This document shows positions 1-64,000 of a stretch of 64,000 bases of DNA, one piece after another. This stretch comes from Hephaestia caeni. GTDB lineage: Bacteria; Pseudomonadota; Alphaproteobacteria; Sphingomonadales; Sphingomonadaceae. The stretch spans positions 682,001-746,000 of the forward strand of contig NZ_QXDC01000004.1 of assembly GCF_003550065.1 (NCBI RefSeq), written 5' to 3'. The translations under genes and the position numbers were made by a program. Positions within the stretch are counted from its first letter, which is position 1, and the number at the start of each line of letters is the position of its first letter. The notes below the pieces were generated by a model that had not been told where the DNA came from, ran no database searches, and saw only the letters and a program-made list of their open reading frames with translations.

Positions 1-1043
1 CGCGCCAGATCCCGCGCGGAGGACAGCGATTGCGGGCGGCCGACCACCTCGAACGCGATGCCGGGAAACGCCTCGGTCATCCGCTTTTCGATCAAGCCGA
101 TCGCCAGATGGGTCACATCGATCCCTATCCACCGCCGCCCCAGTTTCTGCGCGGCATGAACGGCGGTGCCGCAGCCGCAGAACGGATCGAGCACCACATC
201 GCCCTCGCTGGACGACGCCGAGATGATCCGTTCGAGCAGCGCAAGGGGCTTTTGCGTGGGATAGCCAAGGCGTTCCCTTGAGGACGAAGAGATGATGGGA
301 ATCCGCCACACGTCCGAAATCGCCTTGCCGCCCTCGATGATATCATCGACCCGGCGCATCTTGCTCTTGGATTTGCCTTTGCCGCCCGGCATCCAAATCC
401 ACTCGACGCCGTCATCGTCGGTATGGATTTTCTGTTTTCGGCTGCGTTCGAGATCGTCGCGTGTCCACGCCGTCTTGGGCATATGAAATGTCTGCCCTTT
501 GCCTTTGGCATAGAACAGGATCACGTCGTGTTTGCGGTTGTAGAAGCTGGGCAAGTCCATCAGCCTGAACGAATAATCCCAGATGATCTCGTTTCTGTAG
601 GCTTTGGCTCCGAACACCCCGTCGAGCAGCAACTTCAGATAGTGGCTCGCGGTCGGATCGCAGTGCAGGTAGAGCGACCCCGTCGGCTTCAGCACGCGGT
701 GGAGTTCGATCAACCGCACCGCCATCATGGCGAGATACGCCATCATGTCGTTGTCGCCCAGAAACTCGCGCATCGCGCGCAGCAGCGTGAACGCGCCGGT
801 GTTCCCGCTGTGCATCACCTCGTCGAAGGCGCGTTCGGCGCGGTCGTTCCAGTGCCAGGTGTCCTCGAACGCCTCGATCTGCGATTCGGATTGCCGGCCC
901 TCGGGCGATTTGAACAGGATGTTGTAATTGGCGTTCGAATTGAACGGCGGGTCGAGATAGATCAGGTCGACGCTCGCGTCGGGCACATGCGCGCGCAGCA
1001 CGTCGAGATTGTCGCCGTAGAACAGATGATTTGTCGGTTGCAT
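1..1043 (-). CDS. Site-specific DNA methyltransferase, beta class (N4/N6), 3' end outside window
   Basis: The protein should transfer a methyl group from S-adenosylmethionine to an exocyclic amino group of adenine or cytosine. The ATG is at 1043-1041 and about 347 residues are visible before the window ends. The catalytic motif IV is DPPF at residues 31-34, in the context IYLDPPFNSNANYN. The SAM-binding motif I, DPFCGCGT, follows at about residues 286-293 with a recognition region between them. This order (IV, target recognition, I) defines the beta class of the PF01555 family. Upstream, uvrA is divergent with about 200 bp between the starts. No restriction nuclease is visible, because the downstream side lies outside the window, so an orphan or cell-cycle methylase cannot be told from a restriction-modification partner. 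Confidence 0.9.
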   Translation of the reverse strand, partial: MQPTNHLFYGDNLDVLRAHVPDASVDLIYLDPPFNSNANYNILFKSPEGRQSESQIEAFEDTWHWNDRAERAFDEVMHSGNTGAFTLLRAMREFLGDNDMMAYLAMMAVRLIELHRVLKPTGSLYLHCDPTASHYLKLLLDGVFGAKAYRNEIIWDYSFRLMDLPSFYNRKHDVILFYAKGKGQTFHMPKTAWTRDDLERSRKQKIHTDDDGVEWIWMPGGKGKSKSKMRRVDDIIEGGKAISDVWRIPIISSSSRERLGYPTQKPLALLERIISASSSEGDVVLDPFCGCGTAVHAAQKLGRRWIGIDVTHLAIGLIEKRMTEAFPGIAFEVVGRPQSLSSARDLA

Positions 1044-1220
1044 CGCCGGTCCCCCCGGCGGCGCATCCTCGGGCGACGGCGGTGCGAAAGCCCGCAGCGA
1101 TGACGCAGCTTCGGAGGCGTCGCCACTTTCCGGGCGGGAGACCGCTCCATATCGGATACGATCGCCGCCTGCTGGCACGCCGGCCGCCGCCTTCCTATCT
1201 CCCCTCTAGCCTCCAGCAAA

Positions 1221-1235
1221 GAACAGAAGTAGAAC
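1221..1235 (+). promoter_or_regulatory. LexA (SOS) box upstream of uvrA
   Basis: The sequence GAAC-AGAAGTA-GAAC reads as GTTC-N7-GTTC on the other strand. That is the direct-repeat LexA operator described in alphaproteobacteria. It ends 7 bp before the uvrA ATG, so bound LexA would cover the start region. uvrA is a classic SOS gene, which makes this match functionally sensible. Confidence 0.75.
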
Positions 1236-1242
1236 CCGCTTC

Positions 1243-4251
<3,009 letters not shown>

Positions 4252-4271
4252 AGTATATATTGGGTGAACAT

Positions 4272-5021
4272 TTATCTCCCAAGGCTTGTTAAGTTTTCCG
4301 CCAAAAAGCCTTCTCCCTTGCCCGTTATATGCCAAAGTTCGCCGTTCTTATGGATATAGCGTTCGTCGTCCAACTTTTTCAAAGCATGTGTAATCGAACT
4401 GGGAGTTCGTTTTACGAGTCGCCCGAGATCGCGGCGGTTTATTCCGCCCGGATTACCATCAATGATATAAAGTGTTTCGATATAAGCGGGTAGATTTTCT
4501 GTCACAACTTGAATTCCATCGATTACTTCTACAATCGGCTTCTTAGCTCTCACCAATGAATTAATAATATCATCCAGTTTATTAGCAGGAAGATCGCTAA
4601 ATAGGTCAAGCAATTCCGCCATAACCCAAGAACTGGAATTAACGACGAGAAAGGCATCGCGTTTTCTTGGGCTAACTTCTTTTACATGAACCGCTCCCCG
4701 CTTCGAGCGGACATCATATATCAGCGCAGCCAATATCGACGGAACGAGCTTCGTGACTGTTTCGCTCTGATCGCCAGACTTCTTGACCTGTTCAACCGCC
4801 TGACCAAAGTTCTTGATCTCTTTTGGCAAACTCCCGGTCACGCGCAACAGCAGGGCCCTCATCGCGTGCTCCGCAAAAAGTCCGCTCGTGACTAGGCAAC
4901 TAGAATAGTCCGCAGCGTGCAAATTTTGGACGGCGGAAGAGTAGGTGCCTTCAAGATCACGAGCGAGATTTTCTGGCATTCCCGCTGCGAGAGCCTCGGC
5001 CATCTCTCTACTGCGACTCAC
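4272..5021 (-). CDS. HEPN-like plus winged-helix protein, last gene of a three-gene AT-rich operon
   Basis: This 249-residue protein is not a named family I recognise. Residues about 22-145 are all-helical and carry RSKRGAVH (R105 to H112), the Rx4-6H pattern of HEPN ribonuclease domains. The following WVMAELLDLF matches what often trails that motif. Residues about 183-243 (GGINRRDLGRLVKRTPSSITHALKKL, shown here in parts: GGINRRDLGR, TPSSITHALKKL, then WHITGKGEGFL) look like a winged helix. The start is GTG at 5021-5019, overlapping the TGA of the upstream gene by 4 bp, which suggests translational coupling; an ATG six codons in is an alternative. Base composition is clearly lower in GC than its neighbours, so transfer is likely. 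A toxin or abortive-infection RNase is inferred, not shown. Confidence 0.75.
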   Translation of the reverse strand: MSRSREMAEALAAGMPENLARDLEGTYSSAVQNLHAADYSSCLVTSGLFAEHAMRALLLRVTGSLPKEIKNFGQAVEQVKKSGDQSETVTKLVPSILAALIYDVRSKRGAVHVKEVSPRKRDAFLVVNSSSWVMAELLDLFSDLPANKLDDIINSLVRAKKPIVEVIDGIQVVTENLPAYIETLYIIDGNPGGINRRDLGRLVKRTPSSITHALKKLDDERYIHKNGELWHITGKGEGFLAENLTSLGR

Positions 5022-5398
5022 TTACCACTTCCTAAATGAGACTTAACTTTCGCCAAATTTGCAGCGATCACTCTGTAGCCACTTCCCATCTTCCGAATGA
5101 AATTGTCTGCCTCCAAGGCGCGCAGCGTAGGCCTGAGTGACCCCCCCTTCATTCCAAGGGGGGCCTCCATGTCCTTCGGAGCAAGAGGCTGGACGGTGTA
5201 ATCGTCGATCACATAGGGCCAACCCTCATTAGCTGTCAGATAGACAAGAACTTTGACTTTATTGCTTAACGAAGCAGCTTCTGGAGTCATGACAATAGAT
5301 TTTTCATCCGAGTCATAGCGGACATAAGATCGAACAATGTCCTCAATCAAATCTTCACTGACTGAAAAAACGGAGCCTTTTAGATCCTTTAGAGCCAT
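5018..5398 (-). CDS. Unrecognised winged-helix-like protein, middle gene of AT-rich operon
   Basis: I do not recognise this 126-residue protein. The N-terminal third (SVSEDLIEDIVRSYV) is probably helical. Residues about 47-112 fit a winged helix: a helix (NKVKVLVYLTANEGWPYV), a second with PKDMEAPLGM, a recognition helix KGGSLRPTLRALE, and a wing ending GSGYRV. It has no signal peptide or membrane segment. It lies 11 bp downstream of the first gene and overlaps the next by 4 bp (GTGA), so the three products are probably made together. It could bind DNA or serve as an adaptor or antitoxin for the HEPN-like protein; the sequence does not decide. Confidence 0.75.
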   Translation of the reverse strand: MALKDLKGSVFSVSEDLIEDIVRSYVRYDSDEKSIVMTPEAASLSNKVKVLVYLTANEGWPYVIDDYTVQPLAPKDMEAPLGMKGGSLRPTLRALEADNFIRKMGSGYRVIAANLAKVKSHLGSGK

Positions 5399-5409
5399 GA
5401 CTCGATCTC

Positions 5410-5871
5410 CTAACCTTTTTTAGATAGCGCCTGACCTGTCTTAGTTACGTAAAATCTATTCTTGTTACCGCGCATCGGTGCCAAAAATCCCTTTTGTACG
5501 GCTTTGGCAAAATCCCTGTGAAAATTTCCCGGCATAGAGAGGCGCGCATCTTGGTACCGATCGCTGACATCCTCCCGAGAAATGCTCTCGACCTCGTCCT
5601 CGCTCATTACCCAGTCAGCGATGACCGCAATGGTTTCGGGACTTGTTTTAGGCTCCGCGGTAGAAAGAGCTTCGCTTAAGGAAATTTGTGCGCCCATTCT
5701 CGGCTGCTCGATTTTAGCGCCAGCAGAGACGTCATCCACGCTAGCGACCTCGTCTGCGGACATCGCAGCTACGCGCATGATTGCAACGGCCTGCTTCATG
5801 CTAATATACTTCTCGAAGCTCAGCCCATCACCAGCCAAACTGAGCTTGACCGACCCCATTTCACCGCTCAT
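5410..5871 (-). CDS. Unrecognised protein with C-terminal winged-helix-like domain, first gene of AT-rich operon
   Basis: This 153-residue protein is unrecognised. The N-terminus (VKLSLAGDGLSFEKYISMKQAVAIMRV) looks like a small beta-beta-helix module (strand, SGDG-like turn, strand, helix). Residues 35-75 are low-complexity and probably disordered. Residues about 76-148 resemble a winged helix ending in NRFYVTKTGQAL. A strong ribosome-binding site, GGAGGT at 5881-5876, lies 4 nt before the ATG, and a TTGACT hexamer lies about 55 bp upstream. It leads the operon and has the same low GC as the other two genes. All three proteins seem to have one winged-helix-type domain, which argues for a joint role on nucleic acid. 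Confidence 0.75.
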   Translation of the reverse strand: MSGEMGSVKLSLAGDGLSFEKYISMKQAVAIMRVAAMSADEVASVDDVSAGAKIEQPRMGAQISLSEALSTAEPKTSPETIAVIADWVMSEDEVESISREDVSDRYQDARLSMPGNFHRDFAKAVQKGFLAPMRGNKNRFYVTKTGQALSKKG

Positions 5872-5899
5872 TCTTACCTCCGCATTATACCGTTGCCGC

Positions 5900-5929
5900 C
5901 ATGTAGGTATAAACCTTGTACGGAGTCAA
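5900..5929 (-). promoter_or_regulatory. Candidate promoter of the three-gene operon
   Basis: On the minus strand TTGACT (5929-5924) matches a -35 box well, with TACATG (5905-5900) 18 bp further as a poor -10. A perfect TATAAT occurs at 5888-5883, but it would place the transcript start inside the Shine-Dalgarno sequence, so it is less likely to be used. The -10 assignment is weak. Confidence 0.3.
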
Positions 5930-6199
5930 GCATGGCTTTACTCATTGGAACGCCCAGCCCTGGCGGGCATCTGCCTCATTCCATCCGAAAACCACGGTGA
6001 ACGATTCCTTTTCGCCGACGAGTTGCATTCTTTTTTGCGTAGCTATGCCCGTTCAAATTCGATCTATGCCTTGTCCTGCGTCAGCAAGACGCGCGGCTGT
6101 CATGGCGACGTAGGTGTTTGGAACGGTATTTTCCTCCTGTATTAGACTGATATAGAAGAATAATATAAGGCACCATAAAATACTCTGACGTATACGGTT
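5930..6199. other. AT-rich spacer with no supported gene
   Basis: This 270-bp stretch belongs to the low-GC island. Only very short open frames occur, for example 28 codons on the minus strand beginning MQLVGEKESF near 6038, and none has a convincing ribosome-binding site. The run at about 6140-6180 is very A/T rich. It could be the remnant of a mobile segment, but no transposase or integrase piece is readable. Confidence 0.4.
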
Positions 6200-6328
6200 A
6201 TGACTTTTTTATTGCTGATGCAGGACAAGAAGCGGACTCAGTTTGAATGGATTGCGGAGCGAGCCGCAGGACTGCTTCCAAAGCCCCTCAAGGACGGCAC
6301 ACCGTTTGTCCTCGGAGCTGCGACTTAA
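6200..6328 (+). CDS. Possible 42-residue small protein or gene fragment in the island
   Basis: The frame reads MTFLLLMQDKKRTQ, then FEWIAERAAGLLPKPLKDG and ends FVLGAAT. The sequence looks protein-like (an amphipathic stretch WIAERAAGLLPKPL) but no family is recognised. The start could instead be the ATG at 6218. No clear Shine-Dalgarno sequence precedes either. It may be the tail of a decayed gene at the right edge of the low-GC island. Confidence 0.25.
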   Translation: MTFLLLMQDKKRTQFEWIAERAAGLLPKPLKDGTPFVLGAAT

Positions 6329-6364
6329 CGATATTGTTATTTCTGGCGGGAAGCAGTTGGCCAA

Positions 6365-6457
6365 CGCGGGAGTAAATCCCGCGTCGTCGGTCGGCGCTGG
6401 CAGCGCCGCCGGCCGGCCCGCGCTAGTCGCTCGCGATTAGCGTTCCCGCTAATCGCG
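6365..6457. repeat. Cluster of short perfect hairpins
   Basis: At least three inverted repeats stand in a row. CGCGGGA/TCCCGCG (6365-6383) has a 5-nt loop and GGCGCT/AGCGCC (6393-6407) has a 3-nt loop. CGCGATTAGCG/CGCTAATCGCG (6432-6457) is an 11-bp perfect stem with a TTCC loop. They separate the low-GC island from the GC-rich gene at 6542. There is no T-run, so this is not a simple terminator. It may be a boundary or recombination site, or a folded leader. Confidence 0.55.
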
Positions 6458-6468
6458 TCGCCGCGCGG

Positions 6469-6498
6469 GCTGTCCTACAAGCCCCGTTTCGGTATATA
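6469..6498 (+). promoter_or_regulatory. Candidate promoter region before the 6542 gene
   Basis: CTGTCC (6470-6475) and TATATA (6493-6498) are separated by 17 bp and lie about 44 bp before the start at 6542. The -35 element sits inside a 14-nt word, GCTGTCCTACAAGC (6469-6482), that recurs once more in the window in inverted orientation at 16500-16513. The -10 is good and the -35 is poor. Confidence 0.3.
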
Positions 6499-6541
6499 TG
6501 GCCGGTCGTCTTTTGTTCTCATCTGGGAAAGGACGACCCGC

Positions 6542-7873
6542 ATGAACGCCATCACCGAGACCACCGCCGCACCGCAATTGCCCGCCCCCCGCGCCCAGCG
6601 GCACGATGGCTGGACGCCCGATCGGCAGCGCGCCTTTCTCGAAAACGTGGCCGAGGGGTACAGCGCCGAACAGGCCTGCCGCATCGTCGGCATGGCGCCG
6701 TCCTCGGCCTATGCGCTGCGCCGGCGCGCCGCCGGCGCCGCCTTCGCGATCGGCTGGCGCGCCGCCAATCTGCTCGCGCGCGACAAGGTCGCCGATACGC
6801 TGCTCGCCCGCGCGATCGACGGCCAGGTCGATACCTATACCCGCGCCGACGGCACCGAGGTCACGCGCCACCGCTATGATAACCGCCTCGCCTCGACCAT
6901 GCTCGCCCGGCTCGATCGCTTCGCCGATGCCGCCGCCGGTGAGGCGACGCATCACGCCGCGCGGCTCGTCGCCGCCGAGTTCGACAGTTTCCTCGATCTG
7001 ATCGATCGCGATCAGGGCCCGGCGCGCACCGGCATGTTCCTCGCCACGCGCATCGCCGGAGAGGAGGCCGATCCCGATCTCGGCGCCGTCGTCGCGCTCG
7101 CCCGCGCCGATCGCTGGCTGCGCACCGGGCGCGGCACCGCCGCCGAGGTCGATACAAGCGATCTCGATCCCGATGCCCGCGCGGCATGGACCGCCGAGCA
7201 ATGGACTCGCGCCGAAGCCGCCGGGCTGATCGCCTTCGCCGCCCCGGCTGATGCCGCGCCACACGCTCCACTTTCTCCACTTCACCCCGAAGCGATGCGT
7301 GAACCCGAGCCCGATTCGCCGGTCTGGTGGTGCCCCTATGCCGACGATTGGCGCACCCGCTTCGCCCCGCCCGCCGGTTTCGACGGCGATCAGGCCGGCC
7401 GCTTCGGGGACGAAGGCTACAGCCGCACGCTGACGCTCGACGAGCACCATCTGGTCGAAACCGCCGCCGCGATCGAGCATGTCGAGCTGTGCGCGGAACA
7501 CGCCCCCGAGCGGACCGCCTGGTTCGCCGCACTCGCGGCCCAGACCGGCCCCGACGCCCCCGATGCCTCCGCACCCGATGTCGCTGACGCGCCCGAGGCG
7601 CCCGCCCCCGACTCAGCCGATCACGCCGCCGCCGACCAACCGGCCACCGCCCCGCAACAGGATCAACCCGACTCCATCAACCCGGCGGATAACCTCAGGA
7701 CTGATCGAGATTCTGGCCACGTTGAGCCGAAAATGGTGGTTTCTCGCGACCCGAAGCGCAGTGCACGCGCGGTTCATCAGCACCGCAAGCGCGGAAAACC
7801 GCCCGTTGCAGGTCAATCCGAGGGCCGACCGACATTCAGTTCACGTCGAGTCGAACATGGTGGTTTCTCGTGA
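6542..7873 (+). CDS. Conserved hypothetical protein with N-terminal helix-turn-helix
   Basis: The 443-residue product starts MNAITETTAA after a GGGAAAGGA ribosome-binding site. Residues about 24-62 (WTPDRQRAFLENVAEGYSA, then QACRIVGMAPSSAYALRRR) form a clear helix-turn-helix like that of phage terminase small subunits. The middle is rich in Ala and Arg. Residues about 340-385 are a Pro/Ala/Asp-rich linker. The last ~50 residues (about 393-443) come from a tandem DNA repeat and are basic and unlike the rest, so the ancestral stop was probably earlier. I believe similar HTH proteins occur in sphingomonads, but no function is known to me; a DNA-binding regulator is the simplest reading. Confidence 0.75.
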   Translation: MNAITETTAAPQLPAPRAQRHDGWTPDRQRAFLENVAEGYSAEQACRIVGMAPSSAYALRRRAAGAAFAIGWRAANLLARDKVADTLLARAIDGQVDTYTRADGTEVTRHRYDNRLASTMLARLDRFADAAAGEATHHAARLVAAEFDSFLDLIDRDQGPARTGMFLATRIAGEEADPDLGAVVALARADRWLRTGRGTAAEVDTSDLDPDARAAWTAEQWTRAEAAGLIAFAAPADAAPHAPLSPLHPEAMREPEPDSPVWWCPYADDWRTRFAPPAGFDGDQAGRFGDEGYSRTLTLDEHHLVETAAAIEHVELCAEHAPERTAWFAALAAQTGPDAPDASAPDVADAPEAPAPDSADHAAADQPATAPQQDQPDSINPADNLRTDRDSGHVEPKMVVSRDPKRSARAVHQHRKRGKPPVAGQSEGRPTFSSRRVEHGGFS

Positions 7874-7927
7874 CCCGGAGCGCAGCGTCCTAAAGGATCG
7901 TGAGCACTGGAAGCACGGGAAACCGCC
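7718..7927 (+). repeat. Two direct copies of an 86-bp repeat at the 3' end of the HTH gene
   Basis: Copy 1 (7718-7803) and copy 2 (7842-7927) are the same length. They match at 38 of the first 43 positions, around the shared core ATGGTGGTTTCTCG, and end in the same AAACCGCC. The downstream halves are more diverged. Copy 1 and part of copy 2 are read as the C-terminus of the upstream gene. This looks like a mobile or amplified repeat unit rather than coding sequence. Confidence 0.7.
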
Positions 7928-7964
7928 ATTTGCGCAGCCAACATGGGCGGAATGCCGGCCGGTC

Positions 7965-8282
7965 CTAATCCTCGGCGGCGATCGTCACGCGCAGCCCGTC
8001 GAGCGCCTCGCTGAACGCGATCTGGCATGACAGCCGCGAGTCGGCGTCGCGGTCGGACGAGGAATCGAGCAGATCGTTCTCGTCCTCGCTCATCGGCGGC
8101 AGTTTGGCCGCAAATTCCGGGTCGACATGGACGTGGCACGTGGCGCACGAACAGCAGCCGCCGCACAGCGCGAGCACTTCGTCGATGCCGTTGTCGCGGA
8201 TCACTTCCATCACCGAAAGGCCCGCCTCACCCGAGACCACGCGTTCTTCCCCTTCGCGGGTGACGACGATAAGCTTGGGCAT
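7965..8282 (-). CDS. 2Fe-2S ferredoxin, adrenodoxin type
   Basis: This is a 105-residue soluble electron carrier. The cluster ligands follow the adrenodoxin/ISC ferredoxin spacing: C40, C46 and C49 ([10 protein letters not shown]) and C86 (LSCQI). Extra cysteines at 43 and 44 are seen next to the ligands. Such ferredoxins serve Fe-S assembly or cytochrome P450 systems; no P450 or reductase is adjacent, so the partner is unknown. It is convergent with the upstream HTH gene and divergent from the glycosylase gene at 8349. Confidence 0.93.
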
Positions 8283-8348
8283 GCAATCCTCCTGGCGGGT
8301 GAGCCGTCGCCATGCCGCCCCCGCGCGGCGAGATCAAGGGATCGACCG

Positions 8349-8966
8349 ATGGGCCTGACCGCCGACCAGCTCCGCGCCGGGATCGATGCGCTCGCCGCGG
8401 GCGAACCCGGTTTCGCCGCCGCGCTCGCCCGCGCCGGCTATCCCGAGCCCCGGATTCGGGAACGCGGCTATGCCACGTTGCTGCGCACGATCGTCGGCCA
8501 GCAGGTCAGCGTCGCCGCCGCCGCGTCGATCTGGCGCAAGCTGGAGGAACAGGTCGGCGATCTCACCGATCCCGCCGCCATCGCCGCCGCCGCCGACGAA
8601 GCGCTCCGCGCCGCCGGTCTCTCCCGCCAGAAAGCAGGCTATGCCCGCAGTCTCGCCGACGAAGTGATCAGCGGCCGGCTCGATCTTGAGCATCTTCCCG
8701 GCGACGACGAGGATGCGATCAAGGCGCTCACCCGGATCAAGGGCATCGGCCGCTGGTCCGCCGAAATCTACCTGCTGTTCGCGGAAGGGCGCCCCGATGT
8801 CTGGCCCGCGGGCGATCTCGCGGTCCAGATCGAGATCGGCCGCATCCTCGGCCATCCCGAACGCCCCAGCGAAAAGGCGCTGCGCACGCTCGCCGAAGGA
8901 TGGCGCCCGCATCGCGGCGCGGCGGCGATCATGGCGTGGCACCATTACAAGATCGAGGTCATCTGA
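8349..8966 (+). CDS. DNA-3-methyladenine glycosylase II (AlkA-like, HhH-GPD)
   Basis: This base-excision repair enzyme removes alkylated bases from DNA. The 205-residue protein carries the helix-hairpin-helix [10 protein letters not shown] (131-140) followed by the GPD segment with catalytic Asp156 in PAGDLAVQ. The conserved TIVGQQVSV (about 47-55) is the family's first signature. I chose the ATG at 8349 because the N-terminus [12 protein letters not shown] fits the family; in-frame upstream codons overlap the ferredoxin gene. The next gene, mntH, starts 5 bp after its stop, so they are probably co-transcribed. The short length is typical of the bacterial form lacking the AlkA N-terminal domain. 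Confidence 0.93.
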
Positions 8967-8971
8967 TCGCC

Positions 8972-10309
8972 ATGCCGCCGCCGTCGGCCTCGCTAGCGGA
9001 AGACGCCGCACCGCGCGCCAGCCGCTATCCCTCGCTCGAGGAAAGCCACCACACGATTCCGGTGCCCAAAGGCGGCGGCATCTGGCGGCGGTTGTTCGCC
9101 TTTGCCGGGCCGGGCTATCTGGTCGCGGTCGGCTATATGGATCCGGGCAATTGGGCGACCGACATCGCCGGCGGTTCCGCCTTCGGCTATGCGTTGCTCT
9201 CGGTCATCCTGCTGTCGAGCCTGATGGCGATGGTGCTGCAAGCGCTGTCGACCAAGCTCGGCATCGTCGCCGGGCTCGATCTGGCGCAGGCGTGCCGTGC
9301 TCGCTATTCGCGCCGCACCACGATCGGGCTGTGGGTGCTGTGCGAGATCGCGATCATCGCGATGGATTTGGCCGAAGTGCTCGGCACCGCGATCGCGCTG
9401 CAATTGCTGTTCGGGCTGCCGCTGCTTGCCGGCGTCGCGATCACCACCTTCGACGTGATGCTCATCCTTGCGCTGCAACGCTTCGGATTCCGCAAGATCG
9501 AAGCGGTGATCGCCACGCTGCTCATCGTCGTGGCGGGCAGTTTCGCCTACGAATTGTGGCTCGCCAGGCCCGATATGGCCGCGGTCGCCGGCGGGCTCGT
9601 CCCCACCACGCAGATCGTCACCGATCCGGTGATGCTCTATCTGGCGATCGGTATCCTCGGCGCCACGGTGATGCCGCACAATCTCTATCTCCATTCCGCC
9701 GTCGTCCAGACCCGCGCCGTGGCGCCGGACGCGGTGTCGAAGCGCCAGGCGCTGCGCCTCGCCACGCTCGATTCGAGCGTGGCGCTGACGCTGGCCCTGT
9801 TCATCAACGCCGCGATTCTGATCCTTGCCGCTGCGACCTTCCACGTCGCCGGGCGCCACGATGTCGCCGATATCGATCAGGCCTATCACCTGCTCAGCCC
9901 GATGCTGGGGGCCAGCGCGGCCAGCGTGGTGTTCGCCGTCGCCTTGCTCGCCTCGGGGCAGAATTCGACGATCACCGGCACGCTCGCGGGGCAGATCGTC
10001 GCCGAAGGTTTCCTCGATCTCCGCCTCCCCTTCTGGGCGCGGCGGATGGCGACCCGGCTGCTCGCGATCATCCCCGCCGTCGCGATGATCTGGATTGCGG
10101 GCGAAGGCTCGGCTACCGAATTGCTGGTGATGAGCCAGGTGGTGCTCAGCCTCCAGCTTCCCTTTGCGATCGTCCCGCTCGTCACCTTCACCGGCGATCG
10201 CAAGTTGATGGGCGAATTCGTCAATCCGCGCTGGCTGGCGGCGCTCGCCTGGGCGATCGCGCTGGTCATCATCGGGCTCAACCTGACGCTGGTGATCGGC
10301 TTTTTCTGA
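8972..10309 (+). CDS. mntH: Nramp-family divalent metal transporter MntH
   Basis: This is a proton-coupled importer of Mn2+ (and Fe2+) in the inner membrane. The 445-residue protein has about 11 hydrophobic segments. The metal-site motif of helix 1 is DPGN (57-60) in [14 protein letters not shown], and the helix 6 motif is MPHN (234-237) in [12 protein letters not shown]. The ATG at 8972 comes 5 bp after the glycosylase stop. No MntR or Fur box was identified in the short spacer, so regulation would come from upstream. Confidence 0.96.
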
Positions 10310-10399
10310 CGCGCGCGCCTGGGCGATGGCCATCGGTGTCATCGCCCGCTATGCGCAAACCGCCGCCGCCACCCGCGCGGCACGAACCGGGAGATGATG

Positions 10400-11407
10400 A
10401 TGGGGCGCTTCCTCGCCTTTGGGGAAATCATGCTGCGGCTGTCGCCGCCCAACCGCGAGTTGCTGCTCCAGACCCCGCATCTCGACGTGTGGACCGCGGG
10501 CGCCGAAGCCAATGTCGCGACCGCGCTCGCCTTGCTCGGCCACGACGTCGCCTTCGCCACCGCGCTCCCCCAAAATGCGCTCGGCGATACGGCGATCCGC
10601 TCGCTGCGCGGGCACGGCGTCGATTGCCGCCGCATCATCCGCCGTGCGGGGCGAATGGGGCTCTATTTCGTCACCCCGGGCGCCGGGCTGCGGCCGACCG
10701 ATGTGGTCTATGACCGCACCGGCTCCGCCTTTGCCGAAACCCCTGCCGAAACGTGGGATTGGGACGCGCTGCTGGACGGGGTGACGCGGCTGCATCTGTC
10801 GGGGATCACGCCCGCTTTGGGGCCGGTGCCCGCCGCAAGCGCGCTCGCCGCCGCCCGCGCTGCCGCCGAACGGAACATTCCGATCTCGTTCGACGGCAAT
10901 TACCGCGCCCGGCTGTGGGAAGCCTGGGACAGCGACCCGCGCAGCATCTTGGCCGAACTGGTCAGCCATGCCGACATCCTGTTCGGCAACCATCGCGACA
11001 TCGCGCTGCTGCTCGACCGCGATTTCGGCGAGGACAGCGAAGGCCGTCGCCGCGCCGCCGCCGAGGCCGCGTTCGAGGCGTTCCCGAAGCTCACCGTCAT
11101 GGCCTCAACCGCGCGCCACGTCGTCGATGCCGATCGCCACCGCCTTTCCGCCCGCATCGACGCACGCGACGCCGTCGCGCAGACCGAGGAAGTCGCGCTC
11201 TCGGGGATCGTCGACCGGATCGGCGCGGGCGACGCCTTCGCCGCCGGTGTGCTCCACGCGCTGTTGCTCGGCGAAGACATCGAGCGTGCCGCCCACTCCG
11301 GGCTCGCGCTCACCTGCCTCAAACATTCGCTGCCCGGCGACGTGAGCCTCTTCACCCGCGCCGATCTCGACGCCTTCACCGCCGACGGCGTCGACGTCCG
11401 GCGTTAA
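10400..11407 (+). CDS. kdgK: 2-keto-3-deoxygluconate kinase, PfkB family
   Basis: The enzyme phosphorylates 2-dehydro-3-deoxy-D-gluconate with ATP, feeding KDPG into the Entner-Doudoroff route. The protein begins MGRFLAFGEIMLRLSPPNRE, typical of KdgK, and has the PfkB catalytic motif GAGDAF near residues 275-280 (DRIGAGDAFAAGVLHALL). Three ATGs stand in a row (10394, 10397, 10400). The GGGAG at 10389-10393 spaces best with the third, so I start there (335 residues). The gene ends in a 4-bp tail-to-tail overlap with the glycosyltransferase gene. Other PfkB sugar kinases are possible but less likely. Confidence 0.85.
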   Translation: MGRFLAFGEIMLRLSPPNRELLLQTPHLDVWTAGAEANVATALALLGHDVAFATALPQNALGDTAIRSLRGHGVDCRRIIRRAGRMGLYFVTPGAGLRPTDVVYDRTGSAFAETPAETWDWDALLDGVTRLHLSGITPALGPVPAASALAAARAAAERNIPISFDGNYRARLWEAWDSDPRSILAELVSHADILFGNHRDIALLLDRDFGEDSEGRRRAAAEAAFEAFPKLTVMASTARHVVDADRHRLSARIDARDAVAQTEEVALSGIVDRIGAGDAFAAGVLHALLLGEDIERAAHSGLALTCLKHSLPGDVSLFTRADLDAFTADGVDVRR

Positions 11408-12507
11408 TAACGCCCCCAGGTGAAACGCGACGACAGCGCATAGTTCCACACCGCGCCGACGAGCACCCCGACAAGCGCGGACGCCGCCCAGGTGCCGCTG
11501 CGGGCATCGTGAAGGAAGGCCGCCACACCGACATTGGCGACGAGGCCGACCGAACAGACGACGCAGAACGACACCCAGCCGTCGATCAACTGCCGCCAGC
11601 CCCGGAGCCGCCGGTCGCGATAGGTGAGCGCGTTGTTGAGGAAGAAGTTGGCGGTCATCGCCACCGTTGCCGCAACGATCTGCCCGGCGACGAAAGCAGT
11701 GTCGAACGCGAACAACAGCACCGACAGCACCGCCATATGTACCCCGACGCCCAACAGGCCGATCGCGGAGAACATCGCGAACCGCACCGGAATCAGCCGT
11801 CCGAACATGCGATCATAAAGCGCGATCAGATATTCCATCGCGACGACGTGATCGAGCTTGCTCTCGCCTCGCGTGCGGCTGCGGAACGTGTAGGGCAGTT
11901 CGACAAAGGCAAGCGGTCGCGGGCTGGTGGTCATGATATCGAGCAGGATCTTGAAGCCGATCCCCGTCAGGTCAGGCGCGAGACGGCGGACGATCGCCGT
12001 GCGCACCATGAAGAAGCCGCTCATCGGATCGCTGAGATCGGCGCGCAGCACATGGCGCGCGAGCCGCGTCGCAAGCGCCGACTTGGCGATCCGGTCGCGA
12101 TCCCAATTGCCGGTCCCGCCGCCCTCGGCGAAGCGCGAGCCGATCGCGATGTCGAGCGTGGGATCGCCCTCGAGTGCATCGAGCATCCGGGGCAGCAATG
12201 TTTCGTCATGCTGGAGATCGCCGTCGATCACCGCGACCAGCGGCGCGGCAGTGGCGCACATGCCCTCGATGCACGCCGTCGAAAGCCCGCGCCGGCCGAT
12301 CCGCTGAATCACGCGCACCCGACGATCGATCCGGGCGATCTCGCGCGCCGCATCGGCCGTGCCGTCGGGCGAATTATCGTCGACGACGATCGCTTCCCAG
12401 GTACGCCCCGCCAGCGCCGCATCGAGCCGGGCAACGAGCGTCGCGACGTTCGCGGCCTCGTTGAAGGTCGGGATGACGACCGCCAACTCGATGCACTCCG
12501 CGGTCAT
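11404..12507 (-). CDS. GT2 polyprenyl-phosphate glycosyltransferase fused to a GtrA-like membrane domain
   Basis: The N-terminal ~230 residues are a dolichol-phosphate-mannose synthase-like transferase. The A-fold motif is PTFNEAANV, the metal and nucleotide sites are DDNSPDGT (43-50) and DGDLQHD (95-101), followed by GSRF and [10 protein letters not shown]. The C-terminal ~125 residues have four hydrophobic helices matching GtrA ([17 protein letters not shown], then [15 protein letters not shown]). Such proteins charge undecaprenyl phosphate with a sugar and help it across the inner membrane for glycan or lipid modification. The start overlaps leuB by 4 bp (ATGA), so the two genes are coupled although functionally unrelated. 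Confidence 0.92.
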
Positions 12508-13559
12508 GCGAGCCCGGCAAGCACCGCATCACCCATCGCCGAGGTCGAGAGCGTACCGCCGAGATCGGGCGTCCGCGCGCCGCCGGCGATCGCCGCGGCC
12601 ACCGCAGTTTCGATCCGATCGGCAGGCTCGGGCATGTCGAGCGAATGGCGCAGCAGCATCGCCGCCGACAGGATCGCCGCGCACGGATTGGCCTTGCCCT
12701 GCCCGGCAATGTCGGGCGCGCTGCCGTGGATCGGCTCGTACAGGCCGCACGCGCCCGCCCATTCGCGGAGCGCCGCCGAGGGCAGCATCCCGATCGAGCC
12801 GACGCACATGCTCGCGAGATCGGACAGGATGTCGCCGAACATATTGCCCGTCACCATGACGTCGAACTGGCCGGGGTGGCGCACGAGCTGCATCGCGGCG
12901 TTGTCGGCATACATATGGATGAGCGCAACCTCGGGATAGCCCGTGGCCACCTCGTTCACCACGTCGCGCCACAATTGCGAGGTTTCGAGCACATTGGCCT
13001 TGTCGACCGAATGGAGCCGCTTCTTGCGCCGCATCGCCATCTCGAAGCCCACGATCGCGATCCGACGCACCTCGGCCTCGTCATAGGCCATCACGTCATA
13101 ACCCTGACGCAGCCCCTCGCCGGTGGTGCGCAGCCCCTTTTCGCCGAAATAGACGTCGCCGGTCAGTTCGCGCAGGATCACCATATCGATGTCGCGGGCC
13201 ACGTCGGGGCGCAGCGCCGCGGCATCCTCGAGCCCCTCGAACAGCGTCGCCGGGCGCAGATTGGCGAACAGCCCCAGTTCCTTGCGCAGGCCCAGGATCG
13301 CCTGTTCGGGCCGCATCGCACGTTCGAGCGCATCGCACGCCGGATCGCCGACCGCACCGAACAGTACGCCATCGGCGCGCTTGGCGAGATCGAGCGTTGC
13401 GGGCGGCAGCGGGTGCCCGGCGCCGCGATAGCCCGCGCCGCCGACCAGCCCTTCTTCGAAGTCGATCCCGAGATCGAGCGCCTCGAGCACGCGCCGCGCC
13501 TCGGCGGTCACTTCGGGGCCGATCCCGTCTCCGGCAAGAATCGCGACAAGCGGCATCAA
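12504..13559 (-). CDS. leuB: 3-isopropylmalate dehydrogenase
   Basis: LeuB oxidises and decarboxylates 3-isopropylmalate in leucine synthesis, with NAD+ and Mg2+. The 351-residue protein starts [20 protein letters not shown]. It contains [13 protein letters not shown] and the metal/substrate motif [13 protein letters not shown], then [20 protein letters not shown] near the C-terminus. Length and motifs are standard. The other leu genes are not in the window. A second Met directly follows the first. Confidence 0.97.
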
Positions 13560-13611
13560 ATTTTCCCCCGGTTCGGTGAGCGTCGCGCCCGACTAGCCGC
13601 GCCGCGCCCGA

Positions 13612-14343
13612 TCACGCAACCGCTCTCTTGAGACGATCGACCAACCGGGCGCGTGCCGCCAGCGTATCGGCGCGGCGATCACCGAATAGGTCGCGTTCGA
13701 GGAAGTGCCCCGTGATCGCGAGCCCGGCGAGGATGTCCGCCCAATCGGCCGCACCGCCCGATGCCAGAAACGGCGGCAGGGCAAAGAGGCGATCGGCATA
13801 ACCCGCCCCGGCGGTGCGACAGACGGCGGCACCGCTTTTGGGGCTGACGAAGGCCAGATCGGCGGTCGCGCCCGTCACCACGCATCGATCGAGCGCGAGC
13901 CCGAAGCCGAGTTCGGCGAGCAGCAGCAGTTCGTAGCGAACCAGCGCCACCGCCCAGCCGCGCGCCGCGGGCGCAGCCTCGATCGCGTCGAGCACGCCCG
14001 CAAGTGCAGCGTGGACCGCGGGATAGGGCTGCCCTTCGGGAAGCACGGACGCGGTGAGCGCGGTCACCCAGTCGAGCGCGACCGCGGGCAGCGGCTCGGC
14101 GAACAGCAGCGCGCGGCTGTGGACGAGGTCGACCGCGAGCTGCGGTAGTTGATCGTCGGTGCGCGCGCGCCATTCGCCGAGAACGATGTTGGCGGGTTGC
14201 AGGATCGGCCGCAGCCGCCGCGAACGGCCCCCGCGCACATAGCCCGCGAGCATCCCGTCGACGGGCGTGAGCGCGCGGAGAATCGCGCCGTGCTCGCCGT
14301 GGGCACGGACCGCGAGGACGATGGCTTCGGCACGCAGGTGCAT
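13612..14343 (-). CDS. recO: DNA repair protein RecO
   Basis: RecO anneals single strands and loads RecA with RecR in the RecFOR pathway. The 243-residue product begins with the typical OB-fold sequence [20 protein letters not shown] and continues [20 protein letters not shown]. The helical C-terminal domain contains [18 protein letters not shown]. Length is normal for alphaproteobacterial RecO. The gene is in tandem with the acyltransferase gene upstream, with a 34-bp gap, and is followed by leuB. Confidence 0.93.
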
Positions 14344-14377
14344 GGCTTGGGCATAGCCGAGCCGGGGCGAAGCGCAA

Positions 14378-15292
14378 TCAGTGGCGGCGCAGGCGGCGGA
14401 CCAGCGCCTCGGCGCGCAGCTTCCTGGTCAGACGCTTGGCGAGCGCCATCGTGCGGTCGAAACCCGCCAGCGCGGCGATCGCGGCGCGGTTGGCGAGGCT
14501 CGGCCGCAACAGCATCAGATCGACGCAGGCGACGCCGCCGGTCGCGAACTGGCGCTTGTGCTGGCCCTCACCCTCGGTGAAATCGAAGCGGGCGAAGCGG
14601 CTTTCCGCGAACAAGACGCGCATCGCCTCGACCTGGAGCACGCTGCCGGCCGACCAATCCGACCATTCTGGATCGTGCCCGAGATAGTCGTAGCGCAGCG
14701 TATCGCCCTCGGCGGTGCAATAGAGATAGGCGATCGGAAACCCGTCCACGAACAACAGCCAGGCGCGCACCTGATCGGCGGCGGCGGCGGCGAGCATCGC
14801 GCGGACGAAGGCGGGCGTCGCGGGCAGGCCGCTGCCGAGCAGCGCTTCCTGATACGTCCGTTCCGAGACGGTGCGCGCGATCGGATGGAAGACCGCCAGT
14901 TCGTCGGGCGTGCGATAGGCGCGGACGTCGAGCGTGCCCCCCGAGCGTTTGGCGAGCTTCTTCGCCTTGCGCTTCAGCCCCGAGCGCGTGTTGGCCGACA
15001 TGCCGCCGAGCCAGGCGTCGAAACCGCCGTCCAGATCGGCGAAGTAGCGCGTGTAGCGCTGGCGGACGAAGGCGATGAGGCCCGGCGCCTGCGCGGTGAC
15101 CGCCGCGACGCGCGCTTCGGGGAGCGAGGTGACGAGGATGCCGTCGGCCGCGTCGCCCAGCGACGGCAAGGGCGGCACGCGCGGTTCGAGCACGTCGGCA
15201 AGCGACAGCGGCACGCGCACCAGCCGCCGCGGGATCGACCACAGGGTGCGCGCGCCGACCTGGAATTTGAGCGGCTGGACGACCGCGCTCAC
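14378..15292 (-). CDS. BioF2-like GNAT acetyltransferase (FemAB-type fold)
   Basis: The 304-residue protein has the Acetyltransf_6 / BioF2-like region from about residue 100 to 260: [17 protein letters not shown], then [29 protein letters not shown] and [20 protein letters not shown]. These proteins are soluble or peripheral acyltransferases found in exopolysaccharide and cell-envelope clusters. It overlaps the polysaccharide deacetylase gene by 4 bp (15289-15292), so the two probably act on the same glycan, but the substrate cannot be read from the sequence. Confidence 0.85.
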
Positions 15293-16245
15293 GCCGCGCG
15301 TTCCTCGACCATGTTCGACCAGAGCTGTTCGGCCTGCCGCCAGCGCGTGCGCAGCGTGTTGGGCGCAAGCGGATGATCGGCGGCCCCGAGGCGAAGCGCG
15401 GGGCGATCGGCGAAATGGCAGGTCGGCAGATCGTGGCGCCGCGCGCGCAGCATCTCGCAGAGCGCCTCGAAGCGGCGGGCGTGGATACCGTTGGCACGGG
15501 TGCCGGCGCGGCTGGCGAGTTCGAACGAATGGCTGACGATCGTCACCGCGGCGTGATCGGCTGCCACCGCATGATCAAGCGCGGCGCGGATCTCGCCGAT
15601 CGACAGCGCGCAGACCTGGACGTTGCGCAGGCTGCCCGGCGCGTCTTCAATCAGCGTCACGGGAAGCTCGACCAGCCCGGCGCGGACGACCGGGGCGATG
15701 GTATCGGCGGGCAGGCCGATCTGGCTGGGCCACGGCGTCGCGGCGCCGTTGTGGCTGCTGTCATAGACGAAGCCCAGCGCGGCGAGCGCGGCGAGCGTTG
15801 TATCATTGGCGCCGTAGCTGCCCGCGCGGAACGCGATCGGATGCGGGGCGCCGCCGGCTTTGAGCAGGTCGATCGCGCCGGCGATCAGATCGCGCTGTTC
15901 GTGCGCCGAATATTCGACCATCTCGAAGCGGGCATGGGCGGCACCGCCGTCGCCGGCCCTGGCCCCCGCCCAATTGGGGTGGAGGTGAAGCTGCACCTCC
16001 TGCCCGCGCGCGAGGATCGTCGCGACGAGCGGCTTGAGCCAATCGAGCCCGAACACCAGCGCGGGCATCGGATCGACGAAGAAGCACGCCTTGAGCCCGT
16101 GCATCGCGAGGCGATCGAGCTGATGGCGGACCCCGACGCCCGCCGGATCGAGCGAGCGTTCGACGATTGCGGCCGCGTCGAGCCCGGTGGCGTGATGGCG
16201 CCAGGCCAACTCGGTATCGACGGTGAGGAAGACAGGCGTCGGCAT
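15289..16245 (-). CDS. Polysaccharide deacetylase family protein (NodB-like)
   Basis: These enzymes remove N- or O-acetyl groups from glycans with a divalent metal. The 318-residue protein starts MPTPVFLTVDTELAW, with the first metal motif VDTE (9-12). The histidine motif is HLHPNW, preceded by Gln and Leu, and the later catalytic region includes FRAGSYGANDTTL. Longer upstream reading frames exist, but this start places the catalytic strand at the N-terminus as in homologues. No signal peptide is seen, so it may act in the cytoplasm or on a lipid-linked precursor. It is coupled to the BioF2-like acyltransferase gene. Confidence 0.88.
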   Translation of the reverse strand: MPTPVFLTVDTELAWRHHATGLDAAAIVERSLDPAGVGVRHQLDRLAMHGLKACFFVDPMPALVFGLDWLKPLVATILARGQEVQLHLHPNWAGARAGDGGAAHARFEMVEYSAHEQRDLIAGAIDLLKAGGAPHPIAFRAGSYGANDTTLAALAALGFVYDSSHNGAATPWPSQIGLPADTIAPVVRAGLVELPVTLIEDAPGSLRNVQVCALSIGEIRAALDHAVAADHAAVTIVSHSFELASRAGTRANGIHARRFEALCEMLRARRHDLPTCHFADRPALRLGAADHPLAPNTLRTRWRQAEQLWSNMVEERAA

Positions 16246-16600
16246 GAAACCAGCGCTAGCGTGGGCGAGTGAAGAATTTGCCAATGCGCGGGGGATCACG
16301 GCGCGGAAGGTTAGGCGAAGGTGAGGCCAAAACGCTGTCGGGTGATTGTCCACTTCGACCACGTACCGCCTCGCTTGTATCCCCGCACAAGGATGGGGAT
16401 GGGGATACGGTACAGGCGCACGCTATCGAATCCGTTCGGTTCGGCGGCGGGACGAGTCGATACTATCAAAGAGCGGCGGCAATCATGACATGATCGCGCG
16501 CTTGTAGGACAGCGTTTTTTCGCCATGCACCGCACACGCTCTGCGACCCGTGCCGCCCCGGAAACCACAGCCCTGGAGCGGCGAGCGTTAAACCTGAATC
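16246..16600. other. Intergenic region with no supported gene
   Basis: No open frame here looks real. The notable items are GGATGGGGATGGGGATAC (near 16390), which contains a short direct repeat of GGATGG, and the 14-nt word GCTTGTAGGACAGC (16500-16513), the inverse of the word found before the 6542 gene. The following run of T (16515-16520) could end a transcript, but there is no clear stem before it. Confidence 0.4.
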
Positions 16601-16684
16601 GTTCGCCCTGAGCTTGTCGAAAGGGCCGCCCTTCCCCTTCCTGCGAAAGAAAGAGCGGTGCTTCGACAAGCTCAGCACGAACGG
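16601..16684. repeat. CTGAGCTTGTCGAA inverted-pair repeat, copy 1
   Basis: The left arm contains GTTCGCCCTGAGCTTGTCGA (16601-16620) and the right arm contains CTTCGACAAGCTCAGCACGA (16661-16680). They are inverted to each other with about 35 bp between. A second locus with the same two arms lies at 38811-38907. This intergenic pair is common in sphingomonad genomes to my knowledge. Confidence 0.8.
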
Positions 16685-16715
16685 GATAAGTGGGTCCGAT
16701 GTCGCGCATCCGGCC

Positions 16716-19526
16716 CTAAGGCTTGATCCCGAAGCGCGCATAATCCTTGTCGATCGTCGGCCGGATCAGGCGCGCCGCCGCGAGATCGGCGGTGGCGCTG
16801 GCGGTGGTGCCCTGCCGCTTGTGGATGATGCCGCGCAGGTAGATGCTCGCGGCCTGTTCCGGCGCCGCATCGAGCGCGGCGTTGAGATCGGCGAGCGCGT
16901 CTTCCATCCGATCCATGCGGAAATAGACCAGCGCGCGGCTATCGAGCGCGGCCGCGGGCGAATCGGCAAGCTCGATCGCCTTGGTGCAATCCTTGAGCGC
17001 GGTATCGAGCGCGACGCCGAGCGTGCCCTTGATCCAGCAGCGGCTGTTGAGCAGGTTCGGATCGCCGGGACGGACGGTGATCGCCTCGTCGATCGTCGCG
17101 AGCGCGGCCTCGTCGTCGCCGGTGCGGCTGAGAAGATCGGCCTTGAGCGCCAGGAAACCGGGCTTTTCCTTGCCGCCCTGATCGATCCGCTCCTGGACCA
17201 GCGCGATCGCCGCATCCTTGTTCCCGAGATCGCTCTGCGCCGTGGCGAGCCCGCCGACACCCGCGATCGAGCCCGGATCGAGCGCCTGTGCCGCCTGATA
17301 ATCGGTGAGCGCTTTGGCGTCGTCACCGAGCCCGGCATAGAGCATCGCGCGCCGGCGATAGAAATCGGCATCGGGCTGGAGCGCGATCGCCTGATCGAGA
17401 TCGGCGATCGCGGCGCGATAATCGTAGATCCCGGCCTGAAAATAGGCGCGGTTGCTATATGCCCATGCCTTGTCCGGATCGTCGGTCTGTTTGGCCAGCG
17501 CCTTGGCATAGACGGCGAGGATCGCGGCGGCGCCATGATCGCGCGCCAGACGCTGCGCCAGTTGCCAGTGCGTCGGCGTATCGGTCGGCGCCAGCGCCCG
17601 CAGGACGCGGGACTTGGCCAGCGTGACCGCCGCGCGCGCCTGCGGCAGATCCGCCACCGCGATTTCGCGCGCGGCCGAGGTGACATGATCCTCGACCGAG
17701 ATCGTGCCGTCGTTCAGCGCGAAACGCCGCTCGATATGGCCGCCGGCAAGATCGGCGGACAAGCTCTTGTCGCCTTCGATCGTGAATCCCTGGCCGCGAT
17801 CGGGCAAGGCCATCGTCGTGTGCAGCGCGATGTCGAACGGCTGGCCGGTCGAGACCGGGATGGTCTTCCAGGCGGCGCGGCTACGATCGGGATTGAACGT
17901 CAGATTGTCGACGAAATAATCGAGCGTCGCCCGATAGCGCCGATCCTCGCGATGCCATTTGGTCGATACCAGCCCCGACGCGGTGATCGTCGCGGTGGCG
18001 TCCGCCTCATTATAGGCGACGGCGTTGTCGGCGATGACGGCGTTGCCGACATAGGGCGAAATCGTCGCGCGGACCATCTGCTCGATCTGATCCTTGCTCG
18101 CCTGGCTCTTGGCGGCGTGGACCATCTGCGCCAACTGGCCGCGCGCCTTCATGGTGAAGGTGTAGAGTGTCGGCAGCGTGAGCCCGGCCGATTGATCGAA
18201 CGCGATGGCGATATCGGCATCGGGCCGCGCGGCGGTGCGGATCGGCAGCGGCATGATGTCCGCGCCGCCGGCGCGCAGCGGAAGGACGTTCGCAAACGCC
18301 GGCACATCATCGATATCGACGAATTGCGCGCCGATGTCGGTGCCGTCGAGCCACAGCGACCGACCGCCGATCGTCGCGTGGACAAGGACGTGATCGAACG
18401 CGCCGGGCATCGGCAGCCGCGTCGGGATCGCATCGCCGAGATTGCTCGAGGCGAGCACCGGTTCGGCATCGATCTTCATCGCGTGCAGCAGCGCCAGCAG
18501 CAGCATCGTCTTCGCCTTGCAGTCGCCGTAGCGCGATTGCCAGGTGGCGGCGGGCGTCTGCGGCACGTAATTGCCGTTATCCATGCCGTTGAACAGATAG
18601 CGGACCTTATCCTGGACGAGTTGCAGCGCGAGCATCGCGCGCCGCGCCGGATCGGGGGTCGCCTGCTCGATCCGGGCGACTTCGGCGGCAAGCGGGCTAT
18701 CGGGCGCGATCGTGCCGGCGGTGTCGTAGAGCGGCGCCATCACCTTCGATACCGACGCCCAATCGGCGAAGGTCGTCGCCTCGATCGCGGTGCCGCGCTT
18801 GTAGCGCGGGGGTGCGTCGCCCGGCATCTCGGGCTGTTTGGCGACCGGTTCGGTGATCACCAGTTCCTGATAGCCGCCGGCGCGGGTGACGACGGGCGTG
18901 ATCTTGGCGCCGAGCACCTTGTAATGAAGCCCGGCGCCGTCCGGCCACAGCAGCCGCTCGCGCGCGAACCGGACGCGGAAGGGATCGGCGACGATCGGCG
19001 CGAACGTCTGGACGTTGCCGGCGAGCGTCGGATCCTTTTGCGTGGTCGAATAGGTCAGCCGCAGCGCATCGCCGACGCGCAGGCCGCTGACCGCCATCGT
19101 CGCGGTCAACATGCCGTCGAGCTGGAGCTGTTCGAGCTGCTGCTCGCGCCGCAGCACGGTGAACGGATCGCCGCCCTTGAGCAGATTGATATGCTCGCCG
19201 CCGCGGATGATCTCGGCACGGTGGATGATGAGATCGCCCTTGTCGGGCGACCAGGTGAGCGAGATGGTGCCGATCTGCGAAAGGATTTCCGGGTTGGCCG
19301 CGCGCGTCTCGCTATCCTGATACGACCAGACCTGCCCATCCTGGAGCCGTTGCTGCCGATCGAGGATCAGGAACACCGGCGCGTCATCGGCGAGCGTCGC
19401 GAGATCGACCGCGGGGGCCGGCGTCACCCAATCGGGCGCGGGCGCGTAGATCGGCTTGTCGCTGGCATAAGCGGCGGTGGTGGCCGTGGCGGCCAGAAGA
19501 CCCGCGATGATGACGCGACCGAACAT
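16716..19526 (-). CDS. Exported DUF3857 / transglutaminase-like / TPR protein
   Basis: The 936-residue protein has an N-terminal signal peptide (IIAGLLAATATTAAYAS). Residues about 50-250 form a DUF3857 beta domain. Next is a transglutaminase-like core with Cys336 in SRYGDCKAKTMLLLALLH, His in GAFDHVLVHA and Asp in LWLDGTDIG, so the catalytic triad appears intact. The C-terminal third (about 600-936) is a series of TPR helices (AIADLDQAIALQPDADFYRR, for example). Such proteins are periplasmic and of unknown substrate. Two palindromes lie in its upstream region, one covering the ribosome-binding site. The gene follows uvrC at 132 bp in the same direction. Confidence 0.88.
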   Translation of the reverse strand: MFGRVIIAGLLAATATTAAYASDKPIYAPAPDWVTPAPAVDLATLADDAPVFLILDRQQRLQDGQVWSYQDSETRAANPEILSQIGTISLTWSPDKGDLIIHRAEIIRGGEHINLLKGGDPFTVLRREQQLEQLQLDGMLTATMAVSGLRVGDALRLTYSTTQKDPTLAGNVQTFAPIVADPFRVRFARERLLWPDGAGLHYKVLGAKITPVVTRAGGYQELVITEPVAKQPEMPGDAPPRYKRGTAIEATTFADWASVSKVMAPLYDTAGTIAPDSPLAAEVARIEQATPDPARRAMLALQLVQDKVRYLFNGMDNGNYVPQTPAATWQSRYGDCKAKTMLLLALLHAMKIDAEPVLASSNLGDAIPTRLPMPGAFDHVLVHATIGGRSLWLDGTDIGAQFVDIDDVPAFANVLPLRAGGADIMPLPIRTAARPDADIAIAFDQSAGLTLPTLYTFTMKARGQLAQMVHAAKSQASKDQIEQMVRATISPYVGNAVIADNAVAYNEADATATITASGLVSTKWHREDRRYRATLDYFVDNLTFNPDRSRAAWKTIPVSTGQPFDIALHTTMALPDRGQGFTIEGDKSLSADLAGGHIERRFALNDGTISVEDHVTSAAREIAVADLPQARAAVTLAKSRVLRALAPTDTPTHWQLAQRLARDHGAAAILAVYAKALAKQTDDPDKAWAYSNRAYFQAGIYDYRAAIADLDQAIALQPDADFYRRRAMLYAGLGDDAKALTDYQAAQALDPGSIAGVGGLATAQSDLGNKDAAIALVQERIDQGGKEKPGFLALKADLLSRTGDDEAALATIDEAITVRPGDPNLLNSRCWIKGTLGVALDTALKDCTKAIELADSPAAALDSRALVYFRMDRMEDALADLNAALDAAPEQAASIYLRGIIHKRQGTTASATADLAAARLIRPTIDKDYARFGIKP

Positions 19527-19536
19527 GCTGATACTC

Positions 19537-19553
19537 CCCCGTTTTAAACGGGG
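19537..19553 (-). promoter_or_regulatory. Hairpin covering the ribosome-binding site of the DUF3857 gene
   Basis: CCCCGTTT and AAACGGGG are perfect 8-bp arms around one central base. In the minus-strand transcript the second arm runs straight into GGGGGAG, the Shine-Dalgarno sequence 8-9 nt before the ATG. Folding would hide part of it. It might alternatively be a protein operator. Confidence 0.5.
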
Positions 19554-19609
19554 TCACCCTAAACCCCGCGCCCGCCGGATCAAAGGATGAATCGTGCAGA
19601 TTCAGCGAC

Positions 19610-19625
19610 GAAATGACGTCATTTC
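19610..19625. promoter_or_regulatory. Perfect 16-bp palindrome GAAATGACGTCATTTC
   Basis: The palindrome is complete and lies 84 bp upstream of the DUF3857 gene start, in the spacer after uvrC. Its central TGACGTCA and full two-fold symmetry suggest a binding site for a dimeric regulator. The regulator is unknown. Confidence 0.45.
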
Positions 19626-19658
19626 AGTGGGAAGGCCAGCTCGGCGGCGGCGTTATAC

Positions 19659-21599
19659 TTACCGCGCGTGGTAGAAATCGTAGACCTGCTGCGCGACGGC
19701 GTGGCTGACGCCGGGCGCGCGCTGGAGATCCTCGAGGCTGGCGCCACGCACGGCGCGGGCGGTGCCGAAATGCATCAGCAGCGCCTTTTTGCGCGCCGGG
19801 CCGATGCCGGGAACCTCGTCGAGCGGACTGGCGCCGATCGCCCGGGCGCGCTTCGCCCGGTGCGCGCCGATCGCGAAGCGGTGGACCTCGTCGCGCAGCC
19901 GCTGGAGGTAGAACAGGACCGGCGCGTTGACCGGCAGCGTCAGCTCACGGCCGTCCATCAGGTGGAACACCTCGCGCCCCTCGCGGCCGTGGTGCGGCCC
20001 CTTGGCGACGCCGACGAGGCACACGTCCTCGATTCCCATTTCCTCGAGCACCGCCTTCGCCGCGTTCAGATGGCCGCGACCGCCGTCGATCAGCACCAGA
20101 TCGGGCCAGGTGCCGCCGTCGCGATCGGGATCGTCGGCCTGCGCGCGGGCGAAGCGGCGCTGGAAGACCTCGCGCATCATCGCGAAATCGTCATCGGTCG
20201 CGGCCTGTCTGATATTGAACTTGCGATACTGGCCCTTGCGGAACCCTTCCGGCCCCGCGACGACCATCGCGCCGAGCGCATTGGTGCCCTGGATGTGGCT
20301 GTTGTCGTAGATTTCGATGCGGTCGGGCGGTTCCCCCAGTTCGAACAGATCGGCGACCTCGCGGAGCAATTTCGCCTGCGTCGTCGATTCGGCGAGGCGG
20401 CGATCGAGCGCTTCGGCGGCGTTGCGCGTCGCCTGCTCCATCAGCCGGCGGCGGGTGCCGCGCTGGGGCACCGAGATCGCGATCCTGTGCCCCGCGCGCT
20501 CGCCGAGTGCCTCGGCCATCAGCGCGGGATCGGGCAGCGCGCGATCAAGCAGGATCGTGCGGGCAGGGGGCACGTCCTCATAGAATTGGGTGAGGAAGCT
20601 CGCGAGCACCTCGGCCTCGGGCACGTCGGCTGTGTGCGCGGGGAAGAAGCTGCGATGCCCCCAATTCTGGCCACCGCGGATGAAGAAGGCCTGGATGCCG
20701 ATCGTGCCCTCTTTCGACGCCAGCGCGAAGATATCGGCATCGCCCACGCCGTCGGCGTTGATCGCCTGGCTGCCCTGGATGAAGGTGAGCGCCTTGAGCC
20801 GATCGCGCAGGATCGCGGCAAGCTCGAAATCCTGCCGCTCGGCCGCCGCCTCCATCCGGGCGCCGAGCTTGGCCTGGACATCGGTGGCCTTGCCCGAGAG
20901 GAAGCGCTTCGCATCGTCGACCAGCTCGGCATAATCGGCCTCACTGATCCGGCCGACGCACGGCGCCGAGCAGCGCTTGATCTGGTAGAGCAGGCACGGC
21001 CGGTCGCGGGTCTTGAAGAAGCCGTCGGTGCAGCTTCTGAGCAGGAACAGCTTTTCGAGCGCGTTGAGCGTCTGGTTGACGCTGCCAGCCGACGCGAAGG
21101 GGCCGTAGTAATTACCCTTCGCGCGCCGCGCGCCGCGATGCTTCTGGATGCGCGGGAAGGCGTGATCGGCGCGCAGCAAGATGAAGGGGAAGCTTTTATC
21201 GTCGCGCAGCAGCACGTTGTAGGCGGGGCGATGGCGCTTGATGAGTTGCGCCTCGAGCAGCAACGCCTCGGCCTCGTTGTTGGTGGTGACGATCGTCATG
21301 CTGCGCGTCTGCGCGACCATGCGCTGGAGCCGCTTGGGCAGGCGATCGACCTGGGTGTAGTTGGTGACGCGATGGCGGAGCGCACGCGCCTTGCCGACAT
21401 AGAGCACATCGCCGCGCGCATCGAGCATCCGGTAGACGCCCGGGCGCGCGGGGAGCGTTTTCAGGACATTGCGGATCGCCGCGACGCCGGCTTCCAGATC
21501 GGGCTGACCGGCGCCGCGCACGGTATAGGTTTGGGCCTCCTCGTTAAAGCGCGAGGCGGCGTTGGGGCGATCGGGACGGTCGGCTTTGCTGCGCGGCAT
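19659..21599 (-). CDS. uvrC: Excinuclease ABC subunit UvrC
   Basis: UvrC makes both incisions in nucleotide excision repair after UvrA/UvrB find the lesion. The 646-residue protein has the GIY-YIG nuclease at its N-terminus (PGVY at 53-56, YVGK at 67-70) and CSAPCVGRISEADY for the Cys-rich region. It then has a UVR-type helix near residue 240, an RNase H-like nuclease (IEIYDNSHIQG, DLVLIDGGRGHLNAA), and a terminal helix-hairpin-helix (LDEVPGIGPARKKALLMHFG). It is in a different location from uvrA, as usual. No LexA box was noticed before it. Confidence 0.98.
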   Translation of the reverse strand: MPRSKADRPDRPNAASRFNEEAQTYTVRGAGQPDLEAGVAAIRNVLKTLPARPGVYRMLDARGDVLYVGKARALRHRVTNYTQVDRLPKRLQRMVAQTRSMTIVTTNNEAEALLLEAQLIKRHRPAYNVLLRDDKSFPFILLRADHAFPRIQKHRGARRAKGNYYGPFASAGSVNQTLNALEKLFLLRSCTDGFFKTRDRPCLLYQIKRCSAPCVGRISEADYAELVDDAKRFLSGKATDVQAKLGARMEAAAERQDFELAAILRDRLKALTFIQGSQAINADGVGDADIFALASKEGTIGIQAFFIRGGQNWGHRSFFPAHTADVPEAEVLASFLTQFYEDVPPARTILLDRALPDPALMAEALGERAGHRIAISVPQRGTRRRLMEQATRNAAEALDRRLAESTTQAKLLREVADLFELGEPPDRIEIYDNSHIQGTNALGAMVVAGPEGFRKGQYRKFNIRQAATDDDFAMMREVFQRRFARAQADDPDRDGGTWPDLVLIDGGRGHLNAAKAVLEEMGIEDVCLVGVAKGPHHGREGREVFHLMDGRELTLPVNAPVLFYLQRLRDEVHRFAIGAHRAKRARAIGASPLDEVPGIGPARKKALLMHFGTARAVRGASLEDLQRAPGVSHAVAQQVYDFYHAR

Positions 21600-21637
21600 G
21601 GAAGGGATTTAGGGTGTATGGGTGGCGAGCGAAAGCA

Positions 21638-21715
21638 GTGCTCCCGCGAAAGCAGGAGCCCAGAGCCATTGGGCACCGCGCTTGTAACCCTGGGCTCCTG
21701 CTTTCGCAGGAGCAC
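21638..21715. repeat. GCGAAAGC-loop hairpin pair (GTGCTCC type), copy 1
   Basis: The left hairpin has CTCCCGCGAAAGCAGGAG (21641-21658, one central mismatch). The right is the inverted unit CTCCTGCTTTCGCAGGAG (21695-21712), and both are followed inward by CCCAG or CTGGG. It sits between uvrC and sugE. A near-identical pair lies at 58018-58095. Confidence 0.8.
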
Positions 21716-21721
21716 GGGGCA

Positions 21722-22042
21722 TCACCCCTGCGCGAACAGCTTGGTGCCGACGACGCCGATCACGATCAGCGCCATGAAGGCGGCCTGCACGCCGCTGACC
21801 TTGTCGCCGAAGAAGATCATGCCGCCGATGATGACGCCGACCGCGCCGAGACCGGTCCACACGGCATAAGCGGTGCCGGCCGGGATGCCGCGCATCGCCA
21901 GCGCGAGTAGCCCCATGTTGACGAACGACAGGATGATCGGGACCGCCGAGGCCTGCCATGTCGCGGCGGTCGCGGCCCATTTGAGGCTGAGCGCCCAGCA
22001 GATTTCGGTGAACACGGCGATGCCGAGGATGAGCCAGTGCAT
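21722..22042 (-). CDS. sugE: SMR-family exporter, SugE/Gdx type (guanidinium)
   Basis: This is a four-helix inner-membrane proton antiporter of 106 residues. Glu13 is in TEICWALSLKWA and the subtype signature GTAYAVWTGLGAVG matches SugE/Gdx proteins, which export guanidinium rather than drugs. It stands alone, with no obvious partner subunit, so it probably forms a dual-topology homodimer. The leader (22043-22130) is GC-rich and structured, but I cannot match it with confidence to a guanidine riboswitch. Repeats lie on both sides of the gene. Confidence 0.9.
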   Translation of the reverse strand: MHWLILGIAVFTEICWALSLKWAATAATWQASAVPIILSFVNMGLLALAMRGIPAGTAYAVWTGLGAVGVIIGGMIFFGDKVSGVQAAFMALIVIGVVGTKLFAQG

Positions 22043-22218
22043 GGGGTTTGTCCCACGGGCTCTGGGATGGAGCGCGGCCGCCGGAAACCCGTAAGAGGCG
22101 GGACGCTTTGTAATGCTGACCGCGCCTCATGCCGGAGCTGGCCCGGCATTCAACCCTCAACGAACATTAGCGTTCGAGGCCCGTCGGACCCCGGAACAAG
22201 TCCGGGGTGACGCCACGT

Positions 22219-22779
22219 TCAGTTCGCCCGGCCGAGTCCCGCGATCGTTTTGTCGACCAGCGGCTTGTCCGCCTTGGCGCCGTGCTGCTGCGCGATGATG
22301 GCGCCCGCGGCGGCGGTGGCGGCTTCGGCGGCGTGCGCGCGGACGTCGGCGATCGCCTGACGTTCGGCGGCGGCGATCTTGTCTTCGGCCATCGCGGCGC
22401 GGCGCGTCATCAGATCATCGGCGTCGGCCTCGGCCTTGGCGAGCAACGCCTTGGCCTCGGCCTCGGCATGGGTGATGATCGCCTGCGCGTCGCCCGCGCT
22501 GGCGGCGTTGCGCCGCTGCGCTTCGGCGAGCAGCGCCTCGGCCTCGGCACGCAGCCGGGCGGCCTCGTCGAGTTCGCGGCGCGTATCGGCGATCCGGGCG
22601 TCGAGCGCGTCACGCAGCCGATGATGCGCGCGGCCGAACCAGAAGATGCCGACGATGAAGATCGTCAGGCTGACATAGACCCAACCCTCGGCGTTGAGGC
22701 CGAGCATCGTTTCGCCGGTGGTGATGCCGTGGGCGGCGCCTTCGGCATGGCCCGCGGCGGCGGCGAGGAAAAGCAGCAT
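22219..22779 (-). CDS. atpF: ATP synthase F0 subunit b
   Basis: Subunit b is the peripheral stalk linking F0 to F1. The 186-residue protein has one membrane helix (about 29-48, GWVYVSLTIFIVGIFWFG) and then a long Ala/Glu/Arg-rich coiled coil. It is the last gene of the I-a-c-b'-b cluster, starting 13 bp after b'. The C-terminus carries a Gly/Asn-rich tail (TIAGLGRAN) like other alphaproteobacterial b subunits. The F1 genes are elsewhere, as is usual in this class. Confidence 0.93.
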   Translation of the reverse strand: MLLFLAAAAGHAEGAAHGITTGETMLGLNAEGWVYVSLTIFIVGIFWFGRAHHRLRDALDARIADTRRELDEAARLRAEAEALLAEAQRRNAASAGDAQAIITHAEAEAKALLAKAEADADDLMTRRAAMAEDKIAAAERQAIADVRAHAAEAATAAAGAIIAQQHGAKADKPLVDKTIAGLGRAN

Positions 22780-22792
22780 CCAGCCCGCTCCC

Positions 22793-23275
22793 TTACGCCA
22801 GCGCGGCGCGCGCGGCGCCGGTGGCGGTATCGGCGTCGGGGCGGGTGCCCGTCAGCTTTTCGACGATCTGGGTGGCGGCGTCGGCGGCGACGCGCTCGAT
22901 CTCGCCCATTGCCTTGGCACGGGCAGCGCCGAGCGCCTTGTCCGCCGCCTCGGCACGCGCGCCGAGCGCGGCCTTGGACTGCGCGAGCTTCGCGTCGAGC
23001 GCGGCGGCGGCGGAACCGCGCGCCGCATCGAGCGTCGCCCGCGCCGATTCCTGCGCGGACGCGATCCCCGCCGCGTAATCGGCCTCGATCCGGTCGGCGT
23101 CGGCCTTCGCCTTCGCCGCCGAATCGATGTCCCCCGTCACCTTGTCCGCGCGTGCCTGCACCACGCGGCCGAGCTTGGGCAGCGTCGGCATCACGATCCC
23201 GAAGAACAGGATCGCGAAGGCGATGCAAAGCCAAACCATCTGCGGCGCGAAATTGGCAAGCTCGAACTGAGGCAT
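22793..23275 (-). CDS. atpG: ATP synthase F0 subunit b'
   Basis: b' pairs with b as a heterodimeric stalk in alphaproteobacteria and phototrophs. The 160-residue protein starts MPQFELANFAPQMVWLCIAF, which is typical of b', with a membrane helix at about 13-31 and an Ala-rich coiled coil. It follows atpE. Having both b and b' supports the alphaproteobacterial assignment. The gene is sometimes called atpF2 or atpX. Confidence 0.93.
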   Translation of the reverse strand: MPQFELANFAPQMVWLCIAFAILFFGIVMPTLPKLGRVVQARADKVTGDIDSAAKAKADADRIEADYAAGIASAQESARATLDAARGSAAAALDAKLAQSKAALGARAEAADKALGAARAKAMGEIERVAADAATQIVEKLTGTRPDADTATGAARAALA

Positions 23276-23301
23276 CGGACTGGGACTCTAGCTTTCGAGT
23301 G

Positions 23302-23526
23302 TTACGCGAACGCGAGGTAGAGCGACACGACCGCCGCGATCAGACCAAGCGCTTCGACCACCGCGAAGCCGAGGAACAGGCGGCCCGAGATGCGCGGTTC
23401 GGCATCGGGATTGCGGAACGCGCCCTGAAGGTGGCTGCCGAACACGTAGCCGACGCCGATACCGGCGAGGCCCGCACCCATCGCCGCAAGACCGGCACCG
23501 ATGAACTTGGCTGCTTCTGGATCCAT
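23302..23526 (-). CDS. atpE: ATP synthase F0 subunit c
   Basis: This 74-residue subunit forms the rotating proton ring. Two membrane hairpin helices are connected by the polar loop FRNPDAEPRISGR. The ion-binding carboxylate is Glu58 in FAVVEALGL. The Gly-rich first helix (GAGLAAMGAGLAGIGVGYVFG, read in pieces) allows close ring packing. I saw no Na+-type signature around Glu58, so proton coupling is likely. Confidence 0.97.
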   Translation of the reverse strand: MDPEAAKFIGAGLAAMGAGLAGIGVGYVFGSHLQGAFRNPDAEPRISGRLFLGFAVVEALGLIAAVVSLYLAFA

Positions 23527-23558
23527 GATCTCTCTTCCCTTGGATTAACGTCAGTGAC

Positions 23559-24317
23559 TTAGTGGAGGTTGATCGCGTCGTTGAGATAGATCGACGCGAG
23601 CAGGGCGAAAACATAAGCCTGGATAAGCGCAATCAGCAATTCGAGCGCGGCAAGCGCGACGTTGACCGCGAGCGGCAGGACACCAAACACGACCGGAATA
23701 GCCTCGAACGACCCCAGCGCGACGACGAAGGTGCCGAACACCTTCAGCAGCACGTGCCCCGCGGTCATGTTCGCGAACAGCCGGACCGCGAGCGTGAACG
23801 GGCGCGCGAGGAAGCTGACCACCTCGATCGGCAGGATGACGATGCCGAGCGCGACGTTGACGCCCTTCGGCCAGAACAGCGTGAAGAAGTGCAGCCCGTG
23901 CTTCCAGAAGCCGACGATCAGCACGATGCCGAAGATGATGAACGCGAGCGCGAGCGTCACCGCGACATGGCTGGTGGGCGTGAACGCGCCGACCCAGGGA
24001 ATCAGCCCGAGGATGTTGAGCGCGAGCACGAAGATGAAGATCGAGAAGATCAGCGGCACGAAACGACGGCCGTTGGGGCCGACGTTTTCGTCCATCATGC
24101 TGACGATGAAGCCGTAGATGGTTTCGACCGCGGCCTGCATCCGGCCCGGCACCAGCGTCGGCCGCGCGGTGCCCGCATAGAGGAACACCGCGACCACCGC
24201 GAGCGCGATGAGCATCCACAGCGATGAATTGGTGAACGAGAGGTCCACGCCCGCGACCGGCGGGATCGGGTGAAGCACCCGGATCGCGAACTGTTCCATC
24301 GGATTGTTGCCGGCCAT
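23559..24317 (-). CDS. atpB: ATP synthase F0 subunit a
   Basis: Subunit a holds the two proton half-channels next to the c ring. The 252-residue protein has five or six hydrophobic helices. The essential arginine lies in FTLAVRLFANMTAGH, and the last helices are IALIQAYVFALLASIYLNDAI. The gene follows atpI with a 10-bp gap and precedes atpE by 32 bp. Confidence 0.97.
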   Translation of the reverse strand: MAGNNPMEQFAIRVLHPIPPVAGVDLSFTNSSLWMLIALAVVAVFLYAGTARPTLVPGRMQAAVETIYGFIVSMMDENVGPNGRRFVPLIFSIFIFVLALNILGLIPWVGAFTPTSHVAVTLALAFIIFGIVLIVGFWKHGLHFFTLFWPKGVNVALGIVILPIEVVSFLARPFTLAVRLFANMTAGHVLLKVFGTFVVALGSFEAIPVVFGVLPLAVNVALAALELLIALIQAYVFALLASIYLNDAINLH

Positions 24318-24327
24318 CGCTTCCGCT

Positions 24328-24633
24328 CTACTCGTTATCGTTGGTCGGATCGGTATCGAACTGCTTCGACGTCTTCATCGCGCGGCGGAAACCGGCGGCA
24401 AAACCGAGCAGCAGGAACACGATCATCAGCCAGGGCGCGGTGCCGAGCCCCTTGTCGAGCAAGAAACCGATCAGCGCGGCGACCAGCACCGTGCCGACGA
24501 ATTCGACGCCGACCGCCCAGCCCTTGGTTTCGGCCGAGCCGCCCGCACGCCCCGTCGGCACCTCGTGCGCGGCCCTGGCCTGCGCGATGCGGCGGTCCAG
24601 ATCGTCGGACCCGTTCTGTCGGTCGTCAGCCAA
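24328..24633 (-). CDS. atpI: ATP synthase subunit I (AtpI-like)
   Basis: AtpI is a small membrane protein that assists c-ring assembly or Mg2+ supply. From the TTG at 24633 it is 101 residues, starting LADDRQNGSDDLDRRIAQAR, with two membrane helices (VGVEFVGTVLVAALIGFLLD and PWLMIVFLLLGFAAGFR). An in-frame ATG at 24690 would add 19 residues (MFVAGIMPGG and so on). I prefer TTG because the extension looks unlike homologues, but the predicted transcript start at about 24719 allows both. It is the first gene of the F0 operon. Confidence 0.85.
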   Translation of the reverse strand: MADDRQNGSDDLDRRIAQARAAHEVPTGRAGGSAETKGWAVGVEFVGTVLVAALIGFLLDKGLGTAPWLMIVFLLLGFAAGFRRAMKTSKQFDTDPTNDNE

Positions 24634-24725
24634 CGCTCGAATACACCCTGATATAGAAACGCCGCCAGGCATGATGCCGGCGACGAACAAAACCCCGGGC
24701 GACGCACGGTCCCCGTTGCGGCGCC

Positions 24726-24754
24726 CGTTTAGGAAAGGGGGGTGGTCGAGTCAA
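24726..24754 (-). promoter_or_regulatory. Candidate promoter of the F0 ATP synthase operon
   Basis: On the minus strand TTGACT (24754-24749) and TAAACG (24731-24726) are 17 bp apart. Transcription would start near 24719 and read atpI first. The -35 is near consensus and the -10 is moderate. Confidence 0.45.
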
Positions 24755-24783
24755 CCATTGTGACCCGACCCCGCCACGCAATC

Positions 24784-24846
24784 GTCACTCCAGCGAAAGC
24801 TGGAGTCGCCCTTGCGGATAAAGATGCCAGCCTTCGCTGGCATGAC
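24784..24846. repeat. GCGAAAGC-loop hairpin pair (CCAG stem)
   Basis: The left hairpin is CTCCAGCGAAAGCTGGAG preceded by GTCA. The right, inverted, is TGCCAGCCTTCGCTGGCA followed by TGAC. The stems differ between the two hairpins (CTCCA/TGGAG and TGCCA/TGGCA), yet both remain fully paired. It lies between the F0 operon leader and ydbL. Confidence 0.8.
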
Positions 24847-24852
24847 GGAGGA

Positions 24853-25242
24853 TCACACGCAGCGCGGATCGCGTTCGGGGGCGGCGGCGCCGCGCGTCTT
24901 CCAGGTGCCGTCGGGCGCCTTGTACTTCTCGCCCGCGGTCGTCTTGAGGATCAGGTTGCAGCCGGCGACGAACGCCATCTGCTCCACCGTCGCGCCGCTG
25001 GCGGCCTGCTTGGTGTAGGCGGCCTTGCGCTGGATATTGATGTTGTTGACGAGCGCGCGCAGATCGGGCGTCGCCGCGCCGACGATGCCGATATAGCCAT
25101 CGGGCTGTTCGCCGATCTGGCCGGCGGCGCGCGCCGCGGCATAGGCCGGATCGCGCTGTGCGTAGGCAGCGGTGGCGAGCCCCGCGACCGCGAGCGTGCC
25201 GAGCCCCAAGGCCGCGAAGAAAAGCAATTTACCCTGTTTCAT
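24853..25242 (-). CDS. ydbL: YdbL-like periplasmic protein (DUF1318)
   Basis: This 129-residue protein has a signal peptide (KLLFFAALGLGTLAVAGLATAAYAQ, cleaved near residue 29) and the DUF1318 pattern ARAAGQIGEQPDGYIGIVG with VNNINIQRKAAY. In E. coli the ydbH-ynbE-ydbL operon supports phospholipid transport to the outer membrane; YdbL is thought to assist the YnbE-YdbH bridge. Its start touches the ynbE stop. Operon order and family match well, but the role in this organism is inferred. Confidence 0.88.
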   Translation of the reverse strand: MKQGKLLFFAALGLGTLAVAGLATAAYAQRDPAYAAARAAGQIGEQPDGYIGIVGAATPDLRALVNNINIQRKAAYTKQAASGATVEQMAFVAGCNLILKTTAGEKYKAPDGTWKTRGAAAPERDPRCV

Positions 25243-25475
25243 CAGAAAATTCCCGGGTTGTCCTGGATCAGCGATTTCGCCTCGCCATCGAGACGATACA
25301 CCACTTCCTGGTCGATTTTGACGTTGAGGTTGATCTCGATCGGCTTGTCGGGCGCATTCACGGTCACGCAGCCGCCGGTGGCGCCGCCTGCGCCGATGAG
25401 CAGAATCGCGATCGCGCCCTTCATGCCTGCCGTGGTCGGTCTCCTGTCGGTTTGCGTCAATCCTGTTTCGGTCAT
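25242..25475 (-). CDS. ynbE: YnbE-like small outer-membrane lipoprotein
   Basis: The reading frame is 77 residues. Its second Met (residue 18) starts the likely signal peptide MKGAIAILLIGAGGATGGC, giving a lipidated Cys35 and a mature part of only about 43 residues (VTVNAPDKPIEINLNVKIDQ, then EVVYRLDGEAKSL). The INLNVKIDQEV strand is the YnbE feature thought to continue the YdbH beta groove by strand addition. The lipobox TGGC is unusual. The 5' end overlaps ydbH by 4 bp. Confidence 0.85.
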   Translation of the reverse strand: MTETGLTQTDRRPTTAGMKGAIAILLIGAGGATGGCVTVNAPDKPIEINLNVKIDQEVVYRLDGEAKSLIQDNPGIF

Positions 25476-28400
25476 GGCACGGTCTCGCTTTCGGTGGGCT
25501 GAATGGGCGCGTCAGCGGGCGTTGTCGAGGCGGGGGCGGCCGTCGCGGCGTTCTGCTGCTCGATGAGGCGGGGCAGGTTGCGCTCGATCAAGCGCGTGGG
25601 ATCATAGAGGCTCTGCGCCGAATCGATCAGGCTGCGGAAGGGCGCGCGGATCGTCACGTTGAAGACGAACGGCAGTTTGGCGAGCCGCCGGATCAGGAAA
25701 TTGGATTTGGTGCCCGCGCCCTGATCGATGCCCGCGAAATGGACTTCGGTGACCATCTCGCCGGCGAGCGGGCCGTTCATCGCGATCGTCAGGCTTTTAT
25801 ACTTTAGCGCCTTCAAGGCCTGAAACGCCATGTTGCCCCAGGTGCCGAGATCGTGCTGCGACACCGGGCCGACATAGGCGAGCGAGCCGCCGCCTTCGCG
25901 CACCGTAAGGTGGCCGTTCTCGATCCGGCCGCCGGTTTCGTCGAACACCATCGGCAGCGTGCCGTCGAACACGCCGGTCGCGCTGAGATTCTTGAAATCG
26001 AACTGCTGGAGGAACTGCGCAGCGTCCATGCCCCGAATCGTGAAGGTGAGCCGCCGCTGGCGGTGCTCGGCGAAATCGAGCGTGGTCGGCTCCAGCACCA
26101 GCTCACCGCCCGCGAACGGCCAGCGTCCGCCATCGACCTGGACCTGGGTGGGGCCGAGGAGGCGATAGCGGATGACGCCGTCGGTCGCCGCGACGCCCGG
26201 GTTGACCGACGCGATCGTCGCGGTCTGGCCGGGGGCGCTGACCATGTTGAGCAAGTCGGTGAAGCGGATTTCGGTAGCGAGCCCCTGGACGGGGCCGAAC
26301 GCGGCGGCGAGATCGGTGGCGTCGGTGCCGAACCGGCCGGTGCTCGTCACGCCCTCCGGGCTCCACGCGATATGCCCCTGCCCGTGGACGATTCCGTTGA
26401 CGTTGGCGATCACGCCGAAGGTGAGGCGCGTCAGCTTGTCGGGCTGGAAACCCTTGCCGAAGGTGACGCCGGGAATGGTGAGATCGGCGGTGCCGGTGCC
26501 CGCCGACAGATCGTGGCCGAGCCGGACGTCGGCGACCTTGGTGGCGGTTTCGGGCTCGGCGAGCGTGCCGGTGGCAGTGATCCGGTTGGCGGCGAGATCG
26601 AACGCGACGTCGTGCGAGACCAGCGGGTTGAAGCGTGGTTCCACCGCCGCGTCGGCGACGGTGAGGCCGCCGGTGAGCGCGAGCTTGCCGTCGGCGAAGC
26701 GCCAGTCGCCCGCCGCGGCGGACAGGATCAGCGGGACGTCGCCGATCTGCCCGCCCGCGCCCGAGAAGGTGCCCGCGACCGCGCCACCCGCGAGGCGGCC
26801 GTCGAGATGCGCGGCGTCGATCCGCGTCTGATTGCCTGTCGCGCCCAGCCGCGCAGCGACGTCGCTGAGCACGAAGCCGCGGCGGCCGAGCGCCAGTTCG
26901 GCCCCAGACGCATCAAGCGACAGCGGTGTCCGGCCGAGCCGGCCTTCGAGATGCGAGGCAGCGAGCCGTGCCCCGCCCGACAGCGCCGCGCCGTCGATCG
27001 CGAGCAGTGCGCGTCCCGCCGGGCAGAGCGTGAGCCGGGTGGGGTCGAGCACGAGGCTCGACACCGTCAGCGAATCGAACGAGAGCGGCGCGCACTGGCG
27101 GTTGACCAGCAGCCGCCCCGCCCCGTTCCAGACGCCGCTGATCGGCATCCGCGCATTCTCGATCCGCCCGTCGCCGAGCGGGCCGGAAAGCGTGGCGGTG
27201 GTCGCAAAGTGCGTCGCGCCATCGGGCGTCGCGGTAAAACTGACCGGGGTCAGCGCCAGCGACGCGCCGCCGGCGGCATAGGGGCGGATCAGCGCGTTGC
27301 CCGTCATCGGCCCGCGGGCGTGATCCTGATGAAGCTGCACTGCTGCGTCGGGCATCCCTCCGCCAGCGAGCGTCAGCAGCCCGTCGACGCGCAGGCCGCG
27401 ATCGGGCCAGGCATATTGAACCCCGTCGCCGCTCGCGAGCGTCGCGTTGGCGCCGTTCGCCGCATGGACGATCAACCGCGAGACGCCGATACGGCCCTGC
27501 CCCTTGGCCTGGAGCGCGTCGATATTGGCGGTGACGTTGAAATCGCGGGTCGCCTCGGCACCCGCACGCGCGAGTTTCGCGACCAGCGGCCCGACGGGCG
27601 AGCCCTGCGTCGTGCCGGCGGCGTTTTCGATCCGCGCGCGCCAACCGTCGGCAAGCCGCGCCCCGCGCGCGCCGGCGCTGCCCTGGAAGGCGAGGAACCC
27701 ATCCTCGACGCGGTAGCCGCCCGACAGGGTAACCCGGCCCCCGGTCACCTGATCCGATGCGAATGCGCCGGTCGCGAGATCGACCGAGCCCGAGGTCCGC
27801 GAGGGCGAGCCTTCGAAATCCACGCTGCCGGCCAGATCGCGCGCGTGCGCGGACGGCGCCCGAAGCGTCGCGACCCGAACCCGCGCGCGGCCCTGCCAGC
27901 GATCGAGCCGCTCGCCCAGCGTCACCGCGATCTCGCTGCGCGCGCCGGTGAGCCGCGCATCGCCGCAGGTGATGGTACCCGCGCTCAACGGGCCGTTGAG
28001 CGTCGGCCGCGCATCGGCGATCGAGACCCGCATCAGCGCCGCCGCACGCCCGAACGCGCAGCCAGCAAGATCGAGCTTTTCCGCCACGGCAACGACACGC
28101 CCCGCAAAGCCGTCGTCAAGCCGGCCGCTGCCGCGCGCGTGCAGGCCGATGACGCCATAGGGCGTTTCCAGCCGCATCCCGGCATCGGCCACCGTCACGT
28201 CGAGCGCGGGCAGCGCGAAGGGCTTTCCCGACGGCGGCGGCAGCAGCCGATCGATCGCGCCGAGCGACAGCGTGCCATCCACCAGCCGCCCGCGCAGCCG
28301 GACATGGCCCGCGCGCACCGCCGTTATCGACGCGCCCGACAGGCCGATGTCGGTCGACAGTTCGACCCAGTCGGCAACCAGATCGGGGTGTGCGGGATCG

Positions 28401-28684
28401 CCGATGACGAGGTTGGTCAGCCGCTGGCGGCCGAACCCGAGGTCGGCGATGTGATAGCGCGCGGTGACGCCCTTTTCGGCGAGGAAGCGATCGACATAGC
28501 CCGCCGCGATCGGCTTGCGCTGGGTCCACACCCCGATCAGCGGGACGAGCACCAGCGCCGAACCGCCGATCAGCCACCAGCGCAGCGCGCCGAGCCGGGG
28601 AACGGTACGACGACGACGCGGCGCCGGTGCGGGCTCGACGGTCGCCTCGTCCTCGTCCTCGTCACGCGTCACGCCGCTCGTCAC
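25472..28684 (-). CDS. ydbH: YdbH-family AsmA-like intermembrane lipid transport protein
   Basis: This 1070-residue protein has a basic cytoplasmic N-terminus (PAPRRRRTVPR), one membrane helix (WWLIGGSALVLVPLIGVW) and a long periplasmic repeat-beta body. The C-terminus has the conserved DUF of this family (RLTFTIRGMDAAQFLQQFDF, GVFDGTLPMVFDETGGRIEN). YdbH, YhdP and TamB in E. coli are redundant carriers of phospholipid between the membranes. The gene heads the operon and overlaps ynbE, which strengthens the assignment over a generic AsmA protein. A negatively charged patch (DEDEDEATVEP) sits at the extreme N-terminus. Confidence 0.9.
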   Translation of the reverse strand: MTSGVTRDEDEDEATVEPAPAPRRRRTVPRLGALRWWLIGGSALVLVPLIGVWTQRKPIAAGYVDRFLAEKGVTARYHIADLGFGRQRLTNLVIGDPAHPDLVADWVELSTDIGLSGASITAVRAGHVRLRGRLVDGTLSLGAIDRLLPPPSGKPFALPALDVTVADAGMRLETPYGVIGLHARGSGRLDDGFAGRVVAVAEKLDLAGCAFGRAAALMRVSIADARPTLNGPLSAGTITCGDARLTGARSEIAVTLGERLDRWQGRARVRVATLRAPSAHARDLAGSVDFEGSPSRTSGSVDLATGAFASDQVTGGRVTLSGGYRVEDGFLAFQGSAGARGARLADGWRARIENAAGTTQGSPVGPLVAKLARAGAEATRDFNVTANIDALQAKGQGRIGVSRLIVHAANGANATLASGDGVQYAWPDRGLRVDGLLTLAGGGMPDAAVQLHQDHARGPMTGNALIRPYAAGGASLALTPVSFTATPDGATHFATTATLSGPLGDGRIENARMPISGVWNGAGRLLVNRQCAPLSFDSLTVSSLVLDPTRLTLCPAGRALLAIDGAALSGGARLAASHLEGRLGRTPLSLDASGAELALGRRGFVLSDVAARLGATGNQTRIDAAHLDGRLAGGAVAGTFSGAGGQIGDVPLILSAAAGDWRFADGKLALTGGLTVADAAVEPRFNPLVSHDVAFDLAANRITATGTLAEPETATKVADVRLGHDLSAGTGTADLTIPGVTFGKGFQPDKLTRLTFGVIANVNGIVHGQGHIAWSPEGVTSTGRFGTDATDLAAAFGPVQGLATEIRFTDLLNMVSAPGQTATIASVNPGVAATDGVIRYRLLGPTQVQVDGGRWPFAGGELVLEPTTLDFAEHRQRRLTFTIRGMDAAQFLQQFDFKNLSATGVFDGTLPMVFDETGGRIENGHLTVREGGGSLAYVGPVSQHDLGTWGNMAFQALKALKYKSLTIAMNGPLAGEMVTEVHFAGIDQGAGTKSNFLIRRLAKLPFVFNVTIRAPFRSLIDSAQSLYDPTRLIERNLPRLIEQQNAATAAPASTTPADAPIQPTESETVP

Positions 28685-28778
28685 TCCTCACCCATGCTTC
28701 AGGCGCCTCTTAACCATAGGCAAGATGAACGCAGACACAATTGCATACGTCCCCGTCGCTGCGTAATCCCTGGGTGAC

Positions 28779-29462
28779 ATGGATGCGCCTTCGCCAGACT
28801 ATATCGGCCATCGCAGCCGGTTGCGCGAGCGCCTGATCTCGGGCGGCGGCGATACGTTGCTCGACCACGAGCTGATCGAATATCTGCTGATGCTCGCCGT
28901 GCCGCGGCGCGACACCAAGGCGCTCGCCAAGCGGCTGCTCGCCGAATTCGGGGGGATGGCAGAGCTGCTCGCCGCCGACGCCGGCTCGATCGCGCGGGTG
29001 AAGGATGCCGGCGACGGCGTCGTCGCGGCGATCAAAATCGCGCAGGCGGTGGCGCTGCGCGTGCTCCAGGCGGAGGCATCGGCGCAGCCGGTGCTCGCCA
29101 ACTGGCAGGCGCTGATCGATTACCTGACCGCGCGGCTGGCGCACCAGACGATCGAAAGCGTGCGCGTGCTCCACCTTAACACGCGCAACATCCTGATCCG
29201 CGACGAGGAGATGAGCCGCGGCTCGATCGACGAATCGGCGGTCTATGTCCGCGAGGTGATCCGGCGTGCGATCGAGCTGGGTTCGGCGGCGCTGATCCTC
29301 GTCCACAACCATCCCTCCGGCGACCCCGCGCCGAGCCGCGCCGATATCGACATCACCCGCAACGTGATCGAGGCGGGCAAGAGGATGGGGATCGCGGTGC
29401 ACGACCATCTGATCATTGGCCGTGGGGGGCACGCCAGCCTGAGGTCGATGGGGCTGATCTAG
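28779..29462 (+). CDS. radC: RadC-family JAB/MPN domain protein
   Basis: The 227-residue protein has an N-terminal helix-hairpin-helix-like region (HELIEYLLMLAVPRRDTKAL) and a JAMM metal motif HNHPSGDPAPSRAD, with H176, H178, S186 and D189. The family name is historic: RadC proteins are not established DNA-repair enzymes and the role is unclear. The gene is divergent from ydbH with 94 bp between starts. Its TAG stop is the first three bases of a TAGGGTCAGGACCC repeat. Confidence 0.92.
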   Translation: MDAPSPDYIGHRSRLRERLISGGGDTLLDHELIEYLLMLAVPRRDTKALAKRLLAEFGGMAELLAADAGSIARVKDAGDGVVAAIKIAQAVALRVLQAEASAQPVLANWQALIDYLTARLAHQTIESVRVLHLNTRNILIRDEEMSRGSIDESAVYVREVIRRAIELGSAALILVHNHPSGDPAPSRADIDITRNVIEAGKRMGIAVHDHLIIGRGGHASLRSMGLI

Positions 29463-29475
29463 GGTCAGGACCCTA
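29460..29475. repeat. TAGGGTCAGGACCC repeat at the radC stop codon
   Basis: The palindromic core GGGTCAGGACCC starts with the G of the radC TAG stop, so the first bases of the repeat form the stop codon. Related copies start at the stop codons of purB (31096) and of a glutathione transferase (58123), and form the ends of the MITE at 45162. Confidence 0.7.
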
Positions 29476-29540
29476 AGTTTTCCGGGGAGGAACGAAGCGG
29501 CCGCCGGGCGCGGTCGCCCGGCGGCCGGTCTCAGGGCTCG

Positions 29541-29680
29541 TAGCCGTTCCGTAGTGACGTACGAGGTGCCCTGGGACGGGAAAGGCGGTCAACCCACGTT
29601 GGTGCGCGCCGCAAAGGGGAACGGCGCCGTGACCGCGCTTGGTTCTCAGGTTCAACCCTTCGCGTCGCGACATGGGTTCG
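29541..29680 (+). ncRNA. Structured non-coding RNA candidate, possibly 6S RNA
   Basis: The 334-bp spacer between radC and purB has no credible gene. Its sequence can fold as a long rod. GTAGTGACG (29551-29559) pairs with CGTCGCGAC (29663-29671) as a closing stem. Next is a large open middle, then GCGGTCA (29585-29591) with TGACCGC (29630-29636), and GCGCCG/CGGCGC (29606-29611, 29622-29627) around a CAAAGGGGAA loop. Closing stem, central bubble and terminal stem over about 140-160 nt is the layout of 6S RNA. A competing hairpin CTCGTA/TACGAG and the lack of a sequence match I can verify keep this tentative. A separate GC hairpin, CGGCCGCCGGGCG with its inverse, lies just upstream at 29498-29527. 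Confidence 0.35.
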
Positions 29681-29796
29681 TCGGCTGGCGGTTTGTCGGC
29701 GCGGCTCGTCCCTGCTACCGCGCCCCTCGCCGCGACTCCGAGCCCGATTTGCGACGAGGCGCCCGGCGACATTGTTTCAGCAAAGGATTTGCCCGC

Positions 29797-31098
29797 ATGG
29801 TGCCGCGTTACGCCCGCCCCGCGATGTCGGATATCTGGACTCCCGAATCGCGATTCCGCATCTGGTTCGAGATCGAGGCGCACGCCACCGATGCGCTCGC
29901 CGAGTTGGGCGTCGTGCCCAAGGAGGCCGCCAAGGCGATCTGGGAGAAAGGCGCGTTCGAGGTCGAGCGGATCGACGCGATCGAGGCCGAGGTGAAGCAC
30001 GACGTCATCGCCTTTTTGACCAACGTCGCCGAGCATGTCGGCGAGCCGGCGCGCTTCATGCACCAGGGGATGACCAGTTCGGACGTGCTCGACACCTGCC
30101 TTGCGGTGCAACTGGCGCGCGCGAGCGACATCCTGCTCGACGATCTCGACAAGCTGCTCGAGGCGATCAAGCGCCGCGCGCTGGAGCACAAGCTGACGCC
30201 GACGATCGGGCGCAGTCACGGCATCCATGCCGAGCCCGTCACCTTCGGGCTCAAGCTCGCGCAGGCCTATGCCGAGTTCGACCGCAACCGCGCGCGGTTG
30301 AAGGCGGCGCGCGCCGATGTCGCGACCTGTGCGATCTCGGGCGCGGTGGGGACGTTCGCCAACATCGACCCCCGCGTCGAAGCGCATGTGGCCGAGAAGA
30401 TGGGGCTCACCACCGAGCCGGTCTCGACGCAGGTGATCCCGCGCGACCGGCACGCGATGTTCTTCGCGACGCTGGGCGTGATCGCGTCGTCGATCGAGCG
30501 GCTGGCGACCGAAGTGCGGCACCTGCAACGTACCGAGGTACTGGAGGCCGAGGAATATTTCTCGCCGGGCCAGAAGGGCTCATCGGCGATGCCGCACAAG
30601 CGCAATCCGGTGCTGACCGAGAATCTGACCGGGCTCGCGCGGATGGTGCGTGGCTATGTGACCCCGGCGCTGGAGAATGTGGCGCTGTGGCACGAGCGCG
30701 ATATCTCGCATTCTTCCGTGGAGCGCTTCATCGGGCCGGATGCCACGATCACGCTCGATTTCGCGCTCGCACGGCTGACGAGCGTGATCGACAAGCTCGT
30801 CGTCTATCCGGCGCGGATGCAGAAGAATCTCGATCGTATGGGCGGGCTCGTTCATTCGCAGCGCGTGCTGCTGGCGCTGACGCAGGCGGGGGTGAGCCGC
30901 GAGGACGCGTACCGGCTGGTGCAGCGCAACGCGATGAAGGTGTGGGAGTCAGACGGCGCGCTGTCGCTGATGGAATTGCTCAAGGCCGATCCCGACGTGA
31001 CCGCCGCCTTGTCGCCGCAGGAGATCGAGGCGCGGTTCGACCTCGATTATCACCTCAAGCACGTCGACACGATCTTCGCGCGGGTGTTCGGGGATTAG
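29797..31098 (+). CDS. purB: Adenylosuccinate lyase
   Basis: PurB acts twice in purine synthesis: it forms AICAR from SAICAR and AMP from adenylosuccinate, releasing fumarate. From the ATG at 29797 the protein has 433 residues, beginning MVPRYARPAMSDIWTPESRF, which matches homologues. The superfamily signature with the catalytic serine loop is GSSAMPHKRNP, and the conserved TSSDVLDT and GRSHGIHAEP are present. An upstream in-frame extension to 29554 crosses the structured RNA region and is unlikely. The stop TAG is shared with a TAGGGTCAGGACCC repeat. Confidence 0.97.
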   Translation: MVPRYARPAMSDIWTPESRFRIWFEIEAHATDALAELGVVPKEAAKAIWEKGAFEVERIDAIEAEVKHDVIAFLTNVAEHVGEPARFMHQGMTSSDVLDTCLAVQLARASDILLDDLDKLLEAIKRRALEHKLTPTIGRSHGIHAEPVTFGLKLAQAYAEFDRNRARLKAARADVATCAISGAVGTFANIDPRVEAHVAEKMGLTTEPVSTQVIPRDRHAMFFATLGVIASSIERLATEVRHLQRTEVLEAEEYFSPGQKGSSAMPHKRNPVLTENLTGLARMVRGYVTPALENVALWHERDISHSSVERFIGPDATITLDFALARLTSVIDKLVVYPARMQKNLDRMGGLVHSQRVLLALTQAGVSREDAYRLVQRNAMKVWESDGALSLMELLKADPDVTAALSPQEIEARFDLDYHLKHVDTIFARVFGD

Positions 31099-31111
31099 GG
31101 TCAGGACCCCA
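31096..31111. repeat. TAGGGTCAGGACCC repeat at the purB stop codon
   Basis: The TAG of purB (31096-31098) is the start of TAGGGTCAGGACCCC. This is the second case in the window where this repeat supplies a stop codon. A GCGAAGGC hairpin half (TCTCCCGCGAAGGCGGGAG, about 31139-31157) follows close by. Confidence 0.7.
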
Positions 31112-31250
31112 GGCTGAGCGCAGCCAGGGGTTCGCTGTTCTCCCGCGAAGGCGGGAGTCCGTCTTAGATCGAGCACCGGAACCTGATCCGCTCTCGCAAT
31201 CGTTACGGTAGCGGTTGCGTTTGCTGCAAGTGCGAAGAAATTCCTTGCGG

Positions 31251-31278
31251 TTGCCCTTTAAATTGCCGTCCCTATCTA
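31251..31278 (+). promoter_or_regulatory. Candidate promoter of the 27-residue peptide gene
   Basis: TTGCCC (31251-31256) and TATCTA (31273-31278) are 16 bp apart, about 60 bp before the ATG at 31339. The region between is locally richer in A/T than its surroundings. The match is moderate. Confidence 0.35.
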
Positions 31279-31338
31279 TGTTGCACCGCAGCGATGCGGA
31301 AGCCGGGCACGGGGCCCGGCCAGACAGGAGACCGGATA

Positions 31339-31422
31339 ATGCGCAACTATGAGACGACGGCGTTCGGCGCCGTGGCCCTGATTGCCCAGGCACTGGTCGT
31401 CGCCGTGATCTTCGCGGCCTGA
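31339..31422 (+). CDS. 27-residue single-helix membrane peptide
   Basis: The frame reads MRNYETTAFG then AVALIAQALVVAVIFAA. A short polar head is followed by one hydrophobic helix. A Shine-Dalgarno sequence, CAGGAG, stands 8 nt before the ATG. A promoter candidate lies upstream and a perfect 9-bp stem lies 18 bp after the stop, so it looks like an independent unit. I cannot name a family. It lies between purB and the convergent dnaJ gene. A regulatory or membrane-complex small protein is the plausible class; chance coding is possible at this length. Confidence 0.5.
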   Translation: MRNYETTAFGAVALIAQALVVAVIFAA

Positions 31423-31439
31423 ACCAGTTTCCGACAATC

Positions 31440-31471
31440 CCGCCTGCCGCGCCGCTGGGCATGGCAGGCGG
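31440..31471 (+). terminator. Stem-loop after the small peptide gene
   Basis: CCGCCTGCC and GGCAGGCGG form a perfect 9-bp stem with a 14-nt loop. GGTTTT follows 7 nt later rather than directly, so it is an imperfect rho-independent terminator. It lies 18 bp before the convergent dnaJ stop. Confidence 0.45.
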
Positions 31472-31488
31472 CAGCCTGGTTTTCGATC

Positions 31489-32616
31489 TCAGCCGCCGAC
31501 CGCTTTCTTCACCTTCGCGAAAAAGCCCGTCGATTCAGGGCATTCCTCGCCGGTTTCGGTCTCGCGGAACGCCTCGAGCAATTCCTTCTGGCGCGCGCTC
31601 AGCCGGGTCGGCGTTTCGACCTCGATCCGCACCACGAGATCGCCGCGGCCGCGGCCCTGAAGCACCGGCATGCCCGCGCCGCGATGGCGGATCTCGCGGC
31701 CGGACTGGATACCCGTCGGAATCTTGACCTGATAGGTCTCCCCATCGGGATTGGGAATTTCGATCACCCCGCCGAGCGCGGCGGTGGTGAAGCTGATCGG
31801 CGCGCGCGCGTAGAGCGTGGTGCCCTCGCGCTCGAACAGCGGGTGCCGCGCGACATGGATGAAGATGTAGAGATCGCCCGCCGGCGCGCCGCGCGCGCCC
31901 GCCTCGCCTTCGCCCGACAGGCGGATGCGCGTGCCTTCGTCGACCCCGGCGGGGATATTGACGCTCAGCGTCCTGGTGGTGTCGACGCGGCCCTCGCCGC
32001 GGCAGTCGCGGCACGGATCGGCGATCGTCTCGCCCGCGCCGGCGCATGAAGGGCAGGCGCGTTCGACAACGAAAAAACCCTGTTGCGCGCGGACCTTGCC
32101 CATGCCGCCGCAGGTGCGGCACGTCTGCGCCTCGGTGCCCGGCGTGGCGCCGGAGCCCTCGCAGGTGTCGCACGCACCCGAGACATCGATCGTGATGTCG
32201 GCCGACTTGCCGTGGAACGCCTCTTCGAGGCTGATCTCCATATCGTAGCGCAGATCGGCGCCGCGGCGCGCCTGCGGGCGGCCGCGCGCGCTGGCACCGC
32301 CCATGAACTCGCCGAAAATATCCTCGAAAATGTCGCTGAAAGCACCGAAATCGGCGCCGCCGCCGCCGCGATGGCCGCCGCCCCCGTTCGCGAAAGCGGC
32401 ATGGCCGAAACGATCATAAGCCGCACGTTTCTGCGGATCCTTGAGGCAATCATAGGCCTCGTTGACCGCCTTGAACTTGGCCTCATGCTCCTTGCACCCG
32501 CCATGTTTGTCGGGGTGCAGATTGATCGCGAGGCGGCGATAGGCGGACTTGATCGTCCCCGCATCCGCATCGCGCGCGCAGCCGAGCAGCTCGTAATAAT
32601 CGACTTGGGTGGTCAT
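31489..32616 (-). CDS. dnaJ: Chaperone protein DnaJ
   Basis: DnaJ is the co-chaperone that delivers unfolded clients to DnaK and stimulates its ATPase. The 375-residue protein has the J domain with HPD at 34-36, a Gly-rich stretch ([16 protein letters not shown]), four zinc repeats ([32 protein letters not shown]) and the C-terminal substrate domain. It is downstream of dnaK in the same direction but 131 bp apart, with an inverted repeat pair in between. Confidence 0.98.
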
Positions 32617-32638
32617 GCGGCCCCCGCAAGCTTTTCCA

Positions 32639-32734
32639 CGTCACCCCCGCGGAGGAAGCGGGGGTCCATCTCCCCACTGTCCCACATAGCGGCAACGGCA
32701 AGAGATGGGTTCCCGCCTACGCGGGAATGACGTG
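32639..32734. repeat. GCG-loop hairpin pair (GTCACCCCCGC type) between dnaK and dnaJ
   Basis: The left unit is GTCACCCCCGCGGAGGAAGC, then GGGGGTCCATCTCC. The right, inverted, is AGATGGGTTCCCGCCTACGC, then GGGAATGACG. It is of the same general design as the repeats flanking the GIY-YIG gene at 61389-61853, including the GTCA head and the CCATCTCC tail. A read-through transcript from dnaK to dnaJ would carry this structure. Confidence 0.8.
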
Positions 32735-32747
32735 AGATAAGCATGTC

Positions 32748-34661
<1,914 letters not shown>

Positions 34662-34746
34662 AGTTCCTCATTGGCCCCGAACTATTAAACAACAGCCGGC
34701 TGCACGCACCGTCGAAGCGACGCCACGCGCAACCGTTACCGAGCGG

Positions 34747-34774
34747 ATATAGGGGGGCTTGTCCTTGCCGCAAG
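34747..34774 (-). promoter_or_regulatory. RpoH (sigma-32) heat-shock promoter of dnaK
   Basis: On the minus strand CTTG (34774-34771) is followed 17 bp later by CCTATAT (34753-34747), fitting the alphaproteobacterial consensus CTTG-N17/18-CYTATnT. The start point would be about 34740, giving a leader of roughly 80 nt before the dnaK ATG at 34661. Confidence 0.65.
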
Positions 34775-34825
34775 ATTGCCGTGGCCGTAGAATGCGCCTG
34801 TCCCGAAGCTGTACGAAGAGACCCG

Positions 34826-35275
34826 GTGTTCAAACCCATCGCGATCGCGCTTGCCGCCGCCGCCGCACTATCAGGGTGCCAGACGCAGGACGACATCGTC
34901 GTCAGCGATGCCTGGGTGCGGTTGCCCGCGGTGGCGGGGCGGCCCGCCGCGGCCTATTTCACCATCCACGGCTATTCGAAGGATTCGGCGCTGATCGACG
35001 TCGCGGACCCGGTGTCGATCCGCACCGAGATGCACGAGACGATGACCCACGGCAGCATGTCGAGCATGGCGCCGATCGAAACGGTGCCGCTGCCCGCCAA
35101 ATCGACCGTCGTCTTCGCGCCCGGCGGCAAGCATGTGATGCTGTTCGGCGTCAATCCGTCGGTCAAGCCCGGCGCGACGATCCCGCTGACGCTGACCTTC
35201 ACGGGTTTCCCACGGATCGAGGTCGATGCCGTCGTCGTCGCCGCGGGCGACCCCGCGCCGTTCAAGGACAAGTGA
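34826..35275 (+). CDS. PCu(A)C-type copper chaperone, lipoprotein
   Basis: These periplasmic chaperones bind Cu(I) and help metallate the CuA site of cytochrome oxidase. From the GTG at 34826 the protein is 149 residues with a lipoprotein signal FKPIAIALAAAAALSGC. The copper ligands are in EMHETMTHGSMSSM and KHVMLFG, consistent with the family H-M...HxM pattern. A longer frame from 34781 would place extra residues before the signal peptide, so the GTG is preferred. The next gene starts 4 bp after its stop. Confidence 0.9.
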   Translation: MFKPIAIALAAAAALSGCQTQDDIVVSDAWVRLPAVAGRPAAAYFTIHGYSKDSALIDVADPVSIRTEMHETMTHGSMSSMAPIETVPLPAKSTVVFAPGGKHVMLFGVNPSVKPGATIPLTLTFTGFPRIEVDAVVVAAGDPAPFKDK

Positions 35276-35279
35276 GCCG

Positions 35280-35735
35280 TTGACCGCACGGCCGCTCACC
35301 AGCGGCGAGGTCGCGCTTGCCCGCCACGTGTTCGGCGATGCGATCGATTATGCCCGCGCGACGATCGCGCGGAGCAAATGGGCGTTCTTCCAGCCGCGCC
35401 GCGTGGTGATGGCGCCGCGTGGCTGCATCCATTTCCACCCCACGGGCACACTCTATCGCGACGATTTCGCCGATGCGGCGCTCACCGACCAGGGGTTGTT
35501 CATCCACGAGATGACGCATATCTGGCAGCACCAGAAGGGAATTTTCCTGCCGATCGCGCGGCATCCTTTCTGCCGCTACGGCTATGCGCTCCATCCGGGC
35601 TGGCCGCTCGCGCGCTACGGGATCGAGCAGCAAGCCGAAATCGTCCGCCACGCCTTCCTGCTGCGCGCCGGGGCGCGGGTGGCGGGAGCGCCGTCGATCG
35701 ACCAGTATGAGAGCGTGCTGCCGTTTCGCGGGTGA
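35280..35735 (+). CDS. 'vgr related' protein with HExxH motif
   Basis: From the TTG at 35280 the protein has 151 residues, beginning LTARPLTSGEVALARHVFGD. The TTG lies 4 bp after the copper chaperone stop, and no ATG fits the family N-terminus. Residues 76-80 are HEMTH in GLFIHEMTHIWQH, a zinc-metallopeptidase-type motif. The N-terminal part (ARHVFGDAIDYARATIARSKW) and WPLARYGIEQQAEIVRHAF are conserved in sphingomonad proteins that I recall being called vgr related. No signal peptide is visible. Substrate and link to type VI secretion are unproven. Confidence 0.8.
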   Translation: MTARPLTSGEVALARHVFGDAIDYARATIARSKWAFFQPRRVVMAPRGCIHFHPTGTLYRDDFADAALTDQGLFIHEMTHIWQHQKGIFLPIARHPFCRYGYALHPGWPLARYGIEQQAEIVRHAFLLRAGARVAGAPSIDQYESVLPFRG

Positions 35736-35787
35736 GGCATGATCGGCGGATCGACTCGGCAGGAACAGCCCCGTGCCCACCTGCGAA

Positions 35788-35959
35788 ATGTCCGACCGCG
35801 AAATGCCCGACCGCGAACCGCGCCTTGTGGCGATCGTCCCGTGCAACGATCTCGACGCCGCCGAAGGCGTGGTGGAACCGGCTCGGCTTCCGGCGCCCGC
35901 CCGATCCCGACGGGCTGCTGGTGCGGATCGGCTGGCCGAGCCGATTGGTTGAAGGGTAA
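35788..35959 (+). pseudogene. Frameshifted, truncated VOC/glyoxalase-family gene
   Basis: One frame gives MPDREPRLVAIVPCNDLDAA (from 35803). After the Glu codon at 35863-35865 the similarity continues one base further on, as AWWNRLGFRRPPDPDG (from 35867), and stops at 35957-35959. Joined, this is the start of a VOC superfamily protein (strand, then the DLDAAxxWWxRLGF helix), but only the first ~50 residues remain. A single-base insertion plus loss of the rest best explains it. The N-terminal region also has a short tandem repeat of CGAAATG-CCGACCG. Confidence 0.6.
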
Positions 35960-35983
35960 TCGGGCCGTTCGCGCCCAATTGCC

Positions 35984-36077
35984 GTCATGCCAGCGAAGGC
36001 TGGCATCCATGACTCGATCCGCAAACGAACGGGCTGCCTTACTGGAGAGATAGACCCCAGCCTTCGCTGGGGTGACG
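35984..36077. repeat. GCGAAGGC-loop hairpin pair (GTCATGCCAGC type)
   Basis: The left hairpin TGCCAGCGAAGGCTGGCA follows GTCA and is followed by TCCATGAC. The right, inverted, is CCCCAGCCTTCGCTGGGG followed by TGAC. Stem bases differ between the two hairpins but pairing is kept. It lies between the broken VOC gene and the LD-carboxypeptidase gene. Confidence 0.8.
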
Positions 36078-36127
36078 AAAACGGGGGCGTCTGTTTCCCA
36101 CCAATCCCGGCGTTTCCGGCTCGCAGC

Positions 36128-36943
36128 CTAAACCACCCCGAACGGCACCACATGGTTGTCCGCGTCATGGCCGATCGCCGCCCTCCCGAGATACGGCACG
36201 CCCATCTCGCCGCACCAGCGGGTGATCATCTGTTCGGGCGTTTCGGCGAAGGGGGGATCGTTTTCCTGCACGTCGCGGATCGCGCCGAGGCGGATGCCGG
36301 CGATACCCCGAAGCTGGGTGGCGTGCGCGAGCTGGAACAGCATCCGATCGATCCGGTAGAGCGGCTCCGACACTTCCTCGATCATCAGCACGTGATCGGT
36401 GAGATCGGGAAGCCAGGGCGTGCCGATCATGCTGGTAAGGATCGCGAGGTTGAAGGCGGCGGCGGGGCGGCGGCCGAGGCTGGGTTCGAGCCCCTTGCGA
36501 TCGTGCGCGGTGAGCCAGGCGAGGCTACGCGTCACCGTCACGTCACCGCCGGTGCGGTCGATATCGATCGGCATCGGCCCGTGCGCCGGCCGCCCGATCC
36601 GGCGGGCGTAGAGCGCGCCGAGGAGGAAGCCGGTATCCGAATAGCCGAGATACGCCTTGGCGTACGCCGCCGGGCCGAGCGCATCCATCACGCGCGTCAG
36701 GATGCGGTTCGAGCCGTAGCCGCCGCGACCGAACCAGAGTGCGTCGATCGCGGGATCGTTGGCCATTTCGAGGAAGGCGGCGGCGCGCTGATCGTCGGTG
36801 CCCGCGAAATGCCCCGACGACAGGAAGCATTGCGGGTGGAAGACGAGGTCCACCTCGGGAAAGGCGATCGCGGCGAACGCGGCCGTGCGCGCCGCGATCG
36901 CCCGATCCAGCTCGCGCGCAGGGGCGATGATCCCGATCCGCAT
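36128..36943 (-). CDS. LD-carboxypeptidase, peptidase family S66
   Basis: Family S66 LD-carboxypeptidases remove the terminal D-Ala from tetrapeptides during murein recycling. From the ATG at 36943 the protein has 271 residues starting MRIGIIAPARELDRAI. The nucleophile is Ser78 in FGRGGYGSNRIL, the glutamate lies in VLMIEEVSEPLYRIDRM, and the histidine is near the C-terminus (IGHDADNHVVPFG). It has no signal peptide, so it is cytoplasmic. It is divergent from the Mpl-like ligase gene with 46 bp between starts; both act on recycled muropeptides, which supports the assignment. Confidence 0.9.
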   Translation of the reverse strand: MRIGIIAPARELDRAIAARTAAFAAIAFPEVDLVFHPQCFLSSGHFAGTDDQRAAAFLEMANDPAIDALWFGRGGYGSNRILTRVMDALGPAAYAKAYLGYSDTGFLLGALYARRIGRPAHGPMPIDIDRTGGDVTVTRSLAWLTAHDRKGLEPSLGRRPAAAFNLAILTSMIGTPWLPDLTDHVLMIEEVSEPLYRIDRMLFQLAHATQLRGIAGIRLGAIRDVQENDPPFAETPEQMITRWCGEMGVPYLGRAAIGHDADNHVVPFGVV

Positions 36944-36989
36944 GACGCCTCCTTGCTCCCGATCCCGAAACCGTCGATAGCGCGCAGCG

Positions 36990-38381
36990 ATGAGCGACGG
37001 CAAATCCTACTTCTTCGTCGGCATCGGCGGCAGCGGCATGATGCCGCTCGCGATGATCCTGGCCGCGCGCGGCGCCGAGGTGGCGGGATCGGATCGCGCG
37101 CTCGACGCAGGCCGCGTGCCTGCCAAGTTCGACGCGCTCGCCGCGCGCGGGATCGCGCTGTTCCCGCAGGACGGCAGCGGCATCACCTCGGCACGCCAGA
37201 TCGTCGTCGCGTCGGCCGCCGTCGAGGACACAGTGCCCGACATGATCGCCGCCGCGCGGGTGGGCGCGACACGCCTGCGCCGCGCCGAGCTGCTCGCGTC
37301 GCTGTTCAACGCCGCGATGCTGCCGATCGGGGTCGCGGGCACGAGCGGCAAATCGACCGTTACCGGGATGATCGGCTGGATCCTGCACGAGACCGGCCGC
37401 GACCCCACGGTGATGAACGGCGCGGTGATGACCAATTTCGTGAGCGCCGACGCACCGTTCGCGAGCGCGCTGGTCGGCGAGGGCGATGCCTTCGTCAGCG
37501 AGGTCGACGAGAGCGACGGCTCGATCGCGCTCTACCGCCCGCAGATCGCGGTGCTCAACAATGTCAGCCTCGATCACAAGAGCCTCGACGAACTGCGCGT
37601 GCTGTTCGGCGACTTCATCGGCCATGCCGGGCGCGCCGTGATCAACATGGACAATGACGAAGGCGCCGCGCTGGCGGCCGCCTTGCCGCCCGAACGGCGG
37701 CTGACGGTGGCCATCGACGGCGATGCCGATCTGATCGCGACACACCTCGATCCACGGCCTTTCGGGATCGATTTCGATCTGGTCGAGCGCGGCGAGGCCC
37801 CCATCCGCGTGGCGCTCCAGGTGCCGGGGCGCCACAATGTATCGAACGCGCTCGCCGCGATCGGGGCGGTGCGCGCGGCGGGGGTGCCGCTTACCAACGC
37901 CGCCGCCGCGATCGCCGGCTTCACCGGGCTCAAGCGACGGATGGAACGGATCGGCACGGCGAATGGCGTCACCGTAATCGACGATTTCGGGCACAATCCC
38001 GACAAGATCGCCGCCACGCTCGATACGCTCCACGCCTTTCCCGGCCGGCTGCTGATCCTGTTCCAGCCGCACGGCTACGGGCCGCTCAAGGTGATGCGGC
38101 ACGCGCTGGTCGCGAGCCTTGCCGCGCGGCTCGCGCCCGAGGATGTGCTCGTGCTGCCCGATCCGGTCTATCAGGGCGGCACCGTGACCCGCGAGGTGAC
38201 GAGCGCGGACATCGTCGCCGATCTTACCGCCGAAGGCGCGACCGCGCTCCACATCGCCGACCGCGAGGCCGCGGCCGCGCATCTCGTGGCCGAAGCGAAA
38301 CCCGGCGACCGCATCGTCGTGATGGGCGCGCGCGACGACACGCTGGGCGTGCTCGCCCGGTCGATGCTCGACCGCCTCTGA
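36990..38381 (+). CDS. mpl: Mur ligase family protein, Mpl-like murein tripeptide ligase
   Basis: Mpl reattaches recycled L-Ala-D-Glu-meso-DAP to UDP-MurNAc with ATP. The 463-residue protein starts with the UDP-binding [20 protein letters not shown], has the ATP loop [14 protein letters not shown] near 108-121, [14 protein letters not shown] and the C-terminal [14 protein letters not shown]. MurC shares this architecture, but the pairing with an LD-carboxypeptidase gene and the lack of an mra cluster favour Mpl. Confidence in the family is high and in Mpl over MurC is moderate. Confidence 0.82.
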
Positions 38382-38455
38382 CCGCACCCGGCGGAACGCA
38401 CGCCGGCGTTGCCCGTTCATCCGGCGAAAGGACTGGCCGCGAAAGGACGGGCATC

Positions 38456-38788
38456 ATGAATTTCAAGCGGATCGGCATCGGGCTGGGTAGCCTGGCGGGC
38501 GCGGCGCTGGCGGTGGTGGGCGGCGCGCTGCTCTACGACGTCGCGGCGCGCAAGGCGACGCGGCGACGCGAGGGCCATCCGGCGCCCGATCTCGCCGAGG
38601 ACGCGCCGCATCCCGGCCCCGGCGATCGCGCGCCGGAGGCGTTCCGCCCCGACCCCACCGCACCCGTATTCGGCGCCGAACGCGAGGCGCTGGCGCCCGC
38701 GACAATGCCGGTATCCGGGCCAGTATCGGGAGGACGCGGAATCGACAGGCGAAACGAGGTCGCCCCCGCCAATGTTGATCGGCCTTAG
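38456..38788 (+). CDS. Small membrane-anchored protein of unknown function
   Basis: The 110-residue protein has one N-terminal hydrophobic helix (IGLGSLAGAALAVVGGALLYD) preceded by basic residues (MNFKRI) and followed by KATRRRREG-like positive charges (KATRRREG). The rest is Pro/Ala/Asp-rich and probably disordered. AAAGGACGG precedes the ATG. No family is recognised. It lies in tandem with the Mpl-like gene, 74 bp downstream. Confidence 0.6.
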   Translation: MNFKRIGIGLGSLAGAALAVVGGALLYDVAARKATRRREGHPAPDLAEDAPHPGPGDRAPEAFRPDPTAPVFGAEREALAPATMPVSGPVSGGRGIDRRNEVAPANVDRP

Positions 38789-38810
38789 AGTCGAATGACT
38801 TTAGGTTGAT

Positions 38811-38907
38811 CCGTTCGCCCTGAGCTTGTCGAAGGGCCGTTCTGCGATGGGCTCGTTAATCGCTTGCGGCACGAAGTACGGTGCTTCGACAAGCTCAGCA
38901 CGAACGG
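38811..38907. repeat. CTGAGCTTGTCGAA inverted-pair repeat, copy 2
   Basis: The left arm is CGTTCGCCCTGAGCTTGTCG (from 38812) and the right arm is CTTCGACAAGCTCAGCACGA (38884-38903). About 50 bp separates them, longer than in copy 1 at 16601-16684. The arms are the same in both loci and the middle differs, so the arms are the conserved unit. Confidence 0.8.
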
Positions 38908-39016
38908 TTTGGGGAGCGGTTCGACTTAAGGGCATCAGGCTCTAGGTTTCTTCCACTGACGTGGGAGCGGGTCGGTGCCGCCTCTGTTTCAGTATAACTG
39001 AAACAGACCACAGAGC

Positions 39017-39388
39017 CTATTTCCCGCCGCCGCGCCGGGTGAGCGCGGCGACGCAGCTCGCGCGGTCGATCGGGGTGCCGTCGCGCTGGCGGGCATCGAC
39101 ATAGGTGACGCGGGGTTCGGCGCCTTTTTCGGGATAGAGATAGGCGTCGAGCACGCAGATCGGCCCCTGAAACTGGAGCTTGCGGGCAGCGCCTTCGCGA
39201 AAATCGGCATCGGGCTTGCCGAACAGCGCCGTGAGCCCCGCCGCATTCTGCCCCATCACGCGTTCGAGCCCGACGATGCCCACCGGCATCGCCACCCGCC
39301 CGGGCGCGAGGCGCACAGGAGGCGCGACCGCCGTCGTACAACCGGCGAGCAATGCCGATCCCGCCAGGCCGGCCAACAGGTTCCTCAT
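39017..39388 (-). CDS. Lipoprotein of unknown function
   Basis: The 123-residue protein has a lipoprotein signal (MRNLLAGLAGSALLAGC, Cys17). The mature part contains GLERVMGQNAAGLTALFGKP, which resembles the SmpA/OmlA-like 'small fold' in which a helix carries a Gly-hinged loop. It ends DGTPIDRASCVAALTRRG. Two Cys (in GPICVLD and ASCVAAL) could form a disulfide. The gene is divergent from adenosine kinase with about 174 bp between starts. Confidence 0.75.
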   Translation of the reverse strand: MRNLLAGLAGSALLAGCTTAVAPPVRLAPGRVAMPVGIVGLERVMGQNAAGLTALFGKPDADFREGAARKLQFQGPICVLDAYLYPEKGAEPRVTYVDARQRDGTPIDRASCVAALTRRGGGK

Positions 39389-39562
39389 GCGATCACCACA
39401 AGGTTTCCTGCCGCGCGCGCAGCCCGAGCGCAAGCGGGACAGGCGCGAGGCCGCCACGGCTCGTCCGGCGCGGGCCGGTTGCGTTGGTCGAAGCGGCGCT
39501 TTACGGCACCGCCCAATCGCCCGCACACGGGCCGACAAGTATCGATCTTCATGGAGAATTGC

Positions 39563-40567
39563 GTGACCAACCCCGCCTATGACGTCGTCGCGATCGGCAA
39601 TGCGATCGTCGACATCCTCGCCACCACCGACGACGCCTTCATCGCCGAGGAAGGCATGACCAAGGGCTCGATGCAGCTCATGTTCTCCCCCCAGGAAGCC
39701 GACGCGCTCTACGCCAAGATGGGGCCGGGCCAGGAAGTGAGCGGCGGCTCGGCGGCGAATACCGTGGCGGGGATCGCCGCGCTGGGCGGCCGATGCGGTT
39801 TCATCGGCCAGGTTGCCGACGACGAACTGGGGCGCATCTTCAAGCACGATATCAACAATGCCGGCATCACGTTCGATACCGTGGTGCGCCCCGGCGAGCC
39901 GACCACCGCGCGCTGCCTGATCTTCGTCACCCCCGATGGCCAGCGGACGATGAACACCTTTCTCGGCGCGTCGCAATTCCTGCCCGAAGGCGCGCTCGAC
40001 CGCGATCTGATCGCGGCCGGTGCGATCCTTTATCTCGAAGGCTATCTGTGGGATCCGGAAGAACCGCGCCGGGCAATGCGCACCGCGATCGAGATCGCGC
40101 GCGAGGCCGGGCGCAAGGTCGCCTTCACGCTCAGCGACGTGTTCTGCATCTCGCGCCACGGCGGCGATTTCCGCACGCTGATCGCCGACGGGCTGATCGA
40201 TATCCTGTTCGCCAACGAAAACGAGCTGATTGCGCTGGCCGAAGTCGACGATTTCGAGACGGCGGTGGCGGCGATCGCGCCGCAGGTGCCGGTGCTGGTC
40301 GCAACGCGCAGCGAGCAGGGCGCGATCGCGGTTGCAAACGGCACCCGCGCGGAAGTTCCCGCCGAGCCGATCGACGCAGTGGTCGACACCACCGGCGCGG
40401 GCGATCTGTTCGCGGCGGGCTTCCTCCACGGCCAGGCGCAGGGCCATGGTCTCGAAAAGTCGCTCCGGCTCGGCGCAATCTGCGCCGCCGAGATCATCTC
40501 GCACTATGGCGCGCGGCCGCAGAGCGACATGAAGGCGCTGATCGCCGAAAAGCTCGGCCAGGCTTGA
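39563..40567 (+). CDS. Adenosine kinase, PfkB family
   Basis: The enzyme phosphorylates adenosine or a related ribonucleoside with ATP for purine salvage. The protein has GNAIVDILA near the start, SGGSAANTVAGIAALGG in the substrate pocket and the catalytic DTTGAGDLFAAGFLHG. I start at the GTG at 39563 because GGAG stands 6 nt before it (334 residues, MTNPAYDVVAIGNA); the ATG at 39551 would add four residues. Alphaproteobacterial proteins of this group are annotated as adenosine kinases, but other nucleosides are possible substrates. Confidence 0.85.
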   Translation: MTNPAYDVVAIGNAIVDILATTDDAFIAEEGMTKGSMQLMFSPQEADALYAKMGPGQEVSGGSAANTVAGIAALGGRCGFIGQVADDELGRIFKHDINNAGITFDTVVRPGEPTTARCLIFVTPDGQRTMNTFLGASQFLPEGALDRDLIAAGAILYLEGYLWDPEEPRRAMRTAIEIAREAGRKVAFTLSDVFCISRHGGDFRTLIADGLIDILFANENELIALAEVDDFETAVAAIAPQVPVLVATRSEQGAIAVANGTRAEVPAEPIDAVVDTTGAGDLFAAGFLHGQAQGHGLEKSLRLGAICAAEIISHYGARPQSDMKALIAEKLGQA

Positions 40568-40582
40568 TTTATTTGCGTAGGA

Positions 40583-40666
40583 GCGGCACCGGCCTGCTCC
40601 CCCACCCCACCTCCCATTCAGTATACTGCCGTTGGGAGGCGGGGTGGGGGAGCAGGCCGGTGCCGC
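40583..40666. repeat. GCGGCACCG element: 84-bp near-perfect hairpin
   Basis: Two 34-nt arms (40583-40616 and 40633-40666) match at 33 of 34 positions. The ends are GCGGCACCG and CGGTGCCGC, and CTCCCCCACCCC is inside the arm. The loop contains AGTATACT. A longer relative with the same ends sits at 59782-59917, nested in another repeat. It lies between adenosine kinase and a terminator. Confidence 0.85.
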
Positions 40667-40689
40667 GATCAGACGAACGCAATCAAACG

Positions 40690-40727
40690 AAAAAGGGCCG
40701 CGGGAGACGATCCCGCGGCCCTTTTTT
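40690..40727. terminator. Bidirectional rho-independent terminator
   Basis: GGGCCGCGGGA and TCCCGCGGCCC form a perfect 11-bp GC stem with a 5-nt loop. Six T follow on the plus side and five A precede it, which become T on the minus strand. It can end both the adenosine kinase (+) and the permease (-) transcripts, 17 bp from the permease stop. Confidence 0.9.
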
Positions 40728-40744
40728 AGGCGAACGGCGCGGCG

Positions 40745-42313
40745 TTACACACCCGGCGTCAGCGGCTCCTCGTCGTCCATCGGCACGACTTCGACAATGC
40801 CCCGCGCGAGCTGGCTCTTGCGGTAACCATAAGCGAAATAGACGAACAGCCCGATCACGCCCCAGATCGGCAGCACCAGCATCGCCGCCGCCGGCAGGTT
40901 GAAGAACAGGAAGACGCAGCCCGCGACCGTCAGCGGCGCGACCACCCAGATGAACGGCGTACGGAACGAGCGCGGCCGATCCGCCTGGGTCTTGCGCAGC
41001 ACCAGCACCGCGATCGCGACCATCATGAACGCATAGAGCGTCCCCGCATTGGCGATGTCGGCAAGCTGACCCACCGGCAGGAACGCCGCCGCCACGGCCA
41101 CCAGCGACCCGGTGATCGCCGTCACGACATAGGGCGTCTTCCACTTGGGATGGATTTTCGACAGCCCCTCGGGCAGCAGCCCGTCGCGGCTCATCACGAA
41201 GAAGATGCGCGTCTGCCCGAACAGCAGGATCAGGATCACCGAGGGCAGTGCGAAATTGGCCGCGACGCCGATCATGTTGCCCACGCCCGACCAGCCGATC
41301 ATACGCAGCACGTGCGCCAGCGCCTCGTTCGAGCAGACCAGCGCCTCGGCATATTGCGGCAGCGCGCACTGGCGCGCCAGTTCTTCCGACCCGGCGGGGA
41401 AGGGAATCCCGTTCGGCCCCATGATCGGCTGGCCGCCGATCGTGCCGATCGCGCCCGCCGCCACGAGAATGTAGAAGACGGTGCAGAACAGCAGCGAGCC
41501 GATCAGCCCGATCGGCACGTTGCGTTGCGGGTTCTTGGTTTCCTCGGCGGCCGTCGAGACCGCGTCGAAGCCGACATAGGCGAAGAAGATCGTCGCCGCC
41601 GCGCCGACCGCGCCGACGCCGGTGCCGAACCCGCCGAACACGCCCGCGGGCAGGAACGGGTTGAAGCGTTCGACATCGAAATCGCTCGACGGCAAGGTAA
41701 GCGCGACGAACGCCGTGAGCGCGGCGACCTTGATCAGCACCAGCACGGCATTGACGCGCGCCGATTCGGTGGTGCCGATCATCAGCAGCCAGGTGATCAG
41801 CAGTGCGATCGCCACCGCCGGCAGGTTGATGAACCCGCCCGGCGCCCCGCCCAGCGCCAGCGGCGCCGCGGCGAGCCAGGGGGGTAACTGGATGCCCAGG
41901 AACTGGTTGAGGATCGTGCCCGAAAAATAGCCGGACCACCCCACCGACACCGCGCTGGCCGCGACGGCATATTCGAGGATCAACGCCCAGCCGACCGTCC
42001 AGGCGAGAAACTCGCCCATCGTCGTGTAGGTATAAGTGTAGGCGGAACCCGCGACCGGGACCATCGCGGCGATTTCGGCATAGCAGAGCGCCGCGACGAT
42101 ACAGATCGCCCCGGCGATCGCGAACGCCAGCATCAGGCCCGGCCCGGCCTTCTGCGCGCCGGCGGCGGTCAGCACGAAAATGCCCGTGCCGATCACGCAG
42201 CCGATGCCGAACAGCATGAGCTGGAACCAGCCGAGCGTGCGATGAAGTGATTTCTTTTCAGCGGTCGCAAGGATCGCATCGAGTGGCTTTACGCGCCAAT
42301 CCATATAGATCAT
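40745..42313 (-). CDS. APC-superfamily amino-acid permease (cationic amino acid transporter type)
   Basis: This inner-membrane transporter has 522 residues and about 12-14 helices. The family signature is at the first helix, FGIGCVIGTGIFVLTAAGA, followed by CYAEIAAMVPVAGSAYTYTY and FFAYVGFDAVSTAAEETKNP, which are typical of CAT/YfnA-like permeases. An unusually long loop carries two Cys (QCALPQYAEALVCSNEALA). The start could be Met1 or Met4. Substrate is not readable; amino acid-proton symport is expected. Confidence 0.92.
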   Translation of the reverse strand: MIYMDWRVKPLDAILATAEKKSLHRTLGWFQLMLFGIGCVIGTGIFVLTAAGAQKAGPGLMLAFAIAGAICIVAALCYAEIAAMVPVAGSAYTYTYTTMGEFLAWTVGWALILEYAVAASAVSVGWSGYFSGTILNQFLGIQLPPWLAAAPLALGGAPGGFINLPAVAIALLITWLLMIGTTESARVNAVLVLIKVAALTAFVALTLPSSDFDVERFNPFLPAGVFGGFGTGVGAVGAAATIFFAYVGFDAVSTAAEETKNPQRNVPIGLIGSLLFCTVFYILVAAGAIGTIGGQPIMGPNGIPFPAGSEELARQCALPQYAEALVCSNEALAHVLRMIGWSGVGNMIGVAANFALPSVILILLFGQTRIFFVMSRDGLLPEGLSKIHPKWKTPYVVTAITGSLVAVAAAFLPVGQLADIANAGTLYAFMMVAIAVLVLRKTQADRPRSFRTPFIWVVAPLTVAGCVFLFFNLPAAAMLVLPIWGVIGLFVYFAYGYRKSQLARGIVEVVPMDDEEPLTPGV

Positions 42314-42397
42314 CCCCCCGGGAGGCGCGGCGTGTCGAGCCGCCGCGGATTGTGAATTGCGCGCGAACCTAGTGGCAAATGTGCCCCGCGCAAACCC

Positions 42398-42781
42398 CTA
42401 CCGCGCGAGCATCGGGCCGAGTGGAGCGCCGGCAAAAATATGGACATGGAGGTGGGGCACCTCCTGGTTGCTGTCCGGCCCGGTATTGGCGAGCAGGCGA
42501 TAACCCGGCGCGACCAGCCCCGCCGCGCGCGCGACCTTGCCGACAGCGCGAACGAAGCCGGCGATCTCCTCGTCGGATGCCCGATCCGAAAAATCGTCCC
42601 ATGACACATAGGCGCCTTTGGGGATTACGAGGATGTGGGTCGGCGCCTGCGGGTTGATATCGTGGAACGCCAGCGCGTGCGCGTCTTCGTAGACCTTGCT
42701 CGACGGAATCTCGCCACGCAGGATCTTCGCGAAGATGTTCTGATCGTCATAAGGCTGTGTCGCGTCGATGGGCATGGTCAC
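42398..42781 (-). CDS. HIT-family nucleotide hydrolase (HinT-like)
   Basis: HinT proteins cleave purine nucleoside phosphoramidates. The 127-residue protein has the histidine triad HLHVHIF with H110, H112 and H114, and NIFAKILRGEIPSSKVYED at the N-terminus as in HinT. The start overlaps the hisE stop by 4 bp (ATGA), so it is coupled to hisE; HIT genes next to hisE are common in alphaproteobacteria. Met3 is an alternative start. Confidence 0.93.
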   Translation of the reverse strand: MTMPIDATQPYDDQNIFAKILRGEIPSSKVYEDAHALAFHDINPQAPTHILVIPKGAYVSWDDFSDRASDEEIAGFVRAVGKVARAAGLVAPGYRLLANTGPDSNQEVPHLHVHIFAGAPLGPMLAR

Positions 42782-43098
42782 TCCTTTCGCTGCGCCTTTT
42801 CCTCGAGCCCCGAGAGCCCCTCGCGCCGTGCAAGCTCCGCACGCACGTCGTCGAGCGACAGCCCGGCGTCGGCGAGCAGGACGAGCAGGTGAAAAACGAG
42901 ATCGGCGGCCTCGGGCACGATCGCGGACGGATCGCTGCCGACCGCGGCGATCACGGTTTCGACCGCTTCCTCACCCAGTTTCTGCGCGATCTTGGCGCGG
43001 CCCCTGGTGAAAAGCCGGGCGACATAGGAGGCGTCGGGGTCACCGCCCCGGCGCGATCGGATCAGCGCTTCGAGCGCGTCGAGCTGGTCGGAAGCCAT
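42778..43098 (-). CDS. hisE: Phosphoribosyl-ATP diphosphatase
   Basis: HisE hydrolyses phosphoribosyl-ATP to phosphoribosyl-AMP in histidine synthesis. The 106-residue all-alpha protein has the MazG-like core GEEAVETVIAAVGSD, followed by EAADLVFHLLVLLADAGL, with the acidic metal ligands (GEEAVE, EAAD). It is separate from hisI here, as in most alphaproteobacteria. The rest of the his operon would be expected upstream, but the next gene in that direction is a small secreted protein. Confidence 0.95.
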   Translation of the reverse strand: MASDQLDALEALIRSRRGGDPDASYVARLFTRGRAKIAQKLGEEAVETVIAAVGSDPSAIVPEAADLVFHLLVLLADAGLSLDDVRAELARREGLSGLEEKAQRKE

Positions 43099-43129
43099 GC
43101 GCGCTGGCTGGCGCAGGACGCGGCCAAGG

Positions 43130-43324
43130 TCAATCCTCGCGATGCTTGTCGAAACGACGGCGCATCGCGCGGCGGGCGAGGAACAGGCCGGCGGCGGCCA
43201 TCGCGACCAACGCGACGTCGGAGGGTTCGGGCGCGGTGCGTTCCTTGACCACGCCCGAATGCGGCGGCGGATCGGCGGCAGCCGCCGGGGCGGCCAACAA
43301 CAGCAAGGGAAGAAGCGCGCGCAT
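43130..43324 (-). CDS. 64-residue protein with signal peptide and PEP-CTERM-like C-terminus
   Basis: The protein reads MRALLPLLLLAAPAAAADPP as signal peptide, a short middle (PHSGVVKERT), then APEPSDVALVAMAAAGLFLA followed by RRAMRRRFDK. PEP + hydrophobic helix + Arg cluster is the layout of the PEP-CTERM sorting signal. Only about 10-15 residues lie between the signal peptide and the sorting signal. Longer upstream starts exist but would bury the signal peptide. It could be just a two-helix membrane protein. The gene stands 31 bp from hisE. Confidence 0.6.
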   Translation of the reverse strand: MRALLPLLLLAAPAAAADPPPHSGVVKERTAPEPSDVALVAMAAAGLFLARRAMRRRFDKHRED

Positions 43325-43370
43325 CGGCGACGCGTATAGGCGTGGCCGGGTTAACGCCCGCCAAAAACCC

Positions 43371-43946
43371 TCAATAGGCCCGTTCGCCGACGACGTTGCC
43401 GGGCGGATCGTAGCGGCAGACGAGAACATCGTCGCGCGCGTTGCTCGCAAGCGCGCAACCCATTCTTTGCGTGCCGCGCCAGACGATCTGCGCGTAATGC
43501 ACCGCGTCGCGATAATCGCCGGTGGTGCTGAAATCGGGGGTCACGCCGTTGGTGAAGAAGCGTTTCTCGTCCACCCAATGCGCGACCATCTCGTCATAGC
43601 CGTATGCGTCGCGCGTTCCCGTCCACAGGTTTTCGCCCTCGCGGCCCGGCCCCTGGGGCTGATCGGCATGTTCGAACCGGCCGGTGCGCGCGAGTTCACG
43701 GGCGTAGGCGCGGGCATGGTCGGCGAGCGTCGCATCCCAGGCCAGCGGCGGCACGCCCGCGCGGGTGCGCGCGGCGTTCTGGTCGTTGAGCATCGTGGTG
43801 CGCAACAGAGCATCGCCGCGTACGGCCGCGCTCGCGTCGGGGCGCGGCTCGACCACGCGTTGCGGGCCATCGGGGGCACAGGCCGCGATCAGAAGCAACG
43901 CCAGCATCGCCTTCACACGCTTTCCTTTCATCCTCCCCACCGCCAT
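43371..43946 (-). CDS. CAP-domain (SCP/PR-1) lipoprotein
   Basis: The 191-residue frame has a lipoprotein signal (KAMLALLLIAAC, Cys23). The CAP domain spans about 50-185: LNDQNAARTRAGVPPLAWDA, HARAYARELARTG, then GENLW and the conserved HYAQIVWRGTQRMGCALA. CAP lipoproteins in bacteria are secreted and of uncertain function. Starts at Met1 or Met6 are both possible. The hemW gene begins 12 bp away on the other strand, so the two promoters must overlap. Confidence 0.9.
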   Translation of the reverse strand: MAVGRMKGKRVKAMLALLLIAACAPDGPQRVVEPRPDASAAVRGDALLRTTMLNDQNAARTRAGVPPLAWDATLADHARAYARELARTGRFEHADQPQGPGREGENLWTGTRDAYGYDEMVAHWVDEKRFFTNGVTPDFSTTGDYRDAVHYAQIVWRGTQRMGCALASNARDDVLVCRYDPPGNVVGERAY

Positions 43947-43958
43947 ATCCCCCGCGCC

Positions 43959-45113
43959 ATGAACGCCAGCCCAACGCCCGATCTCGCCTTATACGTCCAT
44001 TGGCCGTTCTGCGTCTCCAAATGCCCCTATTGCGATTTCAACAGCCATGTCCGCGATTCGGTCGATCAGGCGCTGTGGCGCCGGGGCTTGCTGGCCGACC
44101 TCGCGCATGAGGCACAGCAGGCCGAAGGGCGGCTGGGATCGATCTTCTTCGGCGGCGGCACGCCCTCGCTGATGCCGCCCGAAACGGTGGCGGCGGTGCT
44201 CAATGCTGCCGAACGCGCGTGGGGATTCGCGCCCGATATCGAGATCACGCTCGAGGCCAATCCGTCGTCGGTCGAGGCCGCGCGCTTCGCCGATATCGCG
44301 GCGGCGGGGGTCAACCGCGTGTCGCTGGGGTTGCAGGCGCTCGACGACGATGCGTTGCGTTTTCTGGGCCGCGCGCACGACGTCGCCGAGGGGCTGGGCG
44401 CGCTCGCCACCGCGCAGGCCGCGTTCGGGCGGGTCTCGTTCGACCTGATCTATGCGCGGCCGGGCCAGAGCCTCGCCGCGTGGCAGGCCGAACTGACCCG
44501 CGCGCTCGGCTTCGGCACCGAGCATCTGTCGCTCTACCAGCTCACGATCGAGCCCGGCACGCGCTTCGCGACCGAGGCCGCGGCGGGGCGGCTGACGATC
44601 CCCGATGCCGACGCCGCCGCCGATCTGTTCGAGGCGACGCGCAGCATGACCGCCGCTGCGGGGCTGCCCGCCTACGAAATTTCGAACCACGCGCGGCCGG
44701 GTGCCGAGAGCCGGCACAACCTGACCTATTGGCGCTACGGCGATTATCTGGGCGTCGGCCCCGGCGCGCACGGGCGGCGCGGCGGCTGTGCGACCTTTCG
44801 GCGGCGCAAGCCCGAAAACTGGCTCGCCGCACTGGCACGCAACGGCCACGGCATCGAAAGCGAGGAGCCGCTCGCCCCGCGCACCCGCGCGATCGAGGCG
44901 CTGCTGATGGGATTGCGACTCGATGAAGGCGTCGATCTCGCGCGCATCGCCACGCTGGGCGGCACGACCCCCGAGGTGCTGATCGATGCGCGCGCGGTGG
45001 AACGGCTCGCCCGCGAGGGGCTGGTCGAGCGTACCGGCGAGCAGTTGCGCGTAACCGGCGCCGGGATGCTGCTGCTCGACGCGATCCTGCCGGCGATCGT
45101 GGTGACCGATTGA
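43959..45113 (+). CDS. hemW: Radical SAM heme chaperone HemW
   Basis: HemW binds heme and a 4Fe-4S cluster and delivers heme to respiratory proteins; it was formerly misnamed oxygen-independent coproporphyrinogen oxidase. The 384-residue protein has the radical-SAM Cys motif C18-x3-C22-x2-C25 in WPFCVSKCPYCDFNSH, then FFGGGTPSLM, EANPSS and NRVSLGLQA. The short N-terminus and the CPYCDFNSH form point to HemW rather than HemN. The ATG at 43959 follows directly from the family N-terminus. Confidence 0.95.
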   Translation: MNASPTPDLALYVHWPFCVSKCPYCDFNSHVRDSVDQALWRRGLLADLAHEAQQAEGRLGSIFFGGGTPSLMPPETVAAVLNAAERAWGFAPDIEITLEANPSSVEAARFADIAAAGVNRVSLGLQALDDDALRFLGRAHDVAEGLGALATAQAAFGRVSFDLIYARPGQSLAAWQAELTRALGFGTEHLSLYQLTIEPGTRFATEAAAGRLTIPDADAAADLFEATRSMTAAAGLPAYEISNHARPGAESRHNLTYWRYGDYLGVGPGAHGRRGGCATFRRRKPENWLAALARNGHGIESEEPLAPRTRAIEALLMGLRLDEGVDLARIATLGGTTPEVLIDARAVERLAREGLVERTGEQLRVTGAGMLLLDAILPAIVVTD

Positions 45114-45161
45114 CCGACCCGAAATTTTGGCGCGAGCGCCTTTCATGAAGCGCGGCAACAC

Positions 45162-45430
45162 CTAGGGTCAGGACCCATTGATTGCGCGGTCGTGACGGAG
45201 GCGGGAAAGATGGCGCGAGAAGGCGCGAGTGCGGTCCATAGCAGCGCTATGGACCAATCGAGCAACGCCGTCGCAGCGCTTTCCCGCCCCGCCCTTCGGG
45301 TGTCACCATGCAGGCCCGTGGCAGCGTCGACGCGTCTCGGCGGGGCAAAAACCCGCCTTCGACGCTTGTCCTCGCCACGAACCTGCATGGCGACATCACG
45401 ATCCTCGCAATCAATGGGTCCTGACCCTAG
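45162..45430. mobile_element. 269-bp MITE with 24-bp perfect terminal inverted repeats
   Basis: The ends are CTAGGGTCAGGACCCATTGA plus TTGC (45162-45185) and their exact inverse (45407-45430). The match continues imperfectly for another ~12 bp. Near the left third is a perfect palindrome, GGTCCATAGC-AGC-GCTATGGACC (45233-45255). It holds no transposase, so it would need one in trans. The terminal CTAG could be part of the element or the duplicated target. It lies between hemW and an SDR gene. Solo ends are seen at 29460, 31096 and 58110. Confidence 0.85.
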
Positions 45431-45466
45431 ATCGCCCCTGCACCATCTTTCGGCAGGAGCACCTCC

Positions 45467-46237
45467 ATGAAGCAGACCGGCAACACTATCCTCGTCACCG
45501 GCGGCGGATCGGGCATCGGCGAAGCGCTCGCGCGGCGTTTCCACGACCTCGGTAACAAGGTGATCGTCGCGGGCAGGCGGCGGGAGGCGCTCGATCGCGC
45601 GATCGCGGGGCGCGAGAACATGGTGGCGATGACGCTCGACATCGGCGATGCGAACGCGATCGAGGATGTCGCGCGGTGCGCGATCGCCGAGCATCCCGAT
45701 CTCAACGTCCTGATCAACAACGCCGGCATCATGCGGTTCGAAAGGCTCGAGCGTCGCGGTGATCTCACCGATGCCGAAGCGACGATCACCACCAACCTGC
45801 TCGGCCCGATCCGGTTGACCAACGCGTTGATCGATCACTTGTCGGCGCAGCCCGACGCAGCGATCGTCAACGTCACCTCGGGGCTTGCCTTCGTGCCGCT
45901 GCTGACGACGCCGACCTACAACGCCACCAAGGCCGCGATCCATTCGTACACCGTGGCGATGCGCGCGCTGCTGAAGGGCAAGATCGAGGTGATCGAACTC
46001 GCGCCGCCGGCGGTGCAGACCGGCCTCACCCCCGGCCAGGCGACGCGGCCGGGCTATCAGCCGCTCGACGCCTTCGCCGACGAGGTGATGGCGCTGTTCG
46101 CGCAAAGCCCGACGCCGAGCGAGATCCTGGTCGAGCGCGTGCGTTTCCTGCGCGATGCGGAGGCCGAGCACCGTTTCGACGAAACGCTGCTCCAGCTCAA
46201 CCAGTTCGCGCAGGCCGCTCGCGACGGCACCGCCTGA
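45467..46237 (+). CDS. Short-chain dehydrogenase/reductase, DltE-like
   Basis: This NAD(P)-dependent oxidoreductase has 256 residues. The dinucleotide motif is TGGGSGIG (11-18), NNAG is in VLINNAGIM, and the catalytic residues are Ser138, Tyr151 and Lys155 (TYNATKAA). The C-terminus (LTPGQATRPGYQPLDAFADE) resembles the DltE/YdfG-like group. The substrate is unknown. A MITE lies just upstream, 36 bp from the start, so its promoter may be within or beyond that element. Confidence 0.9.
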   Translation: MKQTGNTILVTGGGSGIGEALARRFHDLGNKVIVAGRRREALDRAIAGRENMVAMTLDIGDANAIEDVARCAIAEHPDLNVLINNAGIMRFERLERRGDLTDAEATITTNLLGPIRLTNALIDHLSAQPDAAIVNVTSGLAFVPLLTTPTYNATKAAIHSYTVAMRALLKGKIEVIELAPPAVQTGLTPGQATRPGYQPLDAFADEVMALFAQSPTPSEILVERVRFLRDAEAEHRFDETLLQLNQFAQAARDGTA

Positions 46238-46255
46238 TCGATTACGTCGATACCG

Positions 46256-47443
46256 CTACTTGCCGAAGCCCTTCGGCGCCGGCGACACCGTGACGGTCTG
46301 GCCGCCGCGAATCTCCTGCACCTCGAGCGCGCGCTGGGCAACGCCGTCGCGGCCGAAGCGGAACGCGCCGTCGATCCCCGAAAAACCGCTATCGTCGCGC
46401 AGCCGAGGCTCGGGGAAGGCGGTGCCCGGCTTCCAGTCGCGCGCGAGCCGCACCGTCAGCAGCACAACATCGTAGCCGAGCGTCGACAGCCGATACGGCG
46501 CCTTGCCGAACCGCGCCCGGTATTTCGCCGCATATTGGCGATAGAGGCCGTTCGGCACGCTCGCGAACCAGGCGCCGTCAAGCGACGATTTGGACGCCAG
46601 CGACGATTCGGTGTTCCACAATTCGGTGCCGAGGATGCGCTCGCTGCCGCCGCTCTTGCGGATCAGCGGCGCGGCGGTCGCCGCGGTCTCGCCGGTGTCG
46701 GCGATCAGCACCGCGCCATAGGGGCCGTTGTCAGCGATGCGCGCGATCGCGCCCGACAGCGCGCCCTTGGAACGGCCGTAGGTTTCGAGGCTCACGACCT
46801 CCCCGCCGGCATTCTCCACCGCGCGCAGGAACGCGGTCGAGGCGCGCTGGCCGTAGAGGCCGAGCGGGATCAGCCCGGCATATTGGGTCACGCCGCGCTG
46901 ATGCGCGTAATCGACGACGCGATCGATCGACTGCGCGGGCGAATAGCCGAGCACATAGGTGCCGCCGCCTGCGACCGAGACGTCGTTGGAGAAGGTGATG
47001 ACCGGCACACCGGCGTTGCGCGCGATCGGCGACACCGCTTTGACGTCTTCCGACAAGAGCGGGCCGATGATCAGCTTGTTGCCATCGGCCAGCGCCTGGC
47101 GCGCGGCGACGGCAGCGCCCTTGCTGGTGTCGTAATTGGTGATTCGCACGCGCTGGCTCTGCGAATCGAGCAGCGCCATCATCGTCGCGTTGGCGATCGA
47201 TTGCCCGACCCCGGCATTGGTGCCCGCGAGCGGCACGAGCAGCGCGACGCGGTTACGCTCGGTATCGGTCGGGATGCCCTGTTCGACCGGCGGCCGCGTT
47301 TCGGGCGGCGGCGCAGTGGTCTCGACCGGCGGCGGCCCCTTGGGCACAAGCGTCTGACAACCCGCCAGAAAAGCGGTGGCGACGATCGCCAGCGTCTTCA
47401 GGAGCGAACGGCCCCGTTGCGGTTCGACCATCGCCTCTGCCAT
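46256..47443 (-). CDS. LpoA-like penicillin-binding protein activator
   Basis: LpoA is an outer-membrane lipoprotein that activates PBP1A. This 395-residue protein has a lipoprotein signal (LLKTLAIVATAFLAGC), a Pro-rich linker (KGPPPVETTAPPPETRPP) and a type-1 periplasmic-binding fold (VALLVPLAGTNAGVGQSIAN, LIIGPLLSEDVKAV, ITFSNDVSVAGGGTYVLGYS). The TPR domain of E. coli LpoA is missing, as usual in alphaproteobacteria. It is divergent from rsmI with 13 bp between starts, the same arrangement known in many proteobacteria. Confidence 0.88.
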   Translation of the reverse strand: MAEAMVEPQRGRSLLKTLAIVATAFLAGCQTLVPKGPPPVETTAPPPETRPPVEQGIPTDTERNRVALLVPLAGTNAGVGQSIANATMMALLDSQSQRVRITNYDTSKGAAVAARQALADGNKLIIGPLLSEDVKAVSPIARNAGVPVITFSNDVSVAGGGTYVLGYSPAQSIDRVVDYAHQRGVTQYAGLIPLGLYGQRASTAFLRAVENAGGEVVSLETYGRSKGALSGAIARIADNGPYGAVLIADTGETAATAAPLIRKSGGSERILGTELWNTESSLASKSSLDGAWFASVPNGLYRQYAAKYRARFGKAPYRLSTLGYDVVLLTVRLARDWKPGTAFPEPRLRDDSGFSGIDGAFRFGRDGVAQRALEVQEIRGGQTVTVSPAPKGFGK

Positions 47444-47456
47444 GACTGCTCCTCAC

Positions 47457-48290
47457 ATGAACGCATTACTTTCCCCCGGCCTCTATATCGTCGCAACCCC
47501 GATCGGCAATCTCGGCGACCTTTCGCCGCGCGCTGTGGAGATTTTGTCGCACGCCGATGTGATCGCGGTCGAAGACAGCCGCGTGACCGCCAAACTGCTC
47601 CACCATATCGGCGTCAAGCGGCCGATGATCCCCTATCACGATCACAATGCCGATGGGATGCGGCCGGGGCTGGTGGCGCGGATGGGCACCGAGGCGGTGG
47701 CGCTGGTTTCCGACGCGGGCACGCCGCTGATCTCCGATCCGGGCTATAAGCTGGTGCGCGACGCGCGCGCTGCGGGGCACTCGATCGTGACGATCCCCGG
47801 CCCGTGCGCGGCGATCGCGGCGCTGACGCTGTCGGCGCTGCCCACCGATCGGTTCCTGTTCGCGGGCTTCCTGCCGCCCAAGGAGAAAGCGCGCGCCGAC
47901 GCGATCGCGGAGGTGGCGGGCATCCGCGCGACGCTGGTATTCTACGAATCGGGGCCGCGATTGGGCGCGATGCTGGCTGCGCTTGCCGCAGGGCTGGGCA
48001 ATCGCGACGCGGCGGTGGCGCGCGAAATCACCAAGCGCTTCGAGGAAGCGGTGACGGGGCCGCTCGAAACACTTGCCGCGCGCTACGCCGTGGCGCCGCC
48101 CAGGGGCGAAATCGTCGTCATCGTCGCGCCGCCGGGCGAGGCCCCGCCGCCCAGCACCGAGGATGCCGAAGCAGCGCTCGCCGAGGCGCTGACCCGCCTG
48201 CCCACCTCCAAAGCCGCGGGCGAAGTCGCCAAGCGCCTCGGGCTCGATCGCAAGGCGCTCTACGCACGGGCGCTGGAGATGAAGCAATGA
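47457..48290 (+). CDS. rsmI: 16S rRNA (cytidine-2'-O)-methyltransferase RsmI
   Basis: RsmI methylates the 2'-O of C1402 in 16S rRNA. The 277-residue protein begins MNALLSPGLYIVATPIGNLG and has the SPOUT-like tetrapyrrole methylase motifs LVSDAGTPLISDPGYKLV and IPGPCAAIAALTLSALP. The ATG at 47457 is in the usual place. An in-frame extension upstream would cross the divergent gene. yraN overlaps its stop by 4 bp, so rsmI and yraN are coupled. Confidence 0.96.
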   Translation: MNALLSPGLYIVATPIGNLGDLSPRAVEILSHADVIAVEDSRVTAKLLHHIGVKRPMIPYHDHNADGMRPGLVARMGTEAVALVSDAGTPLISDPGYKLVRDARAAGHSIVTIPGPCAAIAALTLSALPTDRFLFAGFLPPKEKARADAIAEVAGIRATLVFYESGPRLGAMLAALAAGLGNRDAAVAREITKRFEEAVTGPLETLAARYAVAPPRGEIVVIVAPPGEAPPPSTEDAEAALAEALTRLPTSKAAGEVAKRLGLDRKALYARALEMKQ

Positions 48291-48652
48291 CGCGTGTGGC
48301 CGACGCCCGCCGCGCCGCCGAAGCTGCCGGCCGGCGCGGCGAGCGGCTGGCGGCGTGGTGGCTGCGGCTCAAGGGCTGGCGCATCCTCGACACCCGCGTG
48401 CGGACGCCGGCGGGCGAGGTCGATCTGGTGGCGAAACGCGGCAACCTCGTCGCCTTCGTCGAGGTCAAGATGCGCAAATCGGCCGCCGACCTTGATATCG
48501 CGATCGACGAGCGGCGGTTGGCGCGGGTTGCGGCGGCGGCCGAAGTGCTGATGCCGCGCTACGCCACAAACGGCGAGGATATCCGCGTCGACGTGATCCT
48601 GCTCGCGCCGGCCACGCGCCCGCGCCACATCGAGAATGCCTGGATCGGGTGA
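48287..48652 (+). CDS. YraN-like UPF0102 nuclease-fold protein
   Basis: The 121-residue protein has the PD-(D/E)xK-like core GEVDLVAKRGNLVAFVEVKMR with the preceding ERLAAWWLRLKGW helix. The acidic and Lys residues of a nuclease site (E, D, E-x-K) are all present. The role is unknown; linkage with rsmI is ancient. It overlaps rsmI by 4 bp and precedes gshB by 49 bp. Confidence 0.92.
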   Translation: MTRVADARRAAEAAGRRGERLAAWWLRLKGWRILDTRVRTPAGEVDLVAKRGNLVAFVEVKMRKSAADLDIAIDERRLARVAAAAEVLMPRYATNGEDIRVDVILLAPATRPRHIENAWIG

Positions 48653-48701
48653 CTTCTCGGGCGTCCGCCCCTACATGCCCGACGCACCAGAGGAGACCCC
48701 A

Positions 48702-49673
48702 ATGCCGCTTCGCGTCGCCGTCCAGATGGATCCGCTCGACAAGATCAACATCGCCGGCGATTCGAGCTTCGCGCTCATGCTGACCGCGCAGGCGCGCGGC
48801 CATGCGGTCTATCATTACGCGCCCGAAGACCTCAATTATGCCGACGGCCATGTCTGGACGCAGGCGCATCCGGTGACGGTGCAGCGCGTCGCGGGCGATC
48901 ATTTCAGCTTCGGCGATCCTGTGCGACTCGATCTCGGCGACGAAGCCGATGTCGTGCTGATGCGGCAGGATCCGCCGTTCGACCTCGGCTATATCACCGC
49001 GACCCACCTGCTCGAGCGGATCAGCGACAGGACGCTGGTGGTCAACGATCCCGCCAACGTGCGCAACGCGCCCGAAAAGGTGTTCGTGCTCGATTTCCCC
49101 CAGTTCATGCCGCCGACGCTGGTGACGCGCAGCCTCGAGGAGACGCGCGCCTTCCTTGCCGAGCACGGCGAGATCATCGTCAAGCCGCTCCACGGCAATG
49201 GCGGCAAGGCGATCTTCAAGGTGGGACGCGACGGCGCCAACCTCTCGTCGCTGATCGAGGTGTTCAACACCGCCTATCGCGAGCCGCACATGATCCAGGC
49301 GTTCCTCCCCGAAGTGGCGCAAGGCGACAAGCGCATCGTGCTCGTCGACGGCGAGGTGGCGGGGGCCGTCAACCGGCTGCCGGGCGCGGGCGAGATCCGC
49401 TCCAACCTCGCGGTCGGCGGTTCCGCGGCCAAGGCCGGGCTGACGCCGCGCGAGCAGGAAATCTGCGCCGCGCTCGCCCCCGAACTCAAGCGCCGCGGGC
49501 TGCTGTTCGTCGGCATCGACGTGATCGGCGGCGAATGGCTGACCGAAATCAACGTTACCTCGCCCACCGGCATCGTCGCGATCGACACCTTCAACGGCAC
49601 CGATACGTCGGCCATGATCTGGGACGCGATCGAGCGCCGGATCTCGGCACGGCAGCGCGCAGCACAGGGCTGA
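48702..49673 (+). CDS. gshB: Glutathione synthetase
   Basis: GshB joins gamma-glutamylcysteine and glycine with ATP. The 323-residue protein starts MPLRVAVQMDPLDKINIAGD, followed by the ATP-grasp motifs IIVKPLHGNGGKAIFKV, QAFLPEVAQGDKRIVLVDGE and ITEINVTSP-like WLTEINVTSPTGI. The ATG at 48702 is favoured by GAGGAG 8 nt upstream. It follows yraN in the expected alphaproteobacterial order. The two glutathione transferases encoded later in the window use its product. Confidence 0.97.
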   Translation: MPLRVAVQMDPLDKINIAGDSSFALMLTAQARGHAVYHYAPEDLNYADGHVWTQAHPVTVQRVAGDHFSFGDPVRLDLGDEADVVLMRQDPPFDLGYITATHLLERISDRTLVVNDPANVRNAPEKVFVLDFPQFMPPTLVTRSLEETRAFLAEHGEIIVKPLHGNGGKAIFKVGRDGANLSSLIEVFNTAYREPHMIQAFLPEVAQGDKRIVLVDGEVAGAVNRLPGAGEIRSNLAVGGSAAKAGLTPREQEICAALAPELKRRGLLFVGIDVIGGEWLTEINVTSPTGIVAIDTFNGTDTSAMIWDAIERRISARQRAAQG

Positions 49674-49676
49674 TCC

Positions 49677-50276
49677 ATGACCGAGCTTATCCTGCGGATC
49701 ATCACCGCGGGCGGCTATTGGGGCATCGCGGCCCTGATGGCGCTCGAAAACATCTTTCCGCCGGTCCCGTCCGAAGTCATCATGGGCTTTGGCGGGATCG
49801 CGGTGGCGCATGGCGAGATGCGCTTCTGGCCGCTGCTCGTGGCGGGCACGATCGGATCGGTGATCGGCAATTACTGCTGGTTTCTCGCCGGACAGAAGCT
49901 CGGCTATCGGCGCTTGAAGCCGCTGATCGATCGCTGGGGGCGCTGGCTGACGATCGACTGGGAGGACATGGAGCGGCTGGAACGCTTCTTCACCGCGCAT
50001 GGCGGCAAGACGGTGCTGCTGTTCCGCATCGTCCCCACTTTTCGCACGATGATCTCGCTGCCTGCCGGGTTGATGCATATGCCAACCGCCAAGTTCCTCG
50101 CGATGACCGCGGTCGGCTCGGCGGTGTGGAATTGCGTGCTGATCGCGGCGGGCTATTGGCTGGGGCATAATTTCAGCCAGCTCGAACATTATACCGGGCC
50201 GGTGACGATCGGCATCATCGTGCTTGCGGTCGGCTGGTACATCTATCGCGTCGCGACGTGGAAGCGGCGGGGCTAA
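49677..50276 (+). CDS. DedA-family membrane protein
   Basis: DedA/VTT proteins are inner-membrane lipid scramblases or flippases that support envelope and undecaprenyl-phosphate recycling. The 199-residue product has the re-entrant core ENIFPPVPSEVIMGFGGI, then NYCWFLAGQKLGYRRLKP, and the conserved arginine FRIVPTFRTMISLPAG. It starts 3 bp after gshB and overlaps the convergent xerC gene by 4 bp at its end. Confidence 0.92.
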   Translation: MTELILRIITAGGYWGIAALMALENIFPPVPSEVIMGFGGIAVAHGEMRFWPLLVAGTIGSVIGNYCWFLAGQKLGYRRLKPLIDRWGRWLTIDWEDMERLERFFTAHGGKTVLLFRIVPTFRTMISLPAGLMHMPTAKFLAMTAVGSAVWNCVLIAAGYWLGHNFSQLEHYTGPVTIGIIVLAVGWYIYRVATWKRRG

Positions 50277-51157
50277 GCCCGCGGATGCGCGTTGCGATAG
50301 ACGTCCATCAGATGCGCGGCATCGACCGCGGTGTAGATCTGGGTCGAGCTGAGGCTGGCATGGCCGAGCAATTCCTGGAGCGCGCGCAGATCGGCGCCCC
50401 GGCCCAGCAGGTGGGTCGCGAAACTGTGGCGCAGCGCATGCGGCGTGGTGCGATCGGACAGGCCCAGCGTGTGCCGCGCGTGTTGCACCGCCCGGCGCAC
50501 GATCGTGGGCGCGAGCGGCCCGCCCTTGGCACCGCGGAAGAGCGGGGCATCGCGCGGCAGCGGCCACGGGCATAATGTCGCATAGGCATCGATCGCCGCG
50601 CGGACGGGGGGCAGCAGCGGCACGATCCGCGTCTTGTCGCGCTTGCCGGTGACGGGAATCGTCTCGCCCAGCGGGAGTACCGACGCCGACAGCCCGACCG
50701 CCTCGCCGATCCGCAACCCTGCGCCATAGAGCAGCAGCAGCACCGCCCAATCGCGCGCACCGATCCACGGCTCGGCGGCATTTTCCGCTACCTCCTCGGC
50801 CAGCGCGACCGCCTCATCAGGCGAGATCGGGCGCGGCACGCCCTTCTTGACGCGCGGCCCCTTGAGGCGCGGCGTCGCCCCCTCCCCGGTTGCGAAGGCG
50901 AGGAAGCCGCGCACCGCCGACAGCTCGCGTGCCGCCGAGGCATTGCCGAGCCCCTGCCCGCGCCGGTGCGCGAGAAAGGCGCGCAGGTCCGCCGCCGATA
51001 CTCTGGCGAGATCGGGGCGGCCGACTGGCCCGCCCCAATGTTGCGTCAGAAAGGCGAGCAGGCGCTCGGCGGTCGCCTGATAGGCGCGCACCGTATGCGC
51101 CGACCGCCGCCGATCGCGCGCGAGGTGCTGGCCGAATTCCCCCGCGAGCGTCGTCAT
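50273..51157 (-). CDS. xerC: Tyrosine recombinase XerC
   Basis: XerC and XerD resolve chromosome dimers at dif. The 294-residue protein has the SAM-like core-binding N-terminus (RRSAHTVRAYQATAERLLAF). The catalytic residues are Arg in GAGLRIGEAVGL, His/Arg in HALRHSFATHLLGRG, His in GHASLSSTQIY and the Tyr after it. Location beside the transaldolase and priA genes fits XerC rather than a mobile integrase. The transaldolase stop lies 4 bp upstream. Confidence 0.93.
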   Translation of the reverse strand: MTTLAGEFGQHLARDRRRSAHTVRAYQATAERLLAFLTQHWGGPVGRPDLARVSAADLRAFLAHRRGQGLGNASAARELSAVRGFLAFATGEGATPRLKGPRVKKGVPRPISPDEAVALAEEVAENAAEPWIGARDWAVLLLLYGAGLRIGEAVGLSASVLPLGETIPVTGKRDKTRIVPLLPPVRAAIDAYATLCPWPLPRDAPLFRGAKGGPLAPTIVRRAVQHARHTLGLSDRTTPHALRHSFATHLLGRGADLRALQELLGHASLSSTQIYTAVDAAHLMDVYRNAHPRA

Positions 51158-51160
51158 GGC

Positions 51161-51814
51161 TTAGCCGATCGTCTGCCCCGTCTTCGCCCAATCGGCGAGG
51201 AAGCCCTCGATCCCCTTGTCGGTCAGCGGGTGCTTGACGAGCTGGCGGATCACGGCGGGCGGCGCGGTCATCACGTCCGCCCCGATCTTCGCCGATTCGA
51301 GGACATGGATCGGGTGGCGCACGCTGGCCACGAGGATTTCGGTGTCGAAGGCGTAATTGTCGTAGATCAGGCGGATGTCGGCGATGAGTTGCATCCCATC
51401 GAAGCCGTTGTCGTCGTGCCGGCCGACGAAGGGCGAAATGAAGCTCGCGCCCGCCTTGGCCGCGAGCAGCGCCTGATTGGCCGAGAAGCAGAGCGTGACG
51501 TTGACCATCGTGCCGTCGTCGGTGAGCGCCTTGCAGGTCTTCAGGCCGTCGATCGTGAGCGGCACCTTGATCGCGACATTGTCGGCGATCTTGCGCAGGA
51601 TCTCGGCCTCTTTCATCATCGTTTCATGGTCGAGCGCGACGACCTCCGCCGAGACCGGCCCCGAGGTGATCGAGCAGATTTCCGCAACGACCTCGAGAAA
51701 CTTGCGGCCCGATTTGTGGATCAGCGACGGATTGGTGGTGACGCCGTCGACCAGCCCCGATTCGGCCAGGTCGCGAATCTCGGCGGTGTCGGCGGTATCG
51801 ACGAAGAACTTCAT
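51161..51814 (-). CDS. tal: Transaldolase, small type (TalC/FSA subfamily)
   Basis: The enzyme transfers dihydroxyacetone units between sugar phosphates in the pentose phosphate pathway, or acts as fructose-6-phosphate aldolase. The 217-residue protein starts [20 protein letters not shown], has TTNPSL, and the Schiff-base Lys83 in AIKVPLT. The active-site pattern [11 protein letters not shown] is that of the ~215-residue subfamily. Transaldolase and FSA activity are not separable by eye. It is in tandem with xerC. Confidence 0.93.
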
Positions 51815-51912
51815 GTGCGTGGCCCCTGATCTGAAAAAACGTGGCGCGCCCGGCGCGGCGCCGACCTGCTTTCGACGCCCAGCATGACAGAATCAAGCCT
51901 TGTGCGACAGCC

Positions 51913-52374
51913 TCAGCCGCGCGCGATCAGCACGCGCACCTGCGGGGTCTGCATCGCCGAGAGCTGGAGCGCGTACCGGCCGGGCGCGAGCCTGAAATCG
52001 ACGATCTTGTGGATTCCCGAGCAGCGCGGGCCGTGCCCGTGCGCCACCGACGGCAACGGCGTGCCGCTTTGCACCATATCGACCCACGCCCCCTCGCTCA
52101 GCGCCACGCGGTAGGTGCCGGCGGTGGCGATTTCGATCGGCACCAGCGCAGCGCGGCCCGGCCGGGAGACCGCCGTTACGGCCAGGCCGCGCACGGTGGC
52201 GGGATCGCGCGCCTCGACAAGAAAGGCTTTGCCGATTGCGGGCACGCGCCCGGGCGATCGCCACCCCGCGAACGCCGCCGGCAGCGCGGCGGGCTTGTCG
52301 CACGCGAGGACCGGGGCCGAGGCGGGCGCAGCAGCGGCTTGCGCGAGCAGCAGTGGCAACAGCAATGAAAGCAT
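51913..52374 (-). CDS. Exported protein of unknown function
   Basis: The 153-residue protein has a signal peptide (MLSLLLPLLLAQAAAAPASA) and a beta-rich mature part (GTYRVALSEGAWVDMVQSGT, HGHGPRCSGIHKIVDFRLAP, then GRYALQLSA). I recall relatives in sphingomonads named homogentisate 1,2-dioxygenase, but the sequence shows no such enzyme, only a small sandwich domain with the HGHGPxCxG motif. Two Cys (25 and the one in GPRCSG) may form a disulfide. Its role is unknown. Confidence 0.75.
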   Translation of the reverse strand: MLSLLLPLLLAQAAAAPASAPVLACDKPAALPAAFAGWRSPGRVPAIGKAFLVEARDPATVRGLAVTAVSRPGRAALVPIEIATAGTYRVALSEGAWVDMVQSGTPLPSVAHGHGPRCSGIHKIVDFRLAPGRYALQLSAMQTPQVRVLIARG

Positions 52375-52516
52375 GGTTTTCCCAGTCGCCCGTAACGTCA
52401 GCCATTCTACCGCATTCGGGGCACCGTCGATAGGGCCGACGCCGGTTGCAATAAATGTGACCCGATCTTGTCACGCAGATGTCATCGATCTGCATCTAAA
52501 GAGCCACATCATTGTC

Positions 52517-53209
52517 ATGAAGGGTCGCCCGATGCGCGCCGTATTGATTGCCGCACCCCTGCTGGTGCTCGCCATGCCGGCCCACGCCCAGACCGATACC
52601 GATTCGCAGGTGTGGACGACGGTGGAGGCATCGACCGCGCTCGACGATGGCGTGAAGCTCACGCTCGAATCGATCGCGCGGTTCGGCGACGACGCCGGCG
52701 GGCTGTACGAGCTGGAATTCGGCGGTTGGCTGGGCTTCGATGCCGGCGACGGCGTGACGATCTCGACCGGCTATGTCCGCGTGCCCGGTTATGCGCATGG
52801 CGACCTCACCAAGATGGAGGACCGCCCGCGCCAGCAGATCAGTTTTCCGCTCGGTGGGTTCGCGGGCGGCAAGCTGTCGGCCCGCGTGCGGCTGGAGGAG
52901 CGGCTGCGCCGCGACGGCAACGATGTCGGGCTGAGGCTGCGCCCGCAGATCAAATATACGCTGCCGCTCGGCACCGGCAGCAAGACCGCGCTGGTGCTGA
53001 GCCACGAAAGCTTCATCCAGGTAAACGACACCGATTGGGGCCAGGCCAGCGGCTATGCCCGGATGCGCAACGCGATCGGCGTCAAGACCCCGCTCAACAA
53101 GGTGGTTTCGGTCGAGTTGGGCTATCTCAACCAATATGATTTCGGCCTCCACGGCGCGCGCGACAAGATGGCGCACGCCGCGACGGTGGCGTTGTCGTTC
53201 GGATTCTGA
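52517..53209 (+). CDS. DUF2490 outer-membrane beta-barrel protein
   Basis: The 230-residue protein has a signal peptide (MRAVLIAAPLLVLAMPAHAQ, from the second Met at 52532). The remainder alternates in beta strands ending in aromatic residues (QVWTTVEASTALDDGVKLTL, RQQISFPLGGF, SVELGYLNQYDF) and ends with ALSFGF, a terminal Phe typical of outer-membrane barrels. No substrate can be read. It stands alone between two unrelated genes. Confidence 0.78.
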   Translation: MKGRPMRAVLIAAPLLVLAMPAHAQTDTDSQVWTTVEASTALDDGVKLTLESIARFGDDAGGLYELEFGGWLGFDAGDGVTISTGYVRVPGYAHGDLTKMEDRPRQQISFPLGGFAGGKLSARVRLEERLRRDGNDVGLRLRPQIKYTLPLGTGSKTALVLSHESFIQVNDTDWGQASGYARMRNAIGVKTPLNKVVSVELGYLNQYDFGLHGARDKMAHAATVALSFGF

Positions 53210-53242
53210 CGACGCGGTTCACTCACGCTCGCGACACGCTAT

Positions 53243-55426
53243 GTGAAGGGCATGGTCTCCTCCCGTGCCCGTGTCCTCGTGATGAATGCCGCGCTCGGCC
53301 CGCTCGATTATCGCGTGCCGCACGGGATGGAGGTTGAGCCCGGCTCGATCGTCGTCGCGCCGCTCGGCCCGCGCCAGCTCGTCGGCATCGTCTGGGAACC
53401 CGAGCGGATGCCGTCGGACGCCGAGGTCGGCGACAATCGGCTGCGCAATCTGGTGAACGTGATGCCCGCGCCGCCGCTCGCCGCGCCCTTGCGGCGGCTG
53501 ATCGAATGGACCGCGGATTATTATCTTGCCCCTGCCGCCGCGGTGGCGCGGATGACGCTCGCGTCGACCTCGGCGCTCGAAGGCGGGCGCACGATCACCG
53601 AATATCGCGCGACGGGCACGCCGCCGACACGCATGACGCCGCAGCGTGCGCAGGCGCTGGAGCGGATCGGCGACCGGCAGGGGCTGATCCGCGAACTCGC
53701 GATCGCCGCCGACGTCTCCGACGGGGTGATCCGCGGGCTCGTCAAGGCCGGGGCGATCGAAGCGGTCGAGGTCGATATCGACAGCCCCTTCCCGCTGCCC
53801 GACCCAAGCCGCGGCGTGCCGACGCTTTCGCCCGACCAGCACACGGCGGCGCAGGCGCTGATCGCGGCGGTCGAGGCGCGTGATTTCGAGCCCTGGCTGC
53901 TCGACGGCGTCACCGGATCGGGCAAGACCGAGGTCTATTTCGAGGCCATCGCCGCCGCCATCGCCGCCGGGCGCCAGAGCCTCGTCCTGCTGCCCGAGAT
54001 CGCGCTGACCGAGCCGTTCCTCAAGCGTTTCACCCAGCGCTTCGGCTGCGAGCCGGTGGCCTGGCATTCGGGGCTGCGCCAATCGCAGCGTCGCCGCGCG
54101 TGGCGGCAGATCGCCGAGGGGCAGGCGCTGGTGACGGTGGGCGCGCGATCGGCCCTGTTCCTGCCCTATGCCAACCTTGGCGTGATCGTCGTCGACGAGG
54201 CGCACGAGACCAGTTTCAAGCAGGAGGACGGCGTCCATTACCATGCGCGCGACGTGGCGGTGATGCGCGGGCTGTTCGAGAAATGCCCGGTCGTGCTCGC
54301 CTCGGCGACCCCCGCGATCGAGACTCGCCATCAGGTCGAGATCGGGCGCTACAAGGAATTGAAGCTCCCCGGCCGCTACGGCAGCGCCGAAATGCCGGAA
54401 ATCACGGGCCTCGACCTGATCGCGCACCCACCCGAGCGCGGCCGCTGGATCGCGCCGCCGCTGGTCAACGCGATCGACGAGACGCTGGCGCGCCGCGAAC
54501 AGGTGCTGCTGTTCCTCAACCGCCGTGGCTATGCGCCGCTGACCTTGTGCCGCACCTGCGGGCACCGCTTCCAATGCCCCAATTGCACCGCCTGGATGGT
54601 CGAGCACCGCCTGACGCGGCGGCTTGCCTGCCACCATTGCGGGCATATCGAGCCGGTACCGCGCGCCTGCCCCGAATGCGGCAATGAGGACAGTCTGGTC
54701 GCGTGCGGCCCCGGCGTCGAACGGATCGCCGACGAGGTCGCGGCGCTCTGGCCCGACGCCAAAGCGGCGATCGTCACCTCGGACACGATCTGGTCGCCCG
54801 CCAAGGCCGCCGAGTTCGTCCACCGCATGGAGGCAGGCGACATCGACATCGTCGTCGGCACGCAACTGGTGACCAAGGGCTATCATTTCCCCAACCTGAC
54901 ATTGGTGGGCGTGATCGACGCCGATCTCGGCCTCGAGGGCGGCGACCTGCGCGCGGCGGAGCGCACCTTCCACCAGATCATGCAGGTATCGGGGCGCGCC
55001 GGGCGCGGCGAGAAACCGGGCAAGGTGTTCCTCCAGACGCACGCGCCGGGGGCGGCGGTGATGCAGGCGCTGATCACCGGCGACGCCGACTCCTTCTACG
55101 CCGCCGAAACCGAGGCGCGGCGCGAGGCGGGCGCGCCGCCGTTCGGCCGCTATGCCGCGATCGTCGTCAGTTCGGAGGACAAGGACGCCGCGCACGACAT
55201 CGCGCTGCGGATCGCCCGCACCGCGCCCCGGATCGAGGGGATGCACGTCTACGGCCCCGCCCCCGCGCCGCTGGCGATGCTGCGCGGGCGCCACCGCTTC
55301 CGCCTGCTCGTCCACGCGCGGCGCGCGCTCGACGTGCAGGACGTGATCCGCGACTGGCTCGGCGGGCTCGACTGGAAGCCCAAGGTGCGCGTTGCGGTCG
55401 ATGTCGATCCGTATAGCTTCGTGTGA
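53243..55426 (+). CDS. priA: Primosomal protein N' (replication restart helicase PriA)
   Basis: PriA recognises stalled forks and reloads DnaB. The 727-residue protein has an N-terminal DNA-binding domain (LGPLDYRVPHGMEVEPGSIV), Walker A DGVTGSGKTEVY (about 221-232), the VVVDEAHETSFKQ box, and the zinc module CRTCGHRFQCPNC, CHHCGH, CPECGN. QVSGRAGRGEKPG is the conserved helicase motif. The priA-tal-xerC association is conserved among alphaproteobacteria. Met4 is an alternative start. Confidence 0.97.
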   Translation: MKGMVSSRARVLVMNAALGPLDYRVPHGMEVEPGSIVVAPLGPRQLVGIVWEPERMPSDAEVGDNRLRNLVNVMPAPPLAAPLRRLIEWTADYYLAPAAAVARMTLASTSALEGGRTITEYRATGTPPTRMTPQRAQALERIGDRQGLIRELAIAADVSDGVIRGLVKAGAIEAVEVDIDSPFPLPDPSRGVPTLSPDQHTAAQALIAAVEARDFEPWLLDGVTGSGKTEVYFEAIAAAIAAGRQSLVLLPEIALTEPFLKRFTQRFGCEPVAWHSGLRQSQRRRAWRQIAEGQALVTVGARSALFLPYANLGVIVVDEAHETSFKQEDGVHYHARDVAVMRGLFEKCPVVLASATPAIETRHQVEIGRYKELKLPGRYGSAEMPEITGLDLIAHPPERGRWIAPPLVNAIDETLARREQVLLFLNRRGYAPLTLCRTCGHRFQCPNCTAWMVEHRLTRRLACHHCGHIEPVPRACPECGNEDSLVACGPGVERIADEVAALWPDAKAAIVTSDTIWSPAKAAEFVHRMEAGDIDIVVGTQLVTKGYHFPNLTLVGVIDADLGLEGGDLRAAERTFHQIMQVSGRAGRGEKPGKVFLQTHAPGAAVMQALITGDADSFYAAETEARREAGAPPFGRYAAIVVSSEDKDAAHDIALRIARTAPRIEGMHVYGPAPAPLAMLRGRHRFRLLVHARRALDVQDVIRDWLGGLDWKPKVRVAVDVDPYSFV

Positions 55427-55484
55427 CGCTTGAACGCCACCCGCCGATCGTCGAAGGCGGGCAGCGGCGATAGTGAGGAATCGA

Positions 55485-57005
55485 ATGGCGCGTTTTCTGC
55501 TGATCCTGGCGATGGTGGCGGCGTTCGTGCAGCCCGCGCGCGCCGACGACATCTCAGCCGCCGCGCGCGGCGTGGTGCGCGTCGTGACGATCGCGTTCGA
55601 CGGCGATCAGGTCGGCGATTTCGGCCACGGCAGCGGCTTCGCGATCGCGCCCGACCGGATCGTCACCAACGCGCATGTCGTCGAGCTTGCCGCGCGCGAC
55701 CCTGCGCATGTCGTGATCGGCATCGTCCCCTCACAGGGCGACAGGACCTTTCGCGGCCGCGTGGTCGCCTATGATCCCGCACGTGACCTTGCCGAGATCG
55801 CGTTCGACGGCGCGCGGCTGCCCCCCGTCACGCTCTACAACGGGCCGATGAGCGACGGTGCGCAGGTGGTGGCGCTGGGCTATCCCGGCAATGTCGATCT
55901 CGCGACCGCGCAATCGGCGCTCGATTACATCACGCCCCTCTCGCCGGTGCGCTCGCAGGGCGTGTTCTCGGGCGCGCGCAGCCTGGCGGGGGTGCGTGTG
56001 CTGCTCCACACCGCCGGCATCGCGCGCGGCAATTCGGGCGGGCCGCTACTCGATCCGTGCGGGCGCGTGATCGGGGTCAATTCGGCGATCACCGGCGGGC
56101 AGGACGGCGATTCGAGTTTCGCCTTCGCGATCGCCGACAGCGAGCTTGCCCAATTCCTGCGCGAGGCCGGGCAAGCCTATCAGTCGGTCGGCACGCCGTG
56201 CACCAGCATCGAGAACCGCCTCGCCGCCGACGCCGAGGCCGCCGAGCAGGAGCGCGCCGCCGCCGAGGCCGCCAAACGCGCCCATGCCCAGGCCGAAGCG
56301 ATGAAGCAGGAGCAGGCGCTCGCCGACGCCCGCGCGCGCGAGGAACGGATCGCCGAGAATTTCATGGCGCTCGCCGCCGTGCTGCTGGTCGCGGGCGCGC
56401 TCGCGGTGGGCGGCGCCACCTTGCTCACGACGCGCGGCGAGAAGCGGCACGCGACCTGGGCGGGAATCGCGGCCGCCGCTTTCTTCGTCGCGGCGATCGC
56501 GGTGTTCTTCAGCCGGCCCGACGGCGCGGTCTCGCTCGCCACCGCCGGGCTCGCCGGCGGCACCTCGGGCGACACTGCGACACCGCCCGCGCCGAGCGGC
56601 CGCCTACTCTGCCGCTTCGTGCCCGAGCGCAGCCGCGCGACCGTCTCGAGCACCGAGGATGTGACGATCGACTGGCGCCCCAACGGCTGCGTCAACGGGC
56701 GCACCCAATATCTGCCGGCGGGCGGCACGTGGCAGCGCGTGCTGGTGCCCGATACCGAGGACACCGTCTCGGTGCTCGGCTTCGATCCCGCGACCTCGAC
56801 CTACACCGCCACGCGCTACCTGCTCGATTCGCCCGCGATGGCGGCGGCCCGCACCGCCCGCGGCGAGGAGCCCGCCGCCTGCGCCTCGGGCGACGCGCAG
56901 CGGCAGGCGCTGGCATCGCATCAGGCGGCGATCCGCGCGACGCTGCCCGCCCTGCCCAACGAGAAGCTCGTCTATCGCTGCGCGCCGGCGCCGGGCAGTA
57001 AATGA
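55485..57005 (+). CDS. Trypsin-like (S1C) serine protease with membrane-linked C-terminal region
   Basis: The 506-residue protein has a signal peptide (MARFLLILAMVAAFVQPARA) and a trypsin-like domain with His64 (VTNAHVV), Asp101 (ARDLAEI) and Ser184 (GNSGGPLLD). An Ala/Glu/Lys-rich coiled coil follows (about 210-285). Next come two membrane helices (about 293-308 and 322-340), then a 150-residue extracytoplasmic or cytoplasmic tail. No PDZ domain is seen, unlike DegP. The ATG at 55485 is preferred for its GAGGAA ribosome-binding site. The substrate is unknown. Confidence 0.85.
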   Translation: MARFLLILAMVAAFVQPARADDISAAARGVVRVVTIAFDGDQVGDFGHGSGFAIAPDRIVTNAHVVELAARDPAHVVIGIVPSQGDRTFRGRVVAYDPARDLAEIAFDGARLPPVTLYNGPMSDGAQVVALGYPGNVDLATAQSALDYITPLSPVRSQGVFSGARSLAGVRVLLHTAGIARGNSGGPLLDPCGRVIGVNSAITGGQDGDSSFAFAIADSELAQFLREAGQAYQSVGTPCTSIENRLAADAEAAEQERAAAEAAKRAHAQAEAMKQEQALADARAREERIAENFMALAAVLLVAGALAVGGATLLTTRGEKRHATWAGIAAAAFFVAAIAVFFSRPDGAVSLATAGLAGGTSGDTATPPAPSGRLLCRFVPERSRATVSSTEDVTIDWRPNGCVNGRTQYLPAGGTWQRVLVPDTEDTVSVLGFDPATSTYTATRYLLDSPAMAAARTARGEEPAACASGDAQRQALASHQAAIRATLPALPNEKLVYRCAPAPGSK

Positions 57006-57024
57006 CGCGGCGCGCGGCCGCGGC

Positions 57025-57939
57025 TCAGGTCGCGGCGACGGGCTCGACGGATGCGCCCCGCCGCATCCAGAAGGGCGCGACGAAATTGCCCTTGCGATAG
57101 GCGATCACGAGCAGCGCCACGCCGAGCGCGGTCGCGAGCACCAGCGCCGGAAGCGACGCTTCCGCGCCGAACGCGCCGCCGGTCAGCAGGTCGGAACCGC
57201 TGATGCGCGGAACGAGCAGCCCCTGCGTGTCGAGCCCCGAGATCGCGATGCCGTAAATCCCGCCTTGCGTGAAATTCCATGCCGCGTGGATGCCGACCGC
57301 CGCCCATAGACGGCGCGTGACCATGTAGATCGCACCGAGCATGATCCCCGCCTCGAGCGCGATGCAGACCGCAGCGAACCAGCTCGCATTGGGGTTGGCG
57401 AGATGCCCCGCCCCGAATAATGCCGCCGAGATCGCGAGCGCAATCCAGCTTCCGAGCCAGCGTTCGATCAGCCGGAAGATCACGCCGCGCATGATGATCT
57501 CTTCGCTGAAGCCCGAGATCAGCGCGATCCCGATCACCGGCCACAGCACCTCGGGCCCCCGCGTGCCGACCACGCGGTAGCCGCCGAACAGCGCGATCAC
57601 GCCGACGATCGCGGAGAAGATCAGGAAACCGATCAGCAGCCCCGCGCCGAGTTCGCGCGCCCAGCCCGAAAGCCCGAACGCGGTCGGCCGCCGGCGCTCG
57701 ACCAGCCACACGAAGGCGAGATAGGCGCCCGTGAAGATCGCCGCGACGACCGCGCCGAGCACAACCGCCATCGGGCCGTTTCCGTCCGCGCCGGTCGCGC
57801 GCAGCACCGTCGACACGATCGTCGCCAGCGCCCCAGCGGCCACCATGAAGGCGAGCCCGATGACGAGCAGCACCAGCGGGAAATGGACGACCTTCCAGAC
57901 GGTGCTGGACGGCGGTGTGTTCGGTCCTGTCGGCAGCAT
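57025..57939 (-). CDS. CPBP-family intramembrane metalloprotease
   Basis: This 304-residue protein has about eight membrane helices. The catalytic motifs are Glu146-Glu147 in SGFSEEIIMRG, FGAGH in the next helix, and HAAWN in VGIHAAWNFTQGG. Members process membrane peptides or serve immunity functions; Abi-type names are common. I start at the ATG at 57939 (MLPTGPNTPPSS); longer frames cross a repeat. It is convergent with the protease gene, 19 bp away. Confidence 0.9.
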   Translation of the reverse strand: MLPTGPNTPPSSTVWKVVHFPLVLLVIGLAFMVAAGALATIVSTVLRATGADGNGPMAVVLGAVVAAIFTGAYLAFVWLVERRRPTAFGLSGWARELGAGLLIGFLIFSAIVGVIALFGGYRVVGTRGPEVLWPVIGIALISGFSEEIIMRGVIFRLIERWLGSWIALAISAALFGAGHLANPNASWFAAVCIALEAGIMLGAIYMVTRRLWAAVGIHAAWNFTQGGIYGIAISGLDTQGLLVPRISGSDLLTGGAFGAEASLPALVLATALGVALLVIAYRKGNFVAPFWMRRGASVEPVAAT

Positions 57940-58017
57940 GGACGGCGTTCCCCTAGGTTCACGTCCGATCCTAGCCGTGCCGGCTCGGGCAGGAAAGCGG
58001 TTTGGAATCAGCCCCTC

Positions 58018-58095
58018 GTGCTCCTGCGAAAGCAGGAGCCCAGTGTCACGAGCGACACGTTCCATACCCTGGGCTCCTGCTTTCGCAGGAGCACG
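58018..58095. repeat. GCGAAAGC-loop hairpin pair (GTGCTCC type), copy 2
   Basis: The left hairpin is CTCCTGCGAAAGCAGGAG (58021-58038), preceded by GTG. The right is the inverse, CTCCTGCTTTCGCAGGAG (58075-58092), with CCCAG/CTGGG inside each. It is the same family as 21638-21715, with all stem pairs complete here. Confidence 0.85.
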
Positions 58096-58109
58096 ACCTT
58101 TCCATGCCA

Positions 58110-58123
58110 GGGTCCTGACCCTA
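58110..58123. repeat. GGGTCCTGACCCTA repeat at a glutathione transferase stop codon
   Basis: On the minus strand the transferase stop TAG (58123-58121) is the start of TAGGGTCAGGACCC. This is the third gene in the window with this arrangement. Confidence 0.7.
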
Positions 58124-58741
58124 GGCCGCCTCGTTCGCCAGCGCATCGTCCTTCTCGTTCGCGCGGGCATAGGCGTCGCGCGCCATCAGCCGGCCGACAT
58201 AGGCGGTGAAGGCATCGCGCTTGGGCAGCGTACCGAACTGGAGCCCCCAGCCGACCTGCGAGCCGACATAGACATCGGCGGCGGAAAAACGGTCACCGGC
58301 GATATAATCGTGCCGCGACACCGCTTGTTCGAGCACGTCGACCGCGAGATCGTAGCTGCCATAGCCGAGCATCCGGCTCTGCTCGGGGGTCGCCTCGGCA
58401 TGGAGCGCCTTGTTGGTCACCGCCTGTTCGACCGGCCCGGCGGCGAAGAACAGCCAGCGATAATAATCGGCGCGGTCGGCGATCGGCGGCGCGAGCCTGG
58501 CCTCGGGAAAGGCATCCGCCAGATAGGCGCAGATCGCCGCGCATTCGGTGACGACACGGCCGTGATGGACGATCGCGGGCACCTTGCCCATCGGGTTGAT
58601 CGCGCGATAGGCGTCGCCCTTCATCGTCGAGGCATACTCCATCACCTGCGTTTCGTAGGGCGCGCCGATTTCCTCGAGCATCCAGCGGACGATCCGCCCG
58701 CGCGATTGCGGATTGGTATAGAAGACGAGGTCGCTTGCCAT
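58121..58741 (-). CDS. Glutathione S-transferase family protein, first of two
   Basis: The 206-residue protein has the thioredoxin-like N-domain (FYTNPQSRGRIVRWMLEEIG, then INPMGKVPAIVHHGRVVTEC) and an all-helical C-domain (SRHDYIAGDRFSAADVYVG). The GSH-binding Val-Pro and Glu/Cys after the strand are present. The substrate cannot be predicted. It is expressed away from gshB. The stop codon is made by a repeat. Confidence 0.92.
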   Translation of the reverse strand: MASDLVFYTNPQSRGRIVRWMLEEIGAPYETQVMEYASTMKGDAYRAINPMGKVPAIVHHGRVVTECAAICAYLADAFPEARLAPPIADRADYYRWLFFAAGPVEQAVTNKALHAEATPEQSRMLGYGSYDLAVDVLEQAVSRHDYIAGDRFSAADVYVGSQVGWGLQFGTLPKRDAFTAYVGRLMARDAYARANEKDDALANEAA

Positions 58742-58783
58742 CGGCTCTCTCCCGATTCGATTTCAGAACATAATGAGAACGAA

Positions 58784-59668
58784 TTACGCCGCCGCGTCAA
58801 GATAGCGATGCAGAAATTCGATCGTCCGGCCCCAGGCGAGCGCCGCCGCCGCGGCGTCGTAGCGATCGGCCGAGGTATCGTTGTTGAACGCGTGGTTGAC
58901 GCCCGGATAGGTGTAGGCGCTCACGTCCTTGCCCGCCGCCTTCAACGCCGCGACCCAGGGCTCTCCGGTCGCGGCGACACGCGTGTCGAGCCCGGCATAA
59001 TGGAACATCAGCGGTGCGGCGACCTTCACCGCCTCGGCCGGATCGGGGGCCGGCCCGTAATAGCTGACCCCCGCCGCCAGCGCTGGGCCGGCGGCGACCG
59101 CGACCCGGTTCACCATCGCGCCGCCCCAGCAGAAGCCCACCACGCCGACCTTGCCGCTACCCTCTATCAGACGCAGCTTTTTGACGAGCGCAACCGTATC
59201 GGCGGTCAACGCGCCGAGATCGGCGACGCCGATCATGTCGCGCGCCTTGTCCTCGTCGGCGGGCGTTCCGCCCTGATCGCTGAGCAAGTCCGGCGCGACC
59301 GCAAAAAAGCCCGCGAGCGCGATCCGGCGCGCGATATCCTCGATATGCGTGGTGAGCCCTCGATTCTCGTGGATCACGATCACCGCGCCGCGATCGCTGG
59401 CCTGCCCGGCGACAGGCGCGGCGACATAGGCGCCGAGACGCCTGCTATCATCGACCGCATAGGTCTCGCGATCGACACGGAGCCGGGCATCGTCGGGCTC
59501 GACGACCGCCGCCGCGGCAGGCGTGGCCGCGATCCCGGCAATCAGCGCCTCGGCGGCCGCCACCGATCCGGCGAGCGCGACCATCTGCCGGAGCAAGGTC
59601 CGGCGATCGCGATGGTCATGGGTGAACGCGTCGTAGATCGCGATCGCGCGCTGACGCAGTTCCGTCAT
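58784..59668 (-). CDS. Dienelactone hydrolase family protein, probably exported by Tat
   Basis: The 294-residue alpha/beta hydrolase has the nucleophile Cys in VVGFCWGGAMV and the His in GVNHAFNNDTS. The acid lies in HYAGLDTRVAA. The N-terminus contains RRTLLRQMVALAGSVAAAEA, a twin-arginine-like signal, so periplasmic export is likely. The ATG at 59668 is chosen because the longer frame runs through a repeat element. It is not in a catechol operon, so true dienelactone hydrolase activity is doubtful. Confidence 0.88.
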   Translation of the reverse strand: MTELRQRAIAIYDAFTHDHRDRRTLLRQMVALAGSVAAAEALIAGIAATPAAAAVVEPDDARLRVDRETYAVDDSRRLGAYVAAPVAGQASDRGAVIVIHENRGLTTHIEDIARRIALAGFFAVAPDLLSDQGGTPADEDKARDMIGVADLGALTADTVALVKKLRLIEGSGKVGVVGFCWGGAMVNRVAVAAGPALAAGVSYYGPAPDPAEAVKVAAPLMFHYAGLDTRVAATGEPWVAALKAAGKDVSAYTYPGVNHAFNNDTSADRYDAAAAALAWGRTIEFLHRYLDAAA

Positions 59669-59749
59669 ATGCGGCCCTTTCCGAATCGCCTCGCGGCGGT
59701 TCGGAAGAACGTACACCGTCCGGCGCCCGGATTGAACGCCGACGCGGCT

Positions 59750-59944
59750 GTTTGGGAAATCGCGAAAGGGCGATTTCCGTTGCGGCACCGGCCCGCTCCC
59801 CCACCCGGCCACCCAGTCAGGATACGCTGTGGAAGGCCGGGTGGGGGAGCGGGCGGAAGCGCCCAAGGTTCCGGCGATGCGCAGCATCGTTGGAATGGCG
59901 CTGGAGGGCGGTGCCGCAATGCGCCCAAAGGCGCATTTCCAAAC
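59750..59944. repeat. GTTTGGGA element interrupted by a nested GCGGCACCG element
   Basis: The left part GTTTGGGAAATCGCGAAAGG and CGATTTCCG (59750-59779), and the right part AATGCGCCCAAAGGCGCATT and TCCAAAC (59918-59944), together correspond to the 56-bp solo element at 61460-61515. Between them is a 136-bp segment with GCGGCACCG/CGGTGCCGC ends. The solo copy proves the order of events: the outer element was there first. Confidence 0.8.
59782..59917. repeat. GCGGCACCG element, long form nested in another repeat
   Basis: It begins GCGGCACCGGCCCGCTCCCC and ends GGGCGGTGCCGC, the same terminal sequence as the 84-bp hairpin at 40583-40666. An extra block with GGAAGCGCCC and GGCGATGCGCAGCATCG lies on the right side. 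The central hairpin arms (CCCACCCGGCCACCCA and its near inverse) are less perfect than in the 84-bp copy. Confidence 0.75.
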
Positions 59945-59951
59945 GGGCGCT

Positions 59952-60626
59952 TCAGCGCTGGAACGGATCGACGAAGCCCTGCGGGGTCGCGGTATCGCCA
60001 TTGGCGGCGTCTTCGGCCTCGCGCGCGGCCTGTTCGCGCTCGGCGCGCAATTCGCTGATCAGCGCCTCGCGATCGCCCGCGAGCCGGTTGTCGACCGGCG
60101 CTTCGAGCCCCGCCGCCTTGCCCGCCTTGATCACCGCCGCATCCAGCTCACGCTGCGAACACAGCCCCAGCGTCACCGGATCCTTGGGGGTGATATTGGC
60201 GATGTTCCAATGGCTGCGCTCGCGGATCGCCTGGATCGTCGTCCGCGTGGTGCCGATCAGCACGCCGATCTGCCCATCGGTGATCTCGGGGTGGTTGCGG
60301 ATGATCCAGGCAATGCCGTCGGGCTTGTCCTGCCGCTTGGAAACGGGGGTGTAGCGCGGCCCCTTGGTGCGGCGCACCTGCTCGGGGCCTTTCGACATCT
60401 GGAGGCGGTAATCGGGGTCGGCCTGGCCCTTGTCGATTTCCTCGATCGTCAGTTCATGCGCGCGCACGGGATCGCGCCCCGTCAGCTTGGTCGCGGCGGT
60501 ATCGTCGGCGATCGCCTGGACCTCGAGGATGTGGAGGCCGCAAAAATCCGCGATCTGCTCGAAGCTGAGCGCGGTATTGTCGACCAGCCACGAAGCGGTC
60601 GCGTGCGGCATGAGCGGCTGGGCCAC
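59952..60626 (-). CDS. trcR: Cell-cycle transcriptional regulator TrcR (DUF1013)
   Basis: The 224-residue protein is of the DUF1013 family, restricted to alphaproteobacteria and named TrcR as a cell-cycle transcription factor. It contains ASWLVDNTALSFEQIADFCG with LHILEVQAIAD, and the DNA-binding-like TDGQIGVLIGTTRTTIQAIR (a helix-turn-helix). I start at the GTG at 60626 (MAQPLMPHAT) with AGAAGGA upstream; an ATG six codons later is an alternative. It stands 7 bp from the nested repeat. Confidence 0.88.
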   Translation of the reverse strand: MAQPLMPHATASWLVDNTALSFEQIADFCGLHILEVQAIADDTAATKLTGRDPVRAHELTIEEIDKGQADPDYRLQMSKGPEQVRRTKGPRYTPVSKRQDKPDGIAWIIRNHPEITDGQIGVLIGTTRTTIQAIRERSHWNIANITPKDPVTLGLCSQRELDAAVIKAGKAAGLEAPVDNRLAGDREALISELRAEREQAAREAEDAANGDTATPQGFVDPFQR

Positions 60627-60765
60627 GGTGGAATCCTTCTCAGATACAATAAGGGCCGCCCCTCGCGGAGCGGCCGTGCCAGGCACCCGACTTAATGCGG
60701 GCCGCGCGGCGTGGCAAGGTTTTCGCGCATATTCCTCGGCAGCACCCGCTCGAAGCAGGCACCGT

Positions 60766-61383
60766 TCAATCCCGCATCGGCACGAATTTGGGGAGCGCCC
60801 GCACCCGCGCGATCCAGGCGCCGACATGCGGATAGAGCCCGAGATCGAACCCGCCTTCGCCCGCGACATGGGTATAGGCGAACAGCGCGATATCGGCGAG
60901 GCTGGCCGCATCCCCGACGAACCAGTCGTGGAGCGAAAGGTGGTCCTCCATCTGCTGGAGCGCCGCTTCGCCTGCCAGCCTTTTGCCGGGGATCATGCTG
61001 CGCTGAAGCTCGCTCAACGCGTCGGTGCCCACCATCGTCAGCCAATAGCGCACGGTCGCGACATTGGGTTCGTGATGATATTGCTCGAAGAACATCCAGC
61101 GCAGCATATCGGCGCGCCCAAACCGGTCGCCCGGCACCAGCGCCGACCCCTCGCCCAGATAGCAGCACGCCGCGTTGCTTTCAGGCAGGAAGCGCTGCCC
61201 GACCTGAAGCACCGGAATCCGCCCGACGGGATTGATGTGTGCCAGAAACTCGGGCGTGCGCGTTTCGCCCTTCATGATATCGTATTCGACGCGCTCCATG
61301 CGAATGCCGAGCAGCGCCGCGGTGAGGCGGATCTTGTAGCAATTGCCCGAAACGGGGTCTTCGTGAAGGATCAGCTTGTCCAT
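60766..61383 (-). CDS. Glutathione S-transferase family protein, second
   Basis: The 205-residue protein has DPVSGNCYKIRLTAALLGIR at the N-terminus (the CxxxR-like active site NCYKIR) and the HINPVGRIPVLQVGQRFLPE substrate strand with Glu and Ser following. The C-domain has HDWFVGDAASLADIALFAYT. It differs clearly from the transferase at 58121. The gene's start is 5 bp from the left inverted repeat of the GIY-YIG cassette. Confidence 0.92.
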   Translation of the reverse strand: MDKLILHEDPVSGNCYKIRLTAALLGIRMERVEYDIMKGETRTPEFLAHINPVGRIPVLQVGQRFLPESNAACCYLGEGSALVPGDRFGRADMLRWMFFEQYHHEPNVATVRYWLTMVGTDALSELQRSMIPGKRLAGEAALQQMEDHLSLHDWFVGDAASLADIALFAYTHVAGEGGFDLGLYPHVGAWIARVRALPKFVPMRD

Positions 61384-61388
61384 CGTCG

Positions 61389-61419
61389 GTCATCCCCGCG
61401 AAAGCGGGGACCCATCTCC
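61389..61419. repeat. Left 31-bp inverted repeat flanking the GIY-YIG gene
   Basis: The repeat reads GTCATCCCCGCGAAAGCGGG, then GACCCATCTCC. It contains the CCCC-GCGAAAGC-GGGG hairpin and is the exact inverse of 61823-61853. It lies 5 bp from the second transferase start. Confidence 0.9.
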
Positions 61420-61459
61420 GACGAGTGCCCGCAGGTCAACGGTTGAGATCGAAGAGTGT

Positions 61460-61515
61460 GTTTGAGAAATCGCGAAAGAGCGATTTTCGAAGCGCCGAAA
61501 GGCGCACTCTCAAAC
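61460..61515. repeat. Solo GTTTGAGA element, 56 bp
   Basis: It begins GTTTGAGAAATCGC and ends GCGCACTCTCAAAC, so the 8-bp ends are inverted. Inside are two hairpins, ATCGC-GAAAGA-GCGAT and GCGCC-GAAA-GGCGC. The element overlaps the last codons of the GIY-YIG gene (stop at 61510). Confidence 0.8.
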
Positions 61516-61797
61516 GAGATCGAAGAACAAGTCGCGCCAGTCGGGATTGGCTTTCTCGATCAGGTCGATCTTCCAGGCGCGACGCCACTTCTTGATCGCC
61601 TTTTCGCGGGCAATGGCATCCTCGATATGCTCGGCCGGCTCGACATAGACGAGCGTATCGATCCCGTACTCGCGGCAGAATTTGCTGCCCTTGCCGGCTT
61701 TGTGCTGCATCATGCGTGCGGCGATGTCGGCCGTCACGCCCGTGTAGAGCGCGCCGTTCTTGCGGTTGGCGAGGATATAGAGGTAGCCGCCGCTCAT
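61510..61797 (-). CDS. GIY-YIG nuclease family protein (UPF0213-like) in an inverted-repeat cassette
   Basis: The 95-residue protein consists of a single GIY-YIG domain: YLYILANRKNGALYTGVTAD for the GIY...YIG strands, the Arg in IAARMMQHK, a central KGSKFCREYG, and the Glu in AIAREKAIKKWRRAWK. It has no added DNA-binding domain. The gene is enclosed by 31-bp perfect inverted repeats of the GCGAAAGC family. The 3' end overlaps a GTTTGAGA element, from which the stop codon derives. Members are known as predicted endonucleases; here it may act on or move the repeats, by analogy to RAYT enzymes. Confidence 0.92.
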   Translation of the reverse strand: MSGGYLYILANRKNGALYTGVTADIAARMMQHKAGKGSKFCREYGIDTLVYVEPAEHIEDAIAREKAIKKWRRAWKIDLIEKANPDWRDLFFDLV

Positions 61798-61822
61798 GTC
61801 CGTTCCCTCTCGTGCCAGAGTA

Positions 61823-61853
61823 GGAGATGGGTCCCCGCTTTCGCGGGGATGAC
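61823..61853. repeat. Right 31-bp inverted repeat flanking the GIY-YIG gene
   Basis: It is the perfect inverse of 61389-61419 and lies 14 bp from the quinone oxidoreductase stop (61868). The segment bounded by the two repeats is 465 bp. No target duplication is visible directly outside. Confidence 0.9.
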
Positions 61854-61867
61854 GCAGGCGGCGCGCG

Positions 61868-62869
61868 TCATTCCATCGTCAGCACGATCTTGCCGACATG
61901 GTCGCCCGATTCGAGCCGGCGGTGCGCGTCGGCGGCCTGGGCGAGCGGGAAGGTGGTGTCGATCTCGGGCTTCAGGCGCCCCGCCTCGACGAACGGCCAG
62001 ACGGTGCGCGCGAGTTCGTCGGTGACCAGCGCCTTGAACACGGCGTCGCGCGGACGCAGCGTCGAGCCGGTGAGCGTCAGCCGGCGGCGCATCACCTCGA
62101 ACACCGGGATCGTCGCCACAGCACCGCCCTGCACCGCGATCGAGACGTGGCGGCCGTCGTCGGCGAGGCATTGCAGGTTGCGCGGCACGTAATCGCCGCC
62201 GACCATGTCGAGCACCGCCGTCACCCCCGCGCCGCCGGTGATCGCCTTCACCTCGGCGACGAAATCCTGCGTCTTGTAGTTGATCGCGTGATCGGCGCCG
62301 AGCGCGCGCGCGGCGGCGCATTTCGCGTCCGAACCCGCCGTCACGATGATCGTCAGCCCGAACAGCGCCGCGAGCTTGATCGCCATCGTGCCGATCCCGC
62401 TGGTGCCGCCGTGGACGAGGACGGTGTCGCCCTCGGCGACATAGGCGCGCTCGAACAGGTTGGTCCACACGGTGTAGAGCGTCTCGGGGATCGCCGCCGC
62501 CTCGACCATCGACAGCGCTTGTGGCACCGGCAGGCATTGCCCCGCGGGCGCGACCGCATATTGCGCATAGCCGCCACCGGCGACGAGCGCGCAGACCCGT
62601 TGGCCGAGCAGTGCCCCGTCGACGCCGGCGCCGAGCGCGACGACCTCGCCCGCGATTTCGAGCCCGAGGATCGACGGCGCACCGGGCGGCGGCGGATAGG
62701 CGCCCTTGCGCTGGAGCACGTCGGGGCGATTGACCCCGGCGGCGGCGACGCGAATCAGCACGTCGGCCGGGCCGGGGCGCGGCGTGGGGCGCCGGGCGGG
62801 CACCAGCACTTCCGGGCCGCCCCCATTCTCAGGGTCGATCGCGATCATCGTTTCGGGCAGCACGGTCAT
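61868..62869 (-). CDS. NAD(P)H quinone oxidoreductase, zeta-crystallin type
   Basis: This MDR-superfamily enzyme reduces quinones or enones using NADPH. The 333-residue protein has LIRVAAAGVNRPDVLQRKG near the start and the nucleotide motif VHGGTSGIGTMAIKLA, followed by ALGADHAINYKTQDFV. No zinc-ligand set is seen, consistent with the QOR group. I start at the ATG at 62869 (MTVLPETMIAIDPENGGG). The TfdA-like PIG3 name is also applied to relatives. Confidence 0.92.
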   Translation of the reverse strand: MTVLPETMIAIDPENGGGPEVLVPARRPTPRPGPADVLIRVAAAGVNRPDVLQRKGAYPPPPGAPSILGLEIAGEVVALGAGVDGALLGQRVCALVAGGGYAQYAVAPAGQCLPVPQALSMVEAAAIPETLYTVWTNLFERAYVAEGDTVLVHGGTSGIGTMAIKLAALFGLTIIVTAGSDAKCAAARALGADHAINYKTQDFVAEVKAITGGAGVTAVLDMVGGDYVPRNLQCLADDGRHVSIAVQGGAVATIPVFEVMRRRLTLTGSTLRPRDAVFKALVTDELARTVWPFVEAGRLKPEIDTTFPLAQAADAHRRLESGDHVGKIVLTME

Positions 62870-62939
62870 GATATCGGGTCCCCCCTTTCCCGCCGGCGCG
62901 TTATTGACATCGCGGCCGTGCCGGTCAACGCTTGGCCGC

Positions 62940-63137
62940 ATGGATTCCGAGGAGAATCTTCCCCTCCGGCGCGACGACCCGCTGACGATGCTGGCGCGTC
63001 AGGATCTCGATCCGCTGTCGGTCGCCGAACTCGACGCGCGGATTGCCGCGCTGGAAGCGGAGATCGGGCGGATTCGTCGCCACCGCGACACCGCCGTTAA
63101 CCATCGCGCAAGCGCCGACGCCTTATTCAAGCGATGA
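62940..63137 (+). CDS. DUF1192 family protein
   Basis: The 65-residue protein has LAVEELDARIAALEAEIGRI-like sequence (here LSVAELDARIAALEAEIGRI) and a basic tail with RHRDTAVNHRASADALF. DUF1192 is a short coiled-coil family restricted to alphaproteobacteria, of unknown function. The ATG at 62940 is the only credible start. The QOR gene is divergent from it with 70 bp between starts. It precedes clpA by 136 bp. Confidence 0.9.
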   Translation: MDSEENLPLRRDDPLTMLARQDLDPLSVAELDARIAALEAEIGRIRRHRDTAVNHRASADALFKR

Positions 63138-63273
63138 GCGCGAACCGCACCTTCGCGCCGGCGGCGACGCCGACACCGAGGTACGGACGGCTGGCGCTTG
63201 ATGCGAGGCCCCTCGCTTCCGACATGGGAGCAAAGGGCCGCGCGTGCTGTGGCCCGCAAGGAGTGAACCCCTA

Positions 63274-64000
63274 ATGCCGTCTTTCGCCCCCGCGCTCGAA
63301 ACCACGCTGCACAAGGCGCTCGAAGCCGCGAGTTCGCGGCGCCACGAATATGCCACGCTCGAACATCTGCTGCTGGCGCTGGTCGACGACGAGCACGCCT
63401 CCAAGGTCATGGATGCGTGCAGCGTCGATCTCGGCGACCTCAAGGCCACCGTCACGCATTATCTCGATACCGAGCTTGAAGCGCTCAAGGTCGACCAGGC
63501 GACCGATCCCTCGCCCACCAGCGGGTTCCAGCGCGTCGTCCAGCGCGCGATCCTGCACGTCCAGTCGTCGGGCCGCGACGAGGTGACCGGCGCAAACGTG
63601 CTCGTGGCCCTGTTCTCCGAGCGTGAGAGCTACGCGGTCTATTTCCTCCAACAGCAGGATATGAGCCGGCTCGACGCGGTCAGCTTCATCAGCCACGGCG
63701 TCGGCAAGGGCGGTGCGGCCGCCGAAGCGGCGACCCCCAAGGGCGCCGACGAGGAGAAATCCGCCAAGGCCGACAAGACCAAGAGCGAAAGCGCGCTCAA
63801 GCAATTCACGGTCAACCTCAACGAGAAGGCCGAGAACGGCAAGGTCGATCCGCTGATCGGGCGCGGCCCCGAGGTCGATCGCACGATCCAGATCCTGTGC
63901 CGCCGCAGCAAGAACAATCCGCTCTATGTGGGCGACCCCGGCGTCGGCAAAACCGCGATCGCCGAAGGGCTGGCGCGCAAGATCGTCGAAGGCGACGTGC
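63274..64000 (+). CDS. clpA: ATP-dependent Clp protease ATP-binding subunit ClpA, 3' end outside window
   Basis: ClpA unfolds substrates for ClpP and is guided by ClpS. About 242 residues are visible. The N-domain begins [20 protein letters not shown] with two ClpN repeats. The linker is acidic and Lys-rich ([18 protein letters not shown]), then [20 protein letters not shown], and the first Walker [24 protein letters not shown] stands 9 nt before the ATG. ClpS is not in the gene just upstream. Confidence 0.97.

Follow-up and report, generated by a model that had tools for sequence, protein, structure and literature searches.

Single-domain GIY-YIG enzymes with one active site normally nick or cut branched or single-stranded structures (Slx1, UvrC), and roles in GIY-YIG catalysis are assigned to conserved Tyr, Arg and Glu residues. 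One GIY-YIG family, Ssn, reportedly consists of site-specific single-strand nucleases and is said to have been described by Chenal et al. in Nat Commun in 2025; its Neisseria member is said to have a repeated cognate sequence, NTS, and many homologues to have targets of their own. The hairpin repeats called CGTC-REPs are defined, in a 2013 survey, by a CGTC (or TGTC/CCTC) tag, a stem of 8–9 bp, a loop of 4–5 nt and a CCA tail, and occur mostly in inverted (HH) dimers; the same survey places them in 5 phyla and states that they 'apparently lack a dedicated transposase' (PMC3733652; Di Nocera et al. 2013). GIY-YIG has no occurrence in that paper. For RAYT (TnpA-REP) systems, or REPtrons, PMC6006769 describes a small enzyme gene between REPs with many gene-free REP pairs, the gene being largely stable and the REPs class-specific.

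The window analysed here, a stretch of 64,000 nucleotides of Hephaestia caeni DNA, contains a cassette in which a GIY-YIG nuclease gene lies between two CGTC-REPs. Its hairpins share tag, stem, 4–5 nt loop, CCA tail and inverted dimers with those of the 2013 survey, and differ in having a nuclease partner where that survey gives no transposase (PMC3733652). The cassette shows the four REPtron features named above, and its enzyme is flanked by its own REPs; unlike RAYTs (PMC6006769), it lacks a Y1/HUH transposase domain, its tag is CGTC and not GTAG, and its nuclease has another fold. GIY-YIG proteins of UPF0213/YhbQ type have the same fold and size as the window protein. As reportedly described, Ssn resembles the window cassette in combining a GIY-YIG enzyme with a repeated cognate sequence. 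A Neisseria gonorrhoeae frame (start codon not identified), which may be the published Ssn, is 47% identical over 90 aa to the window protein and lies among CGTCATTCCCGC repeats, with 11 CGTC-REPs in 2,270 bp. We do not claim a new kind of system, because Ssn has reportedly been described and the setting of the gonococcal frame fits it. In the literature searched, which did not include the Ssn paper, we found no paper tying GIY-YIG to REPs or CGTC-REPs, to the cassette unit or to paralogous pairs.

A nuclease gene between inverted hairpins in Hephaestia caeni

The cassette spans 465 bp (61389–61853). Its outer 31 nt are identical at both ends in inverted orientation (61389–61419 and 61823–61853), as the first-pass annotation had reported when it described perfect 31-bp inverted repeats around a GIY-YIG gene, and the full inverted arms (61389–61422 and 61820–61853) are 34 nt each and 97% complementary. 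The sole ORF between the ends encodes the 95-aa nuclease on the minus strand (61510–61797). Its assignment to GIY-YIG held: the protein matches PF01541 (E 1.4e-14; 54.6 bits against a cut-off of 22.6), has no other domain match, and carries the family-invariant residues Y7, Y18, G20, R28, H32, E65 and N84 of an alignment of 23 sequences (A1). AlphaFold2 models it as a confident single domain (pLDDT 94.5), for which the closest solved structures are the UPF0213 protein BH0048 (1zg2, E 2.8e-4) and then, weakly, Slx1. The fit between the neighbours is as tight as first described, with 5 bp to a glutathione S-transferase (GST) gene starting at 61383 and 14 bp to a quinone oxidoreductase gene ending at 61868. 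The window protein had no match in PADLOC, by which we rule out a known defence family; in NCBIfam none of 6 proteins matched above the cut-off, and a search of phage records with the L048 protein (E 1e-8) found nothing.

The two hairpins are 26 nt each and belong to the CGTC-REP superfamily. The left, gene-downstream copy (61389–61414, plus strand) has the tag GGTC and the tail CCA; the right, gene-upstream copy (61828–61853, minus strand) runs from CGTC to CCA, with its tag facing outward and its inner end 30 nt from the nuclease start codon. The stem has 7 pairs and one A.C mismatch, the loop is GAAA, and the DNA fold of this hairpin class (class A), typed with the CGTC tag, has −9.3 kcal/mol (z −3.6). 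A nested mini-element of ~60 bp (61456–61515), overlooked in the first-pass annotation, is inserted where the nuclease gene ends, within its final codons, between two copies of the 11-bp direct repeat GAGATCGAAGA (61445–61455 and, within the nuclease ORF, 61516–61526), likely its target duplication. It has 31 further matches in this genome, mostly partial, and is a second insertion, unrelated to the cassette; because of it the 3' spacer of the window cassette, 95 nt, is longer than in most relatives.

We counted hairpin sites in the genome with two CGTC-REP patterns. Pattern GTCATNCCNGCGNNNGCNGG has 72 sites, comprising 43 of class A, 23 of class B and others; pattern GTCANNCCGGNCTTGNNCCGG has 95, of which 73 are class C (GGACTTGTTCC). 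Together they mark 167 sites, and reversed control patterns have zero in the same genome. The exact class A 16-mer occurs at 18 sites. The cassette hairpins had been called the commonest hairpin family of the genome, and this did not stand: class A, with 43 sites, is outnumbered by the 73 of class C, in a count that covers some classes only. Nor is GCGAAAGC by itself clearly enriched in the window (12 occurrences where 6.6 would be expected, a count attained in 4 of 100 shuffles).

Gene-free inverted pairs accompany the cassette. Nine class A pairs that we examined (87–104 bp) contain most or all of its terminal 31 bp around differing middles, and many further plus/minus neighbours occur in the genome, in keeping with the inverted dimers of CGTC-REPs. 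All five head-to-head pairs that had been proposed as empty versions of the cassette exist as inverted pairs, but they are not one family. The pair at 32639–32731 is of the cassette's own class, with an inner CCATCTC motif and an imperfect left hairpin. Those at 35984–36076 and 24784–24846 are class B (GTCATGCCAGC / GTCACCCCAGC), as found around the paralogue L020, and those at 21638–21715 and 58018–58094 have a GTGCTCC tag in place of CGTC. The idea of empty cassettes thus holds for same-class pairs and fails for pairs of other classes. Hairpins of the GTGCTCC type flank GIY-YIG genes of relatives (L149, L152, L158); further tag types therefore exist.

This genome has six paralogues of the subfamily (L020, L022, L023, L024, L026 and L027), all with CGTC-REPs on both sides and with about five hairpin types among them; class A flanks L027 and class B L020. 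The left and right REPs of L023 are unlike (similarity 0.43). Elsewhere in the genome (L301; contig C5, about 101,900) we observed a GIY-YIG remnant whose N- and C-terminal parts lie in different frames. It adjoins, upstream, a gene with the same start as the neighbour of L192, presumably succinyl-CoA synthetase alpha, and L068, L086, L103, L133 and L192 are syntenic there, which points to vertical inheritance and decay.

Flanking REPs across a GIY-YIG subfamily

We examined the association in two sets of homologues. The order-level set comprises every match that reaches about E 1e-17, 92 in total from 41 of 99 genomes, and was picked by protein similarity alone; weaker matches are left out of it. 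Outward CGTC-REPs within 150 nt of the gene were present on both sides of 46 of the 92 homologues and of 0 of 169 other ORFs from the same stretches, and on at least one side of 60 of 92 homologues against 17 of 169 control ORFs. The RAYT-like layout with a GIY-YIG enzyme in place of the tyrosine enzyme, suggested earlier from one locus, is thereby strongly supported as an association. A motif-free test, scored on the strongest inverted repeat that one flank forms with the other, gave at least 14 for 73 of the 92 homologues and 1 of 161 controls, the single positive control being the second GIY-YIG gene of locus L144; at this score 19 of the 92 have no inverted repeat. The first-pass annotation had named homologues that usually lack the repeats as an outcome that would count against it, and the opposite was found.

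The wide set consists of the best 80 of 562 loci from named genomes of many phyla, found with an alignment of six sequences (A2) picked after the first REP flanks were known. REPs lie on both sides of four of these six (L037, L040, L047 and L048), on one side of L053 and on neither side of L055; given this choice and the selection of the best 80 of 562, the wide set may lean towards flanked genes. Three of the 80 loci (REP count) or four (inverted-repeat score) were dropped as lying near contig ends. Among these best 80 of 562 loci, both-side REPs, again within 150 nt, were found for 40 of 77 homologues and 5 of 874 control ORFs (Fisher p 2e-43, a value that overstates the independent cases because the rows are related to each other), and an inverted-repeat score of at least 20 for 37 of 76 and 11 of 842, respectively. 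CGTC-REPs occur here around nuclease genes of further phyla, beyond the 5 of the 2013 survey.

Other GIY-YIG genes differ. We compared 20 from the same order, a selection from the weaker order-level matches, many of them on the UPF0213/YhbQ side and one (L250) a broken frame. A CGTC-REP stands beside none of the 20, and three have inverted repeats of another family. We conclude that packaging by REPs is a property of this GIY-YIG subfamily, beyond the window locus. Many of these genomes are rich in REPs, and small genes might fall by chance into REP-rich intergenic DNA; we regard this as having next to no probability, since both-side flanking is seen in none of the 169 order-level control ORFs, in 5 of the 874 of the wide set, in 3 of 208 wide-set control ORFs of up to 450 nt and in 0 of 20 other GIY-YIG genes, and these controls already refute it.

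At the genome level, the number of REPs of the two patterns correlates with nuclease copy number (Spearman 0.60, 99 genomes), a value inflated by shared ancestry. Of the 41 genomes with the gene, 39 have at least one such REP; of the 58 that lack it, 25 do. The earlier alternative of repeats equally common without the nuclease thus fails as a rule; 8 of the 58 genomes without a strong match nonetheless have at least 10 REPs, and 11 nuclease-bearing genomes have at most 2.

The REP-rich genomes without a strong nuclease match would fit a different mover, a RAYT or another transposase, with the nuclease gene as its passenger or repeated target. RAYTs do act on REPs, namely on GTAG REPs (PMC6006769). 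But the window's genome has 0 Y1_Tnp matches, in a search of the Y1 family, despite its 167 CGTC-REP sites, and the REP-rich genomes G035, G065 and G074 are likewise without a Y1_Tnp match; RAYT is therefore not the current mover in these four genomes, and for the window's genome we discard it. The 2013 survey reports no transposase gene regularly flanked by CGTC-REPs (PMC3733652), and if the gene were a passenger, its repeated occurrence across many phyla together with REP classes that match it would not be expected. We consider a different mover improbable.

Several loci have settings of their own. A longer imperfect CGTC-tagged repeat of the CGTCATTGCGAGCGAAGCGAAGCAATCCAG type lies near L173, L178, L179, L181 and L189. 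In genome G026 a GIY-YIG gene is tandemly duplicated together with its surroundings, about 580 bp apart (L036/L138). On a Planktothrix plasmid, a GIY-YIG homologue (L239) surrounded by TGTCATTCTGAG repeats has an MmeI-type restriction gene on one side and drmA of DISARM on the other.

Hairpin types and their enzymes

We compared REPs within and between cassettes in 81 cassettes with both REPs within 120 nt of the gene. The two REPs of one cassette are 0.91 similar, compared with 0.60 for REPs of other cassettes in the same genome. Among 31 cassettes from 11 multi-cassette genomes, the partner REP is the best match in 23, and in the other 8 a REP from another cassette is as close or closer. Protein similarity is correlated with REP similarity (Mantel r 0.364, p 0.0005), and for 67 of 81 cassettes the closest protein from a different genome goes with the same loop class (shuffles: mean 37, maximum 55). 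On a tree that is weakly resolved, loop class changes 12 times, against about 27 times after shuffling. These tests are not fully independent, because REP class and protein phylogeny each follow clades in part. The hairpin classes match the enzymes, and REP type follows enzyme phylogeny.

A second GIY-YIG subfamily may be paired with other repeat families. Among UPF0213-like genes of the same genomes (L262–L276), 8 of 15 loci have an inverted repeat with a score of at least 20; the hairpins come from families other than CGTC-REP, five of the eight loci being of the TGAGCTTGTCGAAGG type. None of 14 YhbQ-like genes (L277–L289 and L291) reaches that score; L290, from the same comparison, belongs to the CGTC-linked subfamily. 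The window's genome has a UPF0213-like copy of its own (L019/L271). We treat the pairing of the UPF0213-like subfamily as a lead.

Cassette boundaries and possible routes of spread

We consider it probable that, taken as a whole, the observations are best explained by a nuclease–REP cassette whose enzyme cuts its cognate hairpin, with repair spreading REP pairs or the cassette. In this view, two outward-tagged CGTC-REPs enclose the gene of a small GIY-YIG endonuclease with a single domain and would serve as its cognate target. The enzyme would recognise the hairpin with its unpaired CGTC tag in single-stranded DNA (lagging strand, repair or incoming DNA) and cut at or near the tag. Repair of the cuts would give rise to REP pairs (REPINs) at new sites, and now and then to a complete cassette with its gene, and the target would not be duplicated. 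Several paralogous enzyme–hairpin pairs could coexist in one genome, each with its own hairpin type. Cutting of the hairpin by the enzyme is likely. Specificity for single strands is what we infer, partly from the Ssn family, and the chances of REP and cassette movement by the nuclease seem about even, judging from unit boundaries, dispersed copies and presence/absence. The enzyme has a single domain and is not known to transfer strands, which weighs against this reading. Three traits resemble those of the RAYT/IS200 systems, which process single-stranded DNA: the putative hairpin targets have an unpaired tag, duplication of the target is slight or absent, and twins without a gene exist.

That relatives from many bacterial groups share this packaging suggests that enzymes of the CGTC-linked subfamily recognise their hairpins, which belong to one of the most abundant repeat families of bacteria, and perhaps spread them. 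The origin of CGTC-REPs was left open in 2013, and their tight pairing with a 95-residue nuclease makes the question open to direct testing with oligonucleotides. Several paralogous pairs per genome would supply sequence-specific single-strand nucleases as a set ready for use and, if movement is shown, the cassette would be a minimal REP-spreading system that uses neither a tyrosine nor a DDE transposase.

Cassette ends are sharp. We compared 286 unlinked homologous cassette pairs, in which 271 edges of homology could be placed against a REP (L057 and L066, from the same genomes as L048 and L055, were dropped from the boundary, matching and duplication tests). Homology stops inside the cassette before the REP at 175 edges, at the tag (−3 to +10 nt) at 87, further out at 9 and within the REP at 0, so that 87 of the 96 edges that reach a REP end within −3 to +10 nt of the tag. 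Just outside the tags G is depleted (5–15% at −9 to −2, compared with 20–22% at −14 to −12). Two copies in one genome, L052 and L141, are about 90% identical over 420 bp in unrelated surroundings, and their shared part extends 13–23 nt past the tags. Inheritance in place is seen for some cassettes, 29 of 315 homologous cassette pairs being syntenic, and movement is therefore rare.

These boundaries also bear on a reading in which the hairpins serve the gene: acting as terminators in both directions or as hairpins of the mRNA, they would insulate or autoregulate a nuclease that has another job, such as repair or control of DNA uptake, and does not mobilise them. It is true that little separates the upstream REP from the start codon and that several cassettes have a stop codon overlapped by the downstream REP; the Neisseria family, moreover, reportedly acts in the control of transformation. 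Nevertheless, pairs that have these ends and no gene abound, unlinked cassettes are homologous up to the tag only, REP class tracks the protein across genomes, and control ORFs of similar size are rarely flanked (the 3 of 208 above). Hairpins that merely serve the gene are unlikely, if less so than a different mover.

Most cassettes have no target duplication beyond chance. Among 79 cassettes with both REPs within 120 nt and 40 nt of flank, duplications of at least 3 nt were found in 2 (permuted mean 0.38, p 0.055), which is not above chance, and a flank repeat of at least 6 nt in 1 (p 0.009; about 1% of permutation draws). Most of the 79 cassettes lack the end target-site duplication of classical insertion sequences and DDE MITEs, and target-duplicating transposition of the cassette is ruled out by the low count of 2 in 79.

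At the GST–oxidoreductase junction we compared 15 congeners selected out of 121 genomes. Eight (L223–L230) have just 17–106 bp between the two genes and no REP, and four (L234–L237) have other DNA at the junction and no REP. L233 has a cassette at the same place, with 69% identity over 257 bp and an open GIY-YIG frame, which rules out a degraded cassette. L232 has a cassette beside the GST gene and L231 a gene-free REP with a weaker partner. The congeners diverge too far for a base-exact empty site of the window cassette, and none was obtained among them. Shinella and Rhizobium plasmid sites likewise gave no clean empty site.

Sphingobium plasmids provide presence and absence at one site. Seven records contain a full cassette between fnrL and a response-regulator gene, and five more have both flanks and no cassette. 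We aligned three records with the cassette and four without it. Two of the latter, TomTYG64 and TomTYG74 (L293 and L296), have at the place of the cassette a single hairpin with an outward tag on both sides, which looks like two REPs joined across their stems and has two base differences in TomTYG74; the other two have no CGTC-REP at the site. Excision would leave such a double-tag hybrid, and slippage between short repeats would too. The hybrid enters a broader proposal, to which we give somewhat less than an even chance: GIY-YIG single-strand nucleases would be the missing movers of CGTC-REPs, the cassette a minimal autonomous element that spreads REPINs by cutting in or next to hairpins, the Sphingobium double-tag palindrome a footprint of it, and at least two GIY-YIG subfamilies would be separately paired with different repeat families. 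Double-tagged palindromes are rare elsewhere, with 4 in 1.5 Mb of other loci and 2 after shuffling.
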